Positions 1 to 64,000 of a stretch of 64,000 bases of DNA are shown here, in pieces. How positions within the stretch are numbered: the stretch's first letter is position 1; the number at the start of each line of letters is the position of its first letter. The DNA is from Gammaproteobacteria bacterium. GTDB taxonomy: Bacteria > Pseudomonadota > Gammaproteobacteria > Steroidobacterales > Steroidobacteraceae. A program made the position numbers and the translations under genes. The notes beneath the pieces are model-generated. The model ran no database searches, had not been told where the DNA came from, and saw only the letters and a list, made by a program, of their open reading frames with translations. Location of the stretch: NCBI GenBank assembly GCA_947452065.1, contig CANGBB010000001.1:496001-560000 (forward strand), in the 5' to 3' direction.

Positions 1-158
1 ACCTCTACGAACTCCAGCGGCATGATGCCAACCGCATCGCAATGGTCAGGATCAAGTGTGATCGAGCCCTGATAGTCCAAATCCGCGTCGGTGACGCGGA
101 TGTCGTGCAACTTGGCACGGATGACGGCAACCGTGCCGGTACCTGACGGCTCAATCAT
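1..158 (-). CDS. panD: Aspartate 1-decarboxylase, N-terminal part (runs off the window)
   Basis: PanD decarboxylates L-aspartate to beta-alanine for pantothenate and CoA synthesis in the cytoplasm. Only the first 52 codons are present. The reading from the ATG at 158 contains [17 protein letters not shown] followed by [10 protein letters not shown], matching the conserved PanD start, including the Gly-Ser pair where the proenzyme cleaves itself to make the pyruvoyl group and the early active-site Lys. The protein has about six more N-terminal residues than the usual M-L-R start, and I see no other in-frame start codon. It follows the TPR gene on the same strand, with a TATAAT box in between. 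The identification is firm; the exact start is a little less so. Confidence 0.85.
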
Positions 159-191
159 TTGTGGGGCACCGTAATGGCCGAGTTAGGCCGA

Positions 192-213
192 CGGCGGGCA
201 TTATAGCCCGCCG
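192..213 (-). promoter_or_regulatory. Inverted repeat bracketing a consensus -10 box upstream of panD
   Basis: The two 8-bp arms CGGCGGGC and GCCCGCCG are perfectly complementary, and the 6-nt loop reads TATAAT on the minus strand, a perfect sigma70 -10 hexamer. Transcription from it would start near 193 and give panD a 5' leader of about 35 nt. No convincing -35 box is visible. The same hairpin lies about 35 nt past the stop of the upstream TPR gene but has no T-run, so it is a poor terminator. Confidence 0.45.
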
Positions 214-247
214 CCATGCTGCGTTACGGCTGGAGCCGTCTGAACGC

Positions 248-1471
248 TTATTTCGTCCGCAGCGACCAGAGCTTCGCCAGACGCTCGTAGTTGTCGTCTT
301 TGGCTACTTTGCCGAAAGTCCGATCGGCCTCCGCCGCATTCTTGTTCTTCGCCTGGGCCAGTCCCAGCGTGATGTAGGCATCCTGCACAGGAATCTTCTT
401 GAGCCCCTTGCCGATGCCCTGCTGAATCAACGCGGCGGCCTTCTCAGCATTGCCGAGGTTAAAGAGGTAGCTGGAGCCAACGCCCACAAGGAGGTCGCCA
501 TCGCCGGTGCGCTGGGCCTCGGCCTCAGCCTTGGCAATGCCGTCTTTTTCCTGAGCCAAGGCTTTCTTGGCAGCGTCCAGCAGGCGCTCGCTCTTGGCCT
601 TCTCGCGCGAATCGGTCCAGACGCCCTTACCCAGGCCCTGCTGCAGCGCGTTGACAGCCTCACCCGGATAACCCTGCTCGACAGCAAGCTGGGCCATTTC
701 TGAGAATTGGTCGCCGCGCTTCAAAGTACCCACTTCAGCTTGGAGTCGATACACCTGCAGGAGCAGTCGTTCGTTGTTATGAGCTGACTTAATCAGCGTG
801 ATCATGGCATTGAGCCAGTAATCAGGCTTCGGGTAGTAAGTCACCAACTTTTCGATGGTATGCCCCTGGCCTGAGTCATCATTGGTCTTGCCCTGGCACT
901 CGTAGAGCATACGGAGCGAGTTCTCGGTGGGACGCTGACCACCACGCTCAGCGCGACCGATAACTTCCTGGGTCGCCGAGACGCATTCTTTGAACTTGCT
1001 CTGCCCGTAGTAAGCGGCAGCGATCATGTTGCGCGCTTCAGCGGTGTCTTGTCCGGCGGCAATGGATTTTTGGGTCCATTCGATTGCGCCGTTGTAGTCC
1101 TTGAGCTGATAGGCGATCTGCCCAAGCGTCGCAGTGAATGCATCCTTCGCCTTCGGATTCACGTGTGGCGAGCCAACAACCTCCTTCAACAGCGGATAGG
1201 CGTCGGCAAAACGCTTGGTCTGAGCGTAGCTGACAGCGAGGATCTGATTAATGATGAAGTTGTCGTACTCGCTGCGGCCCGGGAGGGTCTGGGCCTCCTT
1301 GCACTTTGCAATGGCGTCATCGAATTTCTTGGCCTCGTAAGAATCGTTGCAGGCCTTCAGCGGCTTTTCCATCGCCCGGCTGACCTTCTCCTCGGCTGCC
1401 TGAGCCAGCCCGGCGGACAGCGACAAGGAAACAACCAGCAGTGCAGCTACGGTCTTCGATGATGTCAGCAT
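248..1471 (-). CDS. TonB-cluster-associated tetratricopeptide repeat protein, exported
   Basis: A 407-residue protein with a Sec signal peptide (roughly residues 1-25, hydrophobic core ending A-Q-A before A-E-E) followed by alpha-helical TPR-like repeats, for example around residues 40-70 (DDAIAKCKEAQ) and 120-170. It is the last gene of a run tonB-exbB-exbD-exbD-TPR, about 100 bp after the second exbD. This arrangement suggests a periplasmic accessory of the TonB energy-transduction system. That role is inferred from context and repeat architecture; no catalytic motif is visible. The stop is TAA and the start ATG. Confidence 0.8.
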   Translation of the reverse strand: MLTSSKTVAALLVVSLSLSAGLAQAAEEKVSRAMEKPLKACNDSYEAKKFDDAIAKCKEAQTLPGRSEYDNFIINQILAVSYAQTKRFADAYPLLKEVVGSPHVNPKAKDAFTATLGQIAYQLKDYNGAIEWTQKSIAAGQDTAEARNMIAAAYYGQSKFKECVSATQEVIGRAERGGQRPTENSLRMLYECQGKTNDDSGQGHTIEKLVTYYPKPDYWLNAMITLIKSAHNNERLLLQVYRLQAEVGTLKRGDQFSEMAQLAVEQGYPGEAVNALQQGLGKGVWTDSREKAKSERLLDAAKKALAQEKDGIAKAEAEAQRTGDGDLLVGVGSSYLFNLGNAEKAAALIQQGIGKGLKKIPVQDAYITLGLAQAKNKNAAEADRTFGKVAKDDNYERLAKLWSLRTK

Positions 1472-1571
1472 TGACCACTCCAGCCAGAAAATGGCGAGTA
1501 AAACTTCATGCGGCTAATGGTAGCAACACCCGGAACCGTCGGCATCCGGGTGCCCCAGAAGCGACGCGGAC

Positions 1572-2006
1572 TCAGTCGTTCGCGAACTCGGCGGTATTGA
1601 CGAAGCCAATCTTGGTCATGCGATTGCGCTGCGCGATCGCGAGCACCTTGGCGACCACTTCGTAACGCGCCCGGCGATCGGGACGGAAGTGAATCTCCGG
1701 CTGCGGATCCTTGGCGGCCTCCGGACGGAATGTGCGTTCCAGTTCCGGCAGGGTCATCACATGCCCGTTCCAGGCCACGGTGCCGTCGAAATCAACCTCA
1801 AGATCGATGATTTCGGGTTTGACCGGCGGAGGCGGAGGCGGATTCGCCGGCGGGGGCGGCATGTCCAGCTTGACGGCATGCGTCTGCACCGGCAGCGAAA
1901 GAATCAGCGTCACGAGGAGCACCAGCATCACGTCAATCAACGGCGTGGTATTGATCTCACACAATGACTTGGTGTCGCCACCACTCTGCCCAACGCTCAT
2001 TGACAT
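1572..2006 (-). CDS. exbD2: ExbD/TolR-family proton-channel subunit (second copy)
   Basis: A 144-residue protein with a short cytoplasmic N-terminus, one membrane helix (about residues 20-45) and a periplasmic domain. The helix is preceded by INTTPLIDVMLVLLVTLI, which carries the essential membrane Asp of ExbD/TolR that conducts protons with ExbB. A Pro-rich linker (residues about 50-65, runs of PPPP) follows the helix. It starts about 70 bp after the first exbD on the same strand. The two copies share the N-terminal MSMSVG and the helix but differ in the periplasmic part, suggesting an ancient tandem duplication rather than a recent one. Confidence 0.9.
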   Translation of the reverse strand: MSMSVGQSGGDTKSLCEINTTPLIDVMLVLLVTLILSLPVQTHAVKLDMPPPPANPPPPPPVKPEIIDLEVDFDGTVAWNGHVMTLPELERTFRPEAAKDPQPEIHFRPDRRARYEVVAKVLAIAQRNRMTKIGFVNTAEFAND

Positions 2007-2077
2007 CTGCTATTCCCCGCGCCCAAATCCCGTTATTAGAAACTGCAGCCACCGATGGGCCGCTCGGTCGTCAACCC

Positions 2078-2509
2078 TCAGCGCAGCGGCGTCCCGCGAT
2101 CCGGCTCCGTGATGAAGCCCACGCGGATGATGCCACCTCGCTGAATACCGAAGATGACCTTGCCTATGTCCTTGTACAGAGTGTTGACGTCACCCCGGAT
2201 GTGGACCTCAGGCTGTGGCACCTTCAGTGCCAATGGCTTAACCAGATCGGTCAGCTCGCGGGTGTTTTCCACGAGCTGCCCATTCCAGTACATCTTGCCG
2301 TCCGGCGCCACGGAAACCGTGATGTTTTCCGGCTTAGTCTGCGTCGGAATGTTGACCGCCTTGGGCAGATCCAGCTTCACCGTCTTGGTGATGATGGGAA
2401 TGGTGATCAAGAAGATGATCAGCAGCACCAACATCACGTCGACCAGCGGAGTCGTGTTGATATCCGCTATGGCGCCGCCTTCCTCGCCACCGCCTACACT
2501 CATTGACAT
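2078..2509 (-). CDS. exbD1: ExbD/TolR-family proton-channel subunit (first copy)
   Basis: A 143-residue ExbD homologue. The membrane helix is preceded by ADINTTPLVDVMLVLLI with the conserved proton-carrying Asp, and a periplasmic domain follows (about residues 45-143) ending in a sequence like RVGFITEP. With ExbB it forms the inner-membrane motor that energises TonB using the proton gradient. It lies 37 bp after exbB and ahead of the second exbD. Two adjacent exbD genes behind one exbB is a layout I associate with Xanthomonas-type TonB loci (recalled, not searched). Confidence 0.9.
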   Translation of the reverse strand: MSMSVGGGEEGGAIADINTTPLVDVMLVLLIIFLITIPIITKTVKLDLPKAVNIPTQTKPENITVSVAPDGKMYWNGQLVENTRELTDLVKPLALKVPQPEVHIRGDVNTLYKDIGKVIFGIQRGGIIRVGFITEPDRGTPLR

Positions 2510-2546
2510 AGCTGGCCCCTGCCCTTGCGACGGTCAGTGAATGAAC

Positions 2547-3287
2547 TTACTTGCCGGCCGGCTTGTTTGCGGCGCCGGCCGAAGCAGCGCCCGAATCAAC
2601 GCGCGAACCGCTCAGCAGGTACGCATGCAGGTCGCTGGCGAAGCCCTGCACTTCAGCCTGCAGAACCTTGTTACGCGACAGCAGCCAGTTGTAGCCAGCG
2701 ACGGCCGGAACTGCGACCACCAGGCCGATAGCTGTCATCTGGAGGGCCTCACCGACGGGACCGGCAACTCGGTCGATGCTGGGCTGGCCAGACATGCCGA
2801 TGTCGATCAGGGCGTTCAGAATGCCCATAACCGTTCCGAACAGACCGATGAACGGTGCCGTTGAACCCACCGTCGCCAGGAATGGCAGACCGCTGGACAG
2901 GTTGCTGGTCACGGCATCCGTTGCACGCTGCAGCGCCATGGTTACCCACTCGTGCAGGTCGATGCGGTCGGTCAGACGACCCTCGTGATGCGAGGCAGCG
3001 CGCAGACCGTCTTCAGCAATGAAGCGGAAGTCGTCGCCCTTGCGGAGGCGCTCTACGCCCTCTTTGATCGAAGAGGCAGTCCAGAACTTCTTCTCGACGT
3101 CTGCGGCGGCTTTCGCCATGTTCCGCTGGTCCCAGAGCTTGGTGAAGATGATGAACCACGAATACAGTGACATGAACACGAGGATGATCAGGGTGACCTT
3201 GCTGATCATGCCGGTATTCCACAGGGCTACCAGGCCATATGGGTTCGCGTTCGAGGTATTGGCGGCTGCGGCGAGTTCGGCTTCCAT
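2547..3287 (-). CDS. exbB: ExbB/TolQ/MotA-family proton-channel protein
   Basis: A 246-residue inner-membrane protein with the three-helix layout of the MotA/TolQ/ExbB family: a first helix around residues 28-50 (SKVTLIILVFMSLYSWFIIF), a cytoplasmic stretch, then paired helices around 130-160 and 175-205. The family signature is visible as LPFLATVGSTAPFIGLFGTV and GEALQMTAIGLVVAVPAVAGYN. ExbB pentamers surround ExbD and transmit proton flow to TonB. The gene sits between tonB and the two exbD genes. The C-terminus is Ala/Gly-rich. Start ATG, stop TAA. Confidence 0.93.
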   Translation of the reverse strand: MEAELAAAANTSNANPYGLVALWNTGMISKVTLIILVFMSLYSWFIIFTKLWDQRNMAKAAADVEKKFWTASSIKEGVERLRKGDDFRFIAEDGLRAASHHEGRLTDRIDLHEWVTMALQRATDAVTSNLSSGLPFLATVGSTAPFIGLFGTVMGILNALIDIGMSGQPSIDRVAGPVGEALQMTAIGLVVAVPAVAGYNWLLSRNKVLQAEVQGFASDLHAYLLSGSRVDSGAASAGAANKPAGK

Positions 3288-3393
3288 AACGATCCCTTTT
3301 TAACTATCCGGCACACCCGATCAGGGCGACCTCAATTGTTGAAAATGTCCAAATAAACCAGAAAACAGATCTAACTCTAAGACACCAACGCGA

Positions 3394-4038
3394 TCACTTT
3401 TTCGTCAACGAGAAGCGGATCGGAAGGTTCGCACACATCGAAATAGGCTTGCCCGCTTTGGTTGCTGCGCGGTAACGACCGCCCTTCGCAACGCGGACGC
3501 CGGCATCATCCAGCAGGCTGTAGCCCGAAGATTCGGCCACTGAAACCGACTCGATTTTGCTGGCCTCGTCGACGCAGAGCTTGACTCGGACGACGCCTTC
3601 CTGGCCAGCCTGCTTCGCCGAAGACGGATAAAGGTCTTCAGGATTCGGGATGGACAGTGGCTTGATCGCCGTGTCAGGCACCACAGGTGCCGGTGGAGCC
3701 GGAGTATGGATGACTGGCGGAACCGGCTGAGTCGTCACCTGCGCGATTGGCGGCGGCGGCGTGTCCGGTGTCAGGTTGATGGTGATTTCAGGGGCCACGA
3801 CCTGAACGGGCGGATGCTCCATTTCTGGCGGAGGCGGTGGCGGCGGCTTGTCCACGACCTTCTCTTCCTGAATGATCGAGGTCTCTAGGGGCGGCGCAAT
3901 GAACTTGACTAGAGCGTGACCCAGACCGGCATTAAATGCCCAGATCAGGAGAATGTGCAGAGCGATGGCGCCCAGCAGCACCATCGAACGGCGCTGTGCG
4001 CGCTTGGGATCCCTAGCAGCGTAATAGGACGTGGACAT
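3394..4038 (-). CDS. tonB: TonB-family energy transducer
   Basis: A 214-residue protein with one N-terminal membrane helix (about residues 18-40, VLLGAIALHILLIWAFNAGL), a long Pro-rich periplasmic spacer (about 60-130, including a run of seven prolines) and a C-terminal TonB domain (about 140-214) with YPSSAKQAGQEGVVRVKLCV. TonB spans the periplasm and transfers ExbBD energy to outer-membrane receptors that import siderophores and other ligands. It is first in the cluster with exbB about 100 bp downstream. A 14-bp perfect palindrome sits about 100 bp upstream. I see no clear Fur box. Confidence 0.92.
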   Translation of the reverse strand: MSTSYYAARDPKRAQRRSMVLLGAIALHILLIWAFNAGLGHALVKFIAPPLETSIIQEEKVVDKPPPPPPPEMEHPPVQVVAPEITINLTPDTPPPPIAQVTTQPVPPVIHTPAPPAPVVPDTAIKPLSIPNPEDLYPSSAKQAGQEGVVRVKLCVDEASKIESVSVAESSGYSLLDDAGVRVAKGGRYRAATKAGKPISMCANLPIRFSLTKK

Positions 4039-4136
4039 ATCGTTCGAACTTCCTCACCAAGACCCCTAGTGAACTGAGAGCAACTTTAACCGTTGCACAC
4101 AATCCTTACAACCACCCAGATGAACCAGATTCACAG

Positions 4137-4150
4137 TGCAGTTAACTGCA
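4137..4150. promoter_or_regulatory. 14-bp perfect palindrome upstream of tonB
   Basis: The sequence TGCAGTTAACTGCA is perfectly self-complementary. It lies about 100 bp upstream of the tonB start codon, in the AT-richer gap between tonB and the end of ilvD. The dyad form and position are those of an operator, but I do not recognise the motif as a known regulator's site. No regulator gene is next to it. Confidence 0.35.
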
Positions 4151-4184
4151 AAATCTTTACACAAATGTAGATGACAGCGAGCGA

Positions 4185-5870
4185 TTAGTCTGCCAACGCA
4201 TCAGTTACAGCCCCTTTGGAGGCGCTGCTCACGCTGCGTGCATATTTGGCCAGAACACCGCGTGTGGCGTAGGGGCTTCGCGACTTGCGTGTACGGAGAC
4301 GACGCTGCAACTCGCTTGCTCCCACATCTAACTGCAGCGTGCGGCGTTCAGCGTCAATGGCAATCCGATCGCCATTGCGCACGGCAGCCAGAGGCCCGCC
4401 GACTGCAGCCTCAGGCGTGACGTGGCCGACTACGAAACCATGCGTGCCACCGGAAAAGCGACCATCTGTGAGCAAAGCGACCTTGTTGCCGAGCCCCAGA
4501 CCCATAATGGCCCCGGTTGGGCTCAACATCTCGCGCATTCCGGGCCCGCCCTTGGGTCCTTCATAGCGAATGACCACGACATCCCCCGCCTTGACCTTGC
4601 CGGCCAGGATTGACTGAGTGGCCTGCTCCTCACCATCAAACACGCGGGCCCGGCCCTCGAAACGCAACCCTTCCTTGCCAGTGATCTTGGCCACCGCGCC
4701 CTCGGGCGCCAGATTGCCGTAGAGCACAACCAGATGACTGTCCTTCTTGATGGGGTTAGACAGCGGACGAACGATGACCTGATCAGCCGGGTAATCCCGG
4801 ACCTTCGCCAGGTTCTGCGCCATCGTCCGCCCCGTCACGGTCAGGCAGTCTCCGTGCAGAAGCCCGGCTGACAACAGGCGCTTCATCAGGGGCTGGATGC
4901 CACCGATGGCAATCAGCTCCGACATCGCATAGCGGCCGCTGGGACGGAGGTCGGCCAGCACGGGCACCCGCTTGCCGATGCGTGTGAAGTCATCGAGACC
5001 CAGCCGAACCTCGGCCGCGTGCGCCATTGCAAGCAGATGCAATACGGCATTGGTGGAGCCACCGAGCGCGATAATGACAGTGATGGCGTTCTCGAAGGCC
5101 TTGCGAGTCATGATGTCGCGCGGGCGAATTCCAGCCTTGGTCAGCTTGACCACGGCCTCGCCGGCGCGGCGGCAGTCGTTATGCTTCTGATCGCCCACAG
5201 CCTCCTGGGCGGAACTGCCCGGCAGGCTCATGCCCAGCGCCTCGATCGCCGACGCCATCGTGTTGGCGGTATACATGCCGCCACAGCTTCCAGGGCCCGG
5301 GATGGCCGTACGCTCAACCTCCAGCAGCTCAGCGTCGCTGATCTTGCCCGCGGCGCGGCTGCCAACGGCCTCGAAGACCGAAATAATGTCGCGGCGCTTG
5401 GCACCCAGACGGATGGTGCCGCCGTAGACGAATACCGCGGGCCGGTTGAGGCGCGCAATCGCCATGGCGCAGCCGGGCATGTTCTTGTCGCAGCCACCAA
5501 TGGCCACAATGCCATCGAAGCCCTCTGCCCCTGCAACGGTCTCAATTGAATCGGCGATGACCTCGCGTGACACCAGCGAGTAACGCATGCCGGGCGAACC
5601 CATCGAGATACCGTCCGAGACAGTGATCGTATTGAACAACACAGCCTTGCCGCCGGCCGAATTGGCCCCGGCAGCCGCCTCATGGGCCAATACATCGATG
5701 TGTGTATTGCAGGGCGTCAGGTTGGACCAAGTGCTGGCAATGCCGATCTGTGGCTTGGCGAAGTCAGCATCTTTAAATCCAACGGCCCGCAGCATGGCGC
5801 GCGCCGGAGTCTGCTTGATGCCATCGACCACAAGGCGCGAATAAGCGCGCGGATCCACTTTCTTCGTCAT
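4185..5870 (-). CDS. ilvD: Dihydroxy-acid dehydratase
   Basis: IlvD dehydrates 2,3-dihydroxy-isovalerate and 2,3-dihydroxy-3-methylvalerate to the 2-keto acids of valine and isoleucine, using an Fe-S cluster and Mg2+. The 561-residue protein shows the family cysteine motifs [13 protein letters not shown] (around residue 130) and [14 protein letters not shown] (around 195), an early PCNTH cluster-ligand motif (around 53) and the C-terminal [11 protein letters not shown]. It starts 27 bp after the upstream MFS gene, so it is probably the last gene of an aminopeptidase-transporter-ilvD operon. It is therefore separate from the main ilv-leu operon that diverges from the aminopeptidase gene. Confidence 0.95.
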
Positions 5871-5897
5871 GCTCTATCCTCGGAAAAACTTACAAAA

Positions 5898-7169
5898 TCA
5901 TTGTGCCCGCTGGCGACTCATGCGCACGAAACCGATGCCGCCGGCGACGGCCAACATCGCGGGCAGAGTCAGCGCCGCCATGCCCCATCCACGCTGCCAG
6001 GACTCCAGCAACTCGTAACAGGCCATGCCCAGAGGCGGAGCCAGCAGCCCGCGCACTCCGGTCAGCGTGACATTCACACCCATGTAATGCTGCGCCTGGC
6101 CCAACGACGCGAAGTCGTTGTGACCGAGGTTCCAGCCCAGCTGGGCACCAGCATAGCCCACGCCATTGAGAATTGCCGCCACCCAGAGCAACCACACTTC
6201 GGTGAGCCAGACACCGAGAGCGGCCACGATGATAGCGGAGATAAGCACCCAACACTGGCGCGCGCGATACTGGATGACATGACCCGCATCGAACTGGCGC
6301 GCCCACCACGGCAGACAAAGGGGCATGAGCAAGAGCGGCAACACGGTCAGCAGCCAAATCTGCATCATGCCCGGCAGCTGCATGCGATCCGTGTACAGCA
6401 CAACCAGTTGCGCGCTGGACATCAGGTTGCCGGCTCCATATAGCCCCATCCAAACCATGAACTGTCGATAGTCCGGATCAGCACGCAAGATCTGCCGAAG
6501 GATGCGCAGGTTAAACGCTCCACCATCGGCGTCCGCTTTCAACTCGGCGGCCAACAATTGGTACTCGCGGCGCACGCGCACTGATCGATATAACCATGCA
6601 CCCGCCAACCCACACGCAGCTGCAAACGCGTACAACCAGCGCGCGTATTGCGGATCGCGGTCGATGATGAAACCGGCGCTGACTGCCACCAGTGCGATGC
6701 CGGGGGAACTAACCAAGACCAGACGCCCTGTCATCTGTGCAAGCACACTGCGCGGATAATTAGCGGTCCACACTGCTGAGCGCACGGTCAGGATGCCCGC
6801 CCAGAGAAGGCGCGCGAGGATGACGATACCGATGGTGACGAACAGTCCCGCGGCTCCGAATGGAATGAATGCAAGCAACGCAACGGCCAACGCAAACAAA
6901 GTCTGAATGGAGACGAGGACGCCGACCCGTTGGCGGCCATGCGCGAGATTGGCCCAGGCAAAGCTGGAGATATTGGCCAGAGCCGGCGCACCACTGACCA
7001 TGGCCACGGCCAGGTTGATCCAGGTTGGCGATACGAGTCCGGCGAAACCCTTCTTAACAAGAACTGCAACCGTCGCGCCCTCGACCAAGCCGCTGGTCAT
7101 GCCCAGCAGTGCCCAGGGCAGCACTTCACGCCGGTAGATCCCCTCAGTGAGTGGACTGGGGCGATTCAC
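5898..7169 (-). CDS. Polytopic membrane transporter, MFS-like
   Basis: A 423-residue integral membrane protein with about 12 predicted hydrophobic segments and a charged central loop near residues 200-235, typical of a major facilitator superfamily carrier. N-terminal segments include a Gly/Ala-rich helix followed by a basic loop (AHGRQRVG) resembling the MFS loop 2-3 position. Substrate is unknown. It begins 5 bp after the M17 aminopeptidase and ends 27 bp before ilvD, all on the minus strand, so co-transcription is likely. That context hints at peptide or amino-acid movement, but this is only inference. Confidence 0.75.
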   Translation of the reverse strand: MNRPSPLTEGIYRREVLPWALLGMTSGLVEGATVAVLVKKGFAGLVSPTWINLAVAMVSGAPALANISSFAWANLAHGRQRVGVLVSIQTLFALAVALLAFIPFGAAGLFVTIGIVILARLLWAGILTVRSAVWTANYPRSVLAQMTGRLVLVSSPGIALVAVSAGFIIDRDPQYARWLYAFAAACGLAGAWLYRSVRVRREYQLLAAELKADADGGAFNLRILRQILRADPDYRQFMVWMGLYGAGNLMSSAQLVVLYTDRMQLPGMMQIWLLTVLPLLLMPLCLPWWARQFDAGHVIQYRARQCWVLISAIIVAALGVWLTEVWLLWVAAILNGVGYAGAQLGWNLGHNDFASLGQAQHYMGVNVTLTGVRGLLAPPLGMACYELLESWQRGWGMAALTLPAMLAVAGGIGFVRMSRQRAQ

Positions 7170-7174
7170 CGGAG

Positions 7175-8575
7175 TCAGTGCCCGTAACGCTGTTTAAGCA
7201 GCTCGTACAACGCACGTAAGCAATGTGCTTCAGCGCCGATGGGGCGACCCGGTCTCTCTTTCGAGTTCCAGCCAAACAAATCGATATGGACCCACTCCGT
7301 GTCCGGATTCACGAAACGCTGCAGAAACAGCGCAGCCGTGATTGCACCGGCAAAGCCGCTGCTGGAGACGTTGTTCAGATCCCCGACCCGACTCGCCAGC
7401 TCGTCTTCGTAGCCAGACCAGAGAGGGAGCGGCCAGAGCGGATCGGCTACGGCCTCGCCCGCGGCGCGCAACGCCTGAAGTAGCGAATCACGGTTCGAAA
7501 AGATGGCGGGCAGTTCAGGACCGAGGGCAGTGCGTGCGGCACCCGTAAGAGTGGCCAGATCAATCAACAAGTCCGGCTGTGTTTCACCGGCAAACGTCAG
7601 GGCGTCCGCGAGCACCAGCCGGCCTTCCGCGTCCGTGTTACCGATCTCCACCCGCAGGCCTTTGCGCGAGGGCCACACATCACCGGGTCGATAAGCGCCT
7701 CCGCTGACGCTGTTCTCAACCGCGGGAATCAGAAGCTGCAAATCAATTGCCAGATCGAGCTCGCGCAAGAGCTGCGCCAAGCCCAGCGCACAGGCAGCGC
7801 CACCCATGTCTTTCTTCATCAGAAGCATGCCGGATGGAGGCTTGATATCCAGTCCGCCGGTATCGAAACACACGCCCTTTCCAACCAACACCACCCGTGG
7901 AGCACCCGGGCGCTGCCAGCGACAGTCGATCAGCAGCGGCGCGCGATCACTCCCCTGACCCACGGCACTGATCAGCGGAAAACCCTCTCGCAGCGCTGCG
8001 TGCTGAATTAACTGACACTCACCGCCGCTGCGCCCTGCAAGCTCCGACGCCGCGGCCGCTAACTCAGCCGGGCCCATCAGGTTGGCCGGTGTGTTGATCA
8101 GATCGCGGGTCAGCGACATCGCACGAGCGCACGCATCGGCGTAGCGATAGTCAGCTTGCTCGGGAGGTGTCAGCTGCGCCAAGCGCGGCGAGCGCGGCTC
8201 GCCTTTGAATGCGGTCAATTGATAGCTACCCAGCTTCCAGCCAAGCAGAAACTGGGTGGCACCCGCGGGAGTGAGAGCGGTTTTCAGTGTGTATTCTGCG
8301 GGCGGCAGTCGCTCGGGACAGGCAGCCGCCAGCCACGGATCCAGCGGCTCAGCGGATGGGCCGGCGCCTAAACCTAGAATCGCCCCGGCTACTCCGCCCT
8401 CAGCGTCCGGCCAGGCGACACAACGGTGTCGCTCGCCGCGGAAGTTTTGAGCGTCGAGCCAAGCGCGCATGCCTTCAGGGAGCGATGCACGCACTGCGGG
8501 CCAGTTGGCCTCACCAGCGAGCCACAGGGGCACGCCGACGCGCTGCGGCGCCTCCGACGGGTTGGATGAGTTCAT
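7175..8575 (-). CDS. M17-family leucyl aminopeptidase
   Basis: A 466-residue cytosolic metallo-aminopeptidase that releases N-terminal residues from peptides. The C-terminal catalytic domain carries the two-metal signatures: VGKGVCFDTGGLDIKP with MKKDMGGAA (about residues 225-255) and the M17 signature NTDAEGRLVLADAL (about 310-325), including the Lys, Asp, Glu and Arg residues expected for the binuclear zinc site. The N-terminal domain (1-150) is poorly conserved, as usual for M17. It is slightly shorter than PepA (about 500), closer to the PepB-like group. It is divergent from the ilvC operon and heads the run ending in ilvD. Confidence 0.9.
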   Translation of the reverse strand: MNSSNPSEAPQRVGVPLWLAGEANWPAVRASLPEGMRAWLDAQNFRGERHRCVAWPDAEGGVAGAILGLGAGPSAEPLDPWLAAACPERLPPAEYTLKTALTPAGATQFLLGWKLGSYQLTAFKGEPRSPRLAQLTPPEQADYRYADACARAMSLTRDLINTPANLMGPAELAAAASELAGRSGGECQLIQHAALREGFPLISAVGQGSDRAPLLIDCRWQRPGAPRVVLVGKGVCFDTGGLDIKPPSGMLLMKKDMGGAACALGLAQLLRELDLAIDLQLLIPAVENSVSGGAYRPGDVWPSRKGLRVEIGNTDAEGRLVLADALTFAGETQPDLLIDLATLTGAARTALGPELPAIFSNRDSLLQALRAAGEAVADPLWPLPLWSGYEDELASRVGDLNNVSSSGFAGAITAALFLQRFVNPDTEWVHIDLFGWNSKERPGRPIGAEAHCLRALYELLKQRYGH

Positions 8576-8656
8576 GGTGAATGCGGCCCCGGCGCAGGTA
8601 TTTGAGGAGCTTTTAGCTTAGCCAATCCCCGCCCCTTTGGGCGCCAATGCGGGGCA

Positions 8657-8685
8657 TTGACAGCGCCTTTGAGGCATGCTGAACT
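8657..8685 (+). promoter_or_regulatory. Candidate sigma70 promoter of the ilvC-leu operon
   Basis: A perfect -35 hexamer TTGACA (8657-8662) is followed after 17 nt by TGAACT (8680-8685), a weak -10. A start near 8692 would place the leader-peptide Shine-Dalgarno (AAGG) very near the 5' end of the RNA. It lies between the divergent aminopeptidase gene and the leader peptide. The -35 match is strong; the -10 is only 3 of 6. Confidence 0.55.
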
Positions 8686-8702
8686 CGACCCGAAGGTCGT
8701 TT

Positions 8703-8834
8703 ATGAGCAGTAATTTTTCACAACCGCCTCAAATTCAGCCCCGGAACCGCCATAATGCGCGTCCTGTGCTTGCGGGTGCCCTGCTGCCCGTAGGACTGCT
8801 GCTGCCGGTAAACGGCAGCCGGCGCGGGAGTTGA
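8703..8834 (+). CDS. ilv-leu operon leader peptide (attenuation)
   Basis: A 43-residue ORF, ATG start with AAGG about 7 nt upstream, TGA stop. Nine of the 15 residues from 22 to 36 are branched-chain (V22, L23, L27, L28, V30, L32, L33, L34, V36). The run overlaps a hairpin (8801-8819), and an intrinsic terminator follows 40 nt after the stop, before ilvC. This is the layout of ribosome-mediated attenuation: shortage of Leu- or Val-tRNA stalls the ribosome on the leader and lets transcription proceed into ilvC. The peptide itself probably has no other function. It is not similar in sequence to the E. coli ilvL or leuL peptides as I recall them. Confidence 0.75.
   Translation: MSSNFSQPPQIQPRNRHNARPVLAGALLPVGLLLPVNGSRRGS
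8801..8819 (+). promoter_or_regulatory. Leader hairpin overlapping the Leu/Val control codons
   Basis: GCTGCCG (8801-8807) pairs perfectly with CGGCAGC (8813-8819) around a 5-nt loop. It lies over the last Leu and Val codons of the leader peptide, where the 1:2 pause structure of an attenuator is expected. I could not identify a convincing competing antiterminator helix by eye. Confidence 0.5.
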
Positions 8835-8873
8835 ATGCGTAGCCAATACTGAAATCCGCCACGCAGACACCAG

Positions 8874-8912
8874 AACCCCGCTCCGGCCACCGCAGCGGGG
8901 TTCTTCGTTTTT
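8874..8912 (+). terminator. Intrinsic terminator (attenuator) upstream of ilvC
   Basis: AACCCCGCT (8874-8882) pairs perfectly with AGCGGGGTT (8894-8902) across an 11-nt loop and is followed by CTTCGTTTTT. It sits between the leader peptide and ilvC on the coding strand, so read-through must be regulated for the operon to be expressed. Confidence 0.85.
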
Positions 8913-8958
8913 GGATTGCCGTTGGGTTTAGGGAACGTTTTTTACTGGAGTATCGAAG

Positions 8959-9951
8959 ATGCATTTGTATTCGCAGAAAGATGTCGACAAGAAGGCCCTG
9001 AAGGGTGCGCTGATCGCCGTACTGGGTTATGGCAGCCAGGGACGCGCCCATGCGCTGAATCTCAAGGACAGCGGCTTCAAGGTCGTCGTCGGCGTCCGCA
9101 AGGGTGGCAACGGCTGGACGCAGGCCAAGCGTGACGGACTCACCGTGGCGGAACCGCTCAAGGCCGTCGCCGGAGCCGATCTGGTTGCGATGCTGGTGCC
9201 GGATCTGGCCCAGAAGTCCCTGTACAACGAGATCAAAGACGCTCTCAAGCAGAATGCTGTGCTGCTCTTCGCCCACGGCTTCAATGTGCACTTCAAGCAG
9301 ATCAAGCCGCGCAAGGATCTGGATGTCGTCCTGATCGCGCCGAAGGGCCCGGGCGGGCTCGTGCGCCGTCAGTATCAGCAGGGTCGCGGCGTTCCCTGCC
9401 TGATTGCCGTGGCGCAGGACGTCACGCGTAAGGCGCATGCCAAGGCCCTCGCCTATGCCGATGGCATCGGTGGTACCCGCGGCGGCGTGCTGGATACGAC
9501 CTTTGCTGAAGAGACCGAGACCGATCTGTTCGGCGAGCAGGCCGTGCTGTGCGGCGGCGCCACCGAGCTGGTGGTCAAGGGCTTCGAGACGCTGGTCGAG
9601 GCCGGCTATCAGCCTGAGGTCGCCTACTACGAATGTCTGCACGAACTGAAGCTGATTGTTGACCTGCTGCATGAAGGCGGTTTGGCCCGTATGCACAAGT
9701 ACATCAGCGACACGGCGCGCTATGGCGATCTGACGCGCGGTCCTCGCGTGGTGAACAAGGCCACGAAGAAGGAAATGCGCAAGATCCTGGAGGAAATCCA
9801 GACCGGCAAGTTTGCCCGCCAGTGGATCCGCGAGAGCGAGTCCGGCGGCAAGAAGTACAAGCGCATGCTGAAGACGGACATGAATCACCAGATCGAGCGC
9901 GTCGGCACCAAGCTCCGCGCGCGCATGCCCTGGTTGCAGGAATCCCGCTAG
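8959..9951 (+). CDS. ilvC: Ketol-acid reductoisomerase (NADP+), class I
   Basis: IlvC isomerises and reduces acetolactate and acetohydroxybutyrate in valine and isoleucine synthesis, using Mg2+ and NADPH. The 330-residue length is that of short class I enzymes. The N-terminal Rossmann motif is [17 protein letters not shown] (around residue 24-40), and the C-terminal knotted domain carries [22 protein letters not shown] and [14 protein letters not shown] with the acidic metal ligands. It is the first structural gene after the attenuator and 12 bp before leuA. The acetolactate synthase genes are not in this window. Confidence 0.97.
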
Positions 9952-9963
9952 TCAGGAGGCCAC

Positions 9964-11541
9964 ATGGAACCCCACCCCGATCGAGTATTGATTTTCGATA
10001 CCACTCTCCGCGACGGTGAGCAGTCGCCCGGCTGCAGCATGACGCAGCCGGAAAAGCTGCGCATGGCACGTGCGCTGGCTGAGCTGGGTGTCGATATCAT
10101 CGAGGCGGGGTTCCCCTGTGCATCTCGTGGCGACTGGGAGGCCGTCAACGCGGTCGCCCGCGAGGTGCAGGGGCCGATCATCGCGGGCCTGGCTCGCTGC
10201 GTTCGCGATGATATCGAGCTGGCGGCCAAGGCACTGAAGGATGCCGAGCGAAAGCGCATCCACGTGTTTCTGGCCACCAGCGCGATCCATCGCGAGTTCA
10301 AGCTGAACATGGCGCGGGAGGAGATCGTCCGTCGCGCCGTCGAGGGCGTGAAGATCGCGCGTGAATACTGCGACGACATCGAGTTCTCTCCTGAGGATGC
10401 CTCGCGCACGGAATTGGATTTCCTGGCCGAGGTAGTCGAAGCCGTGATCGAGGCCGGCGCAAGCACGGTCAACATTCCGGACACTGTGGGTTACACGGTG
10501 CCGGACGAATTCGGTGAGCTGTTCCGCTATCTCCGCCGCCACGTCCGCGGCATCGACAAAATTCGTCTCTCAGTTCACTGCCACGACGATCTCGGCATGG
10601 CCGTCGCCAATAGCCTGACCGCCGTGGCTGCCGGCGCACGCCAGATCGAGTGCACCATCAATGGCATTGGCGAACGCGCGGGCAACTGCTCGCTTGAAGA
10701 AGTGGTGATGGCGCTGGCGACACGCCAGCAGTTCTTCAAGCTCACCACCGGCGTGCAGACCAATCGTCTCTACCCGACCAGCCGGCTGCTCGCGAGCATC
10801 ACCGGACAGTCGATCCCGCGCAACAAGGCAATCGTCGGCGAGAACGCCTTCGCGCACGAGTCGGGCATCCATCAGCACGGCATGCTCAAGAACGCCTCGA
10901 CTTACGAAATCATGCGACCGGAATCAGTGGGCATGGCGCGTAGCGCGCTGGTGCTCGGCAAGCACAGCGGACGTCATGCTTTCCGTGATCGCGTCAAACA
11001 GTTGGGCTTTGAGCTCGACGAACAAGAATTGAACCGCGTCTTCGAGGAATTCAAGGCGCTGGCCGACAAGAAGAAAGAGCTCTTCGATGGTGACATCGAA
11101 GCGCTGGTGCTGCGGGCCGAGGGCGGCGCGCAGGGTCCCTGGTCGCTGGTCAGCCTCGACCTTGAAAGCCACAGTGGCACGCAGTGCAATGCCAAGGTCC
11201 GGCTGGAGCATATCGACGGGCGCATCGTCGAACATTTGGCCAGCGGCGATGGTCCCGTCGATGCCACGTACAAAGCTATCGAGCAGGCCACTGGCATCGC
11301 CGTGACCGTGCGCAAGTTCGAGGTGCATGCGGTCACCATTGGCGAGGATGCTCAAGGCGAAGCGGTGGTATACGCCGAGCAGAACGAACGGAGCTATCGC
11401 GGTTCAAGCGTCAGCACCAACATCATTGAGGCCAGCGGCAAAGCGCTGCTCGAGATCATCAACCGCATTGAACAATTGGCCCAGAGCCATGCGCGTTCCG
11501 GCGTCGATCGCCGGCCCGCTGCCGCCAGAGGCGGCCTGTAA
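9964..11541 (+). CDS. leuA: 2-isopropylmalate synthase
   Basis: LeuA condenses acetyl-CoA with 2-ketoisovalerate, the committed step to leucine. The 525-residue protein has an HMGL-type TIM barrel (about 1-280) with FDTTLRDGEQSPGCS at residues 11-25, the metal-binding SVHCHDDLGMAVANS (around 200) and GNCSLEEV. A C-terminal LeuA dimer/allosteric domain (about 390-510) follows, where leucine normally binds. A GGAGG Shine-Dalgarno precedes the ATG. The gene lies 12 bp after ilvC and is second in the operon, so leucine feedback on the enzyme and attenuation of the mRNA probably act together. Confidence 0.97.
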   Translation: MEPHPDRVLIFDTTLRDGEQSPGCSMTQPEKLRMARALAELGVDIIEAGFPCASRGDWEAVNAVAREVQGPIIAGLARCVRDDIELAAKALKDAERKRIHVFLATSAIHREFKLNMAREEIVRRAVEGVKIAREYCDDIEFSPEDASRTELDFLAEVVEAVIEAGASTVNIPDTVGYTVPDEFGELFRYLRRHVRGIDKIRLSVHCHDDLGMAVANSLTAVAAGARQIECTINGIGERAGNCSLEEVVMALATRQQFFKLTTGVQTNRLYPTSRLLASITGQSIPRNKAIVGENAFAHESGIHQHGMLKNASTYEIMRPESVGMARSALVLGKHSGRHAFRDRVKQLGFELDEQELNRVFEEFKALADKKKELFDGDIEALVLRAEGGAQGPWSLVSLDLESHSGTQCNAKVRLEHIDGRIVEHLASGDGPVDATYKAIEQATGIAVTVRKFEVHAVTIGEDAQGEAVVYAEQNERSYRGSSVSTNIIEASGKALLEIINRIEQLAQSHARSGVDRRPAAARGGL

Positions 11542-11562
11542 TCGAATTCCGAGGAGTCTGAA

Positions 11563-12522
11563 ATGCCCATTCCCGCGACACAATTCATCTGGTTCAACGG
11601 CAAGCTGGTGCAGTGGGAGAAGGCCACAGTGCATGTTTTATCGCATGCCCTGCACTACGGCTCTTCAGTGTTCGAGGGCGTGCGTGCCTACCAGACACAC
11701 AAGGGCGTGGCGATCTTCCGCTTGCGCGAGCACACGCGTCGTCTGTTTGATTCGGCCAAGATCTATCGCATCACCCTGCCCTACAGCCCCGAGCAAATCG
11801 ATGCCGCCTGCCGTGAAGTGGTCGCAGTTAATGGACTGAGCAAGGGCGCCTATATCCGCCCCATTGCCTTCCGCGGCTATGGCGAAATCGGTGTCGCCCC
11901 AAAGAATGAGCCACCGATCGATGTGGCAGTGGCCGCCTGGGAATGGGGCAAGTATCTGGGCAGCGAGAGCGAGGAACAGGGCGTGGATGTGTGCGTCTCT
12001 TCCTGGCAGCGCGTCGCACCCAACACCCTGCCCGCACTGGCCAAGGCCGGTGGCAACTACCTTTCGAGCCAGCTGATCAGCCTCGAAGCCAAGCGTCTTG
12101 GGTTCGCCGAAGGCATTGGTCTGGCGCCGGACGGCACCGTCAGCGAGGGTGCGGGCGAGAACTTGTTCGTGATCAAGGACGGTGTGATTCTGACGCCGGG
12201 CCTCGCGCATTCGGCACTGGCTGGCATCACGCGCGACACGGTCATCCGCCTGGCGCGTGAGCGTGGCTACGAGGTGCGTGAGGCCTCCATCCCGCGCGAG
12301 ATGCTCTATATCGCTGACGAACTCTTCTTCACTGGTACGGCTGCCGAAGTCACGCCGATTCGCTCGGTGGATCGTATTCAAGTAGGTGCTGGCCGGCGCG
12401 GCCCAATCACTCAGATTCTGCAGCAGGCGTTCTTTGGCCTGTTTAACGGCACCACCGAGGACAAACTTGGCTGGTTGGATCACGTCGACATGCAAGCCAA
12501 GCCGCAAGTCGTTGCAGGGTAA
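11563..12522 (+). CDS. ilvE: Branched-chain amino acid aminotransferase
   Basis: IlvE transfers the amino group from glutamate to the 2-keto acids of Val, Ile and Leu, using PLP. This 319-residue fold-type IV aminotransferase shows the N-terminal [20 protein letters not shown] (about 26-45), the PLP lysine in [12 protein letters not shown] (about 160-171), and [24 protein letters not shown]-like Shine-Dalgarno precedes the ATG. It sits between leuA and leuC, giving the operon the final transamination step for all three branched-chain amino acids. Confidence 0.95.
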
Positions 12523-12527
12523 ATCGC

Positions 12528-13928
12528 ATGAAGACGATGTTTCAGAAAATCTGGGAGCGCCACGAGGTCGTCCCAGAGACTGCGGACACGCCGGCGGTGC
12601 TGTACATCGACCTGCACCTGATCCACGAGGTGACAACGCCGCAGGCGTTCACACTGCTGCGTGAGCGCGGACTGAAGGTGCGCCGCCCCGACCGCACCTT
12701 CGCAACCATGGATCATTCCACGCCCACGCGTACAGAACAGGTCTTTGGCGGCGTGCCATTTTCGATTGAGTCGGCCGCCAAACAGGTGCGTCAGCTGGAA
12801 ATCAACTGTCGCGACTTTGGAGTGGAGCTGCTGCATTTGCAGCATGACCAGCGCGGCATCGTGCACATCGTCGGTCCTGAACAGGGACTGACTCAACCGG
12901 GCAAGACTGTCGTCTGCGGGGACAGCCATACAAGCACTCACGGTGCTTTCGGCGCCCTCGCCTTCGGTATCGGCACCACCGAAGTGGGCCACGTGCTGGC
13001 CACGCAATGTCTGTTGCAGCGTCGACCCAGCACCTTCGCCATCAATGTCAGCGGCAAGCTGGCCTCTGGCGTCAGCGCCAAGGACATGATCCTCGCGATC
13101 ATCGGTGAGATTGGCGTGTCCGGTGGCACCGGTTCGGTGATCGAGTATCGCGGCAGCGCGGTGCAGGCGCTGTCGATGGACGAGCGCATGACGGTCTGCA
13201 ATATGTCTATCGAGGCTGGCGCGCGCGCCGGGCTGATTGCGCCGGATGATACGACCTTCGCTTATCTGGAGCGTACGCCGCGTGCGCCGAAGGGATCTGA
13301 CTGGACCCGCGCGCTGGCTGATTGGCGCACTCTCCCCTCAGACTCGGGCGCGAAGTTTGATCGCGAGATCACTCTCGACGGTCATCACATCGAACCGATG
13401 ATCACCTACGGGACCCATCCCGGCATGGTGATTCCAGTTAGCGGCACTGTCCCGGTGAAGCGCAATGACCCAGTCTTTGACAAGGCACTGGCCTACATGG
13501 GCCTGCAGCCGGGTCAACCGATCCGCGAACAGCCAATCAATGTCGTATTCATTGGAAGCTGCACCAACGGACGTTTGGAAGATCTGCGCGCCGCAGCCAG
13601 CGTTTTGCGCGGCCACAAGGTGGCCTCAGGCGTGCGAATGTTGGTCGTGCCAGGCTCACAGCCCGTCAAGCGCGCAGCGGAGGCCGAAGGGCTGGATCGG
13701 ATCTTTACCGAAGCGGGTGCGGAGTGGCGCGAGTCCGGCTGCTCGATGTGCATCGGCATGAACGGCGATAACGTCGGCCGCGGCCAGTACAGCGTGAGCA
13801 CCAGCAACCGCAATTTTGAAGGCCGTCAGGGCCAAGGCGCCCGGACCTTGCTCGCCAGTCCCTTAACCGCAGCGGCCTCGGCCGTTCGCGGCCGGGTAAC
13901 TGATGCGCGCGAGTTGCTCAACGGCTGA
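12528..13928 (+). CDS. leuC: 3-isopropylmalate dehydratase, large subunit
   Basis: LeuC carries the [4Fe-4S] cluster that isomerises 2- to 3-isopropylmalate via isopropylmaleate, in complex with LeuD. The 466-residue protein has the aconitase-family motifs [24 protein letters not shown] (residues about 128-151, quoted in parts: [10 protein letters not shown] and GIGTTE) and the cluster cysteines in [14 protein letters not shown] (about 345) and [10 protein letters not shown] (about 405). It starts 5 bp after ilvE and precedes leuD by 26 bp. Confidence 0.97.
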
Positions 13929-13954
13929 AACACTGAACACGAGGCATCGACTCC

Positions 13955-14530
13955 GTGGAACCCATAAAGCAGATCCGTAGCCGCACTGCCGTGCTGCCCT
14001 ATACCAACATCGATACCGACCAGATTATCCCGGCACGGTTTCTGACGACCACTTCGCGCGCAGGCTTGGGCGCATCGCTGTTCGCTGACTGGCGCTACGA
14101 CGAACAGGGCACACCCAAGGCGGACTTTCCGCTGAATCAGTCGGCAACACAGGGCTGCCGGGTACTGGTGGCCGGGCGCAATATCGGCTGCGGCTCATCG
14201 CGCGAACATGCGCCGTGGGCCCTGCTCGATTACGGCTTTCAGGCGGTAATCAGCACTGAGATCGCGGACATCTTCCGCAACAATTCACTTAAGAACGGAC
14301 TGTTGCCAGTTGTGGTCGACGAGGCCACGGCGACTTGGCTGCTGGCCAACCCCGGCGTCGAGGTGACCATTGATCTGGAGAGCGGAACCTTGGGCTTGCC
14401 GGATGGCAAGAAGGTTCCCTTTCCGCTTGAGGGTTTCGCGCGCTATTGCCTGATGAATGGTGTCGACGAACTGGGCTTTCTGCTCTCGCGCGATGCCGCC
14501 ATCAGCACCTACGAAAAGGCTCACGCATGA
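13955..14530 (+). CDS. leuD: 3-isopropylmalate dehydratase, small subunit
   Basis: The swivel-domain partner of LeuC. The 191-residue protein begins at GTG (13955) and contains [13 protein letters not shown] (about 13-25) and [21 protein letters not shown] (in parts: [15 protein letters not shown], about 70-85), hallmarks of LeuD. The stop codon overlaps the leuB start in an ATGA arrangement, which suggests translational coupling. A GAGG-like Shine-Dalgarno lies about 10 nt before the GTG. Confidence 0.96.
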
Positions 14531-15612
14531 AGGCGCGTATTGCAGTCATCGGCGGCGACGGTATCGGTCCGGAAGTCACGGCCGAAGCTGTGCGGGTCCT
14601 GCGCCGTGTCGCACAGCACCGTGGCCACGACTTCACGCTCACCGAAAGGCCTTTCGGCGGCATCGCAATCGATCAGACCGGCGACCCTCTTCCGGCCGAT
14701 ACGTTGAGCGAGTGTCTGGCGGCGGATGCGGTGTTGCTCGGGGCGATCGGCGGGCCGAAGTGGTCGGATCCGAAGGCCAAGGTGCGTCCTGAACAGGGGC
14801 TTTTGCGGCTGCGAAAGGAACTTGGCGTCTACGCTAATCTGCGTCCGGTACGCCTGCACCCTGCGCTGCGCGATGCCTCAACACTCAAGCCTGAAGTACT
14901 CGACGGCGTTGACCTAATCTTCGTTCGCGAACTGATCGGCGGCATTTATTTTGGCGCCAAGACCCGCACTGCAACTGATGCAACGGATCTATGCAGTTAC
15001 TCCGTACCCGAAATCGAACGCATCGTACGTGTGGCCGCGAAACTGGCGCGCGCTCGCAGCGGACGACTCATGTCCATCGACAAAGCGAATGTGCTCGAAA
15101 CATCGCGTCTTTGGCGCGAAGTCTGCACTCGCGTGATGAAGGAAGAATTTCCTGACGTAAAGCTGGAGCACCAGCTGGTGGATTCGGCCGCCATGTTGCT
15201 CATCCGCAAGCCGCGCGATATCGATGTGGCCGTGACCGAAAACATGTTCGGTGACATCCTCACCGATGAGGCGTCGATGCTCGCCGGTTCGCTCGGTCTC
15301 CTGCCCTCAGCCTCGCTGGGCGATGGCAACCGCGGTCTTTATGAGCCGATTCATGGATCGGCACCCGACATCGCTGGCCAAGGCATCGCCAACCCTGCTG
15401 GCGCGATTCTCAGTGCGGCGCTCCTGTTGCGTCACTCGCTCGGACTGGAAGCCGAAGCCGTCGCCGTGGAGAAGGCCGTCGCTCAGGTACTGGCCGATGG
15501 CGTGCGCACACCGGACATCGCAGTGCCGGGTACTGCGCCCGCCAGTACCGCCGATGTCGGTGCAGCCGTGTGCGCTGCACTGGATCGGCTGCTCACGGCC
15601 AATAAGGGTTAA
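14527..15612 (+). CDS. leuB: 3-isopropylmalate dehydrogenase
   Basis: LeuB oxidises and decarboxylates 3-isopropylmalate with NAD+ to 2-ketoisocaproate. I place the start at the ATG at 14527, overlapping leuD by 4 nt, because the protein then begins [17 protein letters not shown] like other LeuB proteins; an upstream in-frame start at 14446 would add 27 unrelated residues. The 361-residue product contains [26 protein letters not shown] and the NAD-site [20 protein letters not shown] (C-terminal third). It is the last leucine gene of the operon. Confidence 0.96.
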
Positions 15613-16932
15613 GTGACGATGGCCGAAGCGGATACCCGGCTCGGCAATCGCATCCTGCTCGGATTGGCCTGCGGTGCGCTGGCCGCACTATTGGTCCATG
15701 CGCTTGCGGGCTGGGTGCCCGGACTGTTGCCAGCCGCGACCTGGCTGGCGACAACGGTGCTCGAGCCATTCGGGCAAATATTCCTGCGGCTGCTATTTTT
15801 TGTCGTCATACCGCTGGTCTTCTGTTCCCTCGCCCACGGCGTGCTGCAACTCGGAGATATGCGAAGCCTGGGCCGCCTCGCCAGTCGCACTTTCTTGATG
15901 TTTTTTCTGAACATGGCCATTGCCACTCTGCTTGGCCTGCTGATGATGAATCTGCTCGTGCCCGGGCATGCGCTGCCAGAAGCTCTGCGGGTGCAATTGA
16001 TCGGTGAATACGGCGGAGCCGCCAAAGCGGCCATCCAGCGTCATACCGACAATCCCGGGCTAACGCCGGCCACGCTGGTCGACATGTTCCTGCCACGCAA
16101 TCTGTTCGCCGCCTTCATTGGCACTGATCGCAAGGCACTGGGTGATGTCCTGCCACTGATCGTCTTTGCGGTGCTGGTGGGTATCGCTGGCACACGACTG
16201 GCGCAGAATCGTCAGACACAGCTTCGCGACGCGCTGGAAAGCATCACCGAGCTCATGACGGGCATTGTGCATCTAGCGCTGAAGCTGGCACCGTACGCCG
16301 TGCCGGCACTGATTTTCAGTGTGGTGGTGCGTGTGGGACCCCAGCTGCTGGTAGCGCTGGGTCTGTTCGTGGTCGGCTGTGTCACGGTGCTGCTGCTCCA
16401 TCTGTTCGGCACCATGAGCCTGTGGCTGAAACTTTGGGCGCGCGTCCCGCCACTGCAATTCTTCCGCACCATTCGCACCGTTCTGATCACGGCCTTCACC
16501 ACCAGTTCCAGCAATGCGACGCTGCCCGCGGCGCTCGCTGTCGCCCGCGGCCCGCTTGCCATCCGCCCACAAACAGCGGGCTTCGTGCTGCCTCTGGGGA
16601 CGACGATGAACATGAGCGGCACCGCACTCTACGAGGGTTGCGTGGTGCTATTCGTAGCGCAGGTATTTGGTGTCGAGCTGAGTCTGCTATCGCAGCTGAC
16701 GCTGCTGGTGCTCGCCGTATTGAGCGCCGTAGCAGTTGCCGGGATCCCGGGCGGATCGCTGCCGCTGATTGCAGGACTGCTGATCAGCTTTGGCATCCCG
16801 CCCGAGGGCATTGGCATCATTCTCGGTGTGGACAGGCTGCTCGACATGACCCGTACGATGGTCAATGTCGGCTGCGATCTTGTGACCTGTCAGATCGTCG
16901 ATCGGGACCGGTCCATCACCGGTCCCGCCTAA
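15613..16932 (+). CDS. Dicarboxylate/amino acid:cation symporter (SDF family)
   Basis: A 439-residue inner-membrane carrier of the DAACS/SDF family (GltP/DctA-like), which co-transports glutamate, aspartate or C4-dicarboxylates with protons or sodium. It has about eight long helices and the family motifs TTSSSNATLPAAL (about 296-308) as the serine-rich reentrant loop, PLGTTMNMSGTALYEG (about 328-343) and DRLLDMTRTMVNVGCDL (about 407-423). The start codon is GTG, immediately after the leuB TAA; an in-frame ATG lies six bases on. Following leuB with no gap, it is probably part of the ilv-leu operon and could supply glutamate for IlvE transamination, which is inference. Confidence 0.88.
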   Translation: MTMAEADTRLGNRILLGLACGALAALLVHALAGWVPGLLPAATWLATTVLEPFGQIFLRLLFFVVIPLVFCSLAHGVLQLGDMRSLGRLASRTFLMFFLNMAIATLLGLLMMNLLVPGHALPEALRVQLIGEYGGAAKAAIQRHTDNPGLTPATLVDMFLPRNLFAAFIGTDRKALGDVLPLIVFAVLVGIAGTRLAQNRQTQLRDALESITELMTGIVHLALKLAPYAVPALIFSVVVRVGPQLLVALGLFVVGCVTVLLLHLFGTMSLWLKLWARVPPLQFFRTIRTVLITAFTTSSSNATLPAALAVARGPLAIRPQTAGFVLPLGTTMNMSGTALYEGCVVLFVAQVFGVELSLLSQLTLLVLAVLSAVAVAGIPGGSLPLIAGLLISFGIPPEGIGIILGVDRLLDMTRTMVNVGCDLVTCQIVDRDRSITGPA

Positions 16933-16942
16933 GAAAATCTCG

Positions 16943-18463
16943 TCAGGCTGTCACCACCGGGATTTTCCCGATCTTCGCGCGCCACTCCTTCGGCCCGCTT
17001 TCGTGCACAGACGTGCCGCTCGAGTCCACGGCAACCGTGACCGGCATGTCCTTCACGTTGAACTCGTAGATGGCCTCCATCCCGAGATCGGCGAAGCCCA
17101 CGACCTTGGCTGACTTGATGGCCTTGGCGACGAGATAGGCCGCACCGCCCACCGCCATCAGGTAAGCAGACTTGTTGTCCTTGATCGCCTCAATCGCCAC
17201 CGGTCCGCGCTCGGACTTGCCGATCATGGAGATGAGCCCGGTTTTCTCCAACATCATGCGCGTGAACTTATCCATGCGCGTGGCGGTAGTAGGACCGGCG
17301 GGACCGACCACCTCATCGCGTACCGGATCCACCGGACCGACGTAATAGATCACGCGGTTGGTGAAATCCACCGGCAGCGGCTCGCCTTTGGCCAGCATAT
17401 CGGCAATGCGCTTGTGCGCCGCGTCGCGACCAGTGAGCATGCGGCCCGAGAGCAGCAACTTCTGACCCGGCTTCCAACTCGCCACCTCGGCCTTGGTCAG
17501 GGTATCCAGATTCACTGCGGTGGCCGACTTGGTGTCCGGCGTCCAAGTCACCGCCGGCCAGTCGCCGAGATTCGGCGGCTGAAGTTTGGCGGGGCCAGAG
17601 CCATCAAGCTCGAAATGCACATGGCGCGTAGCGGCGCAGTTTGGAATCAATGCCACCGGCAGATTGGCTGCATGCGTGGGATAGTCGAGCACCTTCACAT
17701 CCAGCACGGTTGTGAGCCCACCCAAACCCTGCGCGCCGATACCCAGCGCATTGACCTTCTCGAACAGTTCCAGGCGCAGTTCTTCGGCGCGCGTCTTGGC
17801 ACCACGGGCCTTGAGTTCATGGATGTCCACAGGCGCCATGATCGACTCCTTGGCCAGCAGCATCGCCTTTTCCGGCGTGCCACCGATGCCGATGCCAAGG
17901 ATGCCGGGCGGACACCAGCCCGCGCCCATGGTCGGCACGGTCTTGAGCACCCACTCCACCAGATCATCGGAGGGGTTCAGCATGGCGAACTTGGCCTTCG
18001 CTTCCGAACCGCCACCCTTGGCCGCACAGATCACCTCGACATGATCGCCCGGCACGATCTCGTAATGCACTACGGCTGGCGTGTTGTCCTTGGTGCTGCG
18101 GCGCTTGCCGGCAGGATCGGCCAGCACCGAAGCGCGCAGCGGATTGTCCTTGTCCAGATAGGCACGCCGCACACCCTCATCGACCATTTCCTGAACGCTC
18201 ATCGTGGCATCCCAGCGAACGTTCATGCCCACTTTCAGAAACACCAGCGCGATGCCGGTGTCCTGGCAGATGGGTCGATGCCCTTCAGCACTCATGCGGC
18301 TGTTCGTAAGGATCTGCGCGATGGCGTCTTTGGCCGCCGGAGACTGCTCGCGTTCGTAGGCCTCGCCCAGCGCACGGATGTAGTCCACCGGATGGTAGTA
18401 ACTGATGAACTGGAAGGCGTCGGCAATGGACTGGATCAGGTCAGCCTGCTTGATCGTGCTCAT
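16943..18463 (-). CDS. Class I (iron-sulfur) fumarate hydratase
   Basis: The oxygen-sensitive 4Fe-4S fumarase interconverts fumarate and malate in the TCA cycle. The 506-residue single-chain protein has the alpha domain (about 1-285) with GHRPICQDTGIALVFLK, AKGGGSEAKAKFAML and GIGGTPEKAMLLAKES, and the beta domain (about 320-506) with LSGRMLTGRDAAHKRI and YYVGPVDP. It is convergent with the symporter gene (10 bp apart). I leave the symbol blank since fumA and fumB cannot be told apart here. Confidence 0.94.
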   Translation of the reverse strand: MSTIKQADLIQSIADAFQFISYYHPVDYIRALGEAYEREQSPAAKDAIAQILTNSRMSAEGHRPICQDTGIALVFLKVGMNVRWDATMSVQEMVDEGVRRAYLDKDNPLRASVLADPAGKRRSTKDNTPAVVHYEIVPGDHVEVICAAKGGGSEAKAKFAMLNPSDDLVEWVLKTVPTMGAGWCPPGILGIGIGGTPEKAMLLAKESIMAPVDIHELKARGAKTRAEELRLELFEKVNALGIGAQGLGGLTTVLDVKVLDYPTHAANLPVALIPNCAATRHVHFELDGSGPAKLQPPNLGDWPAVTWTPDTKSATAVNLDTLTKAEVASWKPGQKLLLSGRMLTGRDAAHKRIADMLAKGEPLPVDFTNRVIYYVGPVDPVRDEVVGPAGPTTATRMDKFTRMMLEKTGLISMIGKSERGPVAIEAIKDNKSAYLMAVGGAAYLVAKAIKSAKVVGFADLGMEAIYEFNVKDMPVTVAVDSSGTSVHESGPKEWRAKIGKIPVVTA

Positions 18464-18551
18464 GCATCCTCGGGAGGGGTCTGGCGAAGTGCCGTTCTAG
18501 AATCGAATTTTGCGCACTTTGCGCTCGCCGGTCCAGATCGGCGGATCAACT

Positions 18552-18842
18552 TCAGGCGTCAATCAGGCGTTCACGTTGGCGCACCGCGCCGCCGAGGTGG
18601 GCGCAGAGCCCGGGATCGCCCTCATGGGGCGCGGGCGGCGTGTCAGGGCCACCGCCAGCCGCCTGATTGGGGACATTTATCTTAGAGAGATTGGACGCTG
18701 AGCACAGACGCCAAGCCAAGCCAGACTTGCCGCCCTCATGAAGCATGAACCCAGATGGCAGCAACGCACGGAACACCAACGCCAGGATCAATAGCTCACA
18801 CAGGCTCTGCTGATGAAATTTTTGTGCAGTGGCTTGGCTCAC
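18552..18842 (-). CDS. Small DUF2946-like protein, possibly truncated
   Basis: A 96-residue ORF with a GTG start, a single hydrophobic segment (about residues 13-33) and FRALLPSGFMLHEGG, which resembles the opening of DUF2946 proteins; a later HEGDPGLCAHLGG resembles their C-terminal His/Cys part. DUF2946 proteins are often near copper or heavy-metal genes, but none is visible here. No good Shine-Dalgarno is seen, it begins only 9 bp after the metB stop, and the C-terminus (RQRERLIDA) looks unusual. It could be a decayed copy. Function unknown. Confidence 0.4.
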   Translation of the reverse strand: MSQATAQKFHQQSLCELLILALVFRALLPSGFMLHEGGKSGLAWRLCSASNLSKINVPNQAAGGGPDTPPAPHEGDPGLCAHLGGAVRQRERLIDA

Positions 18843-18851
18843 AGCCCCCGA

Positions 18852-20036
18852 CTATAGGCGGATCCGCTCCATGGCCGACATAAGGTCTTTCCGCAAATCG
18901 TCCACGGCCTCGATACCGACTGATAGGCGCAACAGGCCATCGACCAGTCCGGCACTTCGACGCGAGGCTTCATCCATCGCCGCATGGGTCATCGACGCGG
19001 GATGCGCGATCAGACTCTCGACGCCACCGAGCGACTCGGCGAGCGAGAAATACTTCATGCCGGCCACGAACTGCTTAACCGCCGGGATGCCGCCGGCAAG
19101 TTCGAAGGTCACGATAGCGCCGAAGCCCTGCTGTTGACGCTGCGCCAGCGCGTGACCCGGGTGCTGTGGCAGACCCGGATAGTAGACACGCGCCACCTGC
19201 GGCTGGGCCACCAGCCATCCGGCGAGCGCTTGGGCATTGGCACCATGGTGCGCAAGCCGCGCGTGAAGCGTCCGCAGGCCACGCAGCGTCAGGAAGCTAT
19301 CGAAGGCCGAGCCAGTAATACCCAGGCAATTGGCCCACCACGCCAGCTGCTCATGCAGCTCGCGCGTCTTGGCCACCACTGCACCACCGACCACATCGCT
19401 GTGACCGTTGATGTATTTGGTGGTCGAATGCACGACGATATCTGCGCCCAAGGACAGCGGTTGCTGCCAGGCCGGCGAAAGGAAGGTGTTGTCGACCACC
19501 GTGAGCGCGCCCGCGCGGCGCGCGGCCTCGCTAACGGCGGCGATATCGGTGATTCGCAGCAATGGGTTGCTGGGCGTCTCGATCCAGACTAATGCCGCGG
19601 GCTTCGCCAAAGCAGCGCGCCACTGCGCCTCATCGCCAAAGTCAACGAAGTCCACCTGCAACTCGCCGCGACGCTTCCAGGCCGTGAACAGGCGGTGCGT
19701 ACCGCCGTAGCAGTCGTGCGGGGCAACGAGGCGGTCACCCGCCTTGAGCAAGTGCCCGCAGAGCGTAATGGCCGCCATGCCGGTGGCCGTGATGACACCG
19801 CCTGCTCCTCCTTCGAGATCGGCCAGTGCAGCACCGAGTAGATCGCGGGTGGGATTGCCTGAGCGCGAGTAATCGTAGGTGCGCTTCTCACCGTATCCGC
19901 GGAAGGCGAAGGTTGAGCTCAGATGGATGGGCGGAACCACCGCGCCAGTGATGTCATCGGTCTCGAGTCCGGCGCGCACGGTGCGCGTGCGACTGTCGAC
20001 GGGTGTAGCAGCATTACGAAGCGATTCGTCACTCAC
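18852..20036 (-). CDS. metB: Cystathionine gamma-synthase / trans-sulfuration PLP enzyme
   Basis: A 394-residue Cys/Met-metabolism PLP enzyme. It probably joins cysteine (or sulfide) to the activated homoserine made by the preceding MetX. Motifs: SRSGNPTRDLLGAALADLEGG (about 57-77, seen as YSRSGNPTRD), DNTFLSPAWQQPLSLGADIV, and the PLP lysine in HSTTKYINGHSD (about 205). The start is GTG, immediately after the metX TGA, so the two are surely co-transcribed and translationally coupled. Substrate choice (O-succinyl- versus O-acetylhomoserine, cysteine versus sulfide) cannot be read from the sequence. Confidence 0.88.
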   Translation of the reverse strand: MSDESLRNAATPVDSRTRTVRAGLETDDITGAVVPPIHLSSTFAFRGYGEKRTYDYSRSGNPTRDLLGAALADLEGGAGGVITATGMAAITLCGHLLKAGDRLVAPHDCYGGTHRLFTAWKRRGELQVDFVDFGDEAQWRAALAKPAALVWIETPSNPLLRITDIAAVSEAARRAGALTVVDNTFLSPAWQQPLSLGADIVVHSTTKYINGHSDVVGGAVVAKTRELHEQLAWWANCLGITGSAFDSFLTLRGLRTLHARLAHHGANAQALAGWLVAQPQVARVYYPGLPQHPGHALAQRQQQGFGAIVTFELAGGIPAVKQFVAGMKYFSLAESLGGVESLIAHPASMTHAAMDEASRRSAGLVDGLLRLSVGIEAVDDLRKDLMSAMERIRL

Positions 20037-21050
20037 TCAGCATTCTCCATAGGCGCAAGCCAAAATCGGGCGCAGCTGGCCGGCCTCTTTAAGAAAGGCG
20101 TCATGACCATGCGGCGAGGAAATTTCATGCAGTCGTCCATTCGGCAAGCGGGCAGCCAGCGCGCGCATATCTTCCAGCGGCACAAGCTGATCCTCGCGCA
20201 CCGCGACGGCGCTGGTTGGCACGACAATGCGTGCCGCATCGACGTGATGCAGGTCGATCGACTCTGACAGGCAGAGAAACGATTCAGGCTGATAGCGGCG
20301 GGCGTAATCACGGCCGCGAGCGAACAAATAACTTTCCACTGGGAACTCAAAGCGGCCGTCGACGCGCGTCGGAGGACTGCTGAAGCGGGCAGCGAACTCC
20401 TCACCGCTTCGATAGGTGGCCATCGCCAGGGCGCGGGCAATCTCCATGCCCTGCTCGCCAGAGCCGTGGGCCAACGCGAAGCGAACGGTGCGGCGTTGCA
20501 CGCTGCGCCACGCGGTCGAGAGCGGATGCGTTCGATCCGCCGCCGAAATCACAATCAAGCGACCAACCCGCTCGGGATGTCGCTCGCCAAATGCCAGTGC
20601 CACCATGCCGCCGTAGGAAGCGCCCACAATGGTGGCGATGCGCGGGAGCTCAAGGTGATCGAGCAGGCAGCGGAGGGCTTCAGCCTGATCGTAACTGGAC
20701 AGGCTGGGCGGCTCGGCCCCAGCGACCGGGCGAGTGGATTCACCGCTCCCGCCCAGATAGTCCACACCGAGGACGCGGCAGCGACGCGTGTCCAGTGCCC
20801 GACCGGCACCGACAATTTCATGCCACCAGCCCTGTCGCTCGTTTTCAGCGTCAAAGACCTGCCGGTGTGCAGAGATGCCGCCGAGCACGATCACAACCGG
20901 CAGACCCGCCGCGCCTGTCAGCCGCCAGGCCAGCTTTGCGCCGTGCAGCTCGCCGCCGTGATGCAAGCGGAACGGGTCCGGGAGAGGGAGAACGCCATCG
21001 ATGGCTGTGCCCTGCTCTCGACCCGCCAAGTGAACGCTGCTGTGACTCAT
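20037..21050 (-). CDS. metX: Homoserine O-acyltransferase, MetX-like alpha/beta hydrolase
   Basis: Activates homoserine with an acyl-CoA as the first committed step to methionine. The 337-residue protein is of the MetX fold, with LGGISAHR as the oxyanion region (about 56-63), a nucleophile elbow GASYGGMVALAFG (around 143-155) and a C-terminal GHDAFLKE with the catalytic His (about 317). The elbow reads GASYGG rather than the GGSMGG usual for long MetX acetyltransferases. Xanthomonad MetX proteins of this short type have been described as succinyltransferases (family knowledge). Regulation is by an upstream SAM-I riboswitch, with metB directly downstream. Confidence 0.88.
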   Translation of the reverse strand: MSHSSVHLAGREQGTAIDGVLPLPDPFRLHHGGELHGAKLAWRLTGAAGLPVVIVLGGISAHRQVFDAENERQGWWHEIVGAGRALDTRRCRVLGVDYLGGSGESTRPVAGAEPPSLSSYDQAEALRCLLDHLELPRIATIVGASYGGMVALAFGERHPERVGRLIVISAADRTHPLSTAWRSVQRRTVRFALAHGSGEQGMEIARALAMATYRSGEEFAARFSSPPTRVDGRFEFPVESYLFARGRDYARRYQPESFLCLSESIDLHHVDAARIVVPTSAVAVREDQLVPLEDMRALAARLPNGRLHEISSPHGHDAFLKEAGQLRPILACAYGEC

Positions 21051-21163
21051 GTACCGCCAGACTCCGGAACCGGTTTCACCGACTCAACGGAAAACACCTG
21101 CTGCAGGGGTGAGGCGTGCCGGGTAACGACCGGCGAGACGCGAGGCCGCGTCCCGGATACACG

Positions 21164-21261
21164 CTCATCTGCCGGCTTGCGCCGCAGGAGTTGGCACCAC
21201 TTCGGTGATCCGATGGTTGCCCCGGCGTCGAAGGGCCTTTCCCTCAGCCGGTCTCGATGAG
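21164..21261 (-). ncRNA. SAM-I (S-box) riboswitch
   Basis: Read 5' to 3' on the minus strand, P1 is formed by CTCATC (21261-21256) and GATGAG (21169-21164). Between them are the S-box core elements CTGAGGGA, GGCCC, GCCGGGGCAACC and GGTGCCAACTCC in the right order. The aptamer begins right after a sigma70 promoter and ends about 113 nt before the metX start, so it should reduce metXB expression when S-adenosylmethionine is plentiful. The expression platform is less clear: a hairpin of CACC and GGTG arms around 21095-21115, followed by TTTT, could be a terminator. Confidence 0.9.
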
Positions 21262-21268
21262 TCAGCAA

Positions 21269-21298
21269 AGTGTAGGGTTTGCCCTCAGAGGCGGTCAA
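21269..21298 (-). promoter_or_regulatory. Sigma70 promoter for metX
   Basis: TTGACC (21298-21293) and TACACT (21274-21269) are separated by 18 nt on the minus strand. Transcription would start at about 21262, directly at the first base of the riboswitch P1 stem, which supports both calls. Confidence 0.75.
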
Positions 21299-21328
21299 GT
21301 GGCGCGCTTGCGCGCCGCTACCATGGCG

Positions 21329-21344
21329 TGCTAGTGTACTAACA
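21329..21344. promoter_or_regulatory. Imperfect dyad in the trpR-like/his promoter region
   Basis: TGCTAGTGTACTAACA reads TG-TAGT-ACTA-CA in dyad symmetry (6 of 8 pairs complementary). It overlaps a region with a -10-like TAATAC (21348-21353) and lies about 30 bp upstream of the TrpR-like gene. The CTAG/ACTA half-sites recall TrpR operators of E. coli, so autoregulation is plausible. A separate GGCGCG-CTTG-CGCGCC hairpin lies at 21301-21316. Confidence 0.4.
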
Positions 21345-21371
21345 CGTTAATACATCCCGACCAGCACCGGC

Positions 21372-21680
21372 ATGAAAGCCCACACCAATGTCTCCCGTAA
21401 ACAGGAGGCGCTCAGCGAGCGACGCCTGCTCGAAGCGCTGGCCACCTTGCGCACCCCGGAGGAAATCCGTGGCTTTTTGCGCGATTTGTGCACGCCGGCT
21501 GAATTACAGGCCATGGCGGACCGCTGGGCGGCCGTCGAGCACCTGCGCCGCGGGCTGCCCTACCGGGAGATCCACCGTATCACCGGCGTCAGCGTGACCA
21601 CCATCGGTCGCGTTGCGCGCTACCTCGCCGCCGGCAACGGCGGTTATTCACTGGCCGCAGAGCGGCTGCAGGATCGCTGA
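21372..21680 (+). CDS. TrpR-like (YerC/YecD family) DNA-binding protein
   Basis: A 102-residue all-helical protein with a C-terminal helix-turn-helix (about residues 56-82) reading RRGLPYREIHRITGVSVTTI, like TrpR and YerC/YecD. LRTPEEIRGFLRDLCTPAEL (about 26-45) corresponds to the N-terminal dimerisation helices. The stop is 3 bp before the hisG start, so it is the first gene of the his operon. TrpR itself senses tryptophan, but its ligand residues cannot be confirmed here, and the neighbouring operon is histidine. It could be a transcriptional regulator of his genes. Confidence 0.85.
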   Translation: MKAHTNVSRKQEALSERRLLEALATLRTPEEIRGFLRDLCTPAELQAMADRWAAVEHLRRGLPYREIHRITGVSVTTIGRVARYLAAGNGGYSLAAERLQDR

Positions 21681-21683
21681 ACC

Positions 21684-22583
21684 ATGGACCGAGAGACCCG
21701 CCTGCGAGTAGCCATCCAGAAATCCGGCCGGCTGACCGATCCGACACTTGAACTGCTCAACCTCTGCGGGCTGAAGCTGTCGCGCGGCAAGGACCAGTTG
21801 TTTGGGTTCGGCGAGAACCTGCCGCTGGATGTTCTGTTCGTCCGTGATGATGACATCCCGGATCTGGTGCATGAGGACGTGTGCGAACTGGGCGTGTTGG
21901 GCCTGAACGTGTTGGAGGAGCGACGCCTAGAGATGATCGCACGCGGACACGAGGCGCGCTTTGAAGTCCTGCGTCATCTCGATTTTGGGCGGTGCCGCCT
22001 GGCTCTGGCCGTGCCTGAAGACTTCGAATTCCGCGGCGTTGAGTCCCTGCGGGGGCGTCGCATTGCCACCACCTACCCCTTCACGCTCGCGCGCTGGCTC
22101 AGCGAGCGCAACATCACGGCGGATATCGTCACCCTGTCGGGTGCGGTCGAAATCGCACCGCGACTTGGCCGTGCCGACCTGATCTGCGACCTGGTCTCGA
22201 CCGGCTCGACACTGCAAGCTAACCATCTGCGCGAAGTGGAAACGGTGCTCGAGAGTCATGCAGTGATCATTCGTACGCCCGTGGCCCTGTCGGCCTTTAA
22301 GGCAGACTGGGTTGAGCGACTCATGATGCGTGTTGGCGGCGTCGAGCAGGTCAAGGGCAGCAAGTACATCATGCTGCACGCGCCGCGCTCTGCGCTGCCG
22401 GCCATTCGCCGGTTGCTCCCGGGCAGCGAGTCGCCCACCATTCTGCCTCTGGACGGCGCGGATGATCGCGTGGCGATCCACGCCGTCTGCCGCGAGAACG
22501 TATTCTGGGAGACACTCGAGAGTCTCAAGAAAGCCGGCGCCAGCTCACTGCTGGTGCTACCGGTTGAAAAGATGCTCGCCTGA
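21684..22583 (+). CDS. hisG: ATP phosphoribosyltransferase (long form)
   Basis: HisG joins ATP and PRPP in the first and committed step of histidine synthesis. The 299 residues match the long form, with the PRPP-binding site in the DLICDLVSTGSTLQANHLRE region (about 168-187, quoted in part as VSTGSTLQANHL), and a C-terminal ACT-like domain (about 215-299) for histidine feedback. Early motif: LRVAIQKSGRLTDPTLELL (residues 6-24, quoted in part as LRVAIQKSGRL). No HisZ partner is needed for this form. It is 3 bp after the TrpR-like gene and 8 bp before hisD. Confidence 0.96.
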   Translation: MDRETRLRVAIQKSGRLTDPTLELLNLCGLKLSRGKDQLFGFGENLPLDVLFVRDDDIPDLVHEDVCELGVLGLNVLEERRLEMIARGHEARFEVLRHLDFGRCRLALAVPEDFEFRGVESLRGRRIATTYPFTLARWLSERNITADIVTLSGAVEIAPRLGRADLICDLVSTGSTLQANHLREVETVLESHAVIIRTPVALSAFKADWVERLMMRVGGVEQVKGSKYIMLHAPRSALPAIRRLLPGSESPTILPLDGADDRVAIHAVCRENVFWETLESLKKAGASSLLVLPVEKMLA

Positions 22584-22591
22584 GAGGTCGT

Positions 22592-23887
22592 ATGCAGATC
22601 ATCGACTGGCAGACACTGGATGAGTCGGCGCGCGATGCGGCCTTGCGTCGGCCGGCTCAACAGCACAACGACACCCTGCAGACGCAGGTGCAGGCGTTGG
22701 TCGCAGCCGTGCGCTCGGAAGGCGACGCTGCGTTGTTTCGCCTCACTGCTCAGTTCGACGGCGTAACGCTTCAGGATCTGCGCGTCGGTGAAGAGGAATT
22801 CGCTGCGGCCGAGTCGCAGTTGGACCCCGCAGACCTGCAGGCCATCGACATTGCCATCGCCAATGTCCGCGCATTCCATGCCGCGCAGCAGCTGGCGCCG
22901 CTCACGCTGGAGGTTCAGCCCGGGGTGCGCTGCGAAAGGTTGATTCGACCGCTCGCTGCGGTGGGTCTGTATGTTCCCGCCGGCAGCGCTCCGCTGCCCT
23001 CGACAGCCATCATGCTGGCCATACCCGCTGCTCTGGCTGGGTGCCCTCGCCGCGTGCTCTGCACCCCGCCGCAGCGCGATGGGCGCGCTAACGCCGCCGT
23101 GCTCGCCGCCGCCCGTCGCTGCGGCATTACCGAGGTCTTCAAGGTCGGCGGCGCGCAGGCCATCGCCGCCATGGCCTATGGCACTTCCACGGTACCCAAG
23201 GTGGCGAAGATCTTCGGGCCTGGCAACGCATGGGTCACTGCAGCCAAGCAACTGGTGGCGGCTGATCCCGATGGTGCCGCGCTCGACATGCCGGCTGGCC
23301 CCTCCGAAGTCATGGTTATTGCAGATGGCGCGGCCAACCCCGAATTCGTAGCCAGCGATCTGCTAGCGCAGTGCGAACACGACACCAAGGCGCAGGCGGT
23401 TCTCGTGACTGACTCGCGCGAACTGGCGCAGCGTGTGCAGTCTGCACTGAGTGCACAGATTGCAACGCTTTCCCGGCAGACGATCCTGCAACAGGCCGTC
23501 AACAGCTCGCGAATCATTCTCGTGCCCGACCTGACGACGGCCGTTGCGGTCGCGGAACGCTATGCACCGGAGCACCTCATCGTGCAGACGCGCGCGCCGC
23601 GCCAGATACTGGAGCAGATCAGCACCGCAGGTTCCGTGTTCCTCGGACCTTGGTCACCGGAACCGATGGGTGACTACTGCTCCGGCACCAATCATGTGTT
23701 GCCAACGTATGGCTATGCACGCAGCTACAGCGGTCTGTCGCTGCACGACTTCTCCCGCCGCATGACCGTGCAGGAGCTGACCGCCGATGGGTTGCGTCAA
23801 CTCGGGCCCGTAGCCGCAAGACTTGCGCGCTTGGAGGGCCTTGATGCCCACGCGGCGGCAGTGGATGTGAGGCTGCGAACACTGTGA
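22592..23887 (+). CDS. hisD: Histidinol dehydrogenase
   Basis: HisD oxidises histidinol to histidine in two NAD+-dependent steps at a zinc site. The 431-residue protein contains KIFGPGNAWVTAAKQLV, DMPAGPSEVMVIAD, a zinc/base cluster LAQCEHDTKAQAVLVT (about 265-280), and GPWSPEPMGDYCSGTNHVLPT with YSGLSLHDFSRRM near the C-terminus. It overlaps the GTG start of hisC by 4 nt, which implies coupled translation. Confidence 0.97.
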   Translation: MQIIDWQTLDESARDAALRRPAQQHNDTLQTQVQALVAAVRSEGDAALFRLTAQFDGVTLQDLRVGEEEFAAAESQLDPADLQAIDIAIANVRAFHAAQQLAPLTLEVQPGVRCERLIRPLAAVGLYVPAGSAPLPSTAIMLAIPAALAGCPRRVLCTPPQRDGRANAAVLAAARRCGITEVFKVGGAQAIAAMAYGTSTVPKVAKIFGPGNAWVTAAKQLVAADPDGAALDMPAGPSEVMVIADGAANPEFVASDLLAQCEHDTKAQAVLVTDSRELAQRVQSALSAQIATLSRQTILQQAVNSSRIILVPDLTTAVAVAERYAPEHLIVQTRAPRQILEQISTAGSVFLGPWSPEPMGDYCSGTNHVLPTYGYARSYSGLSLHDFSRRMTVQELTADGLRQLGPVAARLARLEGLDAHAAAVDVRLRTL

Positions 23888-24939
23888 GCTGGCTCACCGA
23901 CATCGCGCGACCTGAGATTCAGGCCCTCAAGGCCTACGAGCACGCCAGCTGGGAGCCGGGGCTCGTTCGATTGCACGCCAACGAATCCCCCTGGCGCGCG
24001 ACGGTCGACAACAGCGTGGCCGGGCTAAACCGCTATCCGGAGCCGCATCCCCATGAGCTGATGGACCGCTTGGCCGATCACTACGGCGTCCCGCATGGGT
24101 GGCTGCTGGCCGGCCGTGGTGGCGACGAGGTCATCGACCTGCTCATCCGCTGCTATTGCCGCGCTGGGACCGATGCCATCGTCATCACACCGCCAACATT
24201 CGGCATGTACGCTGTGGCCGCTCGCATTCAGGGGGCCGCAGTCATCAGCGTGCCCCTATCCGCAGCCAACGGGTTTGATACCGACTTCACCGCGTTGCGC
24301 GCGGCACTGACACCATCGGTCAAGCTGGTCTTCCTGTGCTCACCTAACAACCCCACCGGCAATCTGGTACCTGCTGAAGAGATACTGCGGCTGACTCAAG
24401 AGCTGTCCGGCCGCGCATTGGTTGTTGTGGATGAGGCGTACATCGAGTTCGCCGATCGGGAGTCACTGGCTCAGCAGGTTGCTCACTATCCAGGACTGGC
24501 AGTGGTGCGCACCCTGTCAAAGGCCTTTGCGCTGGCGGGCGCGCGCTGCGGTGCGCTAATCGCGCAACCTGAAGTGATTCAGCTGCTGCAGCGGATCATT
24601 CAGCCTTACGCCATCACCCAACTGACCATTGAGGCTGTGTTCGCCGCGCTGGAACCCACCGGTGTCAGCACGGCGCGCGAGCGAGTCGCCCTGCTCGTCC
24701 GCGAGCGTGAACGACTGGCCTCTGGCCTCGCCGCCAGTCAGCGGGTAGCGCGCGTCTGGCCCAGCGCAGCGAATTTCCTGCTGGTTGAATTTACCGACGC
24801 CGCCGAGGCGTTGAGGCGCACGCATGCTGCAGGCCTGTTGGTGCGCGACTTCCGCAACACACCCGGCCTGGAGCGCGCATTGCGCATCAGCGTTGGCTCA
24901 CCCGAACAGAACGATCGATTGCTTGCGAGCCTCACATGA
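23884..24939 (+). CDS. hisC: Histidinol-phosphate aminotransferase
   Basis: HisC makes histidinol phosphate from imidazole acetol phosphate with PLP. The 351-residue class I/II aminotransferase has LHANESPW near residue 34, GRGGDEVIDLLIRCYCR, FLCSPNNPTGNLV (about 150-162), the DEAYIEFAD motif and the PLP lysine in VRTLSKAFALAGARCG (about 210-225). It begins with GTG, overlapping hisD by 4 nt, and ends overlapping hisB by 4 nt. Confidence 0.95.
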   Translation: MSWLTDIARPEIQALKAYEHASWEPGLVRLHANESPWRATVDNSVAGLNRYPEPHPHELMDRLADHYGVPHGWLLAGRGGDEVIDLLIRCYCRAGTDAIVITPPTFGMYAVAARIQGAAVISVPLSAANGFDTDFTALRAALTPSVKLVFLCSPNNPTGNLVPAEEILRLTQELSGRALVVVDEAYIEFADRESLAQQVAHYPGLAVVRTLSKAFALAGARCGALIAQPEVIQLLQRIIQPYAITQLTIEAVFAALEPTGVSTARERVALLVRERERLASGLAASQRVARVWPSAANFLLVEFTDAAEALRRTHAAGLLVRDFRNTPGLERALRISVGSPEQNDRLLASLT

Positions 24940-26009
24940 AGAACGCCTATCCCACATTGTTTGTCGATCGCGATGGCGTGCTCGTCGAGGAGCCGCCTGA
25001 TGAGCAGGTCGATCGCCTGGACAAGATCCGGTTTGTTCCGGGCGTATTCGGCGCGCTCGCTGAGCTACAGCGTGCTGGCTATCGACTGGTGATGGTCACC
25101 AATCAGGACGGTCTGGGCACAAATTCGTTCCCGCAGGACCACTTCGAACGCTGCCAGCAATTCATTCTCGATGCGCTGAGTTCGCAGGGCGTGCGCTTCG
25201 ATGCCGTGTGCATCTGCCCGCATCGCCCCGCCGATGACTGCGACTGCCGCAAGCCGAAAACCGGACTGCTGGAAGCCTACTTGGCCGATCACGACTATGT
25301 CCGGGAGCAGAGCGCTGTGATCGGCGATCGGGATACGGACATGCAGTTGGCGAGCAACCTTGGTGTGCGCGGGCTGCGCCTCAGACTCAATGGCTCCCCG
25401 GCCGAGACTTGGGCGGGCATCGCGCGCGAACTCACCATCCGTCGCGCCACTGTGCTGCGCCAGACGCAGGAAACCCATATCAACGTCATCGTAGCGCTCG
25501 GCAGCGAGGAACCCTCCCGCGTCACAACCGGGATTGGATTCTTTGATCACATGCTCGAGCAACTGTCCAAGCATGGTGGCTTTAGTCTGCAATTGGACTG
25601 CAAGGGCGACCTACACATTGATGAGCACCACACTATCGAGGACTGTGCGCTGGCGCTTGGCGAGGCTTTGCGCAAAGCTCTCGGAGACAAGCGCGGCATC
25701 GGTCGTTACGGCTTCCTGCTGGCCATGGACGAATCCCAGGCACAGGTTGCGATCGATCTCTCCGGTCGCGCCTACTTCGTGTTCGAAGGCCAATTCGGGC
25801 GCGAGGCGGTCGGCACGCTGCCCACCGAACTGGTACCGCATTTCTTCCGCTCTTTGTCTGACGCACTGGGCTGCGCCCTGCACATACAGGTACGCGGCGA
25901 AAACACGCACCACATGATTGAGGCCTGCTTCAAGAGCGTAGGTCGCGCATTGCGTCCGGCACTGGCGCGCCTCGGCGCCGAACTGCCAACCACCAAGGGC
26001 ATGCTGTGA
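24936..26009 (+). CDS. hisB: Bifunctional histidinol-phosphatase / imidazoleglycerol-phosphate dehydratase
   Basis: A 357-residue fusion like the enterobacterial HisB. The N-terminal half (about 1-165) is a HAD phosphatase, with FVDRDGVLVEEPPDE as motif I, MVTNQDG as motif II, the four-Cys/His zinc loop CICPHRPADDCDCRKP and DRDTDMQLA. The C-terminal half (about 170-357) is IGP dehydratase, with GIGFFDHMLEQLSKHGGF and the metal-binding HHTIEDCALALGEAL and HHMIEACFKS. The dual-function form supports a gammaproteobacterial origin. It overlaps both neighbours by 4 nt. Confidence 0.97.
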   Translation: MKNAYPTLFVDRDGVLVEEPPDEQVDRLDKIRFVPGVFGALAELQRAGYRLVMVTNQDGLGTNSFPQDHFERCQQFILDALSSQGVRFDAVCICPHRPADDCDCRKPKTGLLEAYLADHDYVREQSAVIGDRDTDMQLASNLGVRGLRLRLNGSPAETWAGIARELTIRRATVLRQTQETHINVIVALGSEEPSRVTTGIGFFDHMLEQLSKHGGFSLQLDCKGDLHIDEHHTIEDCALALGEALRKALGDKRGIGRYGFLLAMDESQAQVAIDLSGRAYFVFEGQFGREAVGTLPTELVPHFFRSLSDALGCALHIQVRGENTHHMIEACFKSVGRALRPALARLGAELPTTKGML

Positions 26010-26611
26010 GCGCAGACGGCGTTGACCTGACCATCATCGACAGTGGCGGTGCCAATCTGGCTTCACTGCGGTATGCCCTTGAAAGGCTCGGTGCCAGTTC
26101 GATAGTCAGCAGCGATCCAGCCGTCATTCGCGCTGCGCGCCGCGTGCTACTCCCAGGTGTCGGAGCCGCAGGCGACGCGATGGCCCGCCTGCGCGCCACT
26201 GGCCTTGACCAGGAAATCCCGCGACTAACGCAGCCGCTGCTAGGAATCTGCCTGGGAATGCAGCTGCTGTTCGCCCATTCCGAGGAAGGCCATACACGTT
26301 GTCTGGGTGTGATCGACGCTCAGGTACGTCGACTGATAGGCAGCAGCGAGCGGCCGGTGCCGCATATGGGTTGGAATAACTTCACGCCGGTGCGTAACGA
26401 TCCGCTGCTGCGCGGCTTTGGGCCGGACGACTTCGTGTATTTCGTGCACGGCTATGCCGCCGACGTCGGTGAGCACACACTGGCCAGCACGGAGTATGGC
26501 TCCACATTCAGCGCCGTCGTCCGGCGTGACAACTTCTGGGGCGTGCAGTTCCATCCGGAGCGTTCGGCTACAGCCGGCGCGCGCCTGCTCAAAAACTTTC
26601 TGGAGCTCTGA
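26006..26611 (+). CDS. hisH: Imidazole glycerol phosphate synthase, glutaminase subunit
   Basis: HisH hydrolyses glutamine and channels ammonia to HisF. The 201-residue class I glutamine amidotransferase has the oxyanion and nucleophile segments LLPGVGAAGDAM and LGICLGMQLLF (Cys about residue 82) and the His/Glu part in GVQFHPERSA. The start is GTG at 26006, overlapping hisB by 4 nt; hisA begins at its last base. All expected catalytic residues are present. Confidence 0.96.
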   Translation: MSADGVDLTIIDSGGANLASLRYALERLGASSIVSSDPAVIRAARRVLLPGVGAAGDAMARLRATGLDQEIPRLTQPLLGICLGMQLLFAHSEEGHTRCLGVIDAQVRRLIGSSERPVPHMGWNNFTPVRNDPLLRGFGPDDFVYFVHGYAADVGEHTLASTEYGSTFSAVVRRDNFWGVQFHPERSATAGARLLKNFLEL

Positions 26612-27351
26612 TGCGACTGATTCCATCTATCGATCTGCGCGGCGGACGCTGCGTTCGCTTGCTGCGCGGCGACTTCGACGCGGAGACACGCTATGACGCG
26701 GATCCGCGCCAACTGCTGCGCGACTATCAGGCGCAGGGCGCGGAGTGGCTGCATATCGTCGATCTCGACGGCGCACGTGACGGTCTGCTGGCCAACCGCG
26801 CGCTGATCGGGGAACTTGCGACCATGTCGGAAGTGAAATTGCAGGTCGGCGGCGGCGTTCGCTCAGCGGCCGTCATCGATGACCTTCTCCAAGCGGGTGT
26901 CGCGCGCGTGGTGGTTGGCAGCGCTGCCGTGGACGCCCCAGCGGATACGCTGTCGTGGCTGCAGCACTACGGTCCGGCCCGCGTCTGCCTTGGCTTCGAC
27001 GTATCGCTGGACACGGAGGGCGTGCCACGCCTGCGCACGCACGGCTGGCGCACCGCAACCGTCCGCAGCCTCTGGGACGCCGTCGAGCAATTTCTCCCGG
27101 CAGGGCTGCAACATGTGTTGTGCACGGATATTGCGCGTGATGGCGCGCTCGCCGGGCCCAACGTGGCTTTGTATGCCGACGCGGTCAAGCGCTATCCGCA
27201 GATCGCGTGGCAGGCCTCTGGTGGTATTAGCCAGGGCGCCGATCTTGCACGTCTGGCAGAAATCGGAGCCTCGGCCGCCATCAGCGGCAAGGCACTGCTT
27301 GAGAAGCGCATCGCCACGGAGGAGTTGCAGCCATACTTGCGCGTCGTCTGA
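26611..27351 (+). CDS. hisA: Phosphoribosylformimino-5-aminoimidazole carboxamide ribotide isomerase
   Basis: HisA catalyses the Amadori rearrangement preceding HisF/H. The 246-residue TIM barrel begins [20 protein letters not shown], with the catalytic Asp at residue 8, and contains [28 protein letters not shown] and the second acid in [14 protein letters not shown]. The phosphate sites are Gly-rich as expected. Its 3' end (27333-27351) also encodes the first codons of hisF. Confidence 0.96.
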
Positions 27352-28100
27352 TCCCTTGTCTGGACGTCCGTGACGGTCAGGTTGTGAAGGGAGTTCGCTT
27401 CCGCGACCATCGTGTCGTTGGAGACATCATCGAGCTGGCTGCCCGATATCGCGATGAAGGTGCTGATGAGTTGGTGTTTTATGACATCACCGCCAGCCCT
27501 GAAGGACGCTCGGTGGACCGTCAATGGGTCAGCCGTGTGGCACGCGTACTCGACATCCCCTTCTGTGTCGCCGGCGGTATCCGCTCAGTAGAGGATGCCG
27601 AACAACTGTTGAATGCGGGCGCCGAGAAAATCTCGGTCAACAGCCCAGCACTACAACGACCTGAACTGATCGACGAGCTGGCCGCCCGCTTCGGTAGCCA
27701 GTGTGTTGTTGTTGGCATCGACAGCCAGACGACCCAAGACGGATTTCGCGTCTATCAATTTACGGGCGATCCCGACAAGAGCCGCGACTCGCGTCGCGAT
27801 ACGCTGAGCTGGATCGAGGAAGTTCAGCGGCGTGGCGCTGGAGAAATCGTCCTCAACTGCATGGCTTCGGACGGCGTACGCGGTGGTTATGACATTGAGC
27901 AGCTGCGTGCGGTGCGCGAGCGCTGCCACGTTCCACTCGTCGCCTCAGGCGGCGCCGGAGCTCCGGAACACTTTGCCAGCGTCTTCCGCGAGGCGCGGGT
28001 CGATGCCGCGCTTGCAGCCAGCGTCTTCCATTCCGGTAACATCCGCATTCCCGAGCTTAAACAGTACCTGCGTGGCGCAGGCATACAGGTGCGAGCATGA
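27333..28100 (+). CDS. hisF: Imidazole glycerol phosphate synthase, cyclase subunit; apparent AUA start
   Basis: HisF makes imidazole glycerol phosphate and AICAR from PRFAR and ammonia from HisH. Homology runs upstream of the first standard start (GTG at 27384): the frame reads [15 protein letters not shown] before it, and the catalytic Asp of CLDV must be included. The codon where Met-1 is expected is ATA (27333), preceded at 8 nt by a strong GGAGGAG. Counting from it, the catalytic residue is Asp11, exactly the usual numbering, and the protein is 255 residues. No ATG, GTG or TTG exists in frame close upstream. CTG at 27348 is the only other near-cognate choice. It overlaps hisA by 19 nt. 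The identity is certain; the AUA start is inferred. Confidence 0.9.
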
Positions 28101-28729
28101 CCCTTCGATACTCTGACATCGAGACTCTGGCCTGGGGCAGCGCTGACGGCTTGCTGCCAGCGATCGTGCAACACGCACACACCGGCAGCGTGCTGATGCA
28201 GGCCTACATGAACCGCGACGCGCTCCGCACAACTTTGGATCGGGGCCGCGTAGTGTTCTTCAGCCGCTCTCGCCAACAGCTCTGGGAGAAAGGTGAGACT
28301 TCCGGCAACACGCTCTCGCTGGTGGATATTCGTGTCGATTGCGATCGGGACAGTCTGCTGGTCAGTGCACTTCCCGCCGGCCCAACCTGCCACACCGGGA
28401 CGCGCACCTGCTTCGGTGACGACGCCCAAAGCGAGCTGGAGCAAATCGCCTTCCTCAGCGAACTGCAGAGGATTATCGCCAGCCGCATCTCGGAAGCACC
28501 GGAGGGCAGCTACACCGCGCGGCTGTTCAATGAGGGTGTGCGCCGAATGGCGCAGAAGGTTGGCGAGGAAGGCCTGGAGGTTGCGTTAGCGGCAGCGGGC
28601 GAACCAGACGCCGCCCTGTTGGGCGAATCGGCTGACCTGCTCTTCCACCTGCTGCTACTGCTGCGGGCGCGCGGCCTGAAACTGGAGCAGGTGGTGGCCG
28701 AGCTTCAGCGCCGCCACCACCCGCGCTAG
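28097..28729 (+). CDS. hisI: Bifunctional phosphoribosyl-AMP cyclohydrolase / phosphoribosyl-ATP pyrophosphatase
   Basis: A HisIE fusion of 210 residues performing steps 2 and 3 of histidine synthesis. The N-terminal HisI domain (about 1-115) has [11 protein letters not shown], a metal-binding [12 protein letters not shown] and the Cys motif [12 protein letters not shown]. The C-terminal HisE domain (about 120-205) has [10 protein letters not shown] and [13 protein letters not shown], with the acidic residues of the MazG-like active site. It overlaps hisF by 4 nt and closes the operon; its TAG lies 13 nt before the lysAC stop on the other strand. Confidence 0.96.
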
Positions 28730-28748
28730 ATAAAAGCCCGCGCTAGAT
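28720..28748. repeat. 12-bp direct repeat carrying the stop codons of two converging genes
   Basis: CCCGCGCTAGAT occurs at 28720-28731 and again at 28737-28748, separated by AAAAG. Each copy contains CTAG, which reads TAG on both strands. The first copy supplies the hisIE stop and the second the lysAC stop. No terminator hairpin with a T-run is visible between the genes. Confidence 0.85.
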
Positions 28749-31337
28749 CAGCAACTCGACGGCCGGCTCGCGCAGATTGTAGTGCGAGCTCATGGCGTGA
28801 CCGTACGCGCCACCGTTAGCGATGAGTAGCACATCGCCCTCGCCCGTCTTCGGCAGGTTCCGCTCGTGTCCGAGGAAATCACCGGTCTCGCAAATTGGGC
28901 CCACAACGTTGCAGACCTGATCAGCCGGGGCATCGACATGCGTCAGATTGAAGATGTCATGCCAGGCGCCATAGAGCGCTGGGCGAATCAGTGAGTTCAT
29001 GCCCGTGGCAACGCCCACATAGTGCACGTCATCCTTGCTCTTAAGCTGCGTGACGCGGGCCAGCAGCACGCCAGCGGCCGCCACGAGATAGCGACCTGGC
29101 TCCAGCCAAAGCTCGCAGCCCGGAAGCGCGGCATGAACACCGGCGAGTGATTTATCCACGGCCGCCAGATCCAGCGGCGCCTGATCAAGGGACTCCGGCA
29201 CGCCGAGCCCACCGCCGACATTCAGATAGCGAAGCTCTGGGAAGCGCTTCGCTTCGGTGAGCAGCAGCTGAGCGGTTTCGGACCAGCTACCCACTTCGAA
29301 CACACCGCTGCCGGAGTGCGCGTGGAGACCCACCACCTTGGCACCGATCTCCTGGGCAAGCAGCGAGAGTTCCGCCAACTCATCAAGCGGAACACCAAAC
29401 TTGGAATGCGCCCCGGCGGTGCGCACATGGTGATGGTGCCCGCGGCCAATACCGCCATCGACACGCACCAGCAACGGACGATTACGGAAGAGCTCCGGCC
29501 ACTGTCGCAACACGTACAGATTGTCGATCGTGACGTGAATGCCCTGCTCAAGCGCCCAGGCATATTCTTCACGTCCTGCGAAATTCGGTGTGAACAGGAT
29601 CCGGTCACGCGCAATGTCCGGATTGGCGTCGAGCACACGCTCGACTTCGCCACGCGAAACGCACTCGAATCCAAGACCCTCGTCGGCAAACAGACGCAGA
29701 ATCTCTGGATGCGGGTTGGCCTTGATCGCGAAGAAAACCCGGTCGAGCGACTGCATCTCCCGCAGCGAACGCGCCGCGTGCCGCAGCTGCGCCTTGGAGT
29801 AAACATACGCACTGGAATGCTCGGCCCCAATGGCCAGCAGCCGCTCGCGCTCGGTGCGCCACCACGGCTGCGGACGCGCTGCGGCCGCTGCCAGCGGCGC
29901 CTGCGGGCTGTGCAGCTGCTCCCAGGTGGGACCCAGCACACGATCGCCGCGCACGGGGCGAATCAGTAGATCGTGAAGCTCCTGCACGAGACGATCGCCC
30001 TGATCCTCGTCGACGACGAAGGTGAAGTTCAAATCGTTGGCAGCCTGGCTGACCATGTAGATTCGCTGGTCGGCAAACAGCTCCAATGCGCTGCCCATCT
30101 GGTGGAGGATGCCGCGGATGTTGCGGCCCACGAGACTCACTTGGGAGCACGGACCGATGAGCTGCGCGCGGCACAGCGAAGATAGCTCCTTGATCAGCGC
30201 CTCCAGAGCCGCTGCATCCAAGCTGTTGGCAGCTGGATCCAGTGACACCGTGACGGTCGTCTCTGACGTGGAAATCTGGTCCACCGACATGCCGTGGCGC
30301 TTGAACACCTGGAAGGCATCAGCGAGGAAGCCCACCTGATGCCACATGCCGGGCGATTCCAGGGAGACGAGCGTGATGCCTTTTTTGACGCAGACGGCCT
30401 TGACCTGGGCAGCGCCTTCGCTGCTGCGGCTGATGTGCGTGCCTTCCATGTCCGGAGACTGCGTGGCATAGACCCACACCGGAATGCCGCCCTGCTTAGC
30501 CGGCAGAATACAGCGCGGGTGCAACACCTTGGCGCCGCTGCTGGCAATTTCCTGCGCCTCGTCGTAGTGCAACGCATGGAGCAGGCGCGCCGTGGGTGTT
30601 GAGCGGGGATTGGCGCTGAACATGCCGGGCACGTCGGTCCAAATCTCCAGACGTGCTGCCTGCAGCTTGGCGGCGAAATAGGCTCCGGAGGTATCGGATC
30701 CACCGCGACCGAGCAGCACAGTCTCGCTGGCCGCATTGCTGGCGATAAAGCCCTGCGTCAGCGCCACTGCGGGACCACTCTCCACATGCTGACGGAATGC
30801 AGCATCGGGCGTGAACACGCAGGTCGCATTGAGATAGTTGGCGCGAGCCGAAGCGCTGTCGCGCTCTTCGGCGTGCAGCCACTGACGTGCGTCGAGCCAT
30901 GCGGTTTCGATGCCGCTGGCGGTCAGGAAACGCGCACCGAGATCCGTGGACATCAGCTCACCCTGAGCCATGACCAAGGCGCGGGTGCGATCGTCGACAG
31001 CGCCACTGGCGGCAATCTGTGCCGCCTGCTTGCGCAGAAGATCAAAGCTGGCCTGCAGTCCGGGACCCACGCCAACACCCAACTCTTCAGCGAGTGTGCG
31101 GTGGCGCTCCTCGATGGCTTCGAGCTGCGCGTCGTAGACGCCGGCCTGTGCAGCCAGGAGCAGCTTCTCCAGCCGATCCGTGATGCCGCTGACGGCCGAG
31201 TGGACCACCAGCACACGCGCACCCGTGCTGCGGCGCCGCTGCACGATGCTGGCAATGTTGCGCCAGTTAGGAAGATTAGAAACGCTGGTGCCGCCGAACT
31301 TCAGCACCACTAGGTTGGACACGGTGGATTCAGTCAT
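28743..31337 (-). CDS. lysAC: Bifunctional aspartate kinase / diaminopimelate decarboxylase
   Basis: An 864-residue fusion of the first and last enzymes of lysine synthesis. The N-terminal part (about 1-465) is aspartokinase: VVLKFGGTSVSN (about 9-20), GRGGSDTSGAYFAAKL (about 215), and two ACT-type domains (about 300-465) where lysine would bind. A linker rich in Ala/Pro follows. The C-terminal part (about 490-864) is fold-type III PLP decarboxylase: FFAIKANPHPEIL with the PLP lysine, HAHSGSGV, YLNVGGGLGVP, ICETGDFLG, NGGAYGHAMSSHYN. I chose the ATG at 31337 since it has GGAG 5 nt upstream; an upstream in-frame start at 31379 would overlap the preceding gene's end. Confidence 0.94.
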   Translation of the reverse strand: MTESTVSNLVVLKFGGTSVSNLPNWRNIASIVQRRRSTGARVLVVHSAVSGITDRLEKLLLAAQAGVYDAQLEAIEERHRTLAEELGVGVGPGLQASFDLLRKQAAQIAASGAVDDRTRALVMAQGELMSTDLGARFLTASGIETAWLDARQWLHAEERDSASARANYLNATCVFTPDAAFRQHVESGPAVALTQGFIASNAASETVLLGRGGSDTSGAYFAAKLQAARLEIWTDVPGMFSANPRSTPTARLLHALHYDEAQEIASSGAKVLHPRCILPAKQGGIPVWVYATQSPDMEGTHISRSSEGAAQVKAVCVKKGITLVSLESPGMWHQVGFLADAFQVFKRHGMSVDQISTSETTVTVSLDPAANSLDAAALEALIKELSSLCRAQLIGPCSQVSLVGRNIRGILHQMGSALELFADQRIYMVSQAANDLNFTFVVDEDQGDRLVQELHDLLIRPVRGDRVLGPTWEQLHSPQAPLAAAAARPQPWWRTERERLLAIGAEHSSAYVYSKAQLRHAARSLREMQSLDRVFFAIKANPHPEILRLFADEGLGFECVSRGEVERVLDANPDIARDRILFTPNFAGREEYAWALEQGIHVTIDNLYVLRQWPELFRNRPLLVRVDGGIGRGHHHHVRTAGAHSKFGVPLDELAELSLLAQEIGAKVVGLHAHSGSGVFEVGSWSETAQLLLTEAKRFPELRYLNVGGGLGVPESLDQAPLDLAAVDKSLAGVHAALPGCELWLEPGRYLVAAAGVLLARVTQLKSKDDVHYVGVATGMNSLIRPALYGAWHDIFNLTHVDAPADQVCNVVGPICETGDFLGHERNLPKTGEGDVLLIANGGAYGHAMSSHYNLREPAVELLI

Positions 31338-31375
31338 CAGAGCTCCGTCACGGCCAGCGCGTATGCGCAGCTGGC

Positions 31376-31600
31376 TCACAGTTCATCGTCGAAGACGTCG
31401 CGGAGATCTTTTTCCAGCTTACGGTCCGCCAGAACTTCTTCGAGTTTGCTCCACGCGGCTTTGCCACGCTTGCCCGGAGGCTGCTGGCGAACACGCTTGT
31501 CAACGCGCGCCAGCATGCTGTCGTAATCGGCGCCTTCATCAGACTCGGCGGGAACGAAGTCCTCGTCGATATCAAAGTTTTCGCTATCGCGTTCCGACAT
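31376..31600 (-). CDS. Small acidic hypothetical protein (PA3496-family-like)
   Basis: A 74-residue protein, acidic in its first half (ENFDIDEDFVPAESDEGADYD) and basic in the middle, ending SKLEEVLADRKLEKDLRDVFDDEL. The C-terminal pattern LEEVLADRKLEKDLRDVF resembles the small PA3496-type proteins that I recall from gammaproteobacteria. No signal peptide or membrane helix is visible. It ends 38 bp before lysAC on the same strand, so the two are likely co-transcribed. Function unknown. Confidence 0.6.
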   Translation of the reverse strand: MSERDSENFDIDEDFVPAESDEGADYDSMLARVDKRVRQQPPGKRGKAAWSKLEEVLADRKLEKDLRDVFDDEL

Positions 31601-31687
31601 CGGATTTCTTCAGATTGCCTATTAAAATCAAAGGTTTGAGAACGGATTGCCCCGTCTTGGGCAGCGAACTATAGCTGATTTGGCCGG

Positions 31688-31703
31688 GGTTTCAACCCCG
31701 AAT
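31688..31703 (-). terminator. GC-rich hairpin between the L,D-transpeptidase and the small acidic gene
   Basis: Complementary CGGGG and CCCCG arms with a short TTGAAA-type loop follow the transpeptidase stop on the minus strand. No T-run follows, so it may only slow or trim transcripts. Low confidence. Confidence 0.25.
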
Positions 31704-31723
31704 CACCGCTCCGGGCGGCGGGC

Positions 31724-32686
31724 TCACGGAGCTGGATTAGGCTCGATTTCCGCTTCTAGCCCTACGGTGGCCAGCACGCCATCGGCCCGTTGCAGGACTT
31801 CGCGGGCGTAATCCCAGTGGATCGCCACGGTGCTATCGCCCACGGCCGCCTCGAGCAGCGCCTCGAAAGTGGGCAGGTCGGGCTCAATAGTTTTGCCCTC
31901 GGCATCGATGGGCGGATGCACCTCGAGCAGCAATTCACCATCCACCCAAGCAACCTTCACTGGCTCATCAATGATGCGAACCGGTGTACCCACTGGCACC
32001 AGTTCGAAAAGCGCCTCAATGTCCTCGGGGTACATGCGGATGCAACCATGCGTCACCGCCAGCCCCACCGCGATCGGATTGTTGGTGCCATGGATCATGT
32101 AGGTGCCATCGCCAGCGGCCAGACGCAGCGCAAACAGGCCCAGCGGATTATCCGGCCCGGCCGGCACCACTGCCGGCAGCTTGTCGCCCTGCGCTGCATG
32201 CTCGGCACGCACCGAGGCGGTGGGCACCCATACCGGGTTCTTGTGCTTGGCGATCACCTTGGTGACGCCAATGGGTGTGCGCCAGTCCATCTTGCCGATA
32301 CTGACCGGGAAGGTGTACACGGCCGGCACATCGGTCTTTTTCTTCGGCTTCGGAAAGTAGTAGAGCCGATGCTCGGAGAGGTTCACGACGATGCCCTCGT
32401 GCGGCACCTTCGGCAGGATCATGCGGCCAGGCACGAGGATGGATTGCTTGGCACCGGGAATCCACGGATCGACACCGGGGTTGACGCGGATCAACTCCTC
32501 CGAGCCCAGACTGTAGCGGCGCGCCAGGTCGTAGAGCGTGTCTTCGTAGCGCGTCTCGATCTGGCGATCAGCGCCAAACACGGTCTGATTCGGGTTGTAC
32601 AACGGAAAGCTGGTGGCGGCAGCCGGGAGCGTGGCCGTCAGGACCAGAAAAAACACCAGATATCTGGCGCAAGCAGATGTTTTCAT
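31724..32686 (-). CDS. Secreted L,D-transpeptidase (YkuD domain with LysM-like region)
   Basis: A 320-residue periplasmic enzyme of the ErfK/YbiS/YnhG type, which cross-links peptidoglycan or attaches lipoprotein to it. A signal peptide covers about residues 1-25 (CARYLVFFLVLTATLPAAA). A LysM-like segment follows (about 45-90: EDTLYDLARRYSLGSEELIRV), then the YkuD domain (about 95-245) with HGTNNPIAVG and the catalytic motif VTHGCIRMYPEDIE. I start it at the ATG at 32686; longer in-frame versions lack a signal peptide. The gene is divergent from lexA with the SOS-type operator between them. Confidence 0.9.
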   Translation of the reverse strand: MKTSACARYLVFFLVLTATLPAAATSFPLYNPNQTVFGADRQIETRYEDTLYDLARRYSLGSEELIRVNPGVDPWIPGAKQSILVPGRMILPKVPHEGIVVNLSEHRLYYFPKPKKKTDVPAVYTFPVSIGKMDWRTPIGVTKVIAKHKNPVWVPTASVRAEHAAQGDKLPAVVPAGPDNPLGLFALRLAAGDGTYMIHGTNNPIAVGLAVTHGCIRMYPEDIEALFELVPVGTPVRIIDEPVKVAWVDGELLLEVHPPIDAEGKTIEPDLPTFEALLEAAVGDSTVAIHWDYAREVLQRADGVLATVGLEAEIEPNPAP

Positions 32687-32736
32687 TGCTTGAAAATCTC
32701 CATGACTCGAAATGCTCCTTGATTCGGCTTTAAATT

Positions 32737-32760
32737 GATACCAGACAATTGTATGGTATC
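32737..32760. promoter_or_regulatory. LexA-type operator, 24-bp near-perfect palindrome
   Basis: GATACCA (32737-32743) and TGGTATC (32754-32760) flank the core ACAATTGT; 22 of 24 positions obey dyad symmetry. It ends 3 bp before the lexA ATG and overlaps candidate promoter elements TTTAAA (32729-32734) and TATGGT (32752-32757), spacer 17, which would put the transcription start near the ATG itself. This suits autorepression of lexA-imuA-imuB-dnaE2 and could also affect the divergent transpeptidase. The motif is not the E. coli CTG-N10-CAG box, consistent with a lineage-specific LexA. Confidence 0.75.
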
Positions 32761-32763
32761 CAC

Positions 32764-33438
32764 ATGCGCCGACAGCAACCCACCCCCCGTCAAGAGCAGA
32801 TATTGCAGCAGATCCGGCAGTTCCTCGCCTTGCATGGGCGGCCGCCCACCCGCGCCGACCTGGCGCAGGCACTGGGACTGCGAAACCGCCAGGGCATCGA
32901 CCAGCATCTGCGGGCTCTGGCCGGCAAAGGATTGATCAGCCTCGAACCGGGAGTGGCCCGCGGCATCCGCCTGCCCCCGTCAGCACCGCCCCTCGCCGCA
33001 GCGCATGGCCGGCCGGCCACGGTCCGCGGCACCAACCTGCGTCTGCTGCCTCTGTATGGCCGCGTGGCAGCTGGCCTACCGACACTGGCGAACAGCAATG
33101 TCGAGGATGAACTCGGCATCGATGTTGCCTTGTTCAGGCCGCAGGCCGATTTTCTGTTGCGCGTGCATGGCGAAAGCATGCGGGATGCAGACATCCAGGA
33201 CGGTGACATCCTGGCTGTGCATCGTACCGCCGAGGCACGTAACGGTCAGATCGTCGTCGCGCGTATCGGTGACGAGGCCACGGTGAAATATTTCCGGCGG
33301 CACGGCGAGCAGTTGCGACTCGAACCTGCGAATGCCGCTTTCCAGCCCATCCTCGTCGACTTGCAGACGCAAAGCTGTGTGATCGAGGGTGTTGTCGTGG
33401 GATTGATCCGTAACAACTGGACCCATGTCCACCGCTGA
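32764..33438 (+). CDS. lexA: LexA-type SOS repressor of the mutasome cassette
   Basis: A 224-residue repressor. The N-terminal winged helix-turn-helix (about 8-65) reads TPRQEQILQQIRQFL, then PTRADLAQALGLRNRQGIDQHL. The C-terminal S24 autoprotease domain (about 95-220) has the Ala-Gly cleavage site in GRVAAGLPTL, the catalytic Ser in VHGESMRDADIQDGD and the catalytic Lys in GDEATVKYF. I start it at the ATG at 32764, the usual LexA start context; no Shine-Dalgarno fits because the operator abuts it, so a leaderless mRNA is likely. It overlaps imuA by 14 nt. This is the second-LexA type that accompanies imuAB-dnaE2. Confidence 0.9.
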   Translation: MRRQQPTPRQEQILQQIRQFLALHGRPPTRADLAQALGLRNRQGIDQHLRALAGKGLISLEPGVARGIRLPPSAPPLAAAHGRPATVRGTNLRLLPLYGRVAAGLPTLANSNVEDELGIDVALFRPQADFLLRVHGESMRDADIQDGDILAVHRTAEARNGQIVVARIGDEATVKYFRRHGEQLRLEPANAAFQPILVDLQTQSCVIEGVVVGLIRNNWTHVHR

Positions 33439-34117
33439 AATCCTCTCAGTGACCGATGCCACAGGCGTGGTGCCGCTGCCGCGTGCACAGCGCAGCGCCG
33501 TGCTCACGCAACTGCGTCAGGCATGCCTCGACGGAGGACTCGGCGACAGGTCACGTCCCGCGGAACTGCCCAGCGGCCATGCCGCGCTCGATGCATTCCT
33601 GCCAGGCGGTGGCTGGCCACTCGGTGCCGTCACGGAACTGCTCGGTGACACCTGCGGCATCGGCGAACTCTCGTTGCTACTGCCAGCGCTGGTGAGACTG
33701 GCACGGAGCGGTCGCCATGTAGCCTGCATCGCACCACCTCACCTGCCCTATGCGCCAGCCCTGCTGCAGGCGGGATTGCCGCTTGAGCGCCTGTTGTGGA
33801 TCCAGCCCGAAGGTGCGGACGCGCCACGATTGGCACTGTGGGCAGCCGAGCAGTTGCTGCGCTGTCCAGGCGTTGGCGCAACGTTGCTATGGCCAGAGCA
33901 GATCGACGCGCGACAGATACGGCGACTGCAGCTGGCCGCAGAAACGGGTGGCGGCTGCGCGCTGCTGTATCGACCCACACAGGCAGCACAACATCCCTCG
34001 CCCGCAGCATTGCGCCTGCAGTTGCACGCCAGCCCGGACGGACTACGCATCGAAATCAAAAAGGCCCGTGGCAGGCATGTCCATGCTGTGGTTGTGCATC
34101 CGGCTGCCAGCGCTTGA
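33425..34117 (+). CDS. imuA: ImuA, RecA-like translesion mutagenesis protein
   Basis: A 230-residue RecA/SulA-like protein acting with ImuB and DnaE2 in SOS mutagenesis. It shows a degenerate nucleotide-binding layout: LPSGHAALDAFLPGGGWPLG (about 49-68), VTELLGDTCGIGELSLLLP, and HVACIAPPHLPYAPALL. No intact Walker A lysine is evident at GDTCGIGE, as is common for ImuA. It overlaps lexA by 14 nt and imuB by about 40 nt. It probably bridges the mutasome to RecA and DNA. Confidence 0.85.
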   Translation: MSTAEILSVTDATGVVPLPRAQRSAVLTQLRQACLDGGLGDRSRPAELPSGHAALDAFLPGGGWPLGAVTELLGDTCGIGELSLLLPALVRLARSGRHVACIAPPHLPYAPALLQAGLPLERLLWIQPEGADAPRLALWAAEQLLRCPGVGATLLWPEQIDARQIRRLQLAAETGGGCALLYRPTQAAQHPSPAALRLQLHASPDGLRIEIKKARGRHVHAVVVHPAASA

Positions 34118-35369
34118 ACGCGCCGCACTCACGCGACTGGCGGTCTGGTCGCAACAGTGGAGCAGCTGGGTCAGCCTAGGCGCCTGCGGCAATGACGACC
34201 GCAGCAACGAGGAGCAGTCTGCAAATCCAGAAGCAGATTGCTGGCTGTGGCTGGAGATCGGCGCGAGCCTGAAGCTCTTTGGCGGCGTCAGCGCACTGCG
34301 CTCCAACATCACATGCGCACTGGAAGCGCTCGGTCACGAGGCGCGTACCGCAATCGCTCCTACGCCTCAGGCCGCACGACTGCTGACGCGGACACGTGAA
34401 CCGCGCTGCACCTCCGACGCTGCCGCACTACGCGCCCGCCTGTCACCGCTGCGCCTTGAACTGCTCGATTTGCCCGCTGTCGCCCTGACGGCACTACGCA
34501 GCTCCGGCTTCCGGCACATCGGCCAGCTACTTGATCTGCCCTCCGACAGCGTGGCGCAACGCTTCGGACCGGAAGCCGCGCTGTATCTGCAACGCCTTTG
34601 TGGTGAGGCCATCGAACCGATGCCAGCCGTACCCTTTCCGAGGCACTACCATGCCCGCGTGGAGTTTGGCCATGAAGTGCTGCAGGCTACGGCACTGCTT
34701 TTTCCGTTGCAGCGCCTGCTGTGGGAACTGCAGGGCTGGTTACGCGCTGCGGATCGAGCGCTGCAACACTGCACACTGGTATTCGAACATCATGGACGAG
34801 CGGATACCGGACTGACGCTGCGTTGCTCGCTCCCCAGTCGCGATGCGGCGCAATGGCTGGCACTGGCACGCGAACGCTTCCACAGCTTCACACTGCCAGC
34901 ACCGGTCCGCGCGCTGCACCTGCGCGCCGATGAATTCACCGCACCGGCAATCAGTCAGGCGGATTTCTTTGCGCAGGAAGCGCAGCACTCACAACTGCTG
35001 CATCAGGTGCTGGACCGGTTGCAGGCAAGGCTTGGCACGCACTGCATGCAACGGCTGCACACGACCGCCGATTACCGACCGGAACATGCCTGGCGCAGCA
35101 TCGCAACCACCGACGCATCACCCCAGTCCGTGACAGAGGCATCCAGCAACGATGCAACACCGCGTCCGTGCTGGCTGCTGCGGGAGCCGCGCCCGCTGAT
35201 TACAGCGCCGCGCCTGATTGCAGGACCGGAGCGCATTGAGAGCGGCTGGTGGGATCGTGGCGATGTAGCCCGCGACTACTACCTCGCGCAGGGCGCTGAT
35301 GGTGCGCGGCAGTGGGTGTATCAGGACCTGCGCAATGGGATCTGGTATTTGCATGGATTATGGGCATGA
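34077..35369 (+). CDS. imuB: ImuB, Y-family polymerase-like mutasome adaptor
   Basis: A 430-residue DNA polymerase Y-family relative that lacks the catalytic acidic residues of true polymerases, and links DnaE2 to the beta clamp and ImuA. It begins [18 protein letters not shown], like other ImuB proteins; a second ATG at 34083 would remove two residues. The thumb and little-finger-like region is visible around [26 protein letters not shown], and the conserved tail [29 protein letters not shown] and WYLHGLWA. It overlaps imuA by about 40 nt and dnaE2 by 4 nt. Confidence 0.88.
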
Positions 35370-38300
35370 GCGGGCCGGAGAGCCTTCCGGATGCCGCCCC
35401 ATCCGGTTATGCGGAATTGCACTGCGTCAGCAACTTCAGCTTCTTGCGCGGCGCTTCGCATCCGGCTGAACTGGTACAGCGTGCAGCAGATCTCGGTTAT
35501 CGCGCACTGGCCATTACCGATGAATGCTCGATGGCCGGTGCGGTGCGCGCTTGGGAAGCAGCGCGCGCATTACCGGCTGACAGCCTCTTCCAACTGATCG
35601 TCGGCGCCGAATTCCGCAGCAGCGATGGCCTACATGTGGTGCTGCTGGCACCCACGCAAACGGCCTATACACAGATCTGCGCACTGATCACACGCGCCCG
35701 CCGCCGCTCACTGAAAGGCCAGTACCGGCTGACACAACAGGACTTCGCGACGGGACTGGATGCCTGTCTGATGCTGTGGCTGCCGGCAACTAAGATTCCC
35801 GAACTCGCAACTGCCGAGGTTTTCGAAGTGCTGCAGGCGCAGGGACATTGGCTGCGCGCGCAGTTCGGTGAACGCCTGTGGCTGGCCGTGGAATTGCATC
35901 GCGGAGCGCGCGATGCCGCCCGCCTACGTCTTTGTCAGGCGCTGGCGCAGCACTGCGAAATTCCAATGGTCGCCGCCGGCGACGTTCACATGCATCGCCG
36001 CTCACGTCGCCTGCTGCAGGATGTACTGACCGCGACACGGCATCGCTGTACCGTCGCTGCGGCCGGACAGCGTCTGTTTCCGAACGGCGAGCGACATCTG
36101 CGTGCACTGACCGTGTTGCAGAAGCTTTACCCACCGGAACTTCTGACGGAGACACTGCGGATCGCGGCGCGCTGCACATTCTCGCTCGGCAGCCTGCGCT
36201 ACGAATATCCACCCGAGCTGGTGCCGGCCGGCATGGTCGCTGGCGTGTACCTGCGCACACTCACTGAGGCCGGGGCAGCACGCCGCTGGCCCGGTGGTGC
36301 GCCGCCTGACGTACAGGCGCTGATCGAAAAAGAACTGGCACTGATCGGCGAGCTGCACTACGAGCACTATTTTCTCACCGTGCACGACATCGTGGCCTAT
36401 GCCCGCAGTCGCGGCATTCTCTGTCAGGGACGCGGATCAGCCGCCAACTCGGCAGTCTGCTACGCACTGGGTATTACCGAGGTGGATCCGCAACGCGGCA
36501 CCTTGCTGTTTGAGCGCTTCATCAGTCGCGAGCGTCAGGAGCCGCCTGACATTGATGTGGATTTCGAGCACGAGCGACGCGAGGAAGTCATCCAGTACCT
36601 GTATCGCAAGTACGGTCGCGAACGCACTGCGCTAACCGCCGTGGTCAGCAGCTACCGCAGCCGCAGTGCACGCCGCGACGTGGCACGCGCACTGGGGCTG
36701 GATCCGGCAACACCCCCGCCTGAAGAGGAGTCGACGCGCTTTGAGGCGCTGGTCGCGATGCTGAAGGGCTTCCCGCGCCACCTCTCGCAGCATGTCGGCG
36801 GCTTCGTCATTTCGGGCACGCCGCTGCACGAACTGGTGCCGATTGAGAACGCGTCAATGCCTGAGCGCACCGTTATCCAGTGGGACAAGGACGATCTCGA
36901 TGCACTCGGCCTGTTGAAAGTCGATGTTCTGGCCCTCGGCATGTTGAGTGCGATTCGTCGTACGCTCGAACTCACGGCGCAGCATCGCGGCTGGCCGGTG
37001 CGCATGCAGGACATCCCAGCCGAGGACCCTGCCACCTACGACATGATCAGTCGCGCCGACACGGTGGGCGTGTTCCAGATCGAATCCCGCGCACAGATGA
37101 GCATGTTGCCGCGACTCAAACCACGCACCTTCTACGATCTGGTCATTGAAGTGGCCATCGTGCGACCCGGACCGATTCAGGGCGGCATGGTGCACCCGTA
37201 CCTGCAGCGGCGTGCCGACCCCTCCAGCGTCAGCTATCCCAGCCCGCACCTGGAAAAAGTACTGACGCGCACGCTCGGCGTACCCATCTTTCAGGAGCAG
37301 GTGATGCAGATCGCCATGGTCGCGGCCGACTTCACGCCCGGCGAGGCCGATCAGTTGCGCCGCTCGATGGCCGCTTGGAAACGCAAGGGCGGACTGGAGC
37401 CTTATCGCGAACGCATCCTCTCCGGCATGCGCAAGAATGGCTACTCCGAGGCATTTGCCGAACAGATTTACCAACAGATCCGCGGTTTTGGCGAGTATGG
37501 ATTTCCTGAGTCGCATGCCGCGTCATTTGCCCTGCTGACCTACGTCTCTTCTTGGCTCAAGTGTCACGAGCCGGCCGCTTTTTTCGCAGCCCTCCTCAAC
37601 AGCCAGCCAATGGGCTTCTATCAACCCGCACAGCTGCTGCAGGCAGCACGCCGTGCCGGCGTGCCGGTGAGGCCACCTGATGTCCTGCACAGCGAATGGG
37701 ACAGCACACTGGAGCCTACCGAGACAGCTGCTGTGCTGGCACTGCGCATTGGCCTGCGGCAAGTGCGCTCGCTGCGCGAAAGCGATGGACGCCGCATCGC
37801 GCTGCGGCGTCGCGAGCGTGGTGAGTTCCGCGATATCGCGGCACTGGTCGCCGTGGCGCAGCTCGATCGCGGCGCTATCCGCGCCCTGGCTGCGGCCGGT
37901 GCACTGCGCTCGCTGAGCGCCCACCGTCACGATGCACTGTGGCGCGCACTGGCAGTCGAGCCGCTACCGCCGCTGCTCGCCGGCACTGCGCCGCGCGAGA
38001 TAGCTGTCCACGCACCGACCCCCACCGAGGCACAGGACATCCTCGCCGACTACCGTCAGCTTGGACTGACCACCGGACGACATCCATTGGCACTGATGCG
38101 TCCCTGGCTGCGTCAGCACCACATCCGCAGCGGGGATGAACTGCAGACGCTCTCTGATGGCAGCCCGGTGCGCGTCGGCGGACTGATCACTCACCTGCAG
38201 CGACCCGGCACCGCCGCCGGCGTTGCCTTCATGTCGCTGGAAGATGAGACCGGTATCGTGAACGTGATCCTGTGGGAACAGGTGTTTGAAACGCAGCGAC

Positions 38301-38443
38301 AGATCGCCACACAGGCCAGTCTCTTGGTGGTCAGCGGCGCCCTACAGCGACAGAACGGCGTGACACACGTGATTGCACGTCGCCTGCATGATCGCTCGCA
38401 CTGGCTGGAAGAATTGCCGCGCCGTTCGCGCGACTTCCGCTAA
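35366..38443 (+). CDS. dnaE2: Error-prone DNA polymerase DnaE2 (ImuC)
   Basis: A 1025-residue C-family polymerase, the catalytic subunit of the SOS mutasome. The ATG at 35366 overlaps the imuB stop as ATGA. The PHP domain (about 12-250) opens with [23 protein letters not shown]. The polymerase core shows [21 protein letters not shown] and the three catalytic aspartates around [16 protein letters not shown] (about 395) and [11 protein letters not shown], then [13 protein letters not shown]-like [19 protein letters not shown]. The OB fold near the C-terminus is visible ([16 protein letters not shown]). It is shorter than replicative DnaE (about 1160), as DnaE2 is. No terminator is obvious. Confidence 0.95.
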
Positions 38444-38451
38444 AAAGCCCC

Positions 38452-39030
38452 TCAGCCCGCAGGTCGACGCAGCAGAACCGGCGCGGCAGCGCGCAGGTAG
38501 GCGACCATGGATACCAGCGTCAGCACCGCAGCCACGCCAAGCAGCCAGACACCGAGTTGGTAGATCGGGATGCCTAGAAACGAGTGACGATAAAGCAGCA
38601 GGCTCAGGCCAACCATCTGCAGGATAGTCTTGTATTTACCAAGCACTGAGACGGCCACCAGTCCCCGCTCGCCCAGCACCGCCATCCATTCGCGTAGCGC
38701 CGAGACCGCAATCTCGCGACCGACGATCACGATGGCCGCCAGGACCATCAGCCAGCGGGAATCACGACTGACGATCAGCAACAGCGCCACCGTGACAATG
38801 AGTTTGTCCGCCACCGGATCGAGGAATGCGCCGAGCGGCGTGGTCTGCCCCAGACGCCGCGCCAGATAGCCGTCGAGCGAATCCGTGATGGCCGCTGCAG
38901 CGAACACCAGTCCTGCGGCCGGATAAAACCAGCGCAGCGGCTCGGCCACGCCGCAATAAAACAGCACGATCACCAGCGGGATCGCCAGGATGCGCAGCCA
39001 AGTCAGGATATTGGGCAGATTCCAGATCAC
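38452..39030 (-). CDS. pgsA: CDP-diacylglycerol-glycerol-3-phosphate 3-phosphatidyltransferase
   Basis: PgsA makes phosphatidylglycerophosphate, the first committed step to phosphatidylglycerol and cardiolipin. I start it at GTG 39030 (MIWNLPNILTWLRILAIP) as it has GGGGG about 6 nt upstream and matches the family start; longer ATG versions overlap uvrC. The 192-residue membrane protein has several helices and the CDP-alcohol phosphotransferase motif D-x2-DG-x2-AR-x8-G-x3-D-x3-D in DSLDGYLARRLGQTTPLG then AFLDPVADK. It begins 1 nt after the uvrC stop, so it is probably coupled to it. Confidence 0.92.
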   Translation of the reverse strand: MIWNLPNILTWLRILAIPLVIVLFYCGVAEPLRWFYPAAGLVFAAAAITDSLDGYLARRLGQTTPLGAFLDPVADKLIVTVALLLIVSRDSRWLMVLAAIVIVGREIAVSALREWMAVLGERGLVAVSVLGKYKTILQMVGLSLLLYRHSFLGIPIYQLGVWLLGVAAVLTLVSMVAYLRAAAPVLLRRPAG

Positions 39031-39031
39031 A

Positions 39032-40852
39032 TCATTCCCCCGGATGGAGATGATCATAAAGCGTTGCGGCCAGTGCTGCTCCGATTCCGGGCGCGCGCTG
39101 CAGATCATCGACGCTGGCGCGCAAGACACCCTGCAACCCCCCGAAATGCGTCAGAAGCGCCCGGCGCCGGGCCGGCCCGAGCCCCTCAACGGTTTCAAGA
39201 ATGGATTCGCGATAGCGTCGCGCCCTGCGGCGGCGGTGTCCGCTGACCGCGAAACGGTGCGCCTCGTCCCTCACTCGTTGCAACAGATGCAGCACCGGAC
39301 TGTCGGCCGGCAGCACATCCGCCACATCGCTTCCCGGGCGATGAAACTGCTCCTGTCCGGGTCTACGCGAGGGCCCCTTGGAAATGCCCATCACACACAG
39401 CCCGGTGCATTGCGCCTCATCAAGCGCCTCCATCACGGCATTGACCTGCGCCCGGCCACCATCGATCAGCAACAAATCCGGCCGCGGAGAATCACCGGCG
39501 ACGATTCGGCGGGCGTGGCGCAACACTGCGTTGTGAAGCGCGGCATAGTCATCGCCCGGCGTGACATCGTCGATATTGAAACGCCGATAACTGCGTTTAT
39601 CCGCGCCCTCCGGGCCAAACACCACGCACGAGGCCACCGTCCCCTCGCCGCCCAGATGACTGATATCCAGGCACTCAATGCGCTGCGGCGGCGAGGACAG
39701 TCCGAGCCAACGTCCCAACTCAGCCGCAGCAGCGGCCGTCGCCTCCGCACCTGCACCACTCATTCGCAGCATCTGCTCCGCGTTCTGCGCGGCCAGTCGC
39801 GTCCAGCGTCGTGCCAAACCGCGTTGAGCATGAAACACACGGACCGGCGAATGCACCAGAGACTCGATCGCGGTCGCCAATGCCGCCGCATCGGAAAGCT
39901 CAAGAAGCGTGGCCACTTCGGCCGGTGCGGATTGCGTCCCATAGCGCAGGAGCAGAAACGCCGCGAGAGTCTCGTCAGCAGCACCGAGGTTCGATGAAGT
40001 CTGGGTCTGTGTGCCCAGCACTTGGCCGTCACGCACGGTCAGCACCGTGATGGCATAGCGTCCCGGCTCACCAACGATGGCTACAGCATCAAGGTCGCGC
40101 GGCCGTGGCGCGTTGGCCACCTGCTGCGTCTGCACTTCCTTTAAATCGGCGATCTGATCGCGCAGCAGCGCGGCCTGCTCGTACTGACGCGCTTCCGCAG
40201 CCTGCTCCATGCGCTGCTGCAGCTCCGCAGCCACTGCCTCGCTCCGACCTTCGAGCACACGCAACGCAGCCTGAACATTGCGCCGATAATCCTCGGGACT
40301 GATCAAACCCACACAGGGCGCGGTACACCGGCCAATCTGATACTGCAGACAAGGACGACTGCGATGGGCAAAAAAACTGTCGCGACAGTTGCGGATGCGG
40401 AACACCTTCTGCAGATGCTGCAGGGTCTCGCGCGCAGCCCAGGAATTCGGAAACGGTCCGAAGCGTCGCCCCTCAGGGCGTCGCGGACCACGCCAGCAAA
40501 CCAGTCGCGGGAATTCATGACCATCCGGACAAAGTATTTCCGGATAGGATTTGTCGTCGCGCAGGATCACGTTGTAACGCGGCCGGTGCGCCTTGATCAG
40601 GTTGCACTCAAGCAGCAGCGCCTCGGTCTCCGAATTGACGATAGTGACCTCGATGCGCGCAACACGCTGGAGCATGGCCGCCACCTTGGGCGCCTGAGGT
40701 CGCGAACTGAAATAGCTGGCCACGCGCGTACGCAGATGCGCCGCCTTGCCCACGTAGATGAGCACACCACCCGCGTCGTACATCCGGTAGACACCGGGAC
40801 GACGCGGGAGCGAACGGATCAGCGACTTGAAATCGGGTCGTTCTGCGGCCAT
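39032..40852 (-). CDS. uvrC: UvrABC system protein C
   Basis: UvrC makes the dual incisions of nucleotide excision repair. The 606-residue protein has the N-terminal GIY-YIG nuclease (about 12-95, GVYRMYDAGGVLIYVGKA, with a Tyr pair and Arg), a Cys-rich segment CLQYQIGRCTAPCVGLISPEDY, a UVR motif (about 200-235) for UvrB, and the C-terminal RNase H-like domain with DLLLIDGGRAQVNAVMEAL. The final helix-hairpin-helix domain reads GIGAALAATLYDHL. It is followed directly by pgsA, as in many proteobacteria. A UvrB gene is not in the window. Confidence 0.96.
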   Translation of the reverse strand: MAAERPDFKSLIRSLPRRPGVYRMYDAGGVLIYVGKAAHLRTRVASYFSSRPQAPKVAAMLQRVARIEVTIVNSETEALLLECNLIKAHRPRYNVILRDDKSYPEILCPDGHEFPRLVCWRGPRRPEGRRFGPFPNSWAARETLQHLQKVFRIRNCRDSFFAHRSRPCLQYQIGRCTAPCVGLISPEDYRRNVQAALRVLEGRSEAVAAELQQRMEQAAEARQYEQAALLRDQIADLKEVQTQQVANAPRPRDLDAVAIVGEPGRYAITVLTVRDGQVLGTQTQTSSNLGAADETLAAFLLLRYGTQSAPAEVATLLELSDAAALATAIESLVHSPVRVFHAQRGLARRWTRLAAQNAEQMLRMSGAGAEATAAAAAELGRWLGLSSPPQRIECLDISHLGGEGTVASCVVFGPEGADKRSYRRFNIDDVTPGDDYAALHNAVLRHARRIVAGDSPRPDLLLIDGGRAQVNAVMEALDEAQCTGLCVMGISKGPSRRPGQEQFHRPGSDVADVLPADSPVLHLLQRVRDEAHRFAVSGHRRRRARRYRESILETVEGLGPARRRALLTHFGGLQGVLRASVDDLQRAPGIGAALAATLYDHLHPGE

Positions 40853-40882
40853 GGCGTACGCAGTCAGGCCGCGATCATGGGA

Positions 40883-42238
<1,356 letters not shown>

Positions 42239-42247
42239 GGCGCGATT

Positions 42248-43087
42248 CTAACACGCGGAGCCGCTGGAACCGGCGCCGCTTCGCCCGGCCAGCCGCCGCT
42301 TGGCGCGCTGCCAGAGCGCCTCCCAGGCCTCCGGAGTCATCCCTTCCAGAGCCAGACCCTCCTCGTGCGCCAGTTTTTCCATCGCCGCGAAGCGGCGCTC
42401 GAACTTGCTATTTGCGGCCCGCAGCGCGTTCTCGGGATCCAGCCCGTGCAGGCGCGCCACATTCACCACCGAGAAGAGAACATCCCCCAGTTCATCTTCA
42501 AGCTCAGCACGACGCGACGGTTCGACGGCAACGGCTTCGGCCGCGGCATCCATCTCCTGCAACTCCTCATCGAGTTTGCGCCGGGCGCCATCCGCCTCCG
42601 GCCAGTCGAAGCCCACCTGCGCCGCTCGACGACCGAGCTTTGCCGCACGCGTCAGCGCTGGCAGAGCCAGCGGCACGTCGGCCAGCACACCGACCTCGCC
42701 ACGGGCAGCTCGCTCCGCGCGCTTGCCCTTGTCCCACTGACGCGAGAGCTCAACGGGATTGCCGCCGCCACTCGCGGCAAAAACATGCGGATGACGTCGA
42801 ACCAGCTTTTCGTGAACCCCGCGCGCCACCGTCGCGAAATCAAACCAGCCTCGCTCTTCGGCCAGTTGGGCGTGAAAAACCACCTGAAAAAGCAGATCGC
42901 CGAGCTCGTCACGGATCGGTCCCTGCTCACCGCGCTCGATCGCCGCAGCCAGCTCATAAGCCTCTTCGATCGTGTAGGGGGCGATACTGGCAAAGCTCTG
43001 GGCCTGGTCCCACGGACACCCGTGCTCCGGATCCCGCAGTCTTTTCATAAGATCCAGCAGCGCCTGCAGCGCATCCGGCTCACTCAT
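42248..43087 (-). CDS. mazG: Nucleoside triphosphate pyrophosphohydrolase
   Basis: MazG hydrolyses (d)NTPs to monophosphates and pyrophosphate, cleaning abnormal nucleotides and modulating stress. The 279-residue protein has two tandem MazG domains (about 10-115 and 150-250), with CPWDQAQSFASIAPYTIEEAYELA, RDELGDLLFQVVFHA and the second ELEDELGDVLFSVVNVARLH carrying the metal-binding Glu/Asp residues. An ATG at 43096 would add three residues (MPH). The start overlaps the end of the Nudix gene. Confidence 0.93.
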   Translation of the reverse strand: MSEPDALQALLDLMKRLRDPEHGCPWDQAQSFASIAPYTIEEAYELAAAIERGEQGPIRDELGDLLFQVVFHAQLAEERGWFDFATVARGVHEKLVRRHPHVFAASGGGNPVELSRQWDKGKRAERAARGEVGVLADVPLALPALTRAAKLGRRAAQVGFDWPEADGARRKLDEELQEMDAAAEAVAVEPSRRAELEDELGDVLFSVVNVARLHGLDPENALRAANSKFERRFAAMEKLAHEEGLALEGMTPEAWEALWQRAKRRLAGRSGAGSSGSAC

Positions 43088-43817
43088 ATGAGGCATCCAT
43101 CAGCACTGCGCGCAGTGCCAGTAACATGCCCGCTGTCGCGCCCCAAATCAGACGCTCGCCATAAGGCAAATCGTGGGCATGCAGGGTGAAACCATGCAGC
43201 TCGCGGGTACTGGGTTGGTAGCGGCGCCAGTCGCAAATAACGTGCAACGGCACGCGGAGCACGTCAGCGACTTCCCGTGTGTCAGCGTTCAAAACAAAAC
43301 CCGATTCGAGCCGCGCCACCACGGGAGTGATACGAAAGCCGGTCAGTACCAAATGGTCCGGCAGGTAGCCGATTGGTCGCACGAAACGCGACTCAATCCC
43401 AATCTCCTCGGCCGTTTCCCGCAAGGCTGCAGCCAGCGGGGCGGCGTCGTGGGTCTCGATACGACCACCCGGGAAGCTGATCTGGCCGGCATGATGGGCC
43501 AGATGAGGCGAGCGCTGCGTCAGCAGCACATGCGGCACGCCATCCAGATCGAATAGCGGTATTAATACGGCCGCCGCCACCGGTTCGGACTTGAGTCTCT
43601 CCAGCATCGCCGGCGTTGGCGCCACCCCGGTGCCACCAAAGCGCCAGTGCTCGCGGCGATGTTCGGGGGCACGCAACAGGCGCCGCTCAAGCCGAGCCAA
43701 CCAGTCTGAAGGAACCGCCCCGTCCGCGGTCCGGGCGCCCTCATCGCTGCGCAGATCCCTCACGACGCGCAAATCAGGCGCGCCGTGATTGGGGATGCGA
43801 TGGGAAGGCTCATTCAT
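43080..43817 (-). CDS. Nudix hydrolase, CoA pyrophosphatase-like
   Basis: A 245-residue Nudix hydrolase of the NudL/CoAse type. Two signatures agree: the CoAse-like LLTQRSPHLAHHAGQISFPGG (about 120-140) directly before the Nudix box GGRIETHDAAPLAAALRETAEEIGI (quoted in part as AALRETAEEIGI), with the Arg-Glu-x-x-Glu-Glu core intact. I use the ATG at 43817; upstream in-frame starts add an arginine-rich tail unlike the family. The stop overlaps mazG by a few bases. The substrate, CoA or acyl-CoA, is from family knowledge only. Confidence 0.88.
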   Translation of the reverse strand: MNEPSHRIPNHGAPDLRVVRDLRSDEGARTADGAVPSDWLARLERRLLRAPEHRREHWRFGGTGVAPTPAMLERLKSEPVAAAVLIPLFDLDGVPHVLLTQRSPHLAHHAGQISFPGGRIETHDAAPLAAALRETAEEIGIESRFVRPIGYLPDHLVLTGFRITPVVARLESGFVLNADTREVADVLRVPLHVICDWRRYQPSTRELHGFTLHAHDLPYGERLIWGATAGMLLALRAVLMDASYE

Positions 43818-43834
43818 TGCGTTATGATATTCGC

Positions 43835-45214
43835 ATGGACTCAAGTCACCTGCACGCCCTGTCACCCGTCGATGGTCGCTATGCCGCCACTGCAGCCCCA
43901 CTGCGCGACGTCTTCTCGGAATCTGCACTGATACTCGAGCGCATTCGCGTCGAGGCACTATGGCTCCAGCATCTTGCTGCTGCAGCTCCAGAGCTCGCCG
44001 GATCGTCGTTCCCGGCATCCGTCGGCGATGTGCTTAAGGCACTGTATGCCGATCCGGGCACCGAGGCTGCCGCGCGCGTTAAGGACATCGAGCGCAGCAT
44101 CAACCACGACGTCAAGGCAGTCGAGTACTTCGTGCGCGAACGGCTGGCGGCCGCCGGTGCAAGCCCGGCGACGCTGGAACTGGTGCACTTCGGCTGTACG
44201 TCCGAGGACATCAACAACCTCGCCTACGCACGGATGCTGCTGCGCGCCCGGGAGCAGGTCTTCATGCCCGAGCTGCAGCGGCTGCAGCAGTCACTGGCCG
44301 AACTGGCGCGCAACCATGCCGCGCTGCCGATGCTGGCTCGCACGCATGGCCAGCCCGCAAGCCCCACGACGCTGGGCAAGGAAGCCGCCAACGTCCTGGC
44401 CCGCTTGCAGCGCGCAACGCAGCGTCTGGCGGCCGTACACATCCTTGGAAAGTTCAATGGCGCAGTGGGCAACTTCAATGCGCATCACAGCGCGCTGCCG
44501 AATCTGGACTGGCGCGCTGTCAGCGCCCGCTTCGTAGCCGCTCAGCAGCTCGAGCCCAATGCTTTCACCACTCAGATCGAACCTCACGACTGGATCGCCG
44601 AGTACTGCGATGCGTTGGCAGCACTGAACGTGATCCTGATCGACCTGTGCCGGGATTTCTGGGGTTACATCTCGCTTGGCTATCTCCGGCAGAAGGCACG
44701 CGCTGGTGAAGTCGGCTCGTCGACGATGCCACACAAGGTCAACCCCATCGACTTCGAGAACGCCGAAGGAAACTTCGGCATCGCCAACGCACTGCTGCGC
44801 CACTTCGCCGACAAGCTGCCGATCTCGCGCTGGCAGCGCGACCTCACCGATTCGACCGTGCTGCGCAACGTGGGCGTAGCCTGTGCGCATGCACTGATCG
44901 GCTGGAAAGCCCTGCAGCGCGGTTTGAGCCGTGTCGAGCCGGACGGTGCGCGCATGCGCGCTGATCTGGACGAGGCCTGGGAGGTGCTCGGAGAGGCTAT
45001 CCAGACCGTATTGCGCGGCGCAGGCGTGCCCAATGGCTACGAACTGCTGAAGGATTTCACCCGCGGGCAGCGCATTGATGGCGCGGCCATGCGCCGCTTT
45101 ATCGACACCTTGCCGCTGCCCGAAGACACAAGGGCGCGCCTGGCCAGTCTGAAGCCACACGATTACATCGGTTTGGCCACACCGCTGGCGACAGCTCTGG
45201 TTGATGGCGGCTGA
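43835..45214 (+). CDS. purB: Adenylosuccinate lyase
   Basis: PurB cleaves SAICAR and adenylosuccinate in purine synthesis, releasing fumarate. The 459-residue protein begins MDSSHLHALSPVDGRYAATA, close to E. coli PurB (456 residues). Motifs: HFGCTSEDINNLAYARML (about 110-127), LARTHGQPASPTTLGKE, and the flexible signature loop GSSTMPHKVNPIDFENAEGN (about 298-317). The ATG at 43835 lies just past the divergent Nudix start. It is transcribed away from the mazG/Nudix pair. Confidence 0.96.
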   Translation: MDSSHLHALSPVDGRYAATAAPLRDVFSESALILERIRVEALWLQHLAAAAPELAGSSFPASVGDVLKALYADPGTEAAARVKDIERSINHDVKAVEYFVRERLAAAGASPATLELVHFGCTSEDINNLAYARMLLRAREQVFMPELQRLQQSLAELARNHAALPMLARTHGQPASPTTLGKEAANVLARLQRATQRLAAVHILGKFNGAVGNFNAHHSALPNLDWRAVSARFVAAQQLEPNAFTTQIEPHDWIAEYCDALAALNVILIDLCRDFWGYISLGYLRQKARAGEVGSSTMPHKVNPIDFENAEGNFGIANALLRHFADKLPISRWQRDLTDSTVLRNVGVACAHALIGWKALQRGLSRVEPDGARMRADLDEAWEVLGEAIQTVLRGAGVPNGYELLKDFTRGQRIDGAAMRRFIDTLPLPEDTRARLASLKPHDYIGLATPLATALVDGG

Positions 45215-45297
45215 TGGGCAGTCTGTGATCCCGTTCACAGCCTGCCATTGCGCGGCTGTGAAGCCCGTAACGTCGCGCGCTGGAGGCAGTGCCTACC

Positions 45298-45891
45298 ATG
45301 TGCGGCATGCCTACCCTGTATTCATCGGGCTACACACTGCGTGCCGATCCGGCTGCCTTCGGCCTGAACGAAGCCGTTCGGGATTCCGCGGGCTACGAGC
45401 CGCCGTCACCTCAGACGGACTTGCAGGTCACCACCACGCTCGAAGATGTACGCATCGCCACCCAGCGCGTGGCGGCCAGCGCCCAGCGACTGCTCAGCCT
45501 CTGCACCACCGATCTAGAACCTGCGATCTACGACCAGCCTTATTTCACGGATATTGCCAAGCGACTGGTTCTGGGCAATCCGTTCGCTCGTATCCGGATT
45601 CTGGTTCGCGATCAGGGGCGCATGAATTCAGTCGGCCACCATTTCGTCTCGATGGCGCGCCGACTCAGCCACAGCATCGACATCCGCGCCCAGCCCGATT
45701 CCATGGGTCGTCGCGCTGTCAGCTATTGCTTCTCCGATACCGGCAGCATGATTTTCCGGGCTCGCGCGGATCGCTGGGACGGCGTCACCGTGCAGCACAA
45801 CGCCAAGCAGACGTTGCGGCTGCAGCGCGAATTCGAGAGCGCATGGCGCGAGGCCGAATCGCATATGCAGCTGCATTTCGGCTATCGCTGA
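45298..45891 (+). CDS. DUF7931-like hypothetical protein
   Basis: A 197-residue soluble protein. The C-terminal part (about 75-190) reads RILVRDQGRMNSVGHHFVSMARRLSHSIDIR then FSDTGSMIFRARADRWDG, which resembles DUF7931, a phospholipase-D-like domain found near acetyltransferases and in short stand-alone forms. No signal peptide or HKD motif is visible. I start it at the ATG at 45298, preceded by GGAGG at 11 nt; a GTG at 45289 lies too close to that site. It lies between purB and nudJ. Function unknown. Confidence 0.65.
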   Translation: MCGMPTLYSSGYTLRADPAAFGLNEAVRDSAGYEPPSPQTDLQVTTTLEDVRIATQRVAASAQRLLSLCTTDLEPAIYDQPYFTDIAKRLVLGNPFARIRILVRDQGRMNSVGHHFVSMARRLSHSIDIRAQPDSMGRRAVSYCFSDTGSMIFRARADRWDGVTVQHNAKQTLRLQREFESAWREAESHMQLHFGYR

Positions 45892-45898
45892 ATAACCC

Positions 45899-46354
45899 AT
45901 GAATCTGCGACCTGATGTCGCGGTTGCAGCCATCATCGAGCGTGAGCAGCGCTTTCTTATCGTTGAGGAACGAATTGACTCCCGCATTGTCTTGAACCAG
46001 CCCGCCGGGCGCGTCGAGCGCGGCGAGTCTCTGCTGGCTGCCGTAAAACGCGAAACATGGGAGGAGACTGCGTGGCAGTTCACTCCGGTGTCACTGGTTG
46101 GCATTTACCTGTGGTGCAATCCTTCCTCGGGCCGTGACACGATCCGGTTCACCTTCACCGGCAGGGTCGGCACACACGATCCAAACCAGGCCTTGGATCA
46201 TCCAATCATCGCAACCCATTGGCTGACTCACGCGGAACTTCAGGCGCGCACTGAGGCGCTGCGCTCCCCGGTGGTGTTGCGCTGTATCGACGACTATCTC
46301 GCCGGCCAGCGCTTACCCCTGTCAGCCATCGCCGAGTTCGGCCTCGGAACTTAA
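45899..46354 (+). CDS. nudJ: Nudix hydrolase, NudJ-like phosphatase
   Basis: A 151-residue Nudix protein. It contains the Nudix box as GRVERGESLLAAVKRETWEETAW (quoted in part as AAVKRETWEETAW), with the Glu-rich core intact. The first strand is VAVAAIIEREQRFLIVEER. NudJ hydrolyses HMP-PP and other diphosphates. In E. coli nudJ lies just upstream of mnmA, and here it is followed 42 bp later by mnmA, which supports the call. Confidence 0.88.
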   Translation: MNLRPDVAVAAIIEREQRFLIVEERIDSRIVLNQPAGRVERGESLLAAVKRETWEETAWQFTPVSLVGIYLWCNPSSGRDTIRFTFTGRVGTHDPNQALDHPIIATHWLTHAELQARTEALRSPVVLRCIDDYLAGQRLPLSAIAEFGLGT

Positions 46355-46396
46355 ATCGCGGCAACGGGCCGGTCATCAGGCCCATCAACCACTACA

Positions 46397-47491
46397 ATGT
46401 CAGCCATGCAGTCAGTGCGTGGCATTCCCGTAATCGTGGGCCTTTCCGGCGGCGTCGACTCCGCCGTGGCCGCGCTGCGCCTGGTGCGCGCCGGTGCTGC
46501 GGTACAGGCGCTTTACATGGAGAACTGGGACGGCGACGACGAGTACTGCACCAGCGCGCAGGACTATCAGGACGCACGGGCTGTGGCTCGCGAACTCGGA
46601 ATCGTTCTGCATCGGGTGAATTTCACCGCCGCCTATCGCGAACGGGTCTTTGCAGATTTCCTGGCCGGCTATGCCGCCGGGCAGACACCCAACCCCGACG
46701 TGCTGTGCAACCGCGAGATCAAATTTGGCTTGTGCACGGCTTACGCCCGACGGCTCGGTGGCACTCTGTTCGCCACCGGGCACTATGCGCGTCTGCGCAC
46801 CGACAGCGACGGGCCGGCACTGCTCAAAGCCCTAGATCCTGACAAGGACCAGAGTTATTTCCTGCACGCCGTGCCCCGTGCCGAACTCACCGGCGTACTG
46901 TTCCCATTGGGCGAGTTGTTGAAGCAACAGGTTCGAGAGATGGCGCGTGAGGCCGGCCTGCCCGTGTGCGGCAAGCCCGACAGCACCGGCATCTGCTTCA
47001 TCGGCGAGCGCCCCTTCGCAGAATTCCTGGCTCGCTACCTACCCGAGAAGCCTGGAGCAATCGAGACCCTCGCCGGGGAGCGCGTCGGGACACACCGCGG
47101 GCTGCACTTCTACACCCTGGGACAGCGCGAGGGTCTGATGATCGGCGGCGCCGCGGGGTACGCGCCAGAACCGTGGTACGTCGTCGGGAAGGAGCCGCAG
47201 CGGAACATTCTGCGGGTGGCACAGCGCCACGAGCGCGCGGCCCTGGAGACCCGGCGCCTGCGCACCACGGCGACCCACTGGCTGGCCGCCCGGCGCGAGG
47301 GCGTCTGGCCAGCCACGGTCAAGATCCGCTACCGCCAGCCTGATCAGGGGGTAAGCGTCCAGACCCTGCCGGATGACCGTCTGGAACTGGACTTCGATGA
47401 GCCGCAGCGGGCGGCCACCGTGGGCCAGTACGCGGTGCTCTACGACGGCGAACGCTGTCTGGGCGGGGCACAGATCGCTGAAACCCTATAA
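46397..47491 (+). CDS. mnmA: tRNA-specific 2-thiouridylase
   Basis: MnmA thiolates U34 of tRNA-Lys, -Glu and -Gln, taking sulfur from the Tus relay. The 364-residue protein has the ATP PP-loop VIVGLSGGVDSAVAALRL (about 12-29), the catalytic Cys in TPNPDVLCNREIKF (about 97-110) and the second Cys in STGICFIGERPF (about 195-206). YFLHAVPRAEL and FYTLGQREGL are further family motifs. An in-frame ATG at 46406 could also be used. The window's last base before acnA is a TATAAA-like stretch. Confidence 0.96.
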   Translation: MSAMQSVRGIPVIVGLSGGVDSAVAALRLVRAGAAVQALYMENWDGDDEYCTSAQDYQDARAVARELGIVLHRVNFTAAYRERVFADFLAGYAAGQTPNPDVLCNREIKFGLCTAYARRLGGTLFATGHYARLRTDSDGPALLKALDPDKDQSYFLHAVPRAELTGVLFPLGELLKQQVREMAREAGLPVCGKPDSTGICFIGERPFAEFLARYLPEKPGAIETLAGERVGTHRGLHFYTLGQREGLMIGGAAGYAPEPWYVVGKEPQRNILRVAQRHERAALETRRLRTTATHWLAARREGVWPATVKIRYRQPDQGVSVQTLPDDRLELDFDEPQRAATVGQYAVLYDGERCLGGAQIAETL

Positions 47492-47518
47492 AATGGGCGT
47501 TCTATTTCCGGAGGAATC

Positions 47519-50212
<2,694 letters not shown>

Positions 50213-50221
50213 GGCCGCCCG

Positions 50222-50272
50222 GCCGATCGTGCGTATCGTGGCGCGCCTCCAGGGCACCTACGCACGATCGGC
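50222..50272. repeat. 14-bp perfect inverted repeat next to the HAD start codon
   Basis: GCCGATCGTGCGTA (50222-50235) is exactly complementary to TACGCACGATCGGC (50259-50272), with a 23-nt loop that contains GGCGCGCC and can add short internal pairs. It occupies nearly the whole 63-nt gap between acnA and the HAD gene and ends 3 nt before the HAD ATG, where a ribosome site would be expected. There is no T-run, so it is not a classic intrinsic terminator. Confidence 0.85.
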
Positions 50273-50275
50273 GCC

Positions 50276-50935
50276 ATGAACTCATCCCGCACGCTCGCGG
50301 TCTTCGATCTCGACGGCACGATCAGCCGTCGAGACACCTTCACCCCTTACGTATTCGGCTGGCTGGCGCGACATCCCTCCCGCTGGTGGCGGCTAATATT
50401 CTTGCTGCCCACGCTGCTTGCCTACGCTCTGGGTCGGGCCGATCGCGGAGATCTCAAGGGCCAACTGCTGCACCAGACACTGGGAGGACTGCCGCGCGAA
50501 GCCGTGCAGCAATGGACCGCGCGGCATGTGCATCAGCTGCTGCAAAACGGGCTCTTCGCCACCGCGCTGGAACGTATCCGCTGGCATCGTGAGGCGGGCC
50601 ACTACCTCGTGTTGATGTCCGCCAGCGTCGATTGCTTCGTGCCGGCGATCGGCAGTGCTCTGGGCTTCGATGAAACAATTTGCTCGCAGGCCCGCTGGAA
50701 TTCCGATGGAACGCTGGACGGGCGAATCATCGGATTGAATTGCCGCGGCGAGGAAAAGTTGCGCCTGCTTCGGACCCTGAAGGCGCGGCTGGCACCGGGC
50801 GAGATCTGGGCCTACGGCAACAGCCGCGCCGATCTGATCCATATGCGGGAGGCCACCCACGGGGTCTACGTCAATGGCCCGTCGCGCGATCTATCCTCAA
50901 CCCTGCAGCACATCATCAACGAACGCTGGAGCTGA
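50276..50935 (+). CDS. HAD-IB family phosphatase
   Basis: A 219-residue HAD-superfamily subfamily IB hydrolase (SerB-like or CicA-like). Motif I is FDLDGTISRRDTF (about 10-22), motif II VLMSASVDCFV (about 114), and the C-terminal acid region YGNSRADLIHM (about 180-190) supplies motif IV. The helical cap (about 25-105) is basic and aromatic. Such proteins often dephosphorylate small lipids or amino-acid phosphates, but the substrate is not evident. No ordinary Shine-Dalgarno is seen since an inverted repeat precedes it. Confidence 0.85.
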   Translation: MNSSRTLAVFDLDGTISRRDTFTPYVFGWLARHPSRWWRLIFLLPTLLAYALGRADRGDLKGQLLHQTLGGLPREAVQQWTARHVHQLLQNGLFATALERIRWHREAGHYLVLMSASVDCFVPAIGSALGFDETICSQARWNSDGTLDGRIIGLNCRGEEKLRLLRTLKARLAPGEIWAYGNSRADLIHMREATHGVYVNGPSRDLSSTLQHIINERWS

Positions 50936-51016
50936 CCGCTCCGTTCGATTCTGTGGCCTCAGCGGCAGAGCCGGCACATAATCAACGCATCGCGGAATAA
51001 GATTCGGGAGTTCCAC

Positions 51017-51988
51017 ATGCTGATCCGCCGACCTGACGACATCAGACCCTCCGAGATCACGCCGGAGTCAGCATTCCTCAATCGCCGCGCCACGCTCGCA
51101 GCCCTTTTCGGGGCTGGCGCGGCCACGGCCCTGCCGCGCGCGTTCGCCGCTGAGGGCGCAACGCCAGCCGCACCGCCGGCACCGAATCTCACGTACACCA
51201 AGAATGCCCGCTACACCGTTCCCAATGACACGCCCAACAGCTGGGCCGAAGTAACCGGTTACAACAATTTCTACGAGTTCGGCACCGACAAGACCGACCC
51301 CGCACGTAACGCAGGCACGCTGCGAGCGAAGCCTTGGAGCGTGGAAATTGCCGGCGAAGCCGAAGTGCGCGGCAAATTCACCTTTGAAGACATCGTCAAG
51401 CCACATGCGCTCGAAGAGCGTATCTACCGCTTTCGCTGCGTTGAAGCCTGGTCGATGGTCATTCCATGGGTCGGCTTTCCCTTGGGCGATCTGCTGAAGC
51501 GTTTCAAGCCCACCTCCAAGGCCAAGTACGTCGAATTCACGACACTGCTGGATCCGCGGCAAATGCCCGGACAAAGCCTACCGGTGCTGGATTGGCCCTA
51601 CGTCGAGGGCCTGCGTATCGACGAAGCTATGCACCCTCTGACGCTTCTGGTCACCGGCGTGTACGGTCGTGAACTGCCGAACCAGAATGGTGCCCCTTTG
51701 CGGCTGATGGCACCCTGGAAATACGGCTTCAAGAACGTGAAGTCGATCGTGAAGATTCGCTTCACTGAGCAGCAGCCTCGCAACAGTTGGAATGTCGCAG
51801 CTCCGAATGAATACGGCTTCTACGCCAATGTGAACCCACAGGTGGATCATCCGCGTTGGAGCCAGGCCAGCGAGCGCCGCATCGGCGGTGGGTTCTTTGC
51901 CCGCCGTCAGCCAACGCTGACTTTCAACGGCTATGCCGAGCAGGTAGCGGGCCTGTACACCGGCATGGACCTTAAACGCTACTTCTGA
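51017..51988 (+). CDS. msrP: Periplasmic methionine sulfoxide reductase, molybdopterin catalytic subunit
   Basis: MsrP repairs oxidised methionine in periplasmic proteins. The 323-residue precursor has a Tat signal peptide around residues 18-45 with the twin-arginine in [20 protein letters not shown], then a molybdopterin domain (about 90-320). [20 protein letters not shown] includes the Cys that coordinates molybdenum (about 142), and [19 protein letters not shown] matches the family. Its partner msrQ follows 28 bp later, as usual. Confidence 0.95.
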
Positions 51989-52016
51989 CCAAAGCACCGC
52001 GCCGCGACCCTCCGTC

Positions 52017-52673
52017 ATGACGCGCGACCAACGTTACCGATGGCTGTTCAAACCGCTGGCGTTTGCAGCCTGCCTGGTGCCTTTGGCTTGGGCGATTGCA
52101 GGGGTGCTCGTTGCCAGCGGGGTCAGTCTGCCCGCTCTGATCCCGGTACCAGCGCTGGGCGCAGACCCGGTCCGCCGCGTGCTAGGCATCTTTGGCAAGA
52201 CCGCCCTGAACCTGTTGCTGGTGACGCTGAGCATCACACCACTGCGCCAGCTCAGCGGTAATGCCCACCTGCTGCGCTTCCGCCGCATGCTGGGGCTATT
52301 TGCGTTTTTTTACGCTCTGCTCCATCTCGCTGTGTATCTACTCTTCCAGAGCTTCAGCTGGCCGGAAATTGTCCGGGACATCACGAGGCGCCCGTACATC
52401 ACCATCGGCTTCACGGCACTGCTTTTATTGGTGCCGCTGGCAGTGACGTCGACCAACGGCATGATGCGACGCCTGAAGAAACGCTGGCAGACCTTGCACC
52501 GTCTGATTTATCCGATCGCGATACTGGGCGTCTGGCACTACTGGTGGCAGATCAAGCGCGACATCCGCCAACCACTCCTGTACGCATCGTTGCTTGCGCT
52601 GCTGCTTGGCTGGCGGTTATGGAAACACTGGATGGATCGCTCCCGCCGTAGCAGCCCGAGCGATCTCACATAG
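52017..52673 (+). CDS. msrQ: Membrane heme subunit of MsrPQ
   Basis: MsrQ passes electrons from the quinone pool or flavin to MsrP. The 218-residue protein has about six hydrophobic segments (starting around residues 14-34, 50-70, 85-110, 125-145, 160-180, 185-200) and the ferric-reductase-type HLLRFRRMLGLFAFFYALLH and RLIYPIAILGVWHYWWQIK with candidate heme His residues. It is adjacent to msrP and ends 8 bp into the 3' end of the convergent kynA. Confidence 0.92.
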   Translation: MTRDQRYRWLFKPLAFAACLVPLAWAIAGVLVASGVSLPALIPVPALGADPVRRVLGIFGKTALNLLLVTLSITPLRQLSGNAHLLRFRRMLGLFAFFYALLHLAVYLLFQSFSWPEIVRDITRRPYITIGFTALLLLVPLAVTSTNGMMRRLKKRWQTLHRLIYPIAILGVWHYWWQIKRDIRQPLLYASLLALLLGWRLWKHWMDRSRRSSPSDLT

Positions 52674-53523
52674 ACGTGCGTGCTTCCCAAAGCTCAGGGA
52701 AGAATCGCAGCTTCAGCGCCTTAGCCAGATAACTGACACCCGCCGTCCCACCGGTTCCCGGCTTGCTTCCGATGATGCGCTCCACGGTTTTCATGTGCTG
52801 GAAGCGCCAGAGCTGAAAGCGATGGTCGAGATCAATCAAGCGCTCGGCCAACTCGTACAGGTCCCAGTCCTTTTCCGCATTGTGATACACGCCGAGCCAG
52901 GCGCCGGTAACCTGCTTGTGCGGCAGGTACGCCACACTGAAATCACGCGTCAGTAGTTCCGCCGGCACGCCATAGCCGCGCCGTGACAGCAATCGGAGAA
53001 CTTCATCGTAGAGGCTCGGCGCGTGCAACGAACGCTCCAGCGCGGCGTAGTGCGCCGGGTCGCGCCGGTGCACCTGAATCATGTCCGGATGCTTGTTGCC
53101 CAGAGCGAATTCCACCATACGGTATTGGAAAGACTGGAATCCCGAAGAGCGCCCGAGCGCATTGCGGAACGCGGAATAATCGGCCGGCGTCATTGTCGCC
53201 AGTACATCCCACACCGCCATCAACTGTGCCTGCACGCGACTAATTCGCCCGAACATCTTGAAGGACGGGTCCAGATCGTCGCGGCGAACACACTCCATCA
53301 CCGCCTCCAGCTCCTGCAGCAGCAGCTTCAGCCAGAGCTCGGAGACCTGATGAACCACGATGAACAGCATCTCATCGTGCTCATTCGTGAGCGGCTTTTG
53401 CGCCGCAAGCAGCTGCGCAAGCTGCAGGTATTCCCCATAGGACTGCGAGCTGCCGAGGTCCCAATGGACCGGCTCGTCGGTGAGATCGATGCGGCCCGAG
53501 GCCATTTCACGTGGATCGCTCAA
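52666..53523 (-). CDS. kynA: Tryptophan 2,3-dioxygenase
   Basis: KynA is the heme enzyme that opens the indole ring of tryptophan to N-formylkynurenine. The 285-residue all-helical protein contains SSQSYGEYLQLAQLLAAQKPL, EMLFIVVHQVSELWLKLLLQEL with the substrate/heme-region His, GFQSFQYRMVEFALGNKHPDMI, and WRFQHMKTVERIIGSKPGTGGTAGVSYL (quoted in part: HMKTVERIIGSKPGTGG). I choose TTG at 53523, 7 nt after a strong GGAGG and overlapping the metallopeptidase stop as TTGA; the ATG at 53505 is the next option. Other kynurenine genes are not in the window. Confidence 0.92.
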   Translation of the reverse strand: MSDPREMASGRIDLTDEPVHWDLGSSQSYGEYLQLAQLLAAQKPLTNEHDEMLFIVVHQVSELWLKLLLQELEAVMECVRRDDLDPSFKMFGRISRVQAQLMAVWDVLATMTPADYSAFRNALGRSSGFQSFQYRMVEFALGNKHPDMIQVHRRDPAHYAALERSLHAPSLYDEVLRLLSRRGYGVPAELLTRDFSVAYLPHKQVTGAWLGVYHNAEKDWDLYELAERLIDLDHRFQLWRFQHMKTVERIIGSKPGTGGTAGVSYLAKALKLRFFPELWEARTSM

Positions 53524-54380
53524 GCCATCACCTCCGTACCCGCGAAGATCCACCCCGGTACCTGTCGCCAACCCTGGGCCAGCTCCCGGTCCAGCACCCG
53601 CCAATCAGGCTCATGTGCGGCCACATGCTGCCAGAAACGGGTACTGTGATTCATATGTCGCCGATGCGCCAGTTCATGCACCAGAAGATAGCGTAGAACT
53701 TCTGGTCGCTGGAACAGAACGCAACAGTTGAGACTGATCGTTCCCTGCCGCGAACAACTGCCCCAGCGAGTGCGCTGGCACCCAATACGCACGGCCGAGA
53801 AATCAGCAGCCATGCTGGAAGCCAGCAACGGCAGCCGCTCCATCGCAACGCTCCGCAGACGTTCGCGCAGCCAATCGATGAGCAACCGGCGCATGGCCGT
53901 CTGGTCCACAGCCCGGGCACGAAGGCGTAGCACACCGGTCGCATCGCCCGGGAAAACTGACCCGGCGTTTCGGGCTGTTGACGCAACCTCCACCAGCCGG
54001 GCGCCGCCGCCATGGGCATCAAGCCCAATTGGCTCGTGCTCAATCAACCATCGCTCGGACACCGCAGGCAGACACAACTGCGGAACCGGTAGTTGCAGAT
54101 CAGCCACGGGGCGTATCGGCGCGGCTCGCAAGGCACGATCACGCGCCCGCTCAATCCATTCGCGCTGCTGACTCACGAAGCGAGCCACGTCATCCGCTCG
54201 CGCGCGCCTCGGTACGACGATCTCTACCCGACCATCGCGAAATACCCGCGCACTCATGCGTCGCGCCCGTTCGCTTCGTCGCACCGGCCAATCAGGCCCG
54301 GCCTGCGCGCTGTTGAGCAGCTCGAGCTGCCGCGGCGCCGGCGCACCAGAGGGCGCAGAGGTTAATTGCAGAATGGCCAC
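53520..54380 (-). CDS. YgjP/DUF45-type metallopeptidase
   Basis: A 286-residue protein with a YgjP-like zinc-peptidase fold. The active-site motif is HELAHRRHMNHSTRFW (about 237-252), matching the family HExxH-x-M-NHS-x-x-FW pattern, and RIGCQRTRWGSCSRQGTISLN (about 197-217, quoted as RWGSCSRQGTISLN) is also typical. No signal peptide is visible. Its substrate is unknown. Its TGA overlaps the TTG start of kynA, so the two may be co-translated, though no functional link is obvious. Confidence 0.85.
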   Translation of the reverse strand: MAILQLTSAPSGAPAPRQLELLNSAQAGPDWPVRRSERARRMSARVFRDGRVEIVVPRRARADDVARFVSQQREWIERARDRALRAAPIRPVADLQLPVPQLCLPAVSERWLIEHEPIGLDAHGGGARLVEVASTARNAGSVFPGDATGVLRLRARAVDQTAMRRLLIDWLRERLRSVAMERLPLLASSMAADFSAVRIGCQRTRWGSCSRQGTISLNCCVLFQRPEVLRYLLVHELAHRRHMNHSTRFWQHVAAHEPDWRVLDRELAQGWRQVPGWIFAGTEVMA

Positions 54381-54459
54381 GGGGTAGCATCATAACAGGC
54401 ACCCTTTGACATCACGGCGCTGAGGTAAGCTGCGCGCCAAACAGGCACTCTGGAATTCC

Positions 54460-55254
54460 ATGGAACTGATCGACATCGGCATCAACCTGACCCATGACAG
54501 CTTCGACGCTGACCGCGACGCGGTGATCGAACGCGCTCGCGGCGCCGGGGTTACTACGCTCATGGTCACCGGCGCAACACTCGCCAGCAGCGTACAAGCA
54601 GCGGATCTGGCCGCCACACATGGATCGGCGGGCGTAAGACTGTACGCCACAGCGGGCGTGCATCCGCACCATGCCGCCGAGCTACACGCTGAAGACCAGG
54701 CGACATTACAGGCGCTGCTGTTGCGCCCGGAGGTCGTGGCCGTGGGCGAATGCGGACTGGACTACCACCGCGATTTCTCACCGCGTGATGCGCAGCGCCG
54801 AGCCTTTGCCTGGCAGCTGCAATGGGGCCGAGAGTGCGCCAAGCCGCTCTTCCTCCATCAACGCGATGCCCATGCGGATTTCGTATCGCTCCTGCGCGAG
54901 CATTGCGGCGCCGGCGTGCGCGGCGTAGCGCATTGCTTTACGGCCGGTGAGGAGGAACTGGAGGCCTACCTTGAGTTGGGACTGCACATCGGCATCACTG
55001 GCTGGATCTGCGACGAGCGCCGTGGCCAACACTTGCGCGAACTGGTTCGCCGCATCCCGCGCGGACGGCTCCTGCTGGAAACCGACGGACCCTATTTGCT
55101 GCCGAGAGATCTTAAGCCGTCACCAGCGAGCCGACGCAACGAGCCGCTTTGGCTGCCGCATATTGCAGCGACGGTAGCCGCCTGTCGCGGCGAGACACTT
55201 GAAGATTGTGCGGCTCATACCACCGCCGCTGCACGCGCGCTGTTCAGCGTCTGA
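54460..55254 (+). CDS. tatD: TatD family metal-dependent hydrolase
   Basis: A 264-residue TatD-type amidohydrolase-fold nuclease. It starts MELIDIGINLTHDSFDADRD, which is close to E. coli TatD rather than to YcfH/YjjV because the early HxH is replaced by N-L-T. Further matches are TAGVHPHHAAEL, VAVGECGLDYHRDF, VAHCFTAGEEELEAYLELGLHIGITGWICDERRG (quoted in part: GITGWICDERRG) and LLETDGPYLLPRDL. Metal ligands His and Asp are present. It is divergent from the metallopeptidase. Confidence 0.93.
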   Translation: MELIDIGINLTHDSFDADRDAVIERARGAGVTTLMVTGATLASSVQAADLAATHGSAGVRLYATAGVHPHHAAELHAEDQATLQALLLRPEVVAVGECGLDYHRDFSPRDAQRRAFAWQLQWGRECAKPLFLHQRDAHADFVSLLREHCGAGVRGVAHCFTAGEEELEAYLELGLHIGITGWICDERRGQHLRELVRRIPRGRLLLETDGPYLLPRDLKPSPASRRNEPLWLPHIAATVAACRGETLEDCAAHTTAAARALFSV

Positions 55255-55302
55255 CAGACTCTGGCAGCATCCGGCGGGCGCCGTTTTCTGGCGCAGGTCG
55301 AC

Positions 55303-55917
55303 CTACAGTGCAGCGCGTTTACCCACCACGGTGCTGGGCGTGCACGCCGCCTGAAGGCTGCGCCAGTCGCTGACCCACGCCTCAGGGAGGGCTGATAGTT
55401 CCCGATCACTCAGAGGAAAGTCGGCAGCCAAGGCCGCTATCAAACGCGTATGGCTGGGCAGACCTTTGGGAAACAGACTGCGGCGGCCAAAGACGATTCG
55501 ACCCTCGACCGGCGTTTCTCGGGCAAACAGGCGTACTGTGGCTTCTCGGTCATACAGTGCAGCCTGAGGATTGGGAAAGGTAAAGCGCACCGCCCCATTG
55601 ATGACCGCCCATTCCTTCATCTGATCGCCGCCGAAGATATTGCCAGCGACTTCACGCAGGTCCACAACCACAATGCCACGCGAGGTCAGCAGCAAGAAAT
55701 CAAAGTGCAACGGCGCGCCCTGCGGATCGGGGATCAACACATTGCGCAGATACTCGTAGGCACACTCTGTCAGCGCTCGAAGCTGCGCTGCCCGCTCGCG
55801 TCGCCGGCGATACATGCGCCAGCCAACCACCAGACCCACCACAAGCAGCAGAACCAAGCCAGCAATCCCGACGAGAGCGGGCAGCGGCAGGCGACTGAGT
55901 ACCGGAGGTATGGACAT
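55303..55917 (-). CDS. Membrane-anchored NERD domain protein
   Basis: A 204-residue protein with one N-terminal membrane helix (about residues 9-32, LPALVGIAGLVLLLVVGLVVG) followed by a basic stretch RMYRRRRERAAQLRAL and a NERD (nuclease-related) domain (about 50-150), HFDFLLLTSRGIVVVDLREVAGNIFGG. The Asp/Glu-x-Lys-like pattern of the nuclease fold is only partly kept (DLREVAG), so activity is doubtful. I start at ATG 55917; an upstream ATG at 55965 overlaps thrC. It is just past thrC on the same strand. Function unknown. Confidence 0.7.
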   Translation of the reverse strand: MSIPPVLSRLPLPALVGIAGLVLLLVVGLVVGWRMYRRRRERAAQLRALTECAYEYLRNVLIPDPQGAPLHFDFLLLTSRGIVVVDLREVAGNIFGGDQMKEWAVINGAVRFTFPNPQAALYDREATVRLFARETPVEGRIVFGRRSLFPKGLPSHTRLIAALAADFPLSDRELSALPEAWVSDWRSLQAACTPSTVVGKRAAL

Positions 55918-55927
55918 GGTGGACAGA

Positions 55928-57262
55928 CTACATCGCCGACTTGAGCGCAGCGAGTGAGGCGTCAATCTCCACGCAGGAAACCGGTCGCTCGAACAGGCGA
56001 GCCAGATTTTCCGGCACTGGCACCGGTGACTCGATCAGCGGCTCAACGATTTCGCGGAACTTTGCCGGATGAGCCGTAGCGACCAGGACCCAGCGACCGC
56101 GCGCACGCTGCTCAGCCGACAATCTCTCGTACACCTCCGCGGCTACGGCGGTGTGTGGGCACCAGACGGTGTGTTCGCTCACCCAATCGGTGCGGCGGTA
56201 ATCACTGCGGATACGTGCACGGATGGCTGCATCATCCACCGAGTGCGCACTCAGCGCCCCACGCAGAGCTGCGGCATCCGGATACAGCGAAAGCAGCCGC
56301 TCGAGGTTGCTCGGGTTGCCGACATCCATGGCTGAGGCCAGTGTTGCAACACTGGGGCGCGGTCGCAGCACACCGTCCGACAAATAGTCCGGCACGGTTT
56401 TATTGGCATTGTGCGCCAGCACGATCTCAGCGATGGGCGCACCCATGCGTTTCGCCCATAGACAGGCCGTGGCATTGCCAAGATTGCCGCTGGGAATGAT
56501 GTAGGAAGCGCGCTCACCCGTCGCGCCGAACACGCGCAGACTGCTGGCCACGTAGTACACGGCCTGTGGCAGGAGTCGGCCAAGGTTGATGCTGTTGGCT
56601 GATGACAGGTCGAACTGGTTGGCCAGATCGGCATCGAGGAAGGCCTCTTTGACGAGCTTCTGGCAATCGTCGAAGGTGCCGCGCACGGCGCAGCTGCGAA
56701 CGTTGTCTCCCCAGCAGGTCAGTTGCCGTTCCTGAGTGGGCGATACCAATCCCTTGGGGAACAGAACCACCACTTCAATGCCGGGCTGACGATGGAACGC
56801 CGCCGCCACCGCACCACCGGTATCACCCGAGGTGGCCACCAAAATCTTCAGCGGACGAGACTTGCCCACCTGCAATCGCTTCAGTGTGGCGGCGAGGAAG
56901 CGCGCACCGAAATCCTTGAACGCTGCAGTGGGTCCGTGGAACAGTTCCAGAACCGACAGACGTCCGTCCGCAGACAACGGCTGCAGCGGCGCGGGGAAGT
57001 TAAACGCCTCGCTGCAGATGGCATCCATGACCGGTGCCAGCGCGTCGCCGGCACAAAACGGCTGCATAACCTGCCGCGCCAGTGCAGCGAGATTATCCTC
57101 TGTGCCGACGCCGAGAATTTCCTTGGCGCGCGGCACGATGTCCGCAATGTGATGCGGCCATTCGGCCGGCACGAAAAGCCCACCGTCAGGCGCCAGGCCC
57201 TGCCGCAGAGCGGCGCCAAAACCGATGGAGAGATCCGGATTGCGTGTGCTGATGAACTGCAT
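55928..57262 (-). CDS. thrC: Threonine synthase
   Basis: ThrC converts O-phosphohomoserine to threonine using PLP. The 444-residue protein matches the E. coli-type (long) enzyme, with FHGPTAAFKDFGARFLA carrying the PLP lysine (about 107-123), LVATSGDTGGAVAAAF (about 140-155) and NSINLGRLLPQAVYY. Its start is 18 bp after thrB, and it is the last gene of thrABC. Confidence 0.96.
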   Translation of the reverse strand: MQFISTRNPDLSIGFGAALRQGLAPDGGLFVPAEWPHHIADIVPRAKEILGVGTEDNLAALARQVMQPFCAGDALAPVMDAICSEAFNFPAPLQPLSADGRLSVLELFHGPTAAFKDFGARFLAATLKRLQVGKSRPLKILVATSGDTGGAVAAAFHRQPGIEVVVLFPKGLVSPTQERQLTCWGDNVRSCAVRGTFDDCQKLVKEAFLDADLANQFDLSSANSINLGRLLPQAVYYVASSLRVFGATGERASYIIPSGNLGNATACLWAKRMGAPIAEIVLAHNANKTVPDYLSDGVLRPRPSVATLASAMDVGNPSNLERLLSLYPDAAALRGALSAHSVDDAAIRARIRSDYRRTDWVSEHTVWCPHTAVAAEVYERLSAEQRARGRWVLVATAHPAKFREIVEPLIESPVPVPENLARLFERPVSCVEIDASLAALKSAM

Positions 57263-57280
57263 GGCGATGTGCGGACGTGG

Positions 57281-58216
57281 TCAGACCAGACGCGCACCCT
57301 GCGGCTCGATGGTCGTAATCCAGTGATCGGTCTCCAATCCGTGATGAGCAAACTCAATCACCAGCGCCTCGCGTACCGCCAGCGCGTGCGATTCCAGACA
57401 CCACGCAAACATGGTCGGCCCGGCACCGGAAATGGAGCACCCGAGTGCACCGGCGGAAACCGCAGCGCGGCGCGCTTCACTGAATCCAGGAATCAGCGCT
57501 GCGCGCTGCGGCTCGATCACCACGTCCTCGAAGGACTCGCGGATCATGTCCAGATCGTTGGTGTAGCAGCCTGAGATAAAGCCGGCCAGATTGGCCGTCT
57601 GCCAAACGAAGTCCTTCATCTCGACGCTGGACTTCAGGATGGCGCGCGCGGCGCGCGTGGACAGGAACATGTGCGGGTGGACGACCACGGCACGCACGGC
57701 CGGGGGCACCGGAATCTGCTTGACGCGCGGGTGGTCGATACCGACCGTCAGCACCAATCCGCCGTACAGCGAGGGTGCGATGTTGTCCACGTGCATCGAA
57801 CCACTGGCCACTGCCTCGCCCTGCATGGCAAATTTCAGCAGCTCGAGCTGACTGCACGGCTTGGCCAACAGCGCATTGGCTGCGACCACCGCTGCGACTG
57901 CCGAGGCGGCTGAACCGCCCAGCCCTGAGGACAGTGGGATACCTTTTTCGAGGGTCAGCTCGAACCCGAAGTCCGGGTTCAGCATCTCACTCATGGCCAG
58001 CAGCGCACGGCCAGCCGTATTCTTCTCGGCCGCCAGCGGTAGATCCGCCACGACACCGTTGATAGCCTTGATGCGCACGCCCCGCTCGGCCGTACGCCGC
58101 ACTGTGGCGCGATCACCCAGCGCATTGACTGAGAACCCGAGGATGTCGAAGCCAATCGCGACATTGCCAACGGATGCAGGCGCGAAGGCAGTGGCAACGG
58201 CTGGGACTGAACTCAT
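57281..58216 (-). CDS. thrB: Homoserine kinase (GHMP family)
   Basis: ThrB phosphorylates homoserine with ATP. The 311-residue GHMP kinase starts at the ATG at 58216 (MSSVPAVATAFAPASVGNVAIG); upstream in-frame extensions overlap thrA. The ATP loop GIPLSSGLGGSAASAVAAVVAAN (about 92-114, quoted in part: PLSSGLGGSAAS) and SISGAGPTMFAWC near the C-terminus are as expected. It is the second gene of the thr operon. Confidence 0.95.
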   Translation of the reverse strand: MSSVPAVATAFAPASVGNVAIGFDILGFSVNALGDRATVRRTAERGVRIKAINGVVADLPLAAEKNTAGRALLAMSEMLNPDFGFELTLEKGIPLSSGLGGSAASAVAAVVAANALLAKPCSQLELLKFAMQGEAVASGSMHVDNIAPSLYGGLVLTVGIDHPRVKQIPVPPAVRAVVVHPHMFLSTRAARAILKSSVEMKDFVWQTANLAGFISGCYTNDLDMIRESFEDVVIEPQRAALIPGFSEARRAAVSAGALGCSISGAGPTMFAWCLESHALAVREALVIEFAHHGLETDHWITTIEPQGARLV

Positions 58217-58242
58217 GGCGTACTCCTCGGTCGATCGGCGCG

Positions 58243-60726
58243 TCAGAGCCGCGCCCCCAGGAAGGTGCACAGGCGCAACAGGTCGGCAAACACGCCGCCT
58301 GCAGTCACCTCTGGACCGGCCCCGGGACCCTGAACAATCAATGGGTTATTGCAATATCTTGAAGTCTGATATCGAACGATATTGTCCGTCAGCGCGATAT
58401 TGGCGAAGGAATGCCGCGCATCGAGCTCCACCAGCCCCACGGTGGCCTTGCCTTCAGCGCTGACCCGGCCAACGTAGCGCAGCACATTGCCGCGGGCGCG
58501 GGCGGCCTCAAAGCGCGCCTGCATCTGCGCATCGTACTGCGGCAACTGGGCGAGGAAATCTTCGCTGCTGCCACCGGCTAGCGAGGCTGGCACCAGACTC
58601 TCAACCTGCACATCAGACATCTCCAGACGCAGACCCATCTCGCGCCCGAGGATGATCAGCTTGCGCGCCACATCCATGCCGGACAGGTCGTCACGCGGAT
58701 CGGGCTCGGTGTAGCCGCGGTTCTTGGCATCACGCACGATGGCTGAGAACGGCGTGCTGCCATCGTAGACATTAAACAGATAGGCCAGCGTGCCGGAGAA
58801 AATACCCTCGATGCTGAGGATCTCATCACCAGTCTCGCGCAGGTCACGCAATGTCTGTACGACCGGAAGCCCGGCACCGACTGTCGTCTCGTAAAGGAAG
58901 CTGGCACCGCTAGCGCGCCGTACATCACGCAAGCGGTCGTAGTAACTCAGCTCGGCGCTATTCGCCTTCTTATTCGGCGTGATGATGTGGATGCCCGCTG
59001 CCAGCCAGTCCGCATAACGACGGGCCACCGCCTCATTGGCGCTGCAGTCGATGAGTACCGTATGGGGCAGGAAGTCCGCATGCACGTGAGCCACGAAGCG
59101 ATCCAGATCGGTGGGTTCCGCACCCTCGGCACTGGCTTCGCGCCAACGCGATAGATCGATGGCCGGCTCGCCCAGCTTCATCTGCTTGGAGCGCAGGATG
59201 CCGCGCACACGCAGATCGATATTGAACTCGCGTGCCAGGCGCGCCTGCTGCGAGGCGAGCTGATCGAGCAGCACCTTGCCCACGGTGCCCGGCCCAATCA
59301 CGCCGATCGAAAGCGTATGCGGCGACAAGTAAAAGCCGGCGTGCACGGCACGCAGCGCGCGAGTGGCCTGCGCTGCATCGATCACCACCGAGATATTGCG
59401 TTCGGACGCGCCCTGCGCGATCGCCCGCACATTGATATTGGCGGCACCGAGGGCCTGGAAAACCTTGCCGGCAACACCCGGCATGCCCGCCATACCATCA
59501 CCAACCACCGCAAGGATCGCCAGTTCGCGCGTCAGCTGCACGTCCTGGATCTGACCTTCCTTCAGCTCCGTCTCGAACGCCTTCCGCACCACGTCCTGCG
59601 CTGACTGCGCCTGCGAACCTGGCACGGCGCAGCAGATCGAATGCTCAGAGCTGCCCTGCGAAATCAGGATGACTGAAATATCGGCCTCGCGCAGCGCGCC
59701 GAAGAGACGGTGCGCGGTGCCCGGAACACCGATCATGCCGGCGCCCTCGAGATTGATCAGCGCCACATCATCGATACTGGTGATGCCCTTGACCGGCTGC
59801 TCGGGATTGGCCACCGCACCAATCAGCGTCCCCGGTTTTTCGGGCGCGAAAGTGTTGCGGATCCAAATAGGAATCTGGTGAGTCACCGCTGGCGCCATCG
59901 TCTGAGGATGGATCACCTTGGCGCCGAAGTAAGCCAGCTCCATCGCTTCGTTGTAGGACAGCGATTTGATGACCTGCGCATCCGCAACGCGACGCGGGTC
60001 GGCCGACAGCACGCCGTCGACATCCGTCCAGATCTGGATCTCGGCCGCATCCAGCAGCGCACCAAAAATGGAGGCGGAAAAATCGCTCCCGTTGCGACCC
60101 AGCGTGGTCTGAACCCCGGCCGGCGTCATGGCAATGAATCCGGTGATGACCAGCGTAGCGGCATCCGGTGCCACCAGCTTCTGCAGCCGCGACCGCGACG
60201 GCTCCCAGAGAACACCCGGGCCGAGACTGCCCCACTCCACCTGTAGGCACTGCCGCGCGTCAATCCACTGCACAACCCCGCGGCGGCCGCGGTGCTCGAG
60301 ATAACGCTGGAACAACCGTGTTGACCAGATCTCACCGTACCCGGCGATACCCTCGCGAACCGAACGGTCGGCGGAGCGCTTGGCGGCAACCTCATTGAGC
60401 ACAGCGGCAATGGCAGCCGAATCGGCGTCGAACTGCTTGAGCCAGGCCGCGACGCTGTCCGGAGTGAGCAGGGCCTGCGCAATGCCCACATGCCGCGCCC
60501 GTAGAGCGCTCAGCTCCGCCTGCCAACTCGCGTCGGCCTTCTCAGCGCGCTGCACCAGCCCGAGCAATGCGTCGGTAACGCCCTTGCAGGCGGAGAGGAC
60601 CACGGCCAGACGGGCCCGCGGCTGCTGCTCGATGATGGTGGCGACGCGCGCAAAACACTCTGCGTCGGCGACGCTGGATCCACCAAATTTGTGAACGGCC
60701 CAGGCCTTCGGGTCGGTCGAACTCAT
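58243..60726 (-). CDS. thrA: Bifunctional aspartokinase I / homoserine dehydrogenase I
   Basis: An 827-residue fusion. The aspartokinase (about 1-290) starts WAVHKFGGSSVADAECFARV and has LGRNGSDFSASIFGALL. Two ACT domains occupy about 320-460. The homoserine dehydrogenase (about 470-827) begins IGVIGPGTVGKVLLDQLASQ, and contains ITPNKKANSAE, YETTVGAGLPVVQTLRDL and the substrate-binding PDPRDDLSGMDVARKLIILGRE. In E. coli this enzyme is feedback inhibited by threonine. It heads thrABC and is a second aspartokinase besides LysAC. No thr leader peptide or attenuator is visible upstream. Confidence 0.97.
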   Translation of the reverse strand: MSSTDPKAWAVHKFGGSSVADAECFARVATIIEQQPRARLAVVLSACKGVTDALLGLVQRAEKADASWQAELSALRARHVGIAQALLTPDSVAAWLKQFDADSAAIAAVLNEVAAKRSADRSVREGIAGYGEIWSTRLFQRYLEHRGRRGVVQWIDARQCLQVEWGSLGPGVLWEPSRSRLQKLVAPDAATLVITGFIAMTPAGVQTTLGRNGSDFSASIFGALLDAAEIQIWTDVDGVLSADPRRVADAQVIKSLSYNEAMELAYFGAKVIHPQTMAPAVTHQIPIWIRNTFAPEKPGTLIGAVANPEQPVKGITSIDDVALINLEGAGMIGVPGTAHRLFGALREADISVILISQGSSEHSICCAVPGSQAQSAQDVVRKAFETELKEGQIQDVQLTRELAILAVVGDGMAGMPGVAGKVFQALGAANINVRAIAQGASERNISVVIDAAQATRALRAVHAGFYLSPHTLSIGVIGPGTVGKVLLDQLASQQARLAREFNIDLRVRGILRSKQMKLGEPAIDLSRWREASAEGAEPTDLDRFVAHVHADFLPHTVLIDCSANEAVARRYADWLAAGIHIITPNKKANSAELSYYDRLRDVRRASGASFLYETTVGAGLPVVQTLRDLRETGDEILSIEGIFSGTLAYLFNVYDGSTPFSAIVRDAKNRGYTEPDPRDDLSGMDVARKLIILGREMGLRLEMSDVQVESLVPASLAGGSSEDFLAQLPQYDAQMQARFEAARARGNVLRYVGRVSAEGKATVGLVELDARHSFANIALTDNIVRYQTSRYCNNPLIVQGPGAGPEVTAGGVFADLLRLCTFLGARL

Positions 60727-60770
60727 CCAATGCTACTTGTGGCGGGAAATTGGCTGCCCAGAACCGCAGC

Positions 60771-60799
60771 ACTCTACTGATCACAGCGGCGCCGTGCAA
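60771..60799 (-). promoter_or_regulatory. Candidate sigma70 promoter of thrABC
   Basis: On the minus strand TTGCAC (60799-60794) and TAGAGT (60776-60771) are separated by 17 nt. It would start transcription near 60764, giving a leader of about 38 nt, too short for an attenuator. Confidence 0.55.
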
Positions 60800-60974
60800 C
60801 CCGCCCAGCCCTCCGTTCATACCCCCGCCTGTTGAGTCAAGCCGCTTAGGGACGCGCAAGGGCTAGCCCATCAAGAATGCCCCCGAATCAGGGGTTGCGG
60901 AGCACCTCAAATGGCCCTCCACCAGTCACTGCCCAAGCTTCCGTTTCGGTTAGCGACGCGGTAGTTTGCCGCAC

Positions 60975-63089
60975 ATGCTTCGCTCCCTACTGCCGACACT
61001 GCGCATGGTCGGTCTGTTCCTGCCGCTCTTTCTGGGATCGCCCCACGCGGCGCAGGCTGCGCCGCTGCGTGACGGGATTCGCGTCATACCCGCCGACGCG
61101 CTGCCCACGGATCGCATCATCGTCAAATGGCGAGAGAACGGCGTCGCAGCGCTGCGCATCGCCGACCCGGTCGAACGGACGGCCAGGCTGGTCAACGCAA
61201 CCGGCCTGCCTCTGCGAAGCGTCCGGGCGCTGGGTTCCCGCCTCGATATCATCCGGCTGAAGGACACCGGCGCGACGACGTGGCGCGAGCAACGCTTGTC
61301 ACTGGAATCGGCCATCACACAGCTTCTTCTCGACCCCTCCGTCGAGTACGCCGAAGCCGACGAGCGGATTTATCTCTTCGCAGCGCCCAACGATCCGCGC
61401 TTCAGCGCCGGTAGTGACAGCAACGGCAACTGGGGCGGTCAGTGGTACCTGAACGCCCCAAGTGTCACGACGCCGGCAGCGATCGGCGCGGTGCCTGCTT
61501 GGGATCTGGCCACGGGCGCTGGTATCAACGTGGCCGTACTCGATAGCGGCATTCGCGCCGACCACCCAGATATCAGCGCAAAGCTGCTCGTGGGCCGGGA
61601 TTTCGTCTGTCACGACAATCTCAGCCTGCCGTGCACGAGCACTAGCCCAGGAACCCTTTCTCTGACGGCCAATGACGGTGACGGTTGGGATACCGATCCG
61701 TCCGATCCGGGCGATGGCATCACGGCCGCGGATCTGTTGCGCAGCGACGGCTTCTTCAAGGGGTGCGGCTTAGGAACCAACTCGGACCAGCCGCTGGAGA
61801 GCAGCTGGCACGGCCTCCGGGTAGCAGGATTCATCGGCGCCATCCGCAACAATGGCATCGGCATCGCTGGTGTCGCACCGGACTCCCGAATCGTGCCAGT
61901 CCGTGTGCTTGGCAAATGCACGGGCTACACATCGGATCTTGTTGCCGCGCTGTATTGGGCCGCTGGCATCACTGACAGCTCGCTGGAGTCGCTGCCGCCA
62001 GCGAATGCAGCCAACGTCGCACAGATCATCAACCTCAGTCTCGGCAATCGACTGGAATGCAGCACAGCCGAGCAGAACGCGATCGATGCGGTGATCGCCA
62101 AGGGCATTCTCGTCATTGCTGCAGCCGGCAATGACGGCGGGCCGATCGGCTCACCGGCCAATTGCCGTGGCGTTCTGTCGGTCGCCGGCCTGCGCCACAA
62201 TGGCTTAAAAGTGGGCTACAGCAATGTCAGCTCGACTGCAGCAAAAGTCAGCATCGCGGCCCCGGCGGGCAACTGCGTCAACACGGCTCCCGGGGCGCCC
62301 TGCCTGTACTCGCTCGACACGCTGAGTAATGCGGGGCGCTTCGCACCCGAGCGGAGCGACAAGGACACTTCGTACACCTACGCCTCGCTGAGCCCCACCT
62401 ATACCGGCAACACGACCAACGGCTTCGCAGTGGGCACCAGCTTTGCCGCGCCTTTGGTGAGTGCTGTGGCGGCGCTGATGCGCAGCGCCCATCCAGGACT
62501 CACACCGGCGCAAATCATCCAGCGTATACAAGACTCCGCAGCAGCTTTTCCGACCCCTGATTCGCCGCCTACGGGCGGCGTGTGTCATGTGGCGACTTTG
62601 AACCGGGACAGTCATGGTCTGTACAGCGATGTGCAGGACCGCGACTGCCAATGCACCACCGCTACCTGCGGCGCGGGCATGGTCAATGCTCTGGCGGCTG
62701 TAGCCGCCGCCCTGCGTCCTGCGGCGCTTGCCAGAAGCTCGGTCCCAGACGCTGGCGTCGGCCAGCGCGTCACGTTGGATGGCAGCGGCAGCACAGCGGC
62801 CAAGGGGCACACTCTCGTCAGCTACCTCTGGACATCGGATCAAGGCATCAGCATCACGAATGCAAACACCCCCATTGCCCAGATGACTTTTCCGGCCTTT
62901 CGCCCCATCACGCTGACGCTTACCGTCGTGGACGATGCGGGCCAGCGTGACAGTCAGAGCGTGACCGTCAACTCCGCAATCGTCAGTGCAAGCGGCGGTG
63001 GCGCCTTGGACCTGGAGGCACTCTGCCTGCTCTCATTACTGTTGCTCAGCGCCGCTCAAAGGGCTCTCACGGGCCGCAATCGGAACTGA
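60975..63089 (+). CDS. Secreted subtilisin-like serine protease with GlyGly-CTERM-type tail
   Basis: A 704-residue S8 peptidase. A signal peptide covers about residues 1-30 (MVGLFLPLFLGSPHAAQA). A prodomain (about 35-145) precedes the catalytic domain, with Asp in VAVLDSGIRADHPDIS (about 190), His in SSWHGLRVAGFIGA (about 278) and Ser in VGTSFAAPLVSAVAALM (about 495). A PKD-like domain follows (about 590-670, VTLDGSGSTAAKG). The C-terminus SGGGALDLEAL, a hydrophobic stretch and RALTGRNRN resemble the GlyGly-CTERM signal cleaved by rhombosortase. I use the ATG at 60975; TTG at 60966 is an alternative. It is divergent from thrA. Confidence 0.9.
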   Translation: MLRSLLPTLRMVGLFLPLFLGSPHAAQAAPLRDGIRVIPADALPTDRIIVKWRENGVAALRIADPVERTARLVNATGLPLRSVRALGSRLDIIRLKDTGATTWREQRLSLESAITQLLLDPSVEYAEADERIYLFAAPNDPRFSAGSDSNGNWGGQWYLNAPSVTTPAAIGAVPAWDLATGAGINVAVLDSGIRADHPDISAKLLVGRDFVCHDNLSLPCTSTSPGTLSLTANDGDGWDTDPSDPGDGITAADLLRSDGFFKGCGLGTNSDQPLESSWHGLRVAGFIGAIRNNGIGIAGVAPDSRIVPVRVLGKCTGYTSDLVAALYWAAGITDSSLESLPPANAANVAQIINLSLGNRLECSTAEQNAIDAVIAKGILVIAAAGNDGGPIGSPANCRGVLSVAGLRHNGLKVGYSNVSSTAAKVSIAAPAGNCVNTAPGAPCLYSLDTLSNAGRFAPERSDKDTSYTYASLSPTYTGNTTNGFAVGTSFAAPLVSAVAALMRSAHPGLTPAQIIQRIQDSAAAFPTPDSPPTGGVCHVATLNRDSHGLYSDVQDRDCQCTTATCGAGMVNALAAVAAALRPAALARSSVPDAGVGQRVTLDGSGSTAAKGHTLVSYLWTSDQGISITNANTPIAQMTFPAFRPITLTLTVVDDAGQRDSQSVTVNSAIVSASGGGALDLEALCLLSLLLLSAAQRALTGRNRN

Positions 63090-63177
63090 AACTGTCCGCA
63101 ACTGTCGTTATGCTAGGCACTGGAAACGGGTAAACCGGGCTCATGGCCTGCCTCACCCGGAACTGAGGAGTGATCTC

Positions 63178-64000
63178 TTGTCCCATGTGTCCAACGAGCG
63201 CGGCATTCGCGCCCTTTTCGCTTGCATCCTGGTGTCGGGCTTGGTGGCGCTGTCTGCCTGCAGCAGCGGGAACCGAAACCGGGGCGTCAACGCAACCGTC
63301 GGTACCAACACGGGCACTTCGAACACGGGCGTAGCCGTCAGCCTAACCTCCTCAACCGGCCTGGTAACGCTGAATGCCGGAGAGAGCCTCACCCTGACGG
63401 CAACGGTGGACAACGACACCAACAATGCCGGTGTGACCTGGACATTGTCCGGTGATGGCGCACTCAGCGACGTGACAAGCACCACGGCGACCTATACGGC
63501 TCCGAGCTCGCTGAAGGGGACCTCCACACCGGTCATTTCGGCGACCGCATCGGCCGACAAGACACAGGTCGCATCGGTGACGTTGCTGGTCAGCGGCTAC
63601 CCGGTCGTCTACCAGACTCCGCTGTTCCCAGCGAACGTCGGCGTCACTTATGCCGGGGCCGTTACCGTGCACGGCGGCACTGCTCCTTACACCTGGTCAG
63701 TCAGCTCGGGCACGCTGCCGAATGGTCTGTCGCTGGCGGGCAGCACGACCTCGACGGAAACCTTGAACGGCACCCCGACAACAACCGGCAACTCCTCCTT
63801 TACCCTCAAGGTCACAGACACCAACAGCAACTCGGCAACGATCGATATGGCCCTCGCGGTCAATCCCGCATTGAGCTGCCTGCTGAACGGTCGTTATGCC
63901 TTCTTTGCCACCGGTGTGAGCAATGGTCAGATTGGCGTCCGCGCGGCCAGCATCAGCGTGGATACCACCGGCGCCATCACCGGGGTCGTCGACCGAAAGG
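63178..64000 (+). CDS. Lipoprotein with Ig-like domains, N-terminal part (runs off the window)
   Basis: I place the start at TTG 63178, since GAGGAG ends 7 nt upstream; a GTG at 63187 is possible. A lipoprotein signal (about 10-28) ends LVALSACSS, with the lipobox Cys about residue 26. A Thr/Gly-rich spacer (NTGTSNTG) follows. A first beta-sandwich region (about 50-140) leads to a putative Ig (He_PIG-like) domain (GGTAPYTWSVSSGTLPNGLSL) and then to a repeat-like NGRYAFFATGVSNGQ region. 274 codons are visible, and the frame stays open to the edge. An adhesive surface role is inferred only from the domain type. Confidence 0.8.
   Translation, partial: MSHVSNERGIRALFACILVSGLVALSACSSGNRNRGVNATVGTNTGTSNTGVAVSLTSSTGLVTLNAGESLTLTATVDNDTNNAGVTWTLSGDGALSDVTSTTATYTAPSSLKGTSTPVISATASADKTQVASVTLLVSGYPVVYQTPLFPANVGVTYAGAVTVHGGTAPYTWSVSSGTLPNGLSLAGSTTSTETLNGTPTTTGNSSFTLKVTDTNSNSATIDMALAVNPALSCLLNGRYAFFATGVSNGQIGVRAASISVDTTGAITGVVDRK

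Follow-up and report, generated by a model that had tools for sequence, protein, structure and literature searches.

Transcription attenuators that respond to amino acids have been described in several bacteria, and some of these are close counterparts of the locus analysed here. In the trp scheme, as presented in the part of the source available to us, segment 2 is held by segment 1 (PMC1183508). In the leuA attenuator of Shewanella, half of the antiterminator stem also serves to form an anti-antiterminator, according to the accessible portion of its description (PMC2659441). The available text on the ilvBNC attenuator of C. glutamicum has transcription begin a single nucleotide away from the start codon of the leader, and reports an 80% decrease in expression upon replacement of the leader ATG (PMC11857589). 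Similarly, the leader mRNA of S. meliloti trpL begins at the ATG of trpL (PMC7298713, partial text).

This study concerns the region preceding ilvC in a 64,000-nt stretch of DNA (the window) from a member of the Steroidobacteraceae. Judging from its sequence, this region very probably controls the ilvC-leuA-ilvE-leuCDB operon by ribosome-mediated transcription attenuation sensing leucine. Proteobacterial attenuators have reportedly been surveyed by Vitreschak and others. Searches of open PMC text brought up no title on an ilvC attenuator in Steroidobacteraceae. The site appears to be a new and well-conserved instance of a textbook mechanism, ordinary in kind and well supported by comparison with relatives. 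It supplies the family of Steroidobacter, much of which is known from metagenome bins, with a specific rule for leucine synthesis that can be put to the test.

Organization of the locus and its RNA elements

The features of the leader region and the operon are listed in Table 1. The six genes of the operon are separated by gaps of no more than 26 nt or overlap, and the database matches of all six bear out the identities proposed for them in a first-pass annotation of the window. The leader ORF, hairpin 1:2 and the terminator are all located between this operon and a divergent set of minus-strand genes (positions 4200-8575), comprising ilvD and the genes of an MFS transporter and an M17 aminopeptidase. 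Because of the orientation of this set, ilvD adjoins the attenuated operon but stands outside it. Moreover, since the upstream neighbour lies on the opposite strand, there is no plus-strand gene immediately 5′ that would need the terminator, which counts in favour of an attenuator.

Table 1. Features of the ilvC leader region and operon in the window.
Feature	Position	Strand	Description	Basis
Predicted promoter	8657..8685	+	TTGACA (8657-8662), 17-nt spacer, TGAACT (8680-8685)	
Leader peptide ORF	8703..8834	+	MSSNFSQPPQIQPRNRHNARPVLAGALLPVGLLLPVNGSRRGS; 43 aa, ATG to TGA, stop TGA 8832-8834	translation predicted
Control region	8781..8804	+	CTG CTG (8781-8786), CTG CTG CTG (8796-8804)	
Hairpin 1:2	8801..8819	+	over last control codons; 7 bp, 5-nt loop	folding; covariation in relatives
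S2	8818..8828	+	antiterminator 5′ strand, GCCGGCGCGGG; within last codons of leader ORF	complement search
Linker hairpin	8836..8865	+	just 3′ of leader stop	folding; linker helices covary in relatives
Intrinsic terminator	8872..8912	+	11-bp stem 8872-8904, 11-nt loop, tail 8905-8912 TCGTTTTT	
S3	8877..8887	+	antiterminator 3′ strand and terminator 5′ arm, CCCGCTCCGGC	complement search
Operon	8959..15612	+	ilvC, leuA, ilvE, leuC, leuD, leuB	NCBIfam equivalogs or subfamilies over cut-off; spacing

On the minus strand, a 395-codon open frame (8701-9888) runs antisense over ilvC and the leader; it is probably a by-product of GC-rich coding sequence. Elsewhere in the window, also on the minus strand, a SAM riboswitch (RF00162, 77.7 bits; 21162-21263) is located upstream of genes encoding an alpha/beta hydrolase, metX-like as judged by eye, and a Cys/Met PLP enzyme.

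Three elements of the leader reported in the first-pass annotation were recovered exactly: (i) the 43-codon ORF with AAGG just upstream, (ii) its nine branched-chain codons in residues 22-36 (6 Leu and 3 Val) and (iii) hairpin 1:2, for which folding of 8796-8820 gave -14.3 kcal/mol. The terminator described before ilvC is likewise present, with a stem slightly larger than the 9 bp given for it. A generic terminator scan, which allows loops of 3-8 nt only, found none at the site.

The antiterminator, which the annotation had not seen, was revealed by a complement search: S2 pairs with S3 at 10 of 11 positions, a complement equalled in 3 of 200 base shuffles. The helix contains one C-U mismatch, absent in many relatives. 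S2 ends 3 nt before the leader stop codon, and the linker hairpin brings S2 and S3 together. As the antiterminator and the terminator share S3, the two pairings are mutually exclusive. The segment 8690-8925 (236 nt) folds better than shuffled sequence (z -2.5), an equally good fold being reached by 1 shuffle in 200. Folding of the competing structures, which had been suggested as a check, favoured the terminator over the antiterminator by 3.3 kcal/mol in the full 8796-8912 RNA (2.5 kcal/mol with the RNA free from 8818). The antiterminator strands are transcribed before S4, the strand with which S3 pairs in the terminator, and when folding of the window's leader is halted before S4 the antiterminator forms.

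Predicted leader peptide, promoter and translation start

Among 1000 dinucleotide shuffles of positions 8692-8872, 5 contained a 15-codon stretch with at least nine Leu, Ile or Val codons in any plus-strand frame; the richness in these codons is therefore suggestive by itself, not decisive. An overlapping short ORF, MRVLCLRVPCCP, was considered as the leader and dropped, because the frame at 8703-8834 is the one that keeps its phase in relatives.

Transcription is predicted to start near position 8692. The -10 hexamer of the window is weak (3 of 6 consensus matches) and the promoter scan rejected this candidate; a perfect TTGACA is found at the equivalent place in 37 of the 38 aligned leaders described below. 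A Shine-Dalgarno-like motif precedes 32 of the 38 ilvC starts and 2 of the 38 leader starts (the AAGG of the window being one of the two), against about 9% by chance. Leader start codons were picked by a script; for 9 of the 37 leaders with a script-called promoter (L049 had none), the chosen codon falls between -3 and +6 relative to the transcription start predicted. The leaders are thus likely to be translated independently of a Shine-Dalgarno sequence, and sometimes from leaderless mRNA. C. glutamicum ilvBNC and S. meliloti trpL, in the portions of the reports available, provide precedents for such near-leaderless starts (PMC11857589, PMC7298713).

Conservation among relatives

Of 60 related genomes, 57 yielded an IlvC, and 80 further loci were added. 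By a fixed rule, a terminator was identified upstream of 58 of the 108 distinct ilvC loci, and of 43 of the 50 whose IlvC identity is at least 73%. These 50 loci are L001-L052 minus the duplicates L032 and L041, and the full layout is present in 38 of them. Alignment A2 consists of 38 of the 50 loci, selected for showing both the terminator and S2. It leaves out L019, L022, L023, L024, L027, L028, L029, L030, L034, L038, L043 and L044, of which L023 and L024 offered just 108 and 3 nt of upstream sequence, while L030, though left out, matches the covariance model R1 (see below).

The branched-chain-rich frame (rich in Leu; in Val in two cases) keeps one phase relative to S2 in 37 of the 38 leaders, and in these 37 the leader stop is placed exactly 3, 9, 15 or 21 nt after S2. 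When RNA from S2 onward was folded and the fold halted before S4, S2 and S3 paired in all 38 leaders; with S4 included, 31 adopted the terminator fold and 7 the antiterminator. The CCCCGC of S3 is invariant throughout. RNAalifold applied to A2 detected the terminator and, when the alignment was cut at the end of S3, five S2:S3 pairs; no conserved structure that would occupy S2 ahead of the synthesis of S3 emerged. Relatives thus keep the ORF, its phase, the -35 box, the antiterminator and the terminator, which lends strong support to the proposal of a leader peptide with an attenuator; a lack of conservation, which would have refuted it, was not what the comparison showed. Among leuA-bearing loci, L020, L035 and L161 have a Leu-poor leader or none, yet carry the terminator, and L027 and L028 are without a convincing leader.

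Model R1 was built from 15 relatives, with the window excluded, and represents hairpin 1:2, the antiterminator and the linker as 27 pairs. It matched the window's site with 50.4 bits (E 1e-12), the other two matches in the window having E values of 0.5 or worse, and so recognises the putative attenuator where Rfam, at its thresholds, reports nothing at the leader site. At E≤0.01, R1 matched 147 of the 217 genomes of the family (82 of the 114 of good quality), and 70 of the 217 were without a match. The positions of 138 best R1 sites among those listed were compared with ilvC; 29 had no listed ilvC row, and 107 of the 109 comparable sites precede ilvC by 21-161 nt in the same orientation, among the matches listed. 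The two exceptions, not just before ilvC, are close to contig ends (45 nt in G025 and 618 nt in G213), and G213 has a second ilvC match outside the matches listed.

Across the whole source genome, the sole other R1 match at E≤1 (E 0.10) is located near unrelated genes, and a second attenuator was therefore rejected. The 450 nt before ilvB and the 350 nt before ilvD contain no terminator detectable by script, and at most 7 Leu, Ile or Val codons in any 15.

Within the training alignment of R1, 86.9% of cells pair, compared with 38-47% when the partners are slid, and 9 pairs show changes in both partners. For covariation, R1 matches were collected from 53 sources (L042 gave none) and the best row per locus was kept. 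Fifty-one distinct matches did not belong to the training set, and across them all four helices surpass their shuffles. For the 24 of these outside the most-sampled genus, both-side changes numbered 21 in hairpin 1:2 (6.6 by shuffle), 19 and 11 in the linker helices (5.6 and 2.3) and just 4 in the antiterminator (1.1), all in an alignment fitted to R1, which favours such counts. Almost no covariation is seen in the antiterminator because this helix is nearly invariant.

Amino acid specificity

Leu accounts for 36% of the codons before S2 in the 36 leaders of leuA-bearing operons. Relative to ten genes of the window, Leu codons are enriched 3.16-fold in these leaders, with Val at 1.00-fold and Ile at 0.56-fold. 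At least four Leu codons occur within the 20 or fewer codons before S2 in 35 of the 38 leaders, and in the leuA-type leaders they are most frequent at 4-7 and 11-13 codons from the S2 core, on its 5′ side.

The composition of the leaders varies with the operon. The Leu, Val and Ile shares of branched-chain codons are 0.76, 0.18 and 0.06 in leuA-type leaders, and 0.49, 0.27 and 0.24 in 17 leaders preceding ilvD or ilvG (all 16 ilvD-first among 28 sites, plus E. coli ilvL before ilvG; 11 ilvC-first sites were left out). The difference in Leu share between these two groups is significant by the Mann-Whitney test when shared ancestry is ignored (p 3e-6). In five Steroidobacter leaders before ilvC-ilvE-leuC without leuA, hand-picked as Val/Ile-rich from the 11 distinct loci of this type that were read, the shares are 0.11, 0.60 and 0.29; of the other loci, L145 leans to Ile and five (L038, L150, L151, L152 and L160) are without a convincing leader. 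Most of the leuA-less loci read either have a Val-rich leader or have none. The relatives hence form a natural experiment on a change of amino acid specificity, in which the RNA core stays and the codons vary with operon content.

Several side observations concern these lineages. The Steroidobacter-type loci without leuA (L143-L148, L042 and L046) have the same antiterminator core preceded by a leader rich in Val/Ile, a pattern that may represent one event. No convincing Leu leader was found in the ilvC-leuC-leuD-leuB loci read; genus g7 (L153-L159) has this gene order and a convincing leader in none of its seven loci read, with L154 retaining a terminator-like hairpin, perhaps a relic. In L009, L011 and L016, ilvC and leuA are about 1.1 kb apart, and the intervening sequence does not match the window's ilvE. 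GTA represents 29 of the 67 Val codons in the A2 leaders, compared with 25 of 325 in the ten window genes; RNA constraint and rare-codon sensing are candidate explanations.

Proposed mechanism and alternative explanations

The computations place together a Leu-rich ORF, a terminator before the first gene and an antiterminator that excludes it. We infer the following course of events. RNA polymerase would begin near 8692 and a ribosome would translate the leader. When leucine is short, the ribosome would stall on the CTG runs and open hairpin 1:2, leaving S2 free; S2 would then pair with S3 before S4 is made, no terminator would form, and ilvC-leuA-ilvE-leuCDB would be transcribed. A ribosome at the leader stop codon would instead mask S2, and in the terminating state S3 would pair with S4 and the transcript would end in the T-rich tail (8905-8912). 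Given the size of the ribosome footprint, the geometry fits both a stall that frees S2 and a stop that masks it: the last Leu codon lies mostly 3-4 codons before the S2 core, and the stop 3-21 nt after S2.

The state of the leader in the absence of a ribosome is less uniform. Hairpin 1:2 shares just 2 nt with S2 and can coexist with the antiterminator. When RNA was folded without a ribosome up to S3, S2:S3 pairing had a probability above 0.5 for 20 of 37 leaders, with a value of 0.63 for the window; none of four E. coli leaders, whose segments were script-picked (that of hisL being doubtful), exceeded 0.5. As long as S3 has not been made, however, S2 is mostly paired with upstream sequence in such folds (36 of the 37 leaders). 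The ribosome-free folds thus disagree on the default state; if the default-on reading is true, attenuation works here without an anti-antiterminator hairpin.

Two other interpretations were weighed. The first-pass annotation had proposed that the same attenuator senses leucine and valine together, in line with the three Val codons in residues 22-36 of the window's leader and with the role of ilvC and ilvE in valine synthesis as well. Joint control is not supported by the 36 leuA-type leaders, where Val stands at background against the marked enrichment of Leu, and 7 of the 38 leaders lack any Val in the codons before S2; we consider it unlikely. Since Leu is enriched in these leaders and Val and Ile are not, codon composition makes control by leucine alone the likelier of the two.

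The hairpin before ilvC might, on the other hand, be a constitutive terminator or a processing hairpin, with the Leu-rich ORF a by-product of a CTG-rich hairpin. CTG repeats would indeed serve hairpin 1:2 equally well, and L152, L160 and L161 keep the terminator without a convincing leader. This would leave unexplained why the phase, the stop position, the positions of Leu codons and the S2:S3 pairing are all kept, and why other lineages place Val runs or mixed Ile/Leu/Val codons before the same RNA core, which makes such an origin highly improbable.

Comparison with known attenuators

The locus shares with the Shewanella leuA attenuator a Leu-rich leader peptide, a terminator and an antiterminator before a leucine operon; the Shewanella system is described, in the available part of its account, with an anti-antiterminator that uses half of the stem, while here the only overlap of hairpin 1:2 with S2 is that noted above (PMC2659441). 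C. glutamicum ilvBNC is also a branched-chain attenuator with a near-leaderless start, but the accessible text describes Val-led control in an actinobacterium (PMC11857589). S. meliloti trpL differs in its tryptophan codons and in preceding trpE(G) (PMC7298713, partial text).

The best Rfam match of the region is Leu_leader (RF00512), the family of E. coli leuL, which similarly places a Leu-rich leader before the leucine operon. The score of 16.6 bits (E 0.57) is far below the gathering score of 50. R1 gave no match to E. coli leuL or hisL at E≤1, and matched trpL with an E value of 0.62.

R1 matches E. coli ilvL, of the ilvGMEDA operon, with 23.8 bits (E 2.5e-4). The ilvL S2 core (CCGTGCGGGG), S3 (CCCCGCACCG) and S2 codon phase (phase 0) correspond to those of the relatives, and its own stop lies 24 nt after S2. 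We refer to elements with this S2/S3 core and codon phase as "ilvL-like", a class defined in this analysis; the window differs from the core by one base on each strand. The best 15 codons of ilvL contain 3 Leu, 6 Val and 3 Ile and the operon is led by ilvG, whereas the window has Leu codons and an ilvC-leuA operon. Most Xanthomonad sites preceding ilvD differ in the phase in which S2 is read.

It is a tentative possibility, which we rate as rather doubtful, that a single RNA core, the one also present in E. coli ilvL, persisted across the gammaproteobacteria while its control codons were swapped to match the operon. The swaps might then, no less tentatively, pair Leu with ilvC-leuA, Val/Ile with the Steroidobacter ilvC-ilvE-leuCDB operons without leuA, and mixed Ile/Leu/Val with ilvD. 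As R1 matches ilvL but not leuL, the window's element is akin to ilvL at the RNA level and to leuL in codon content.
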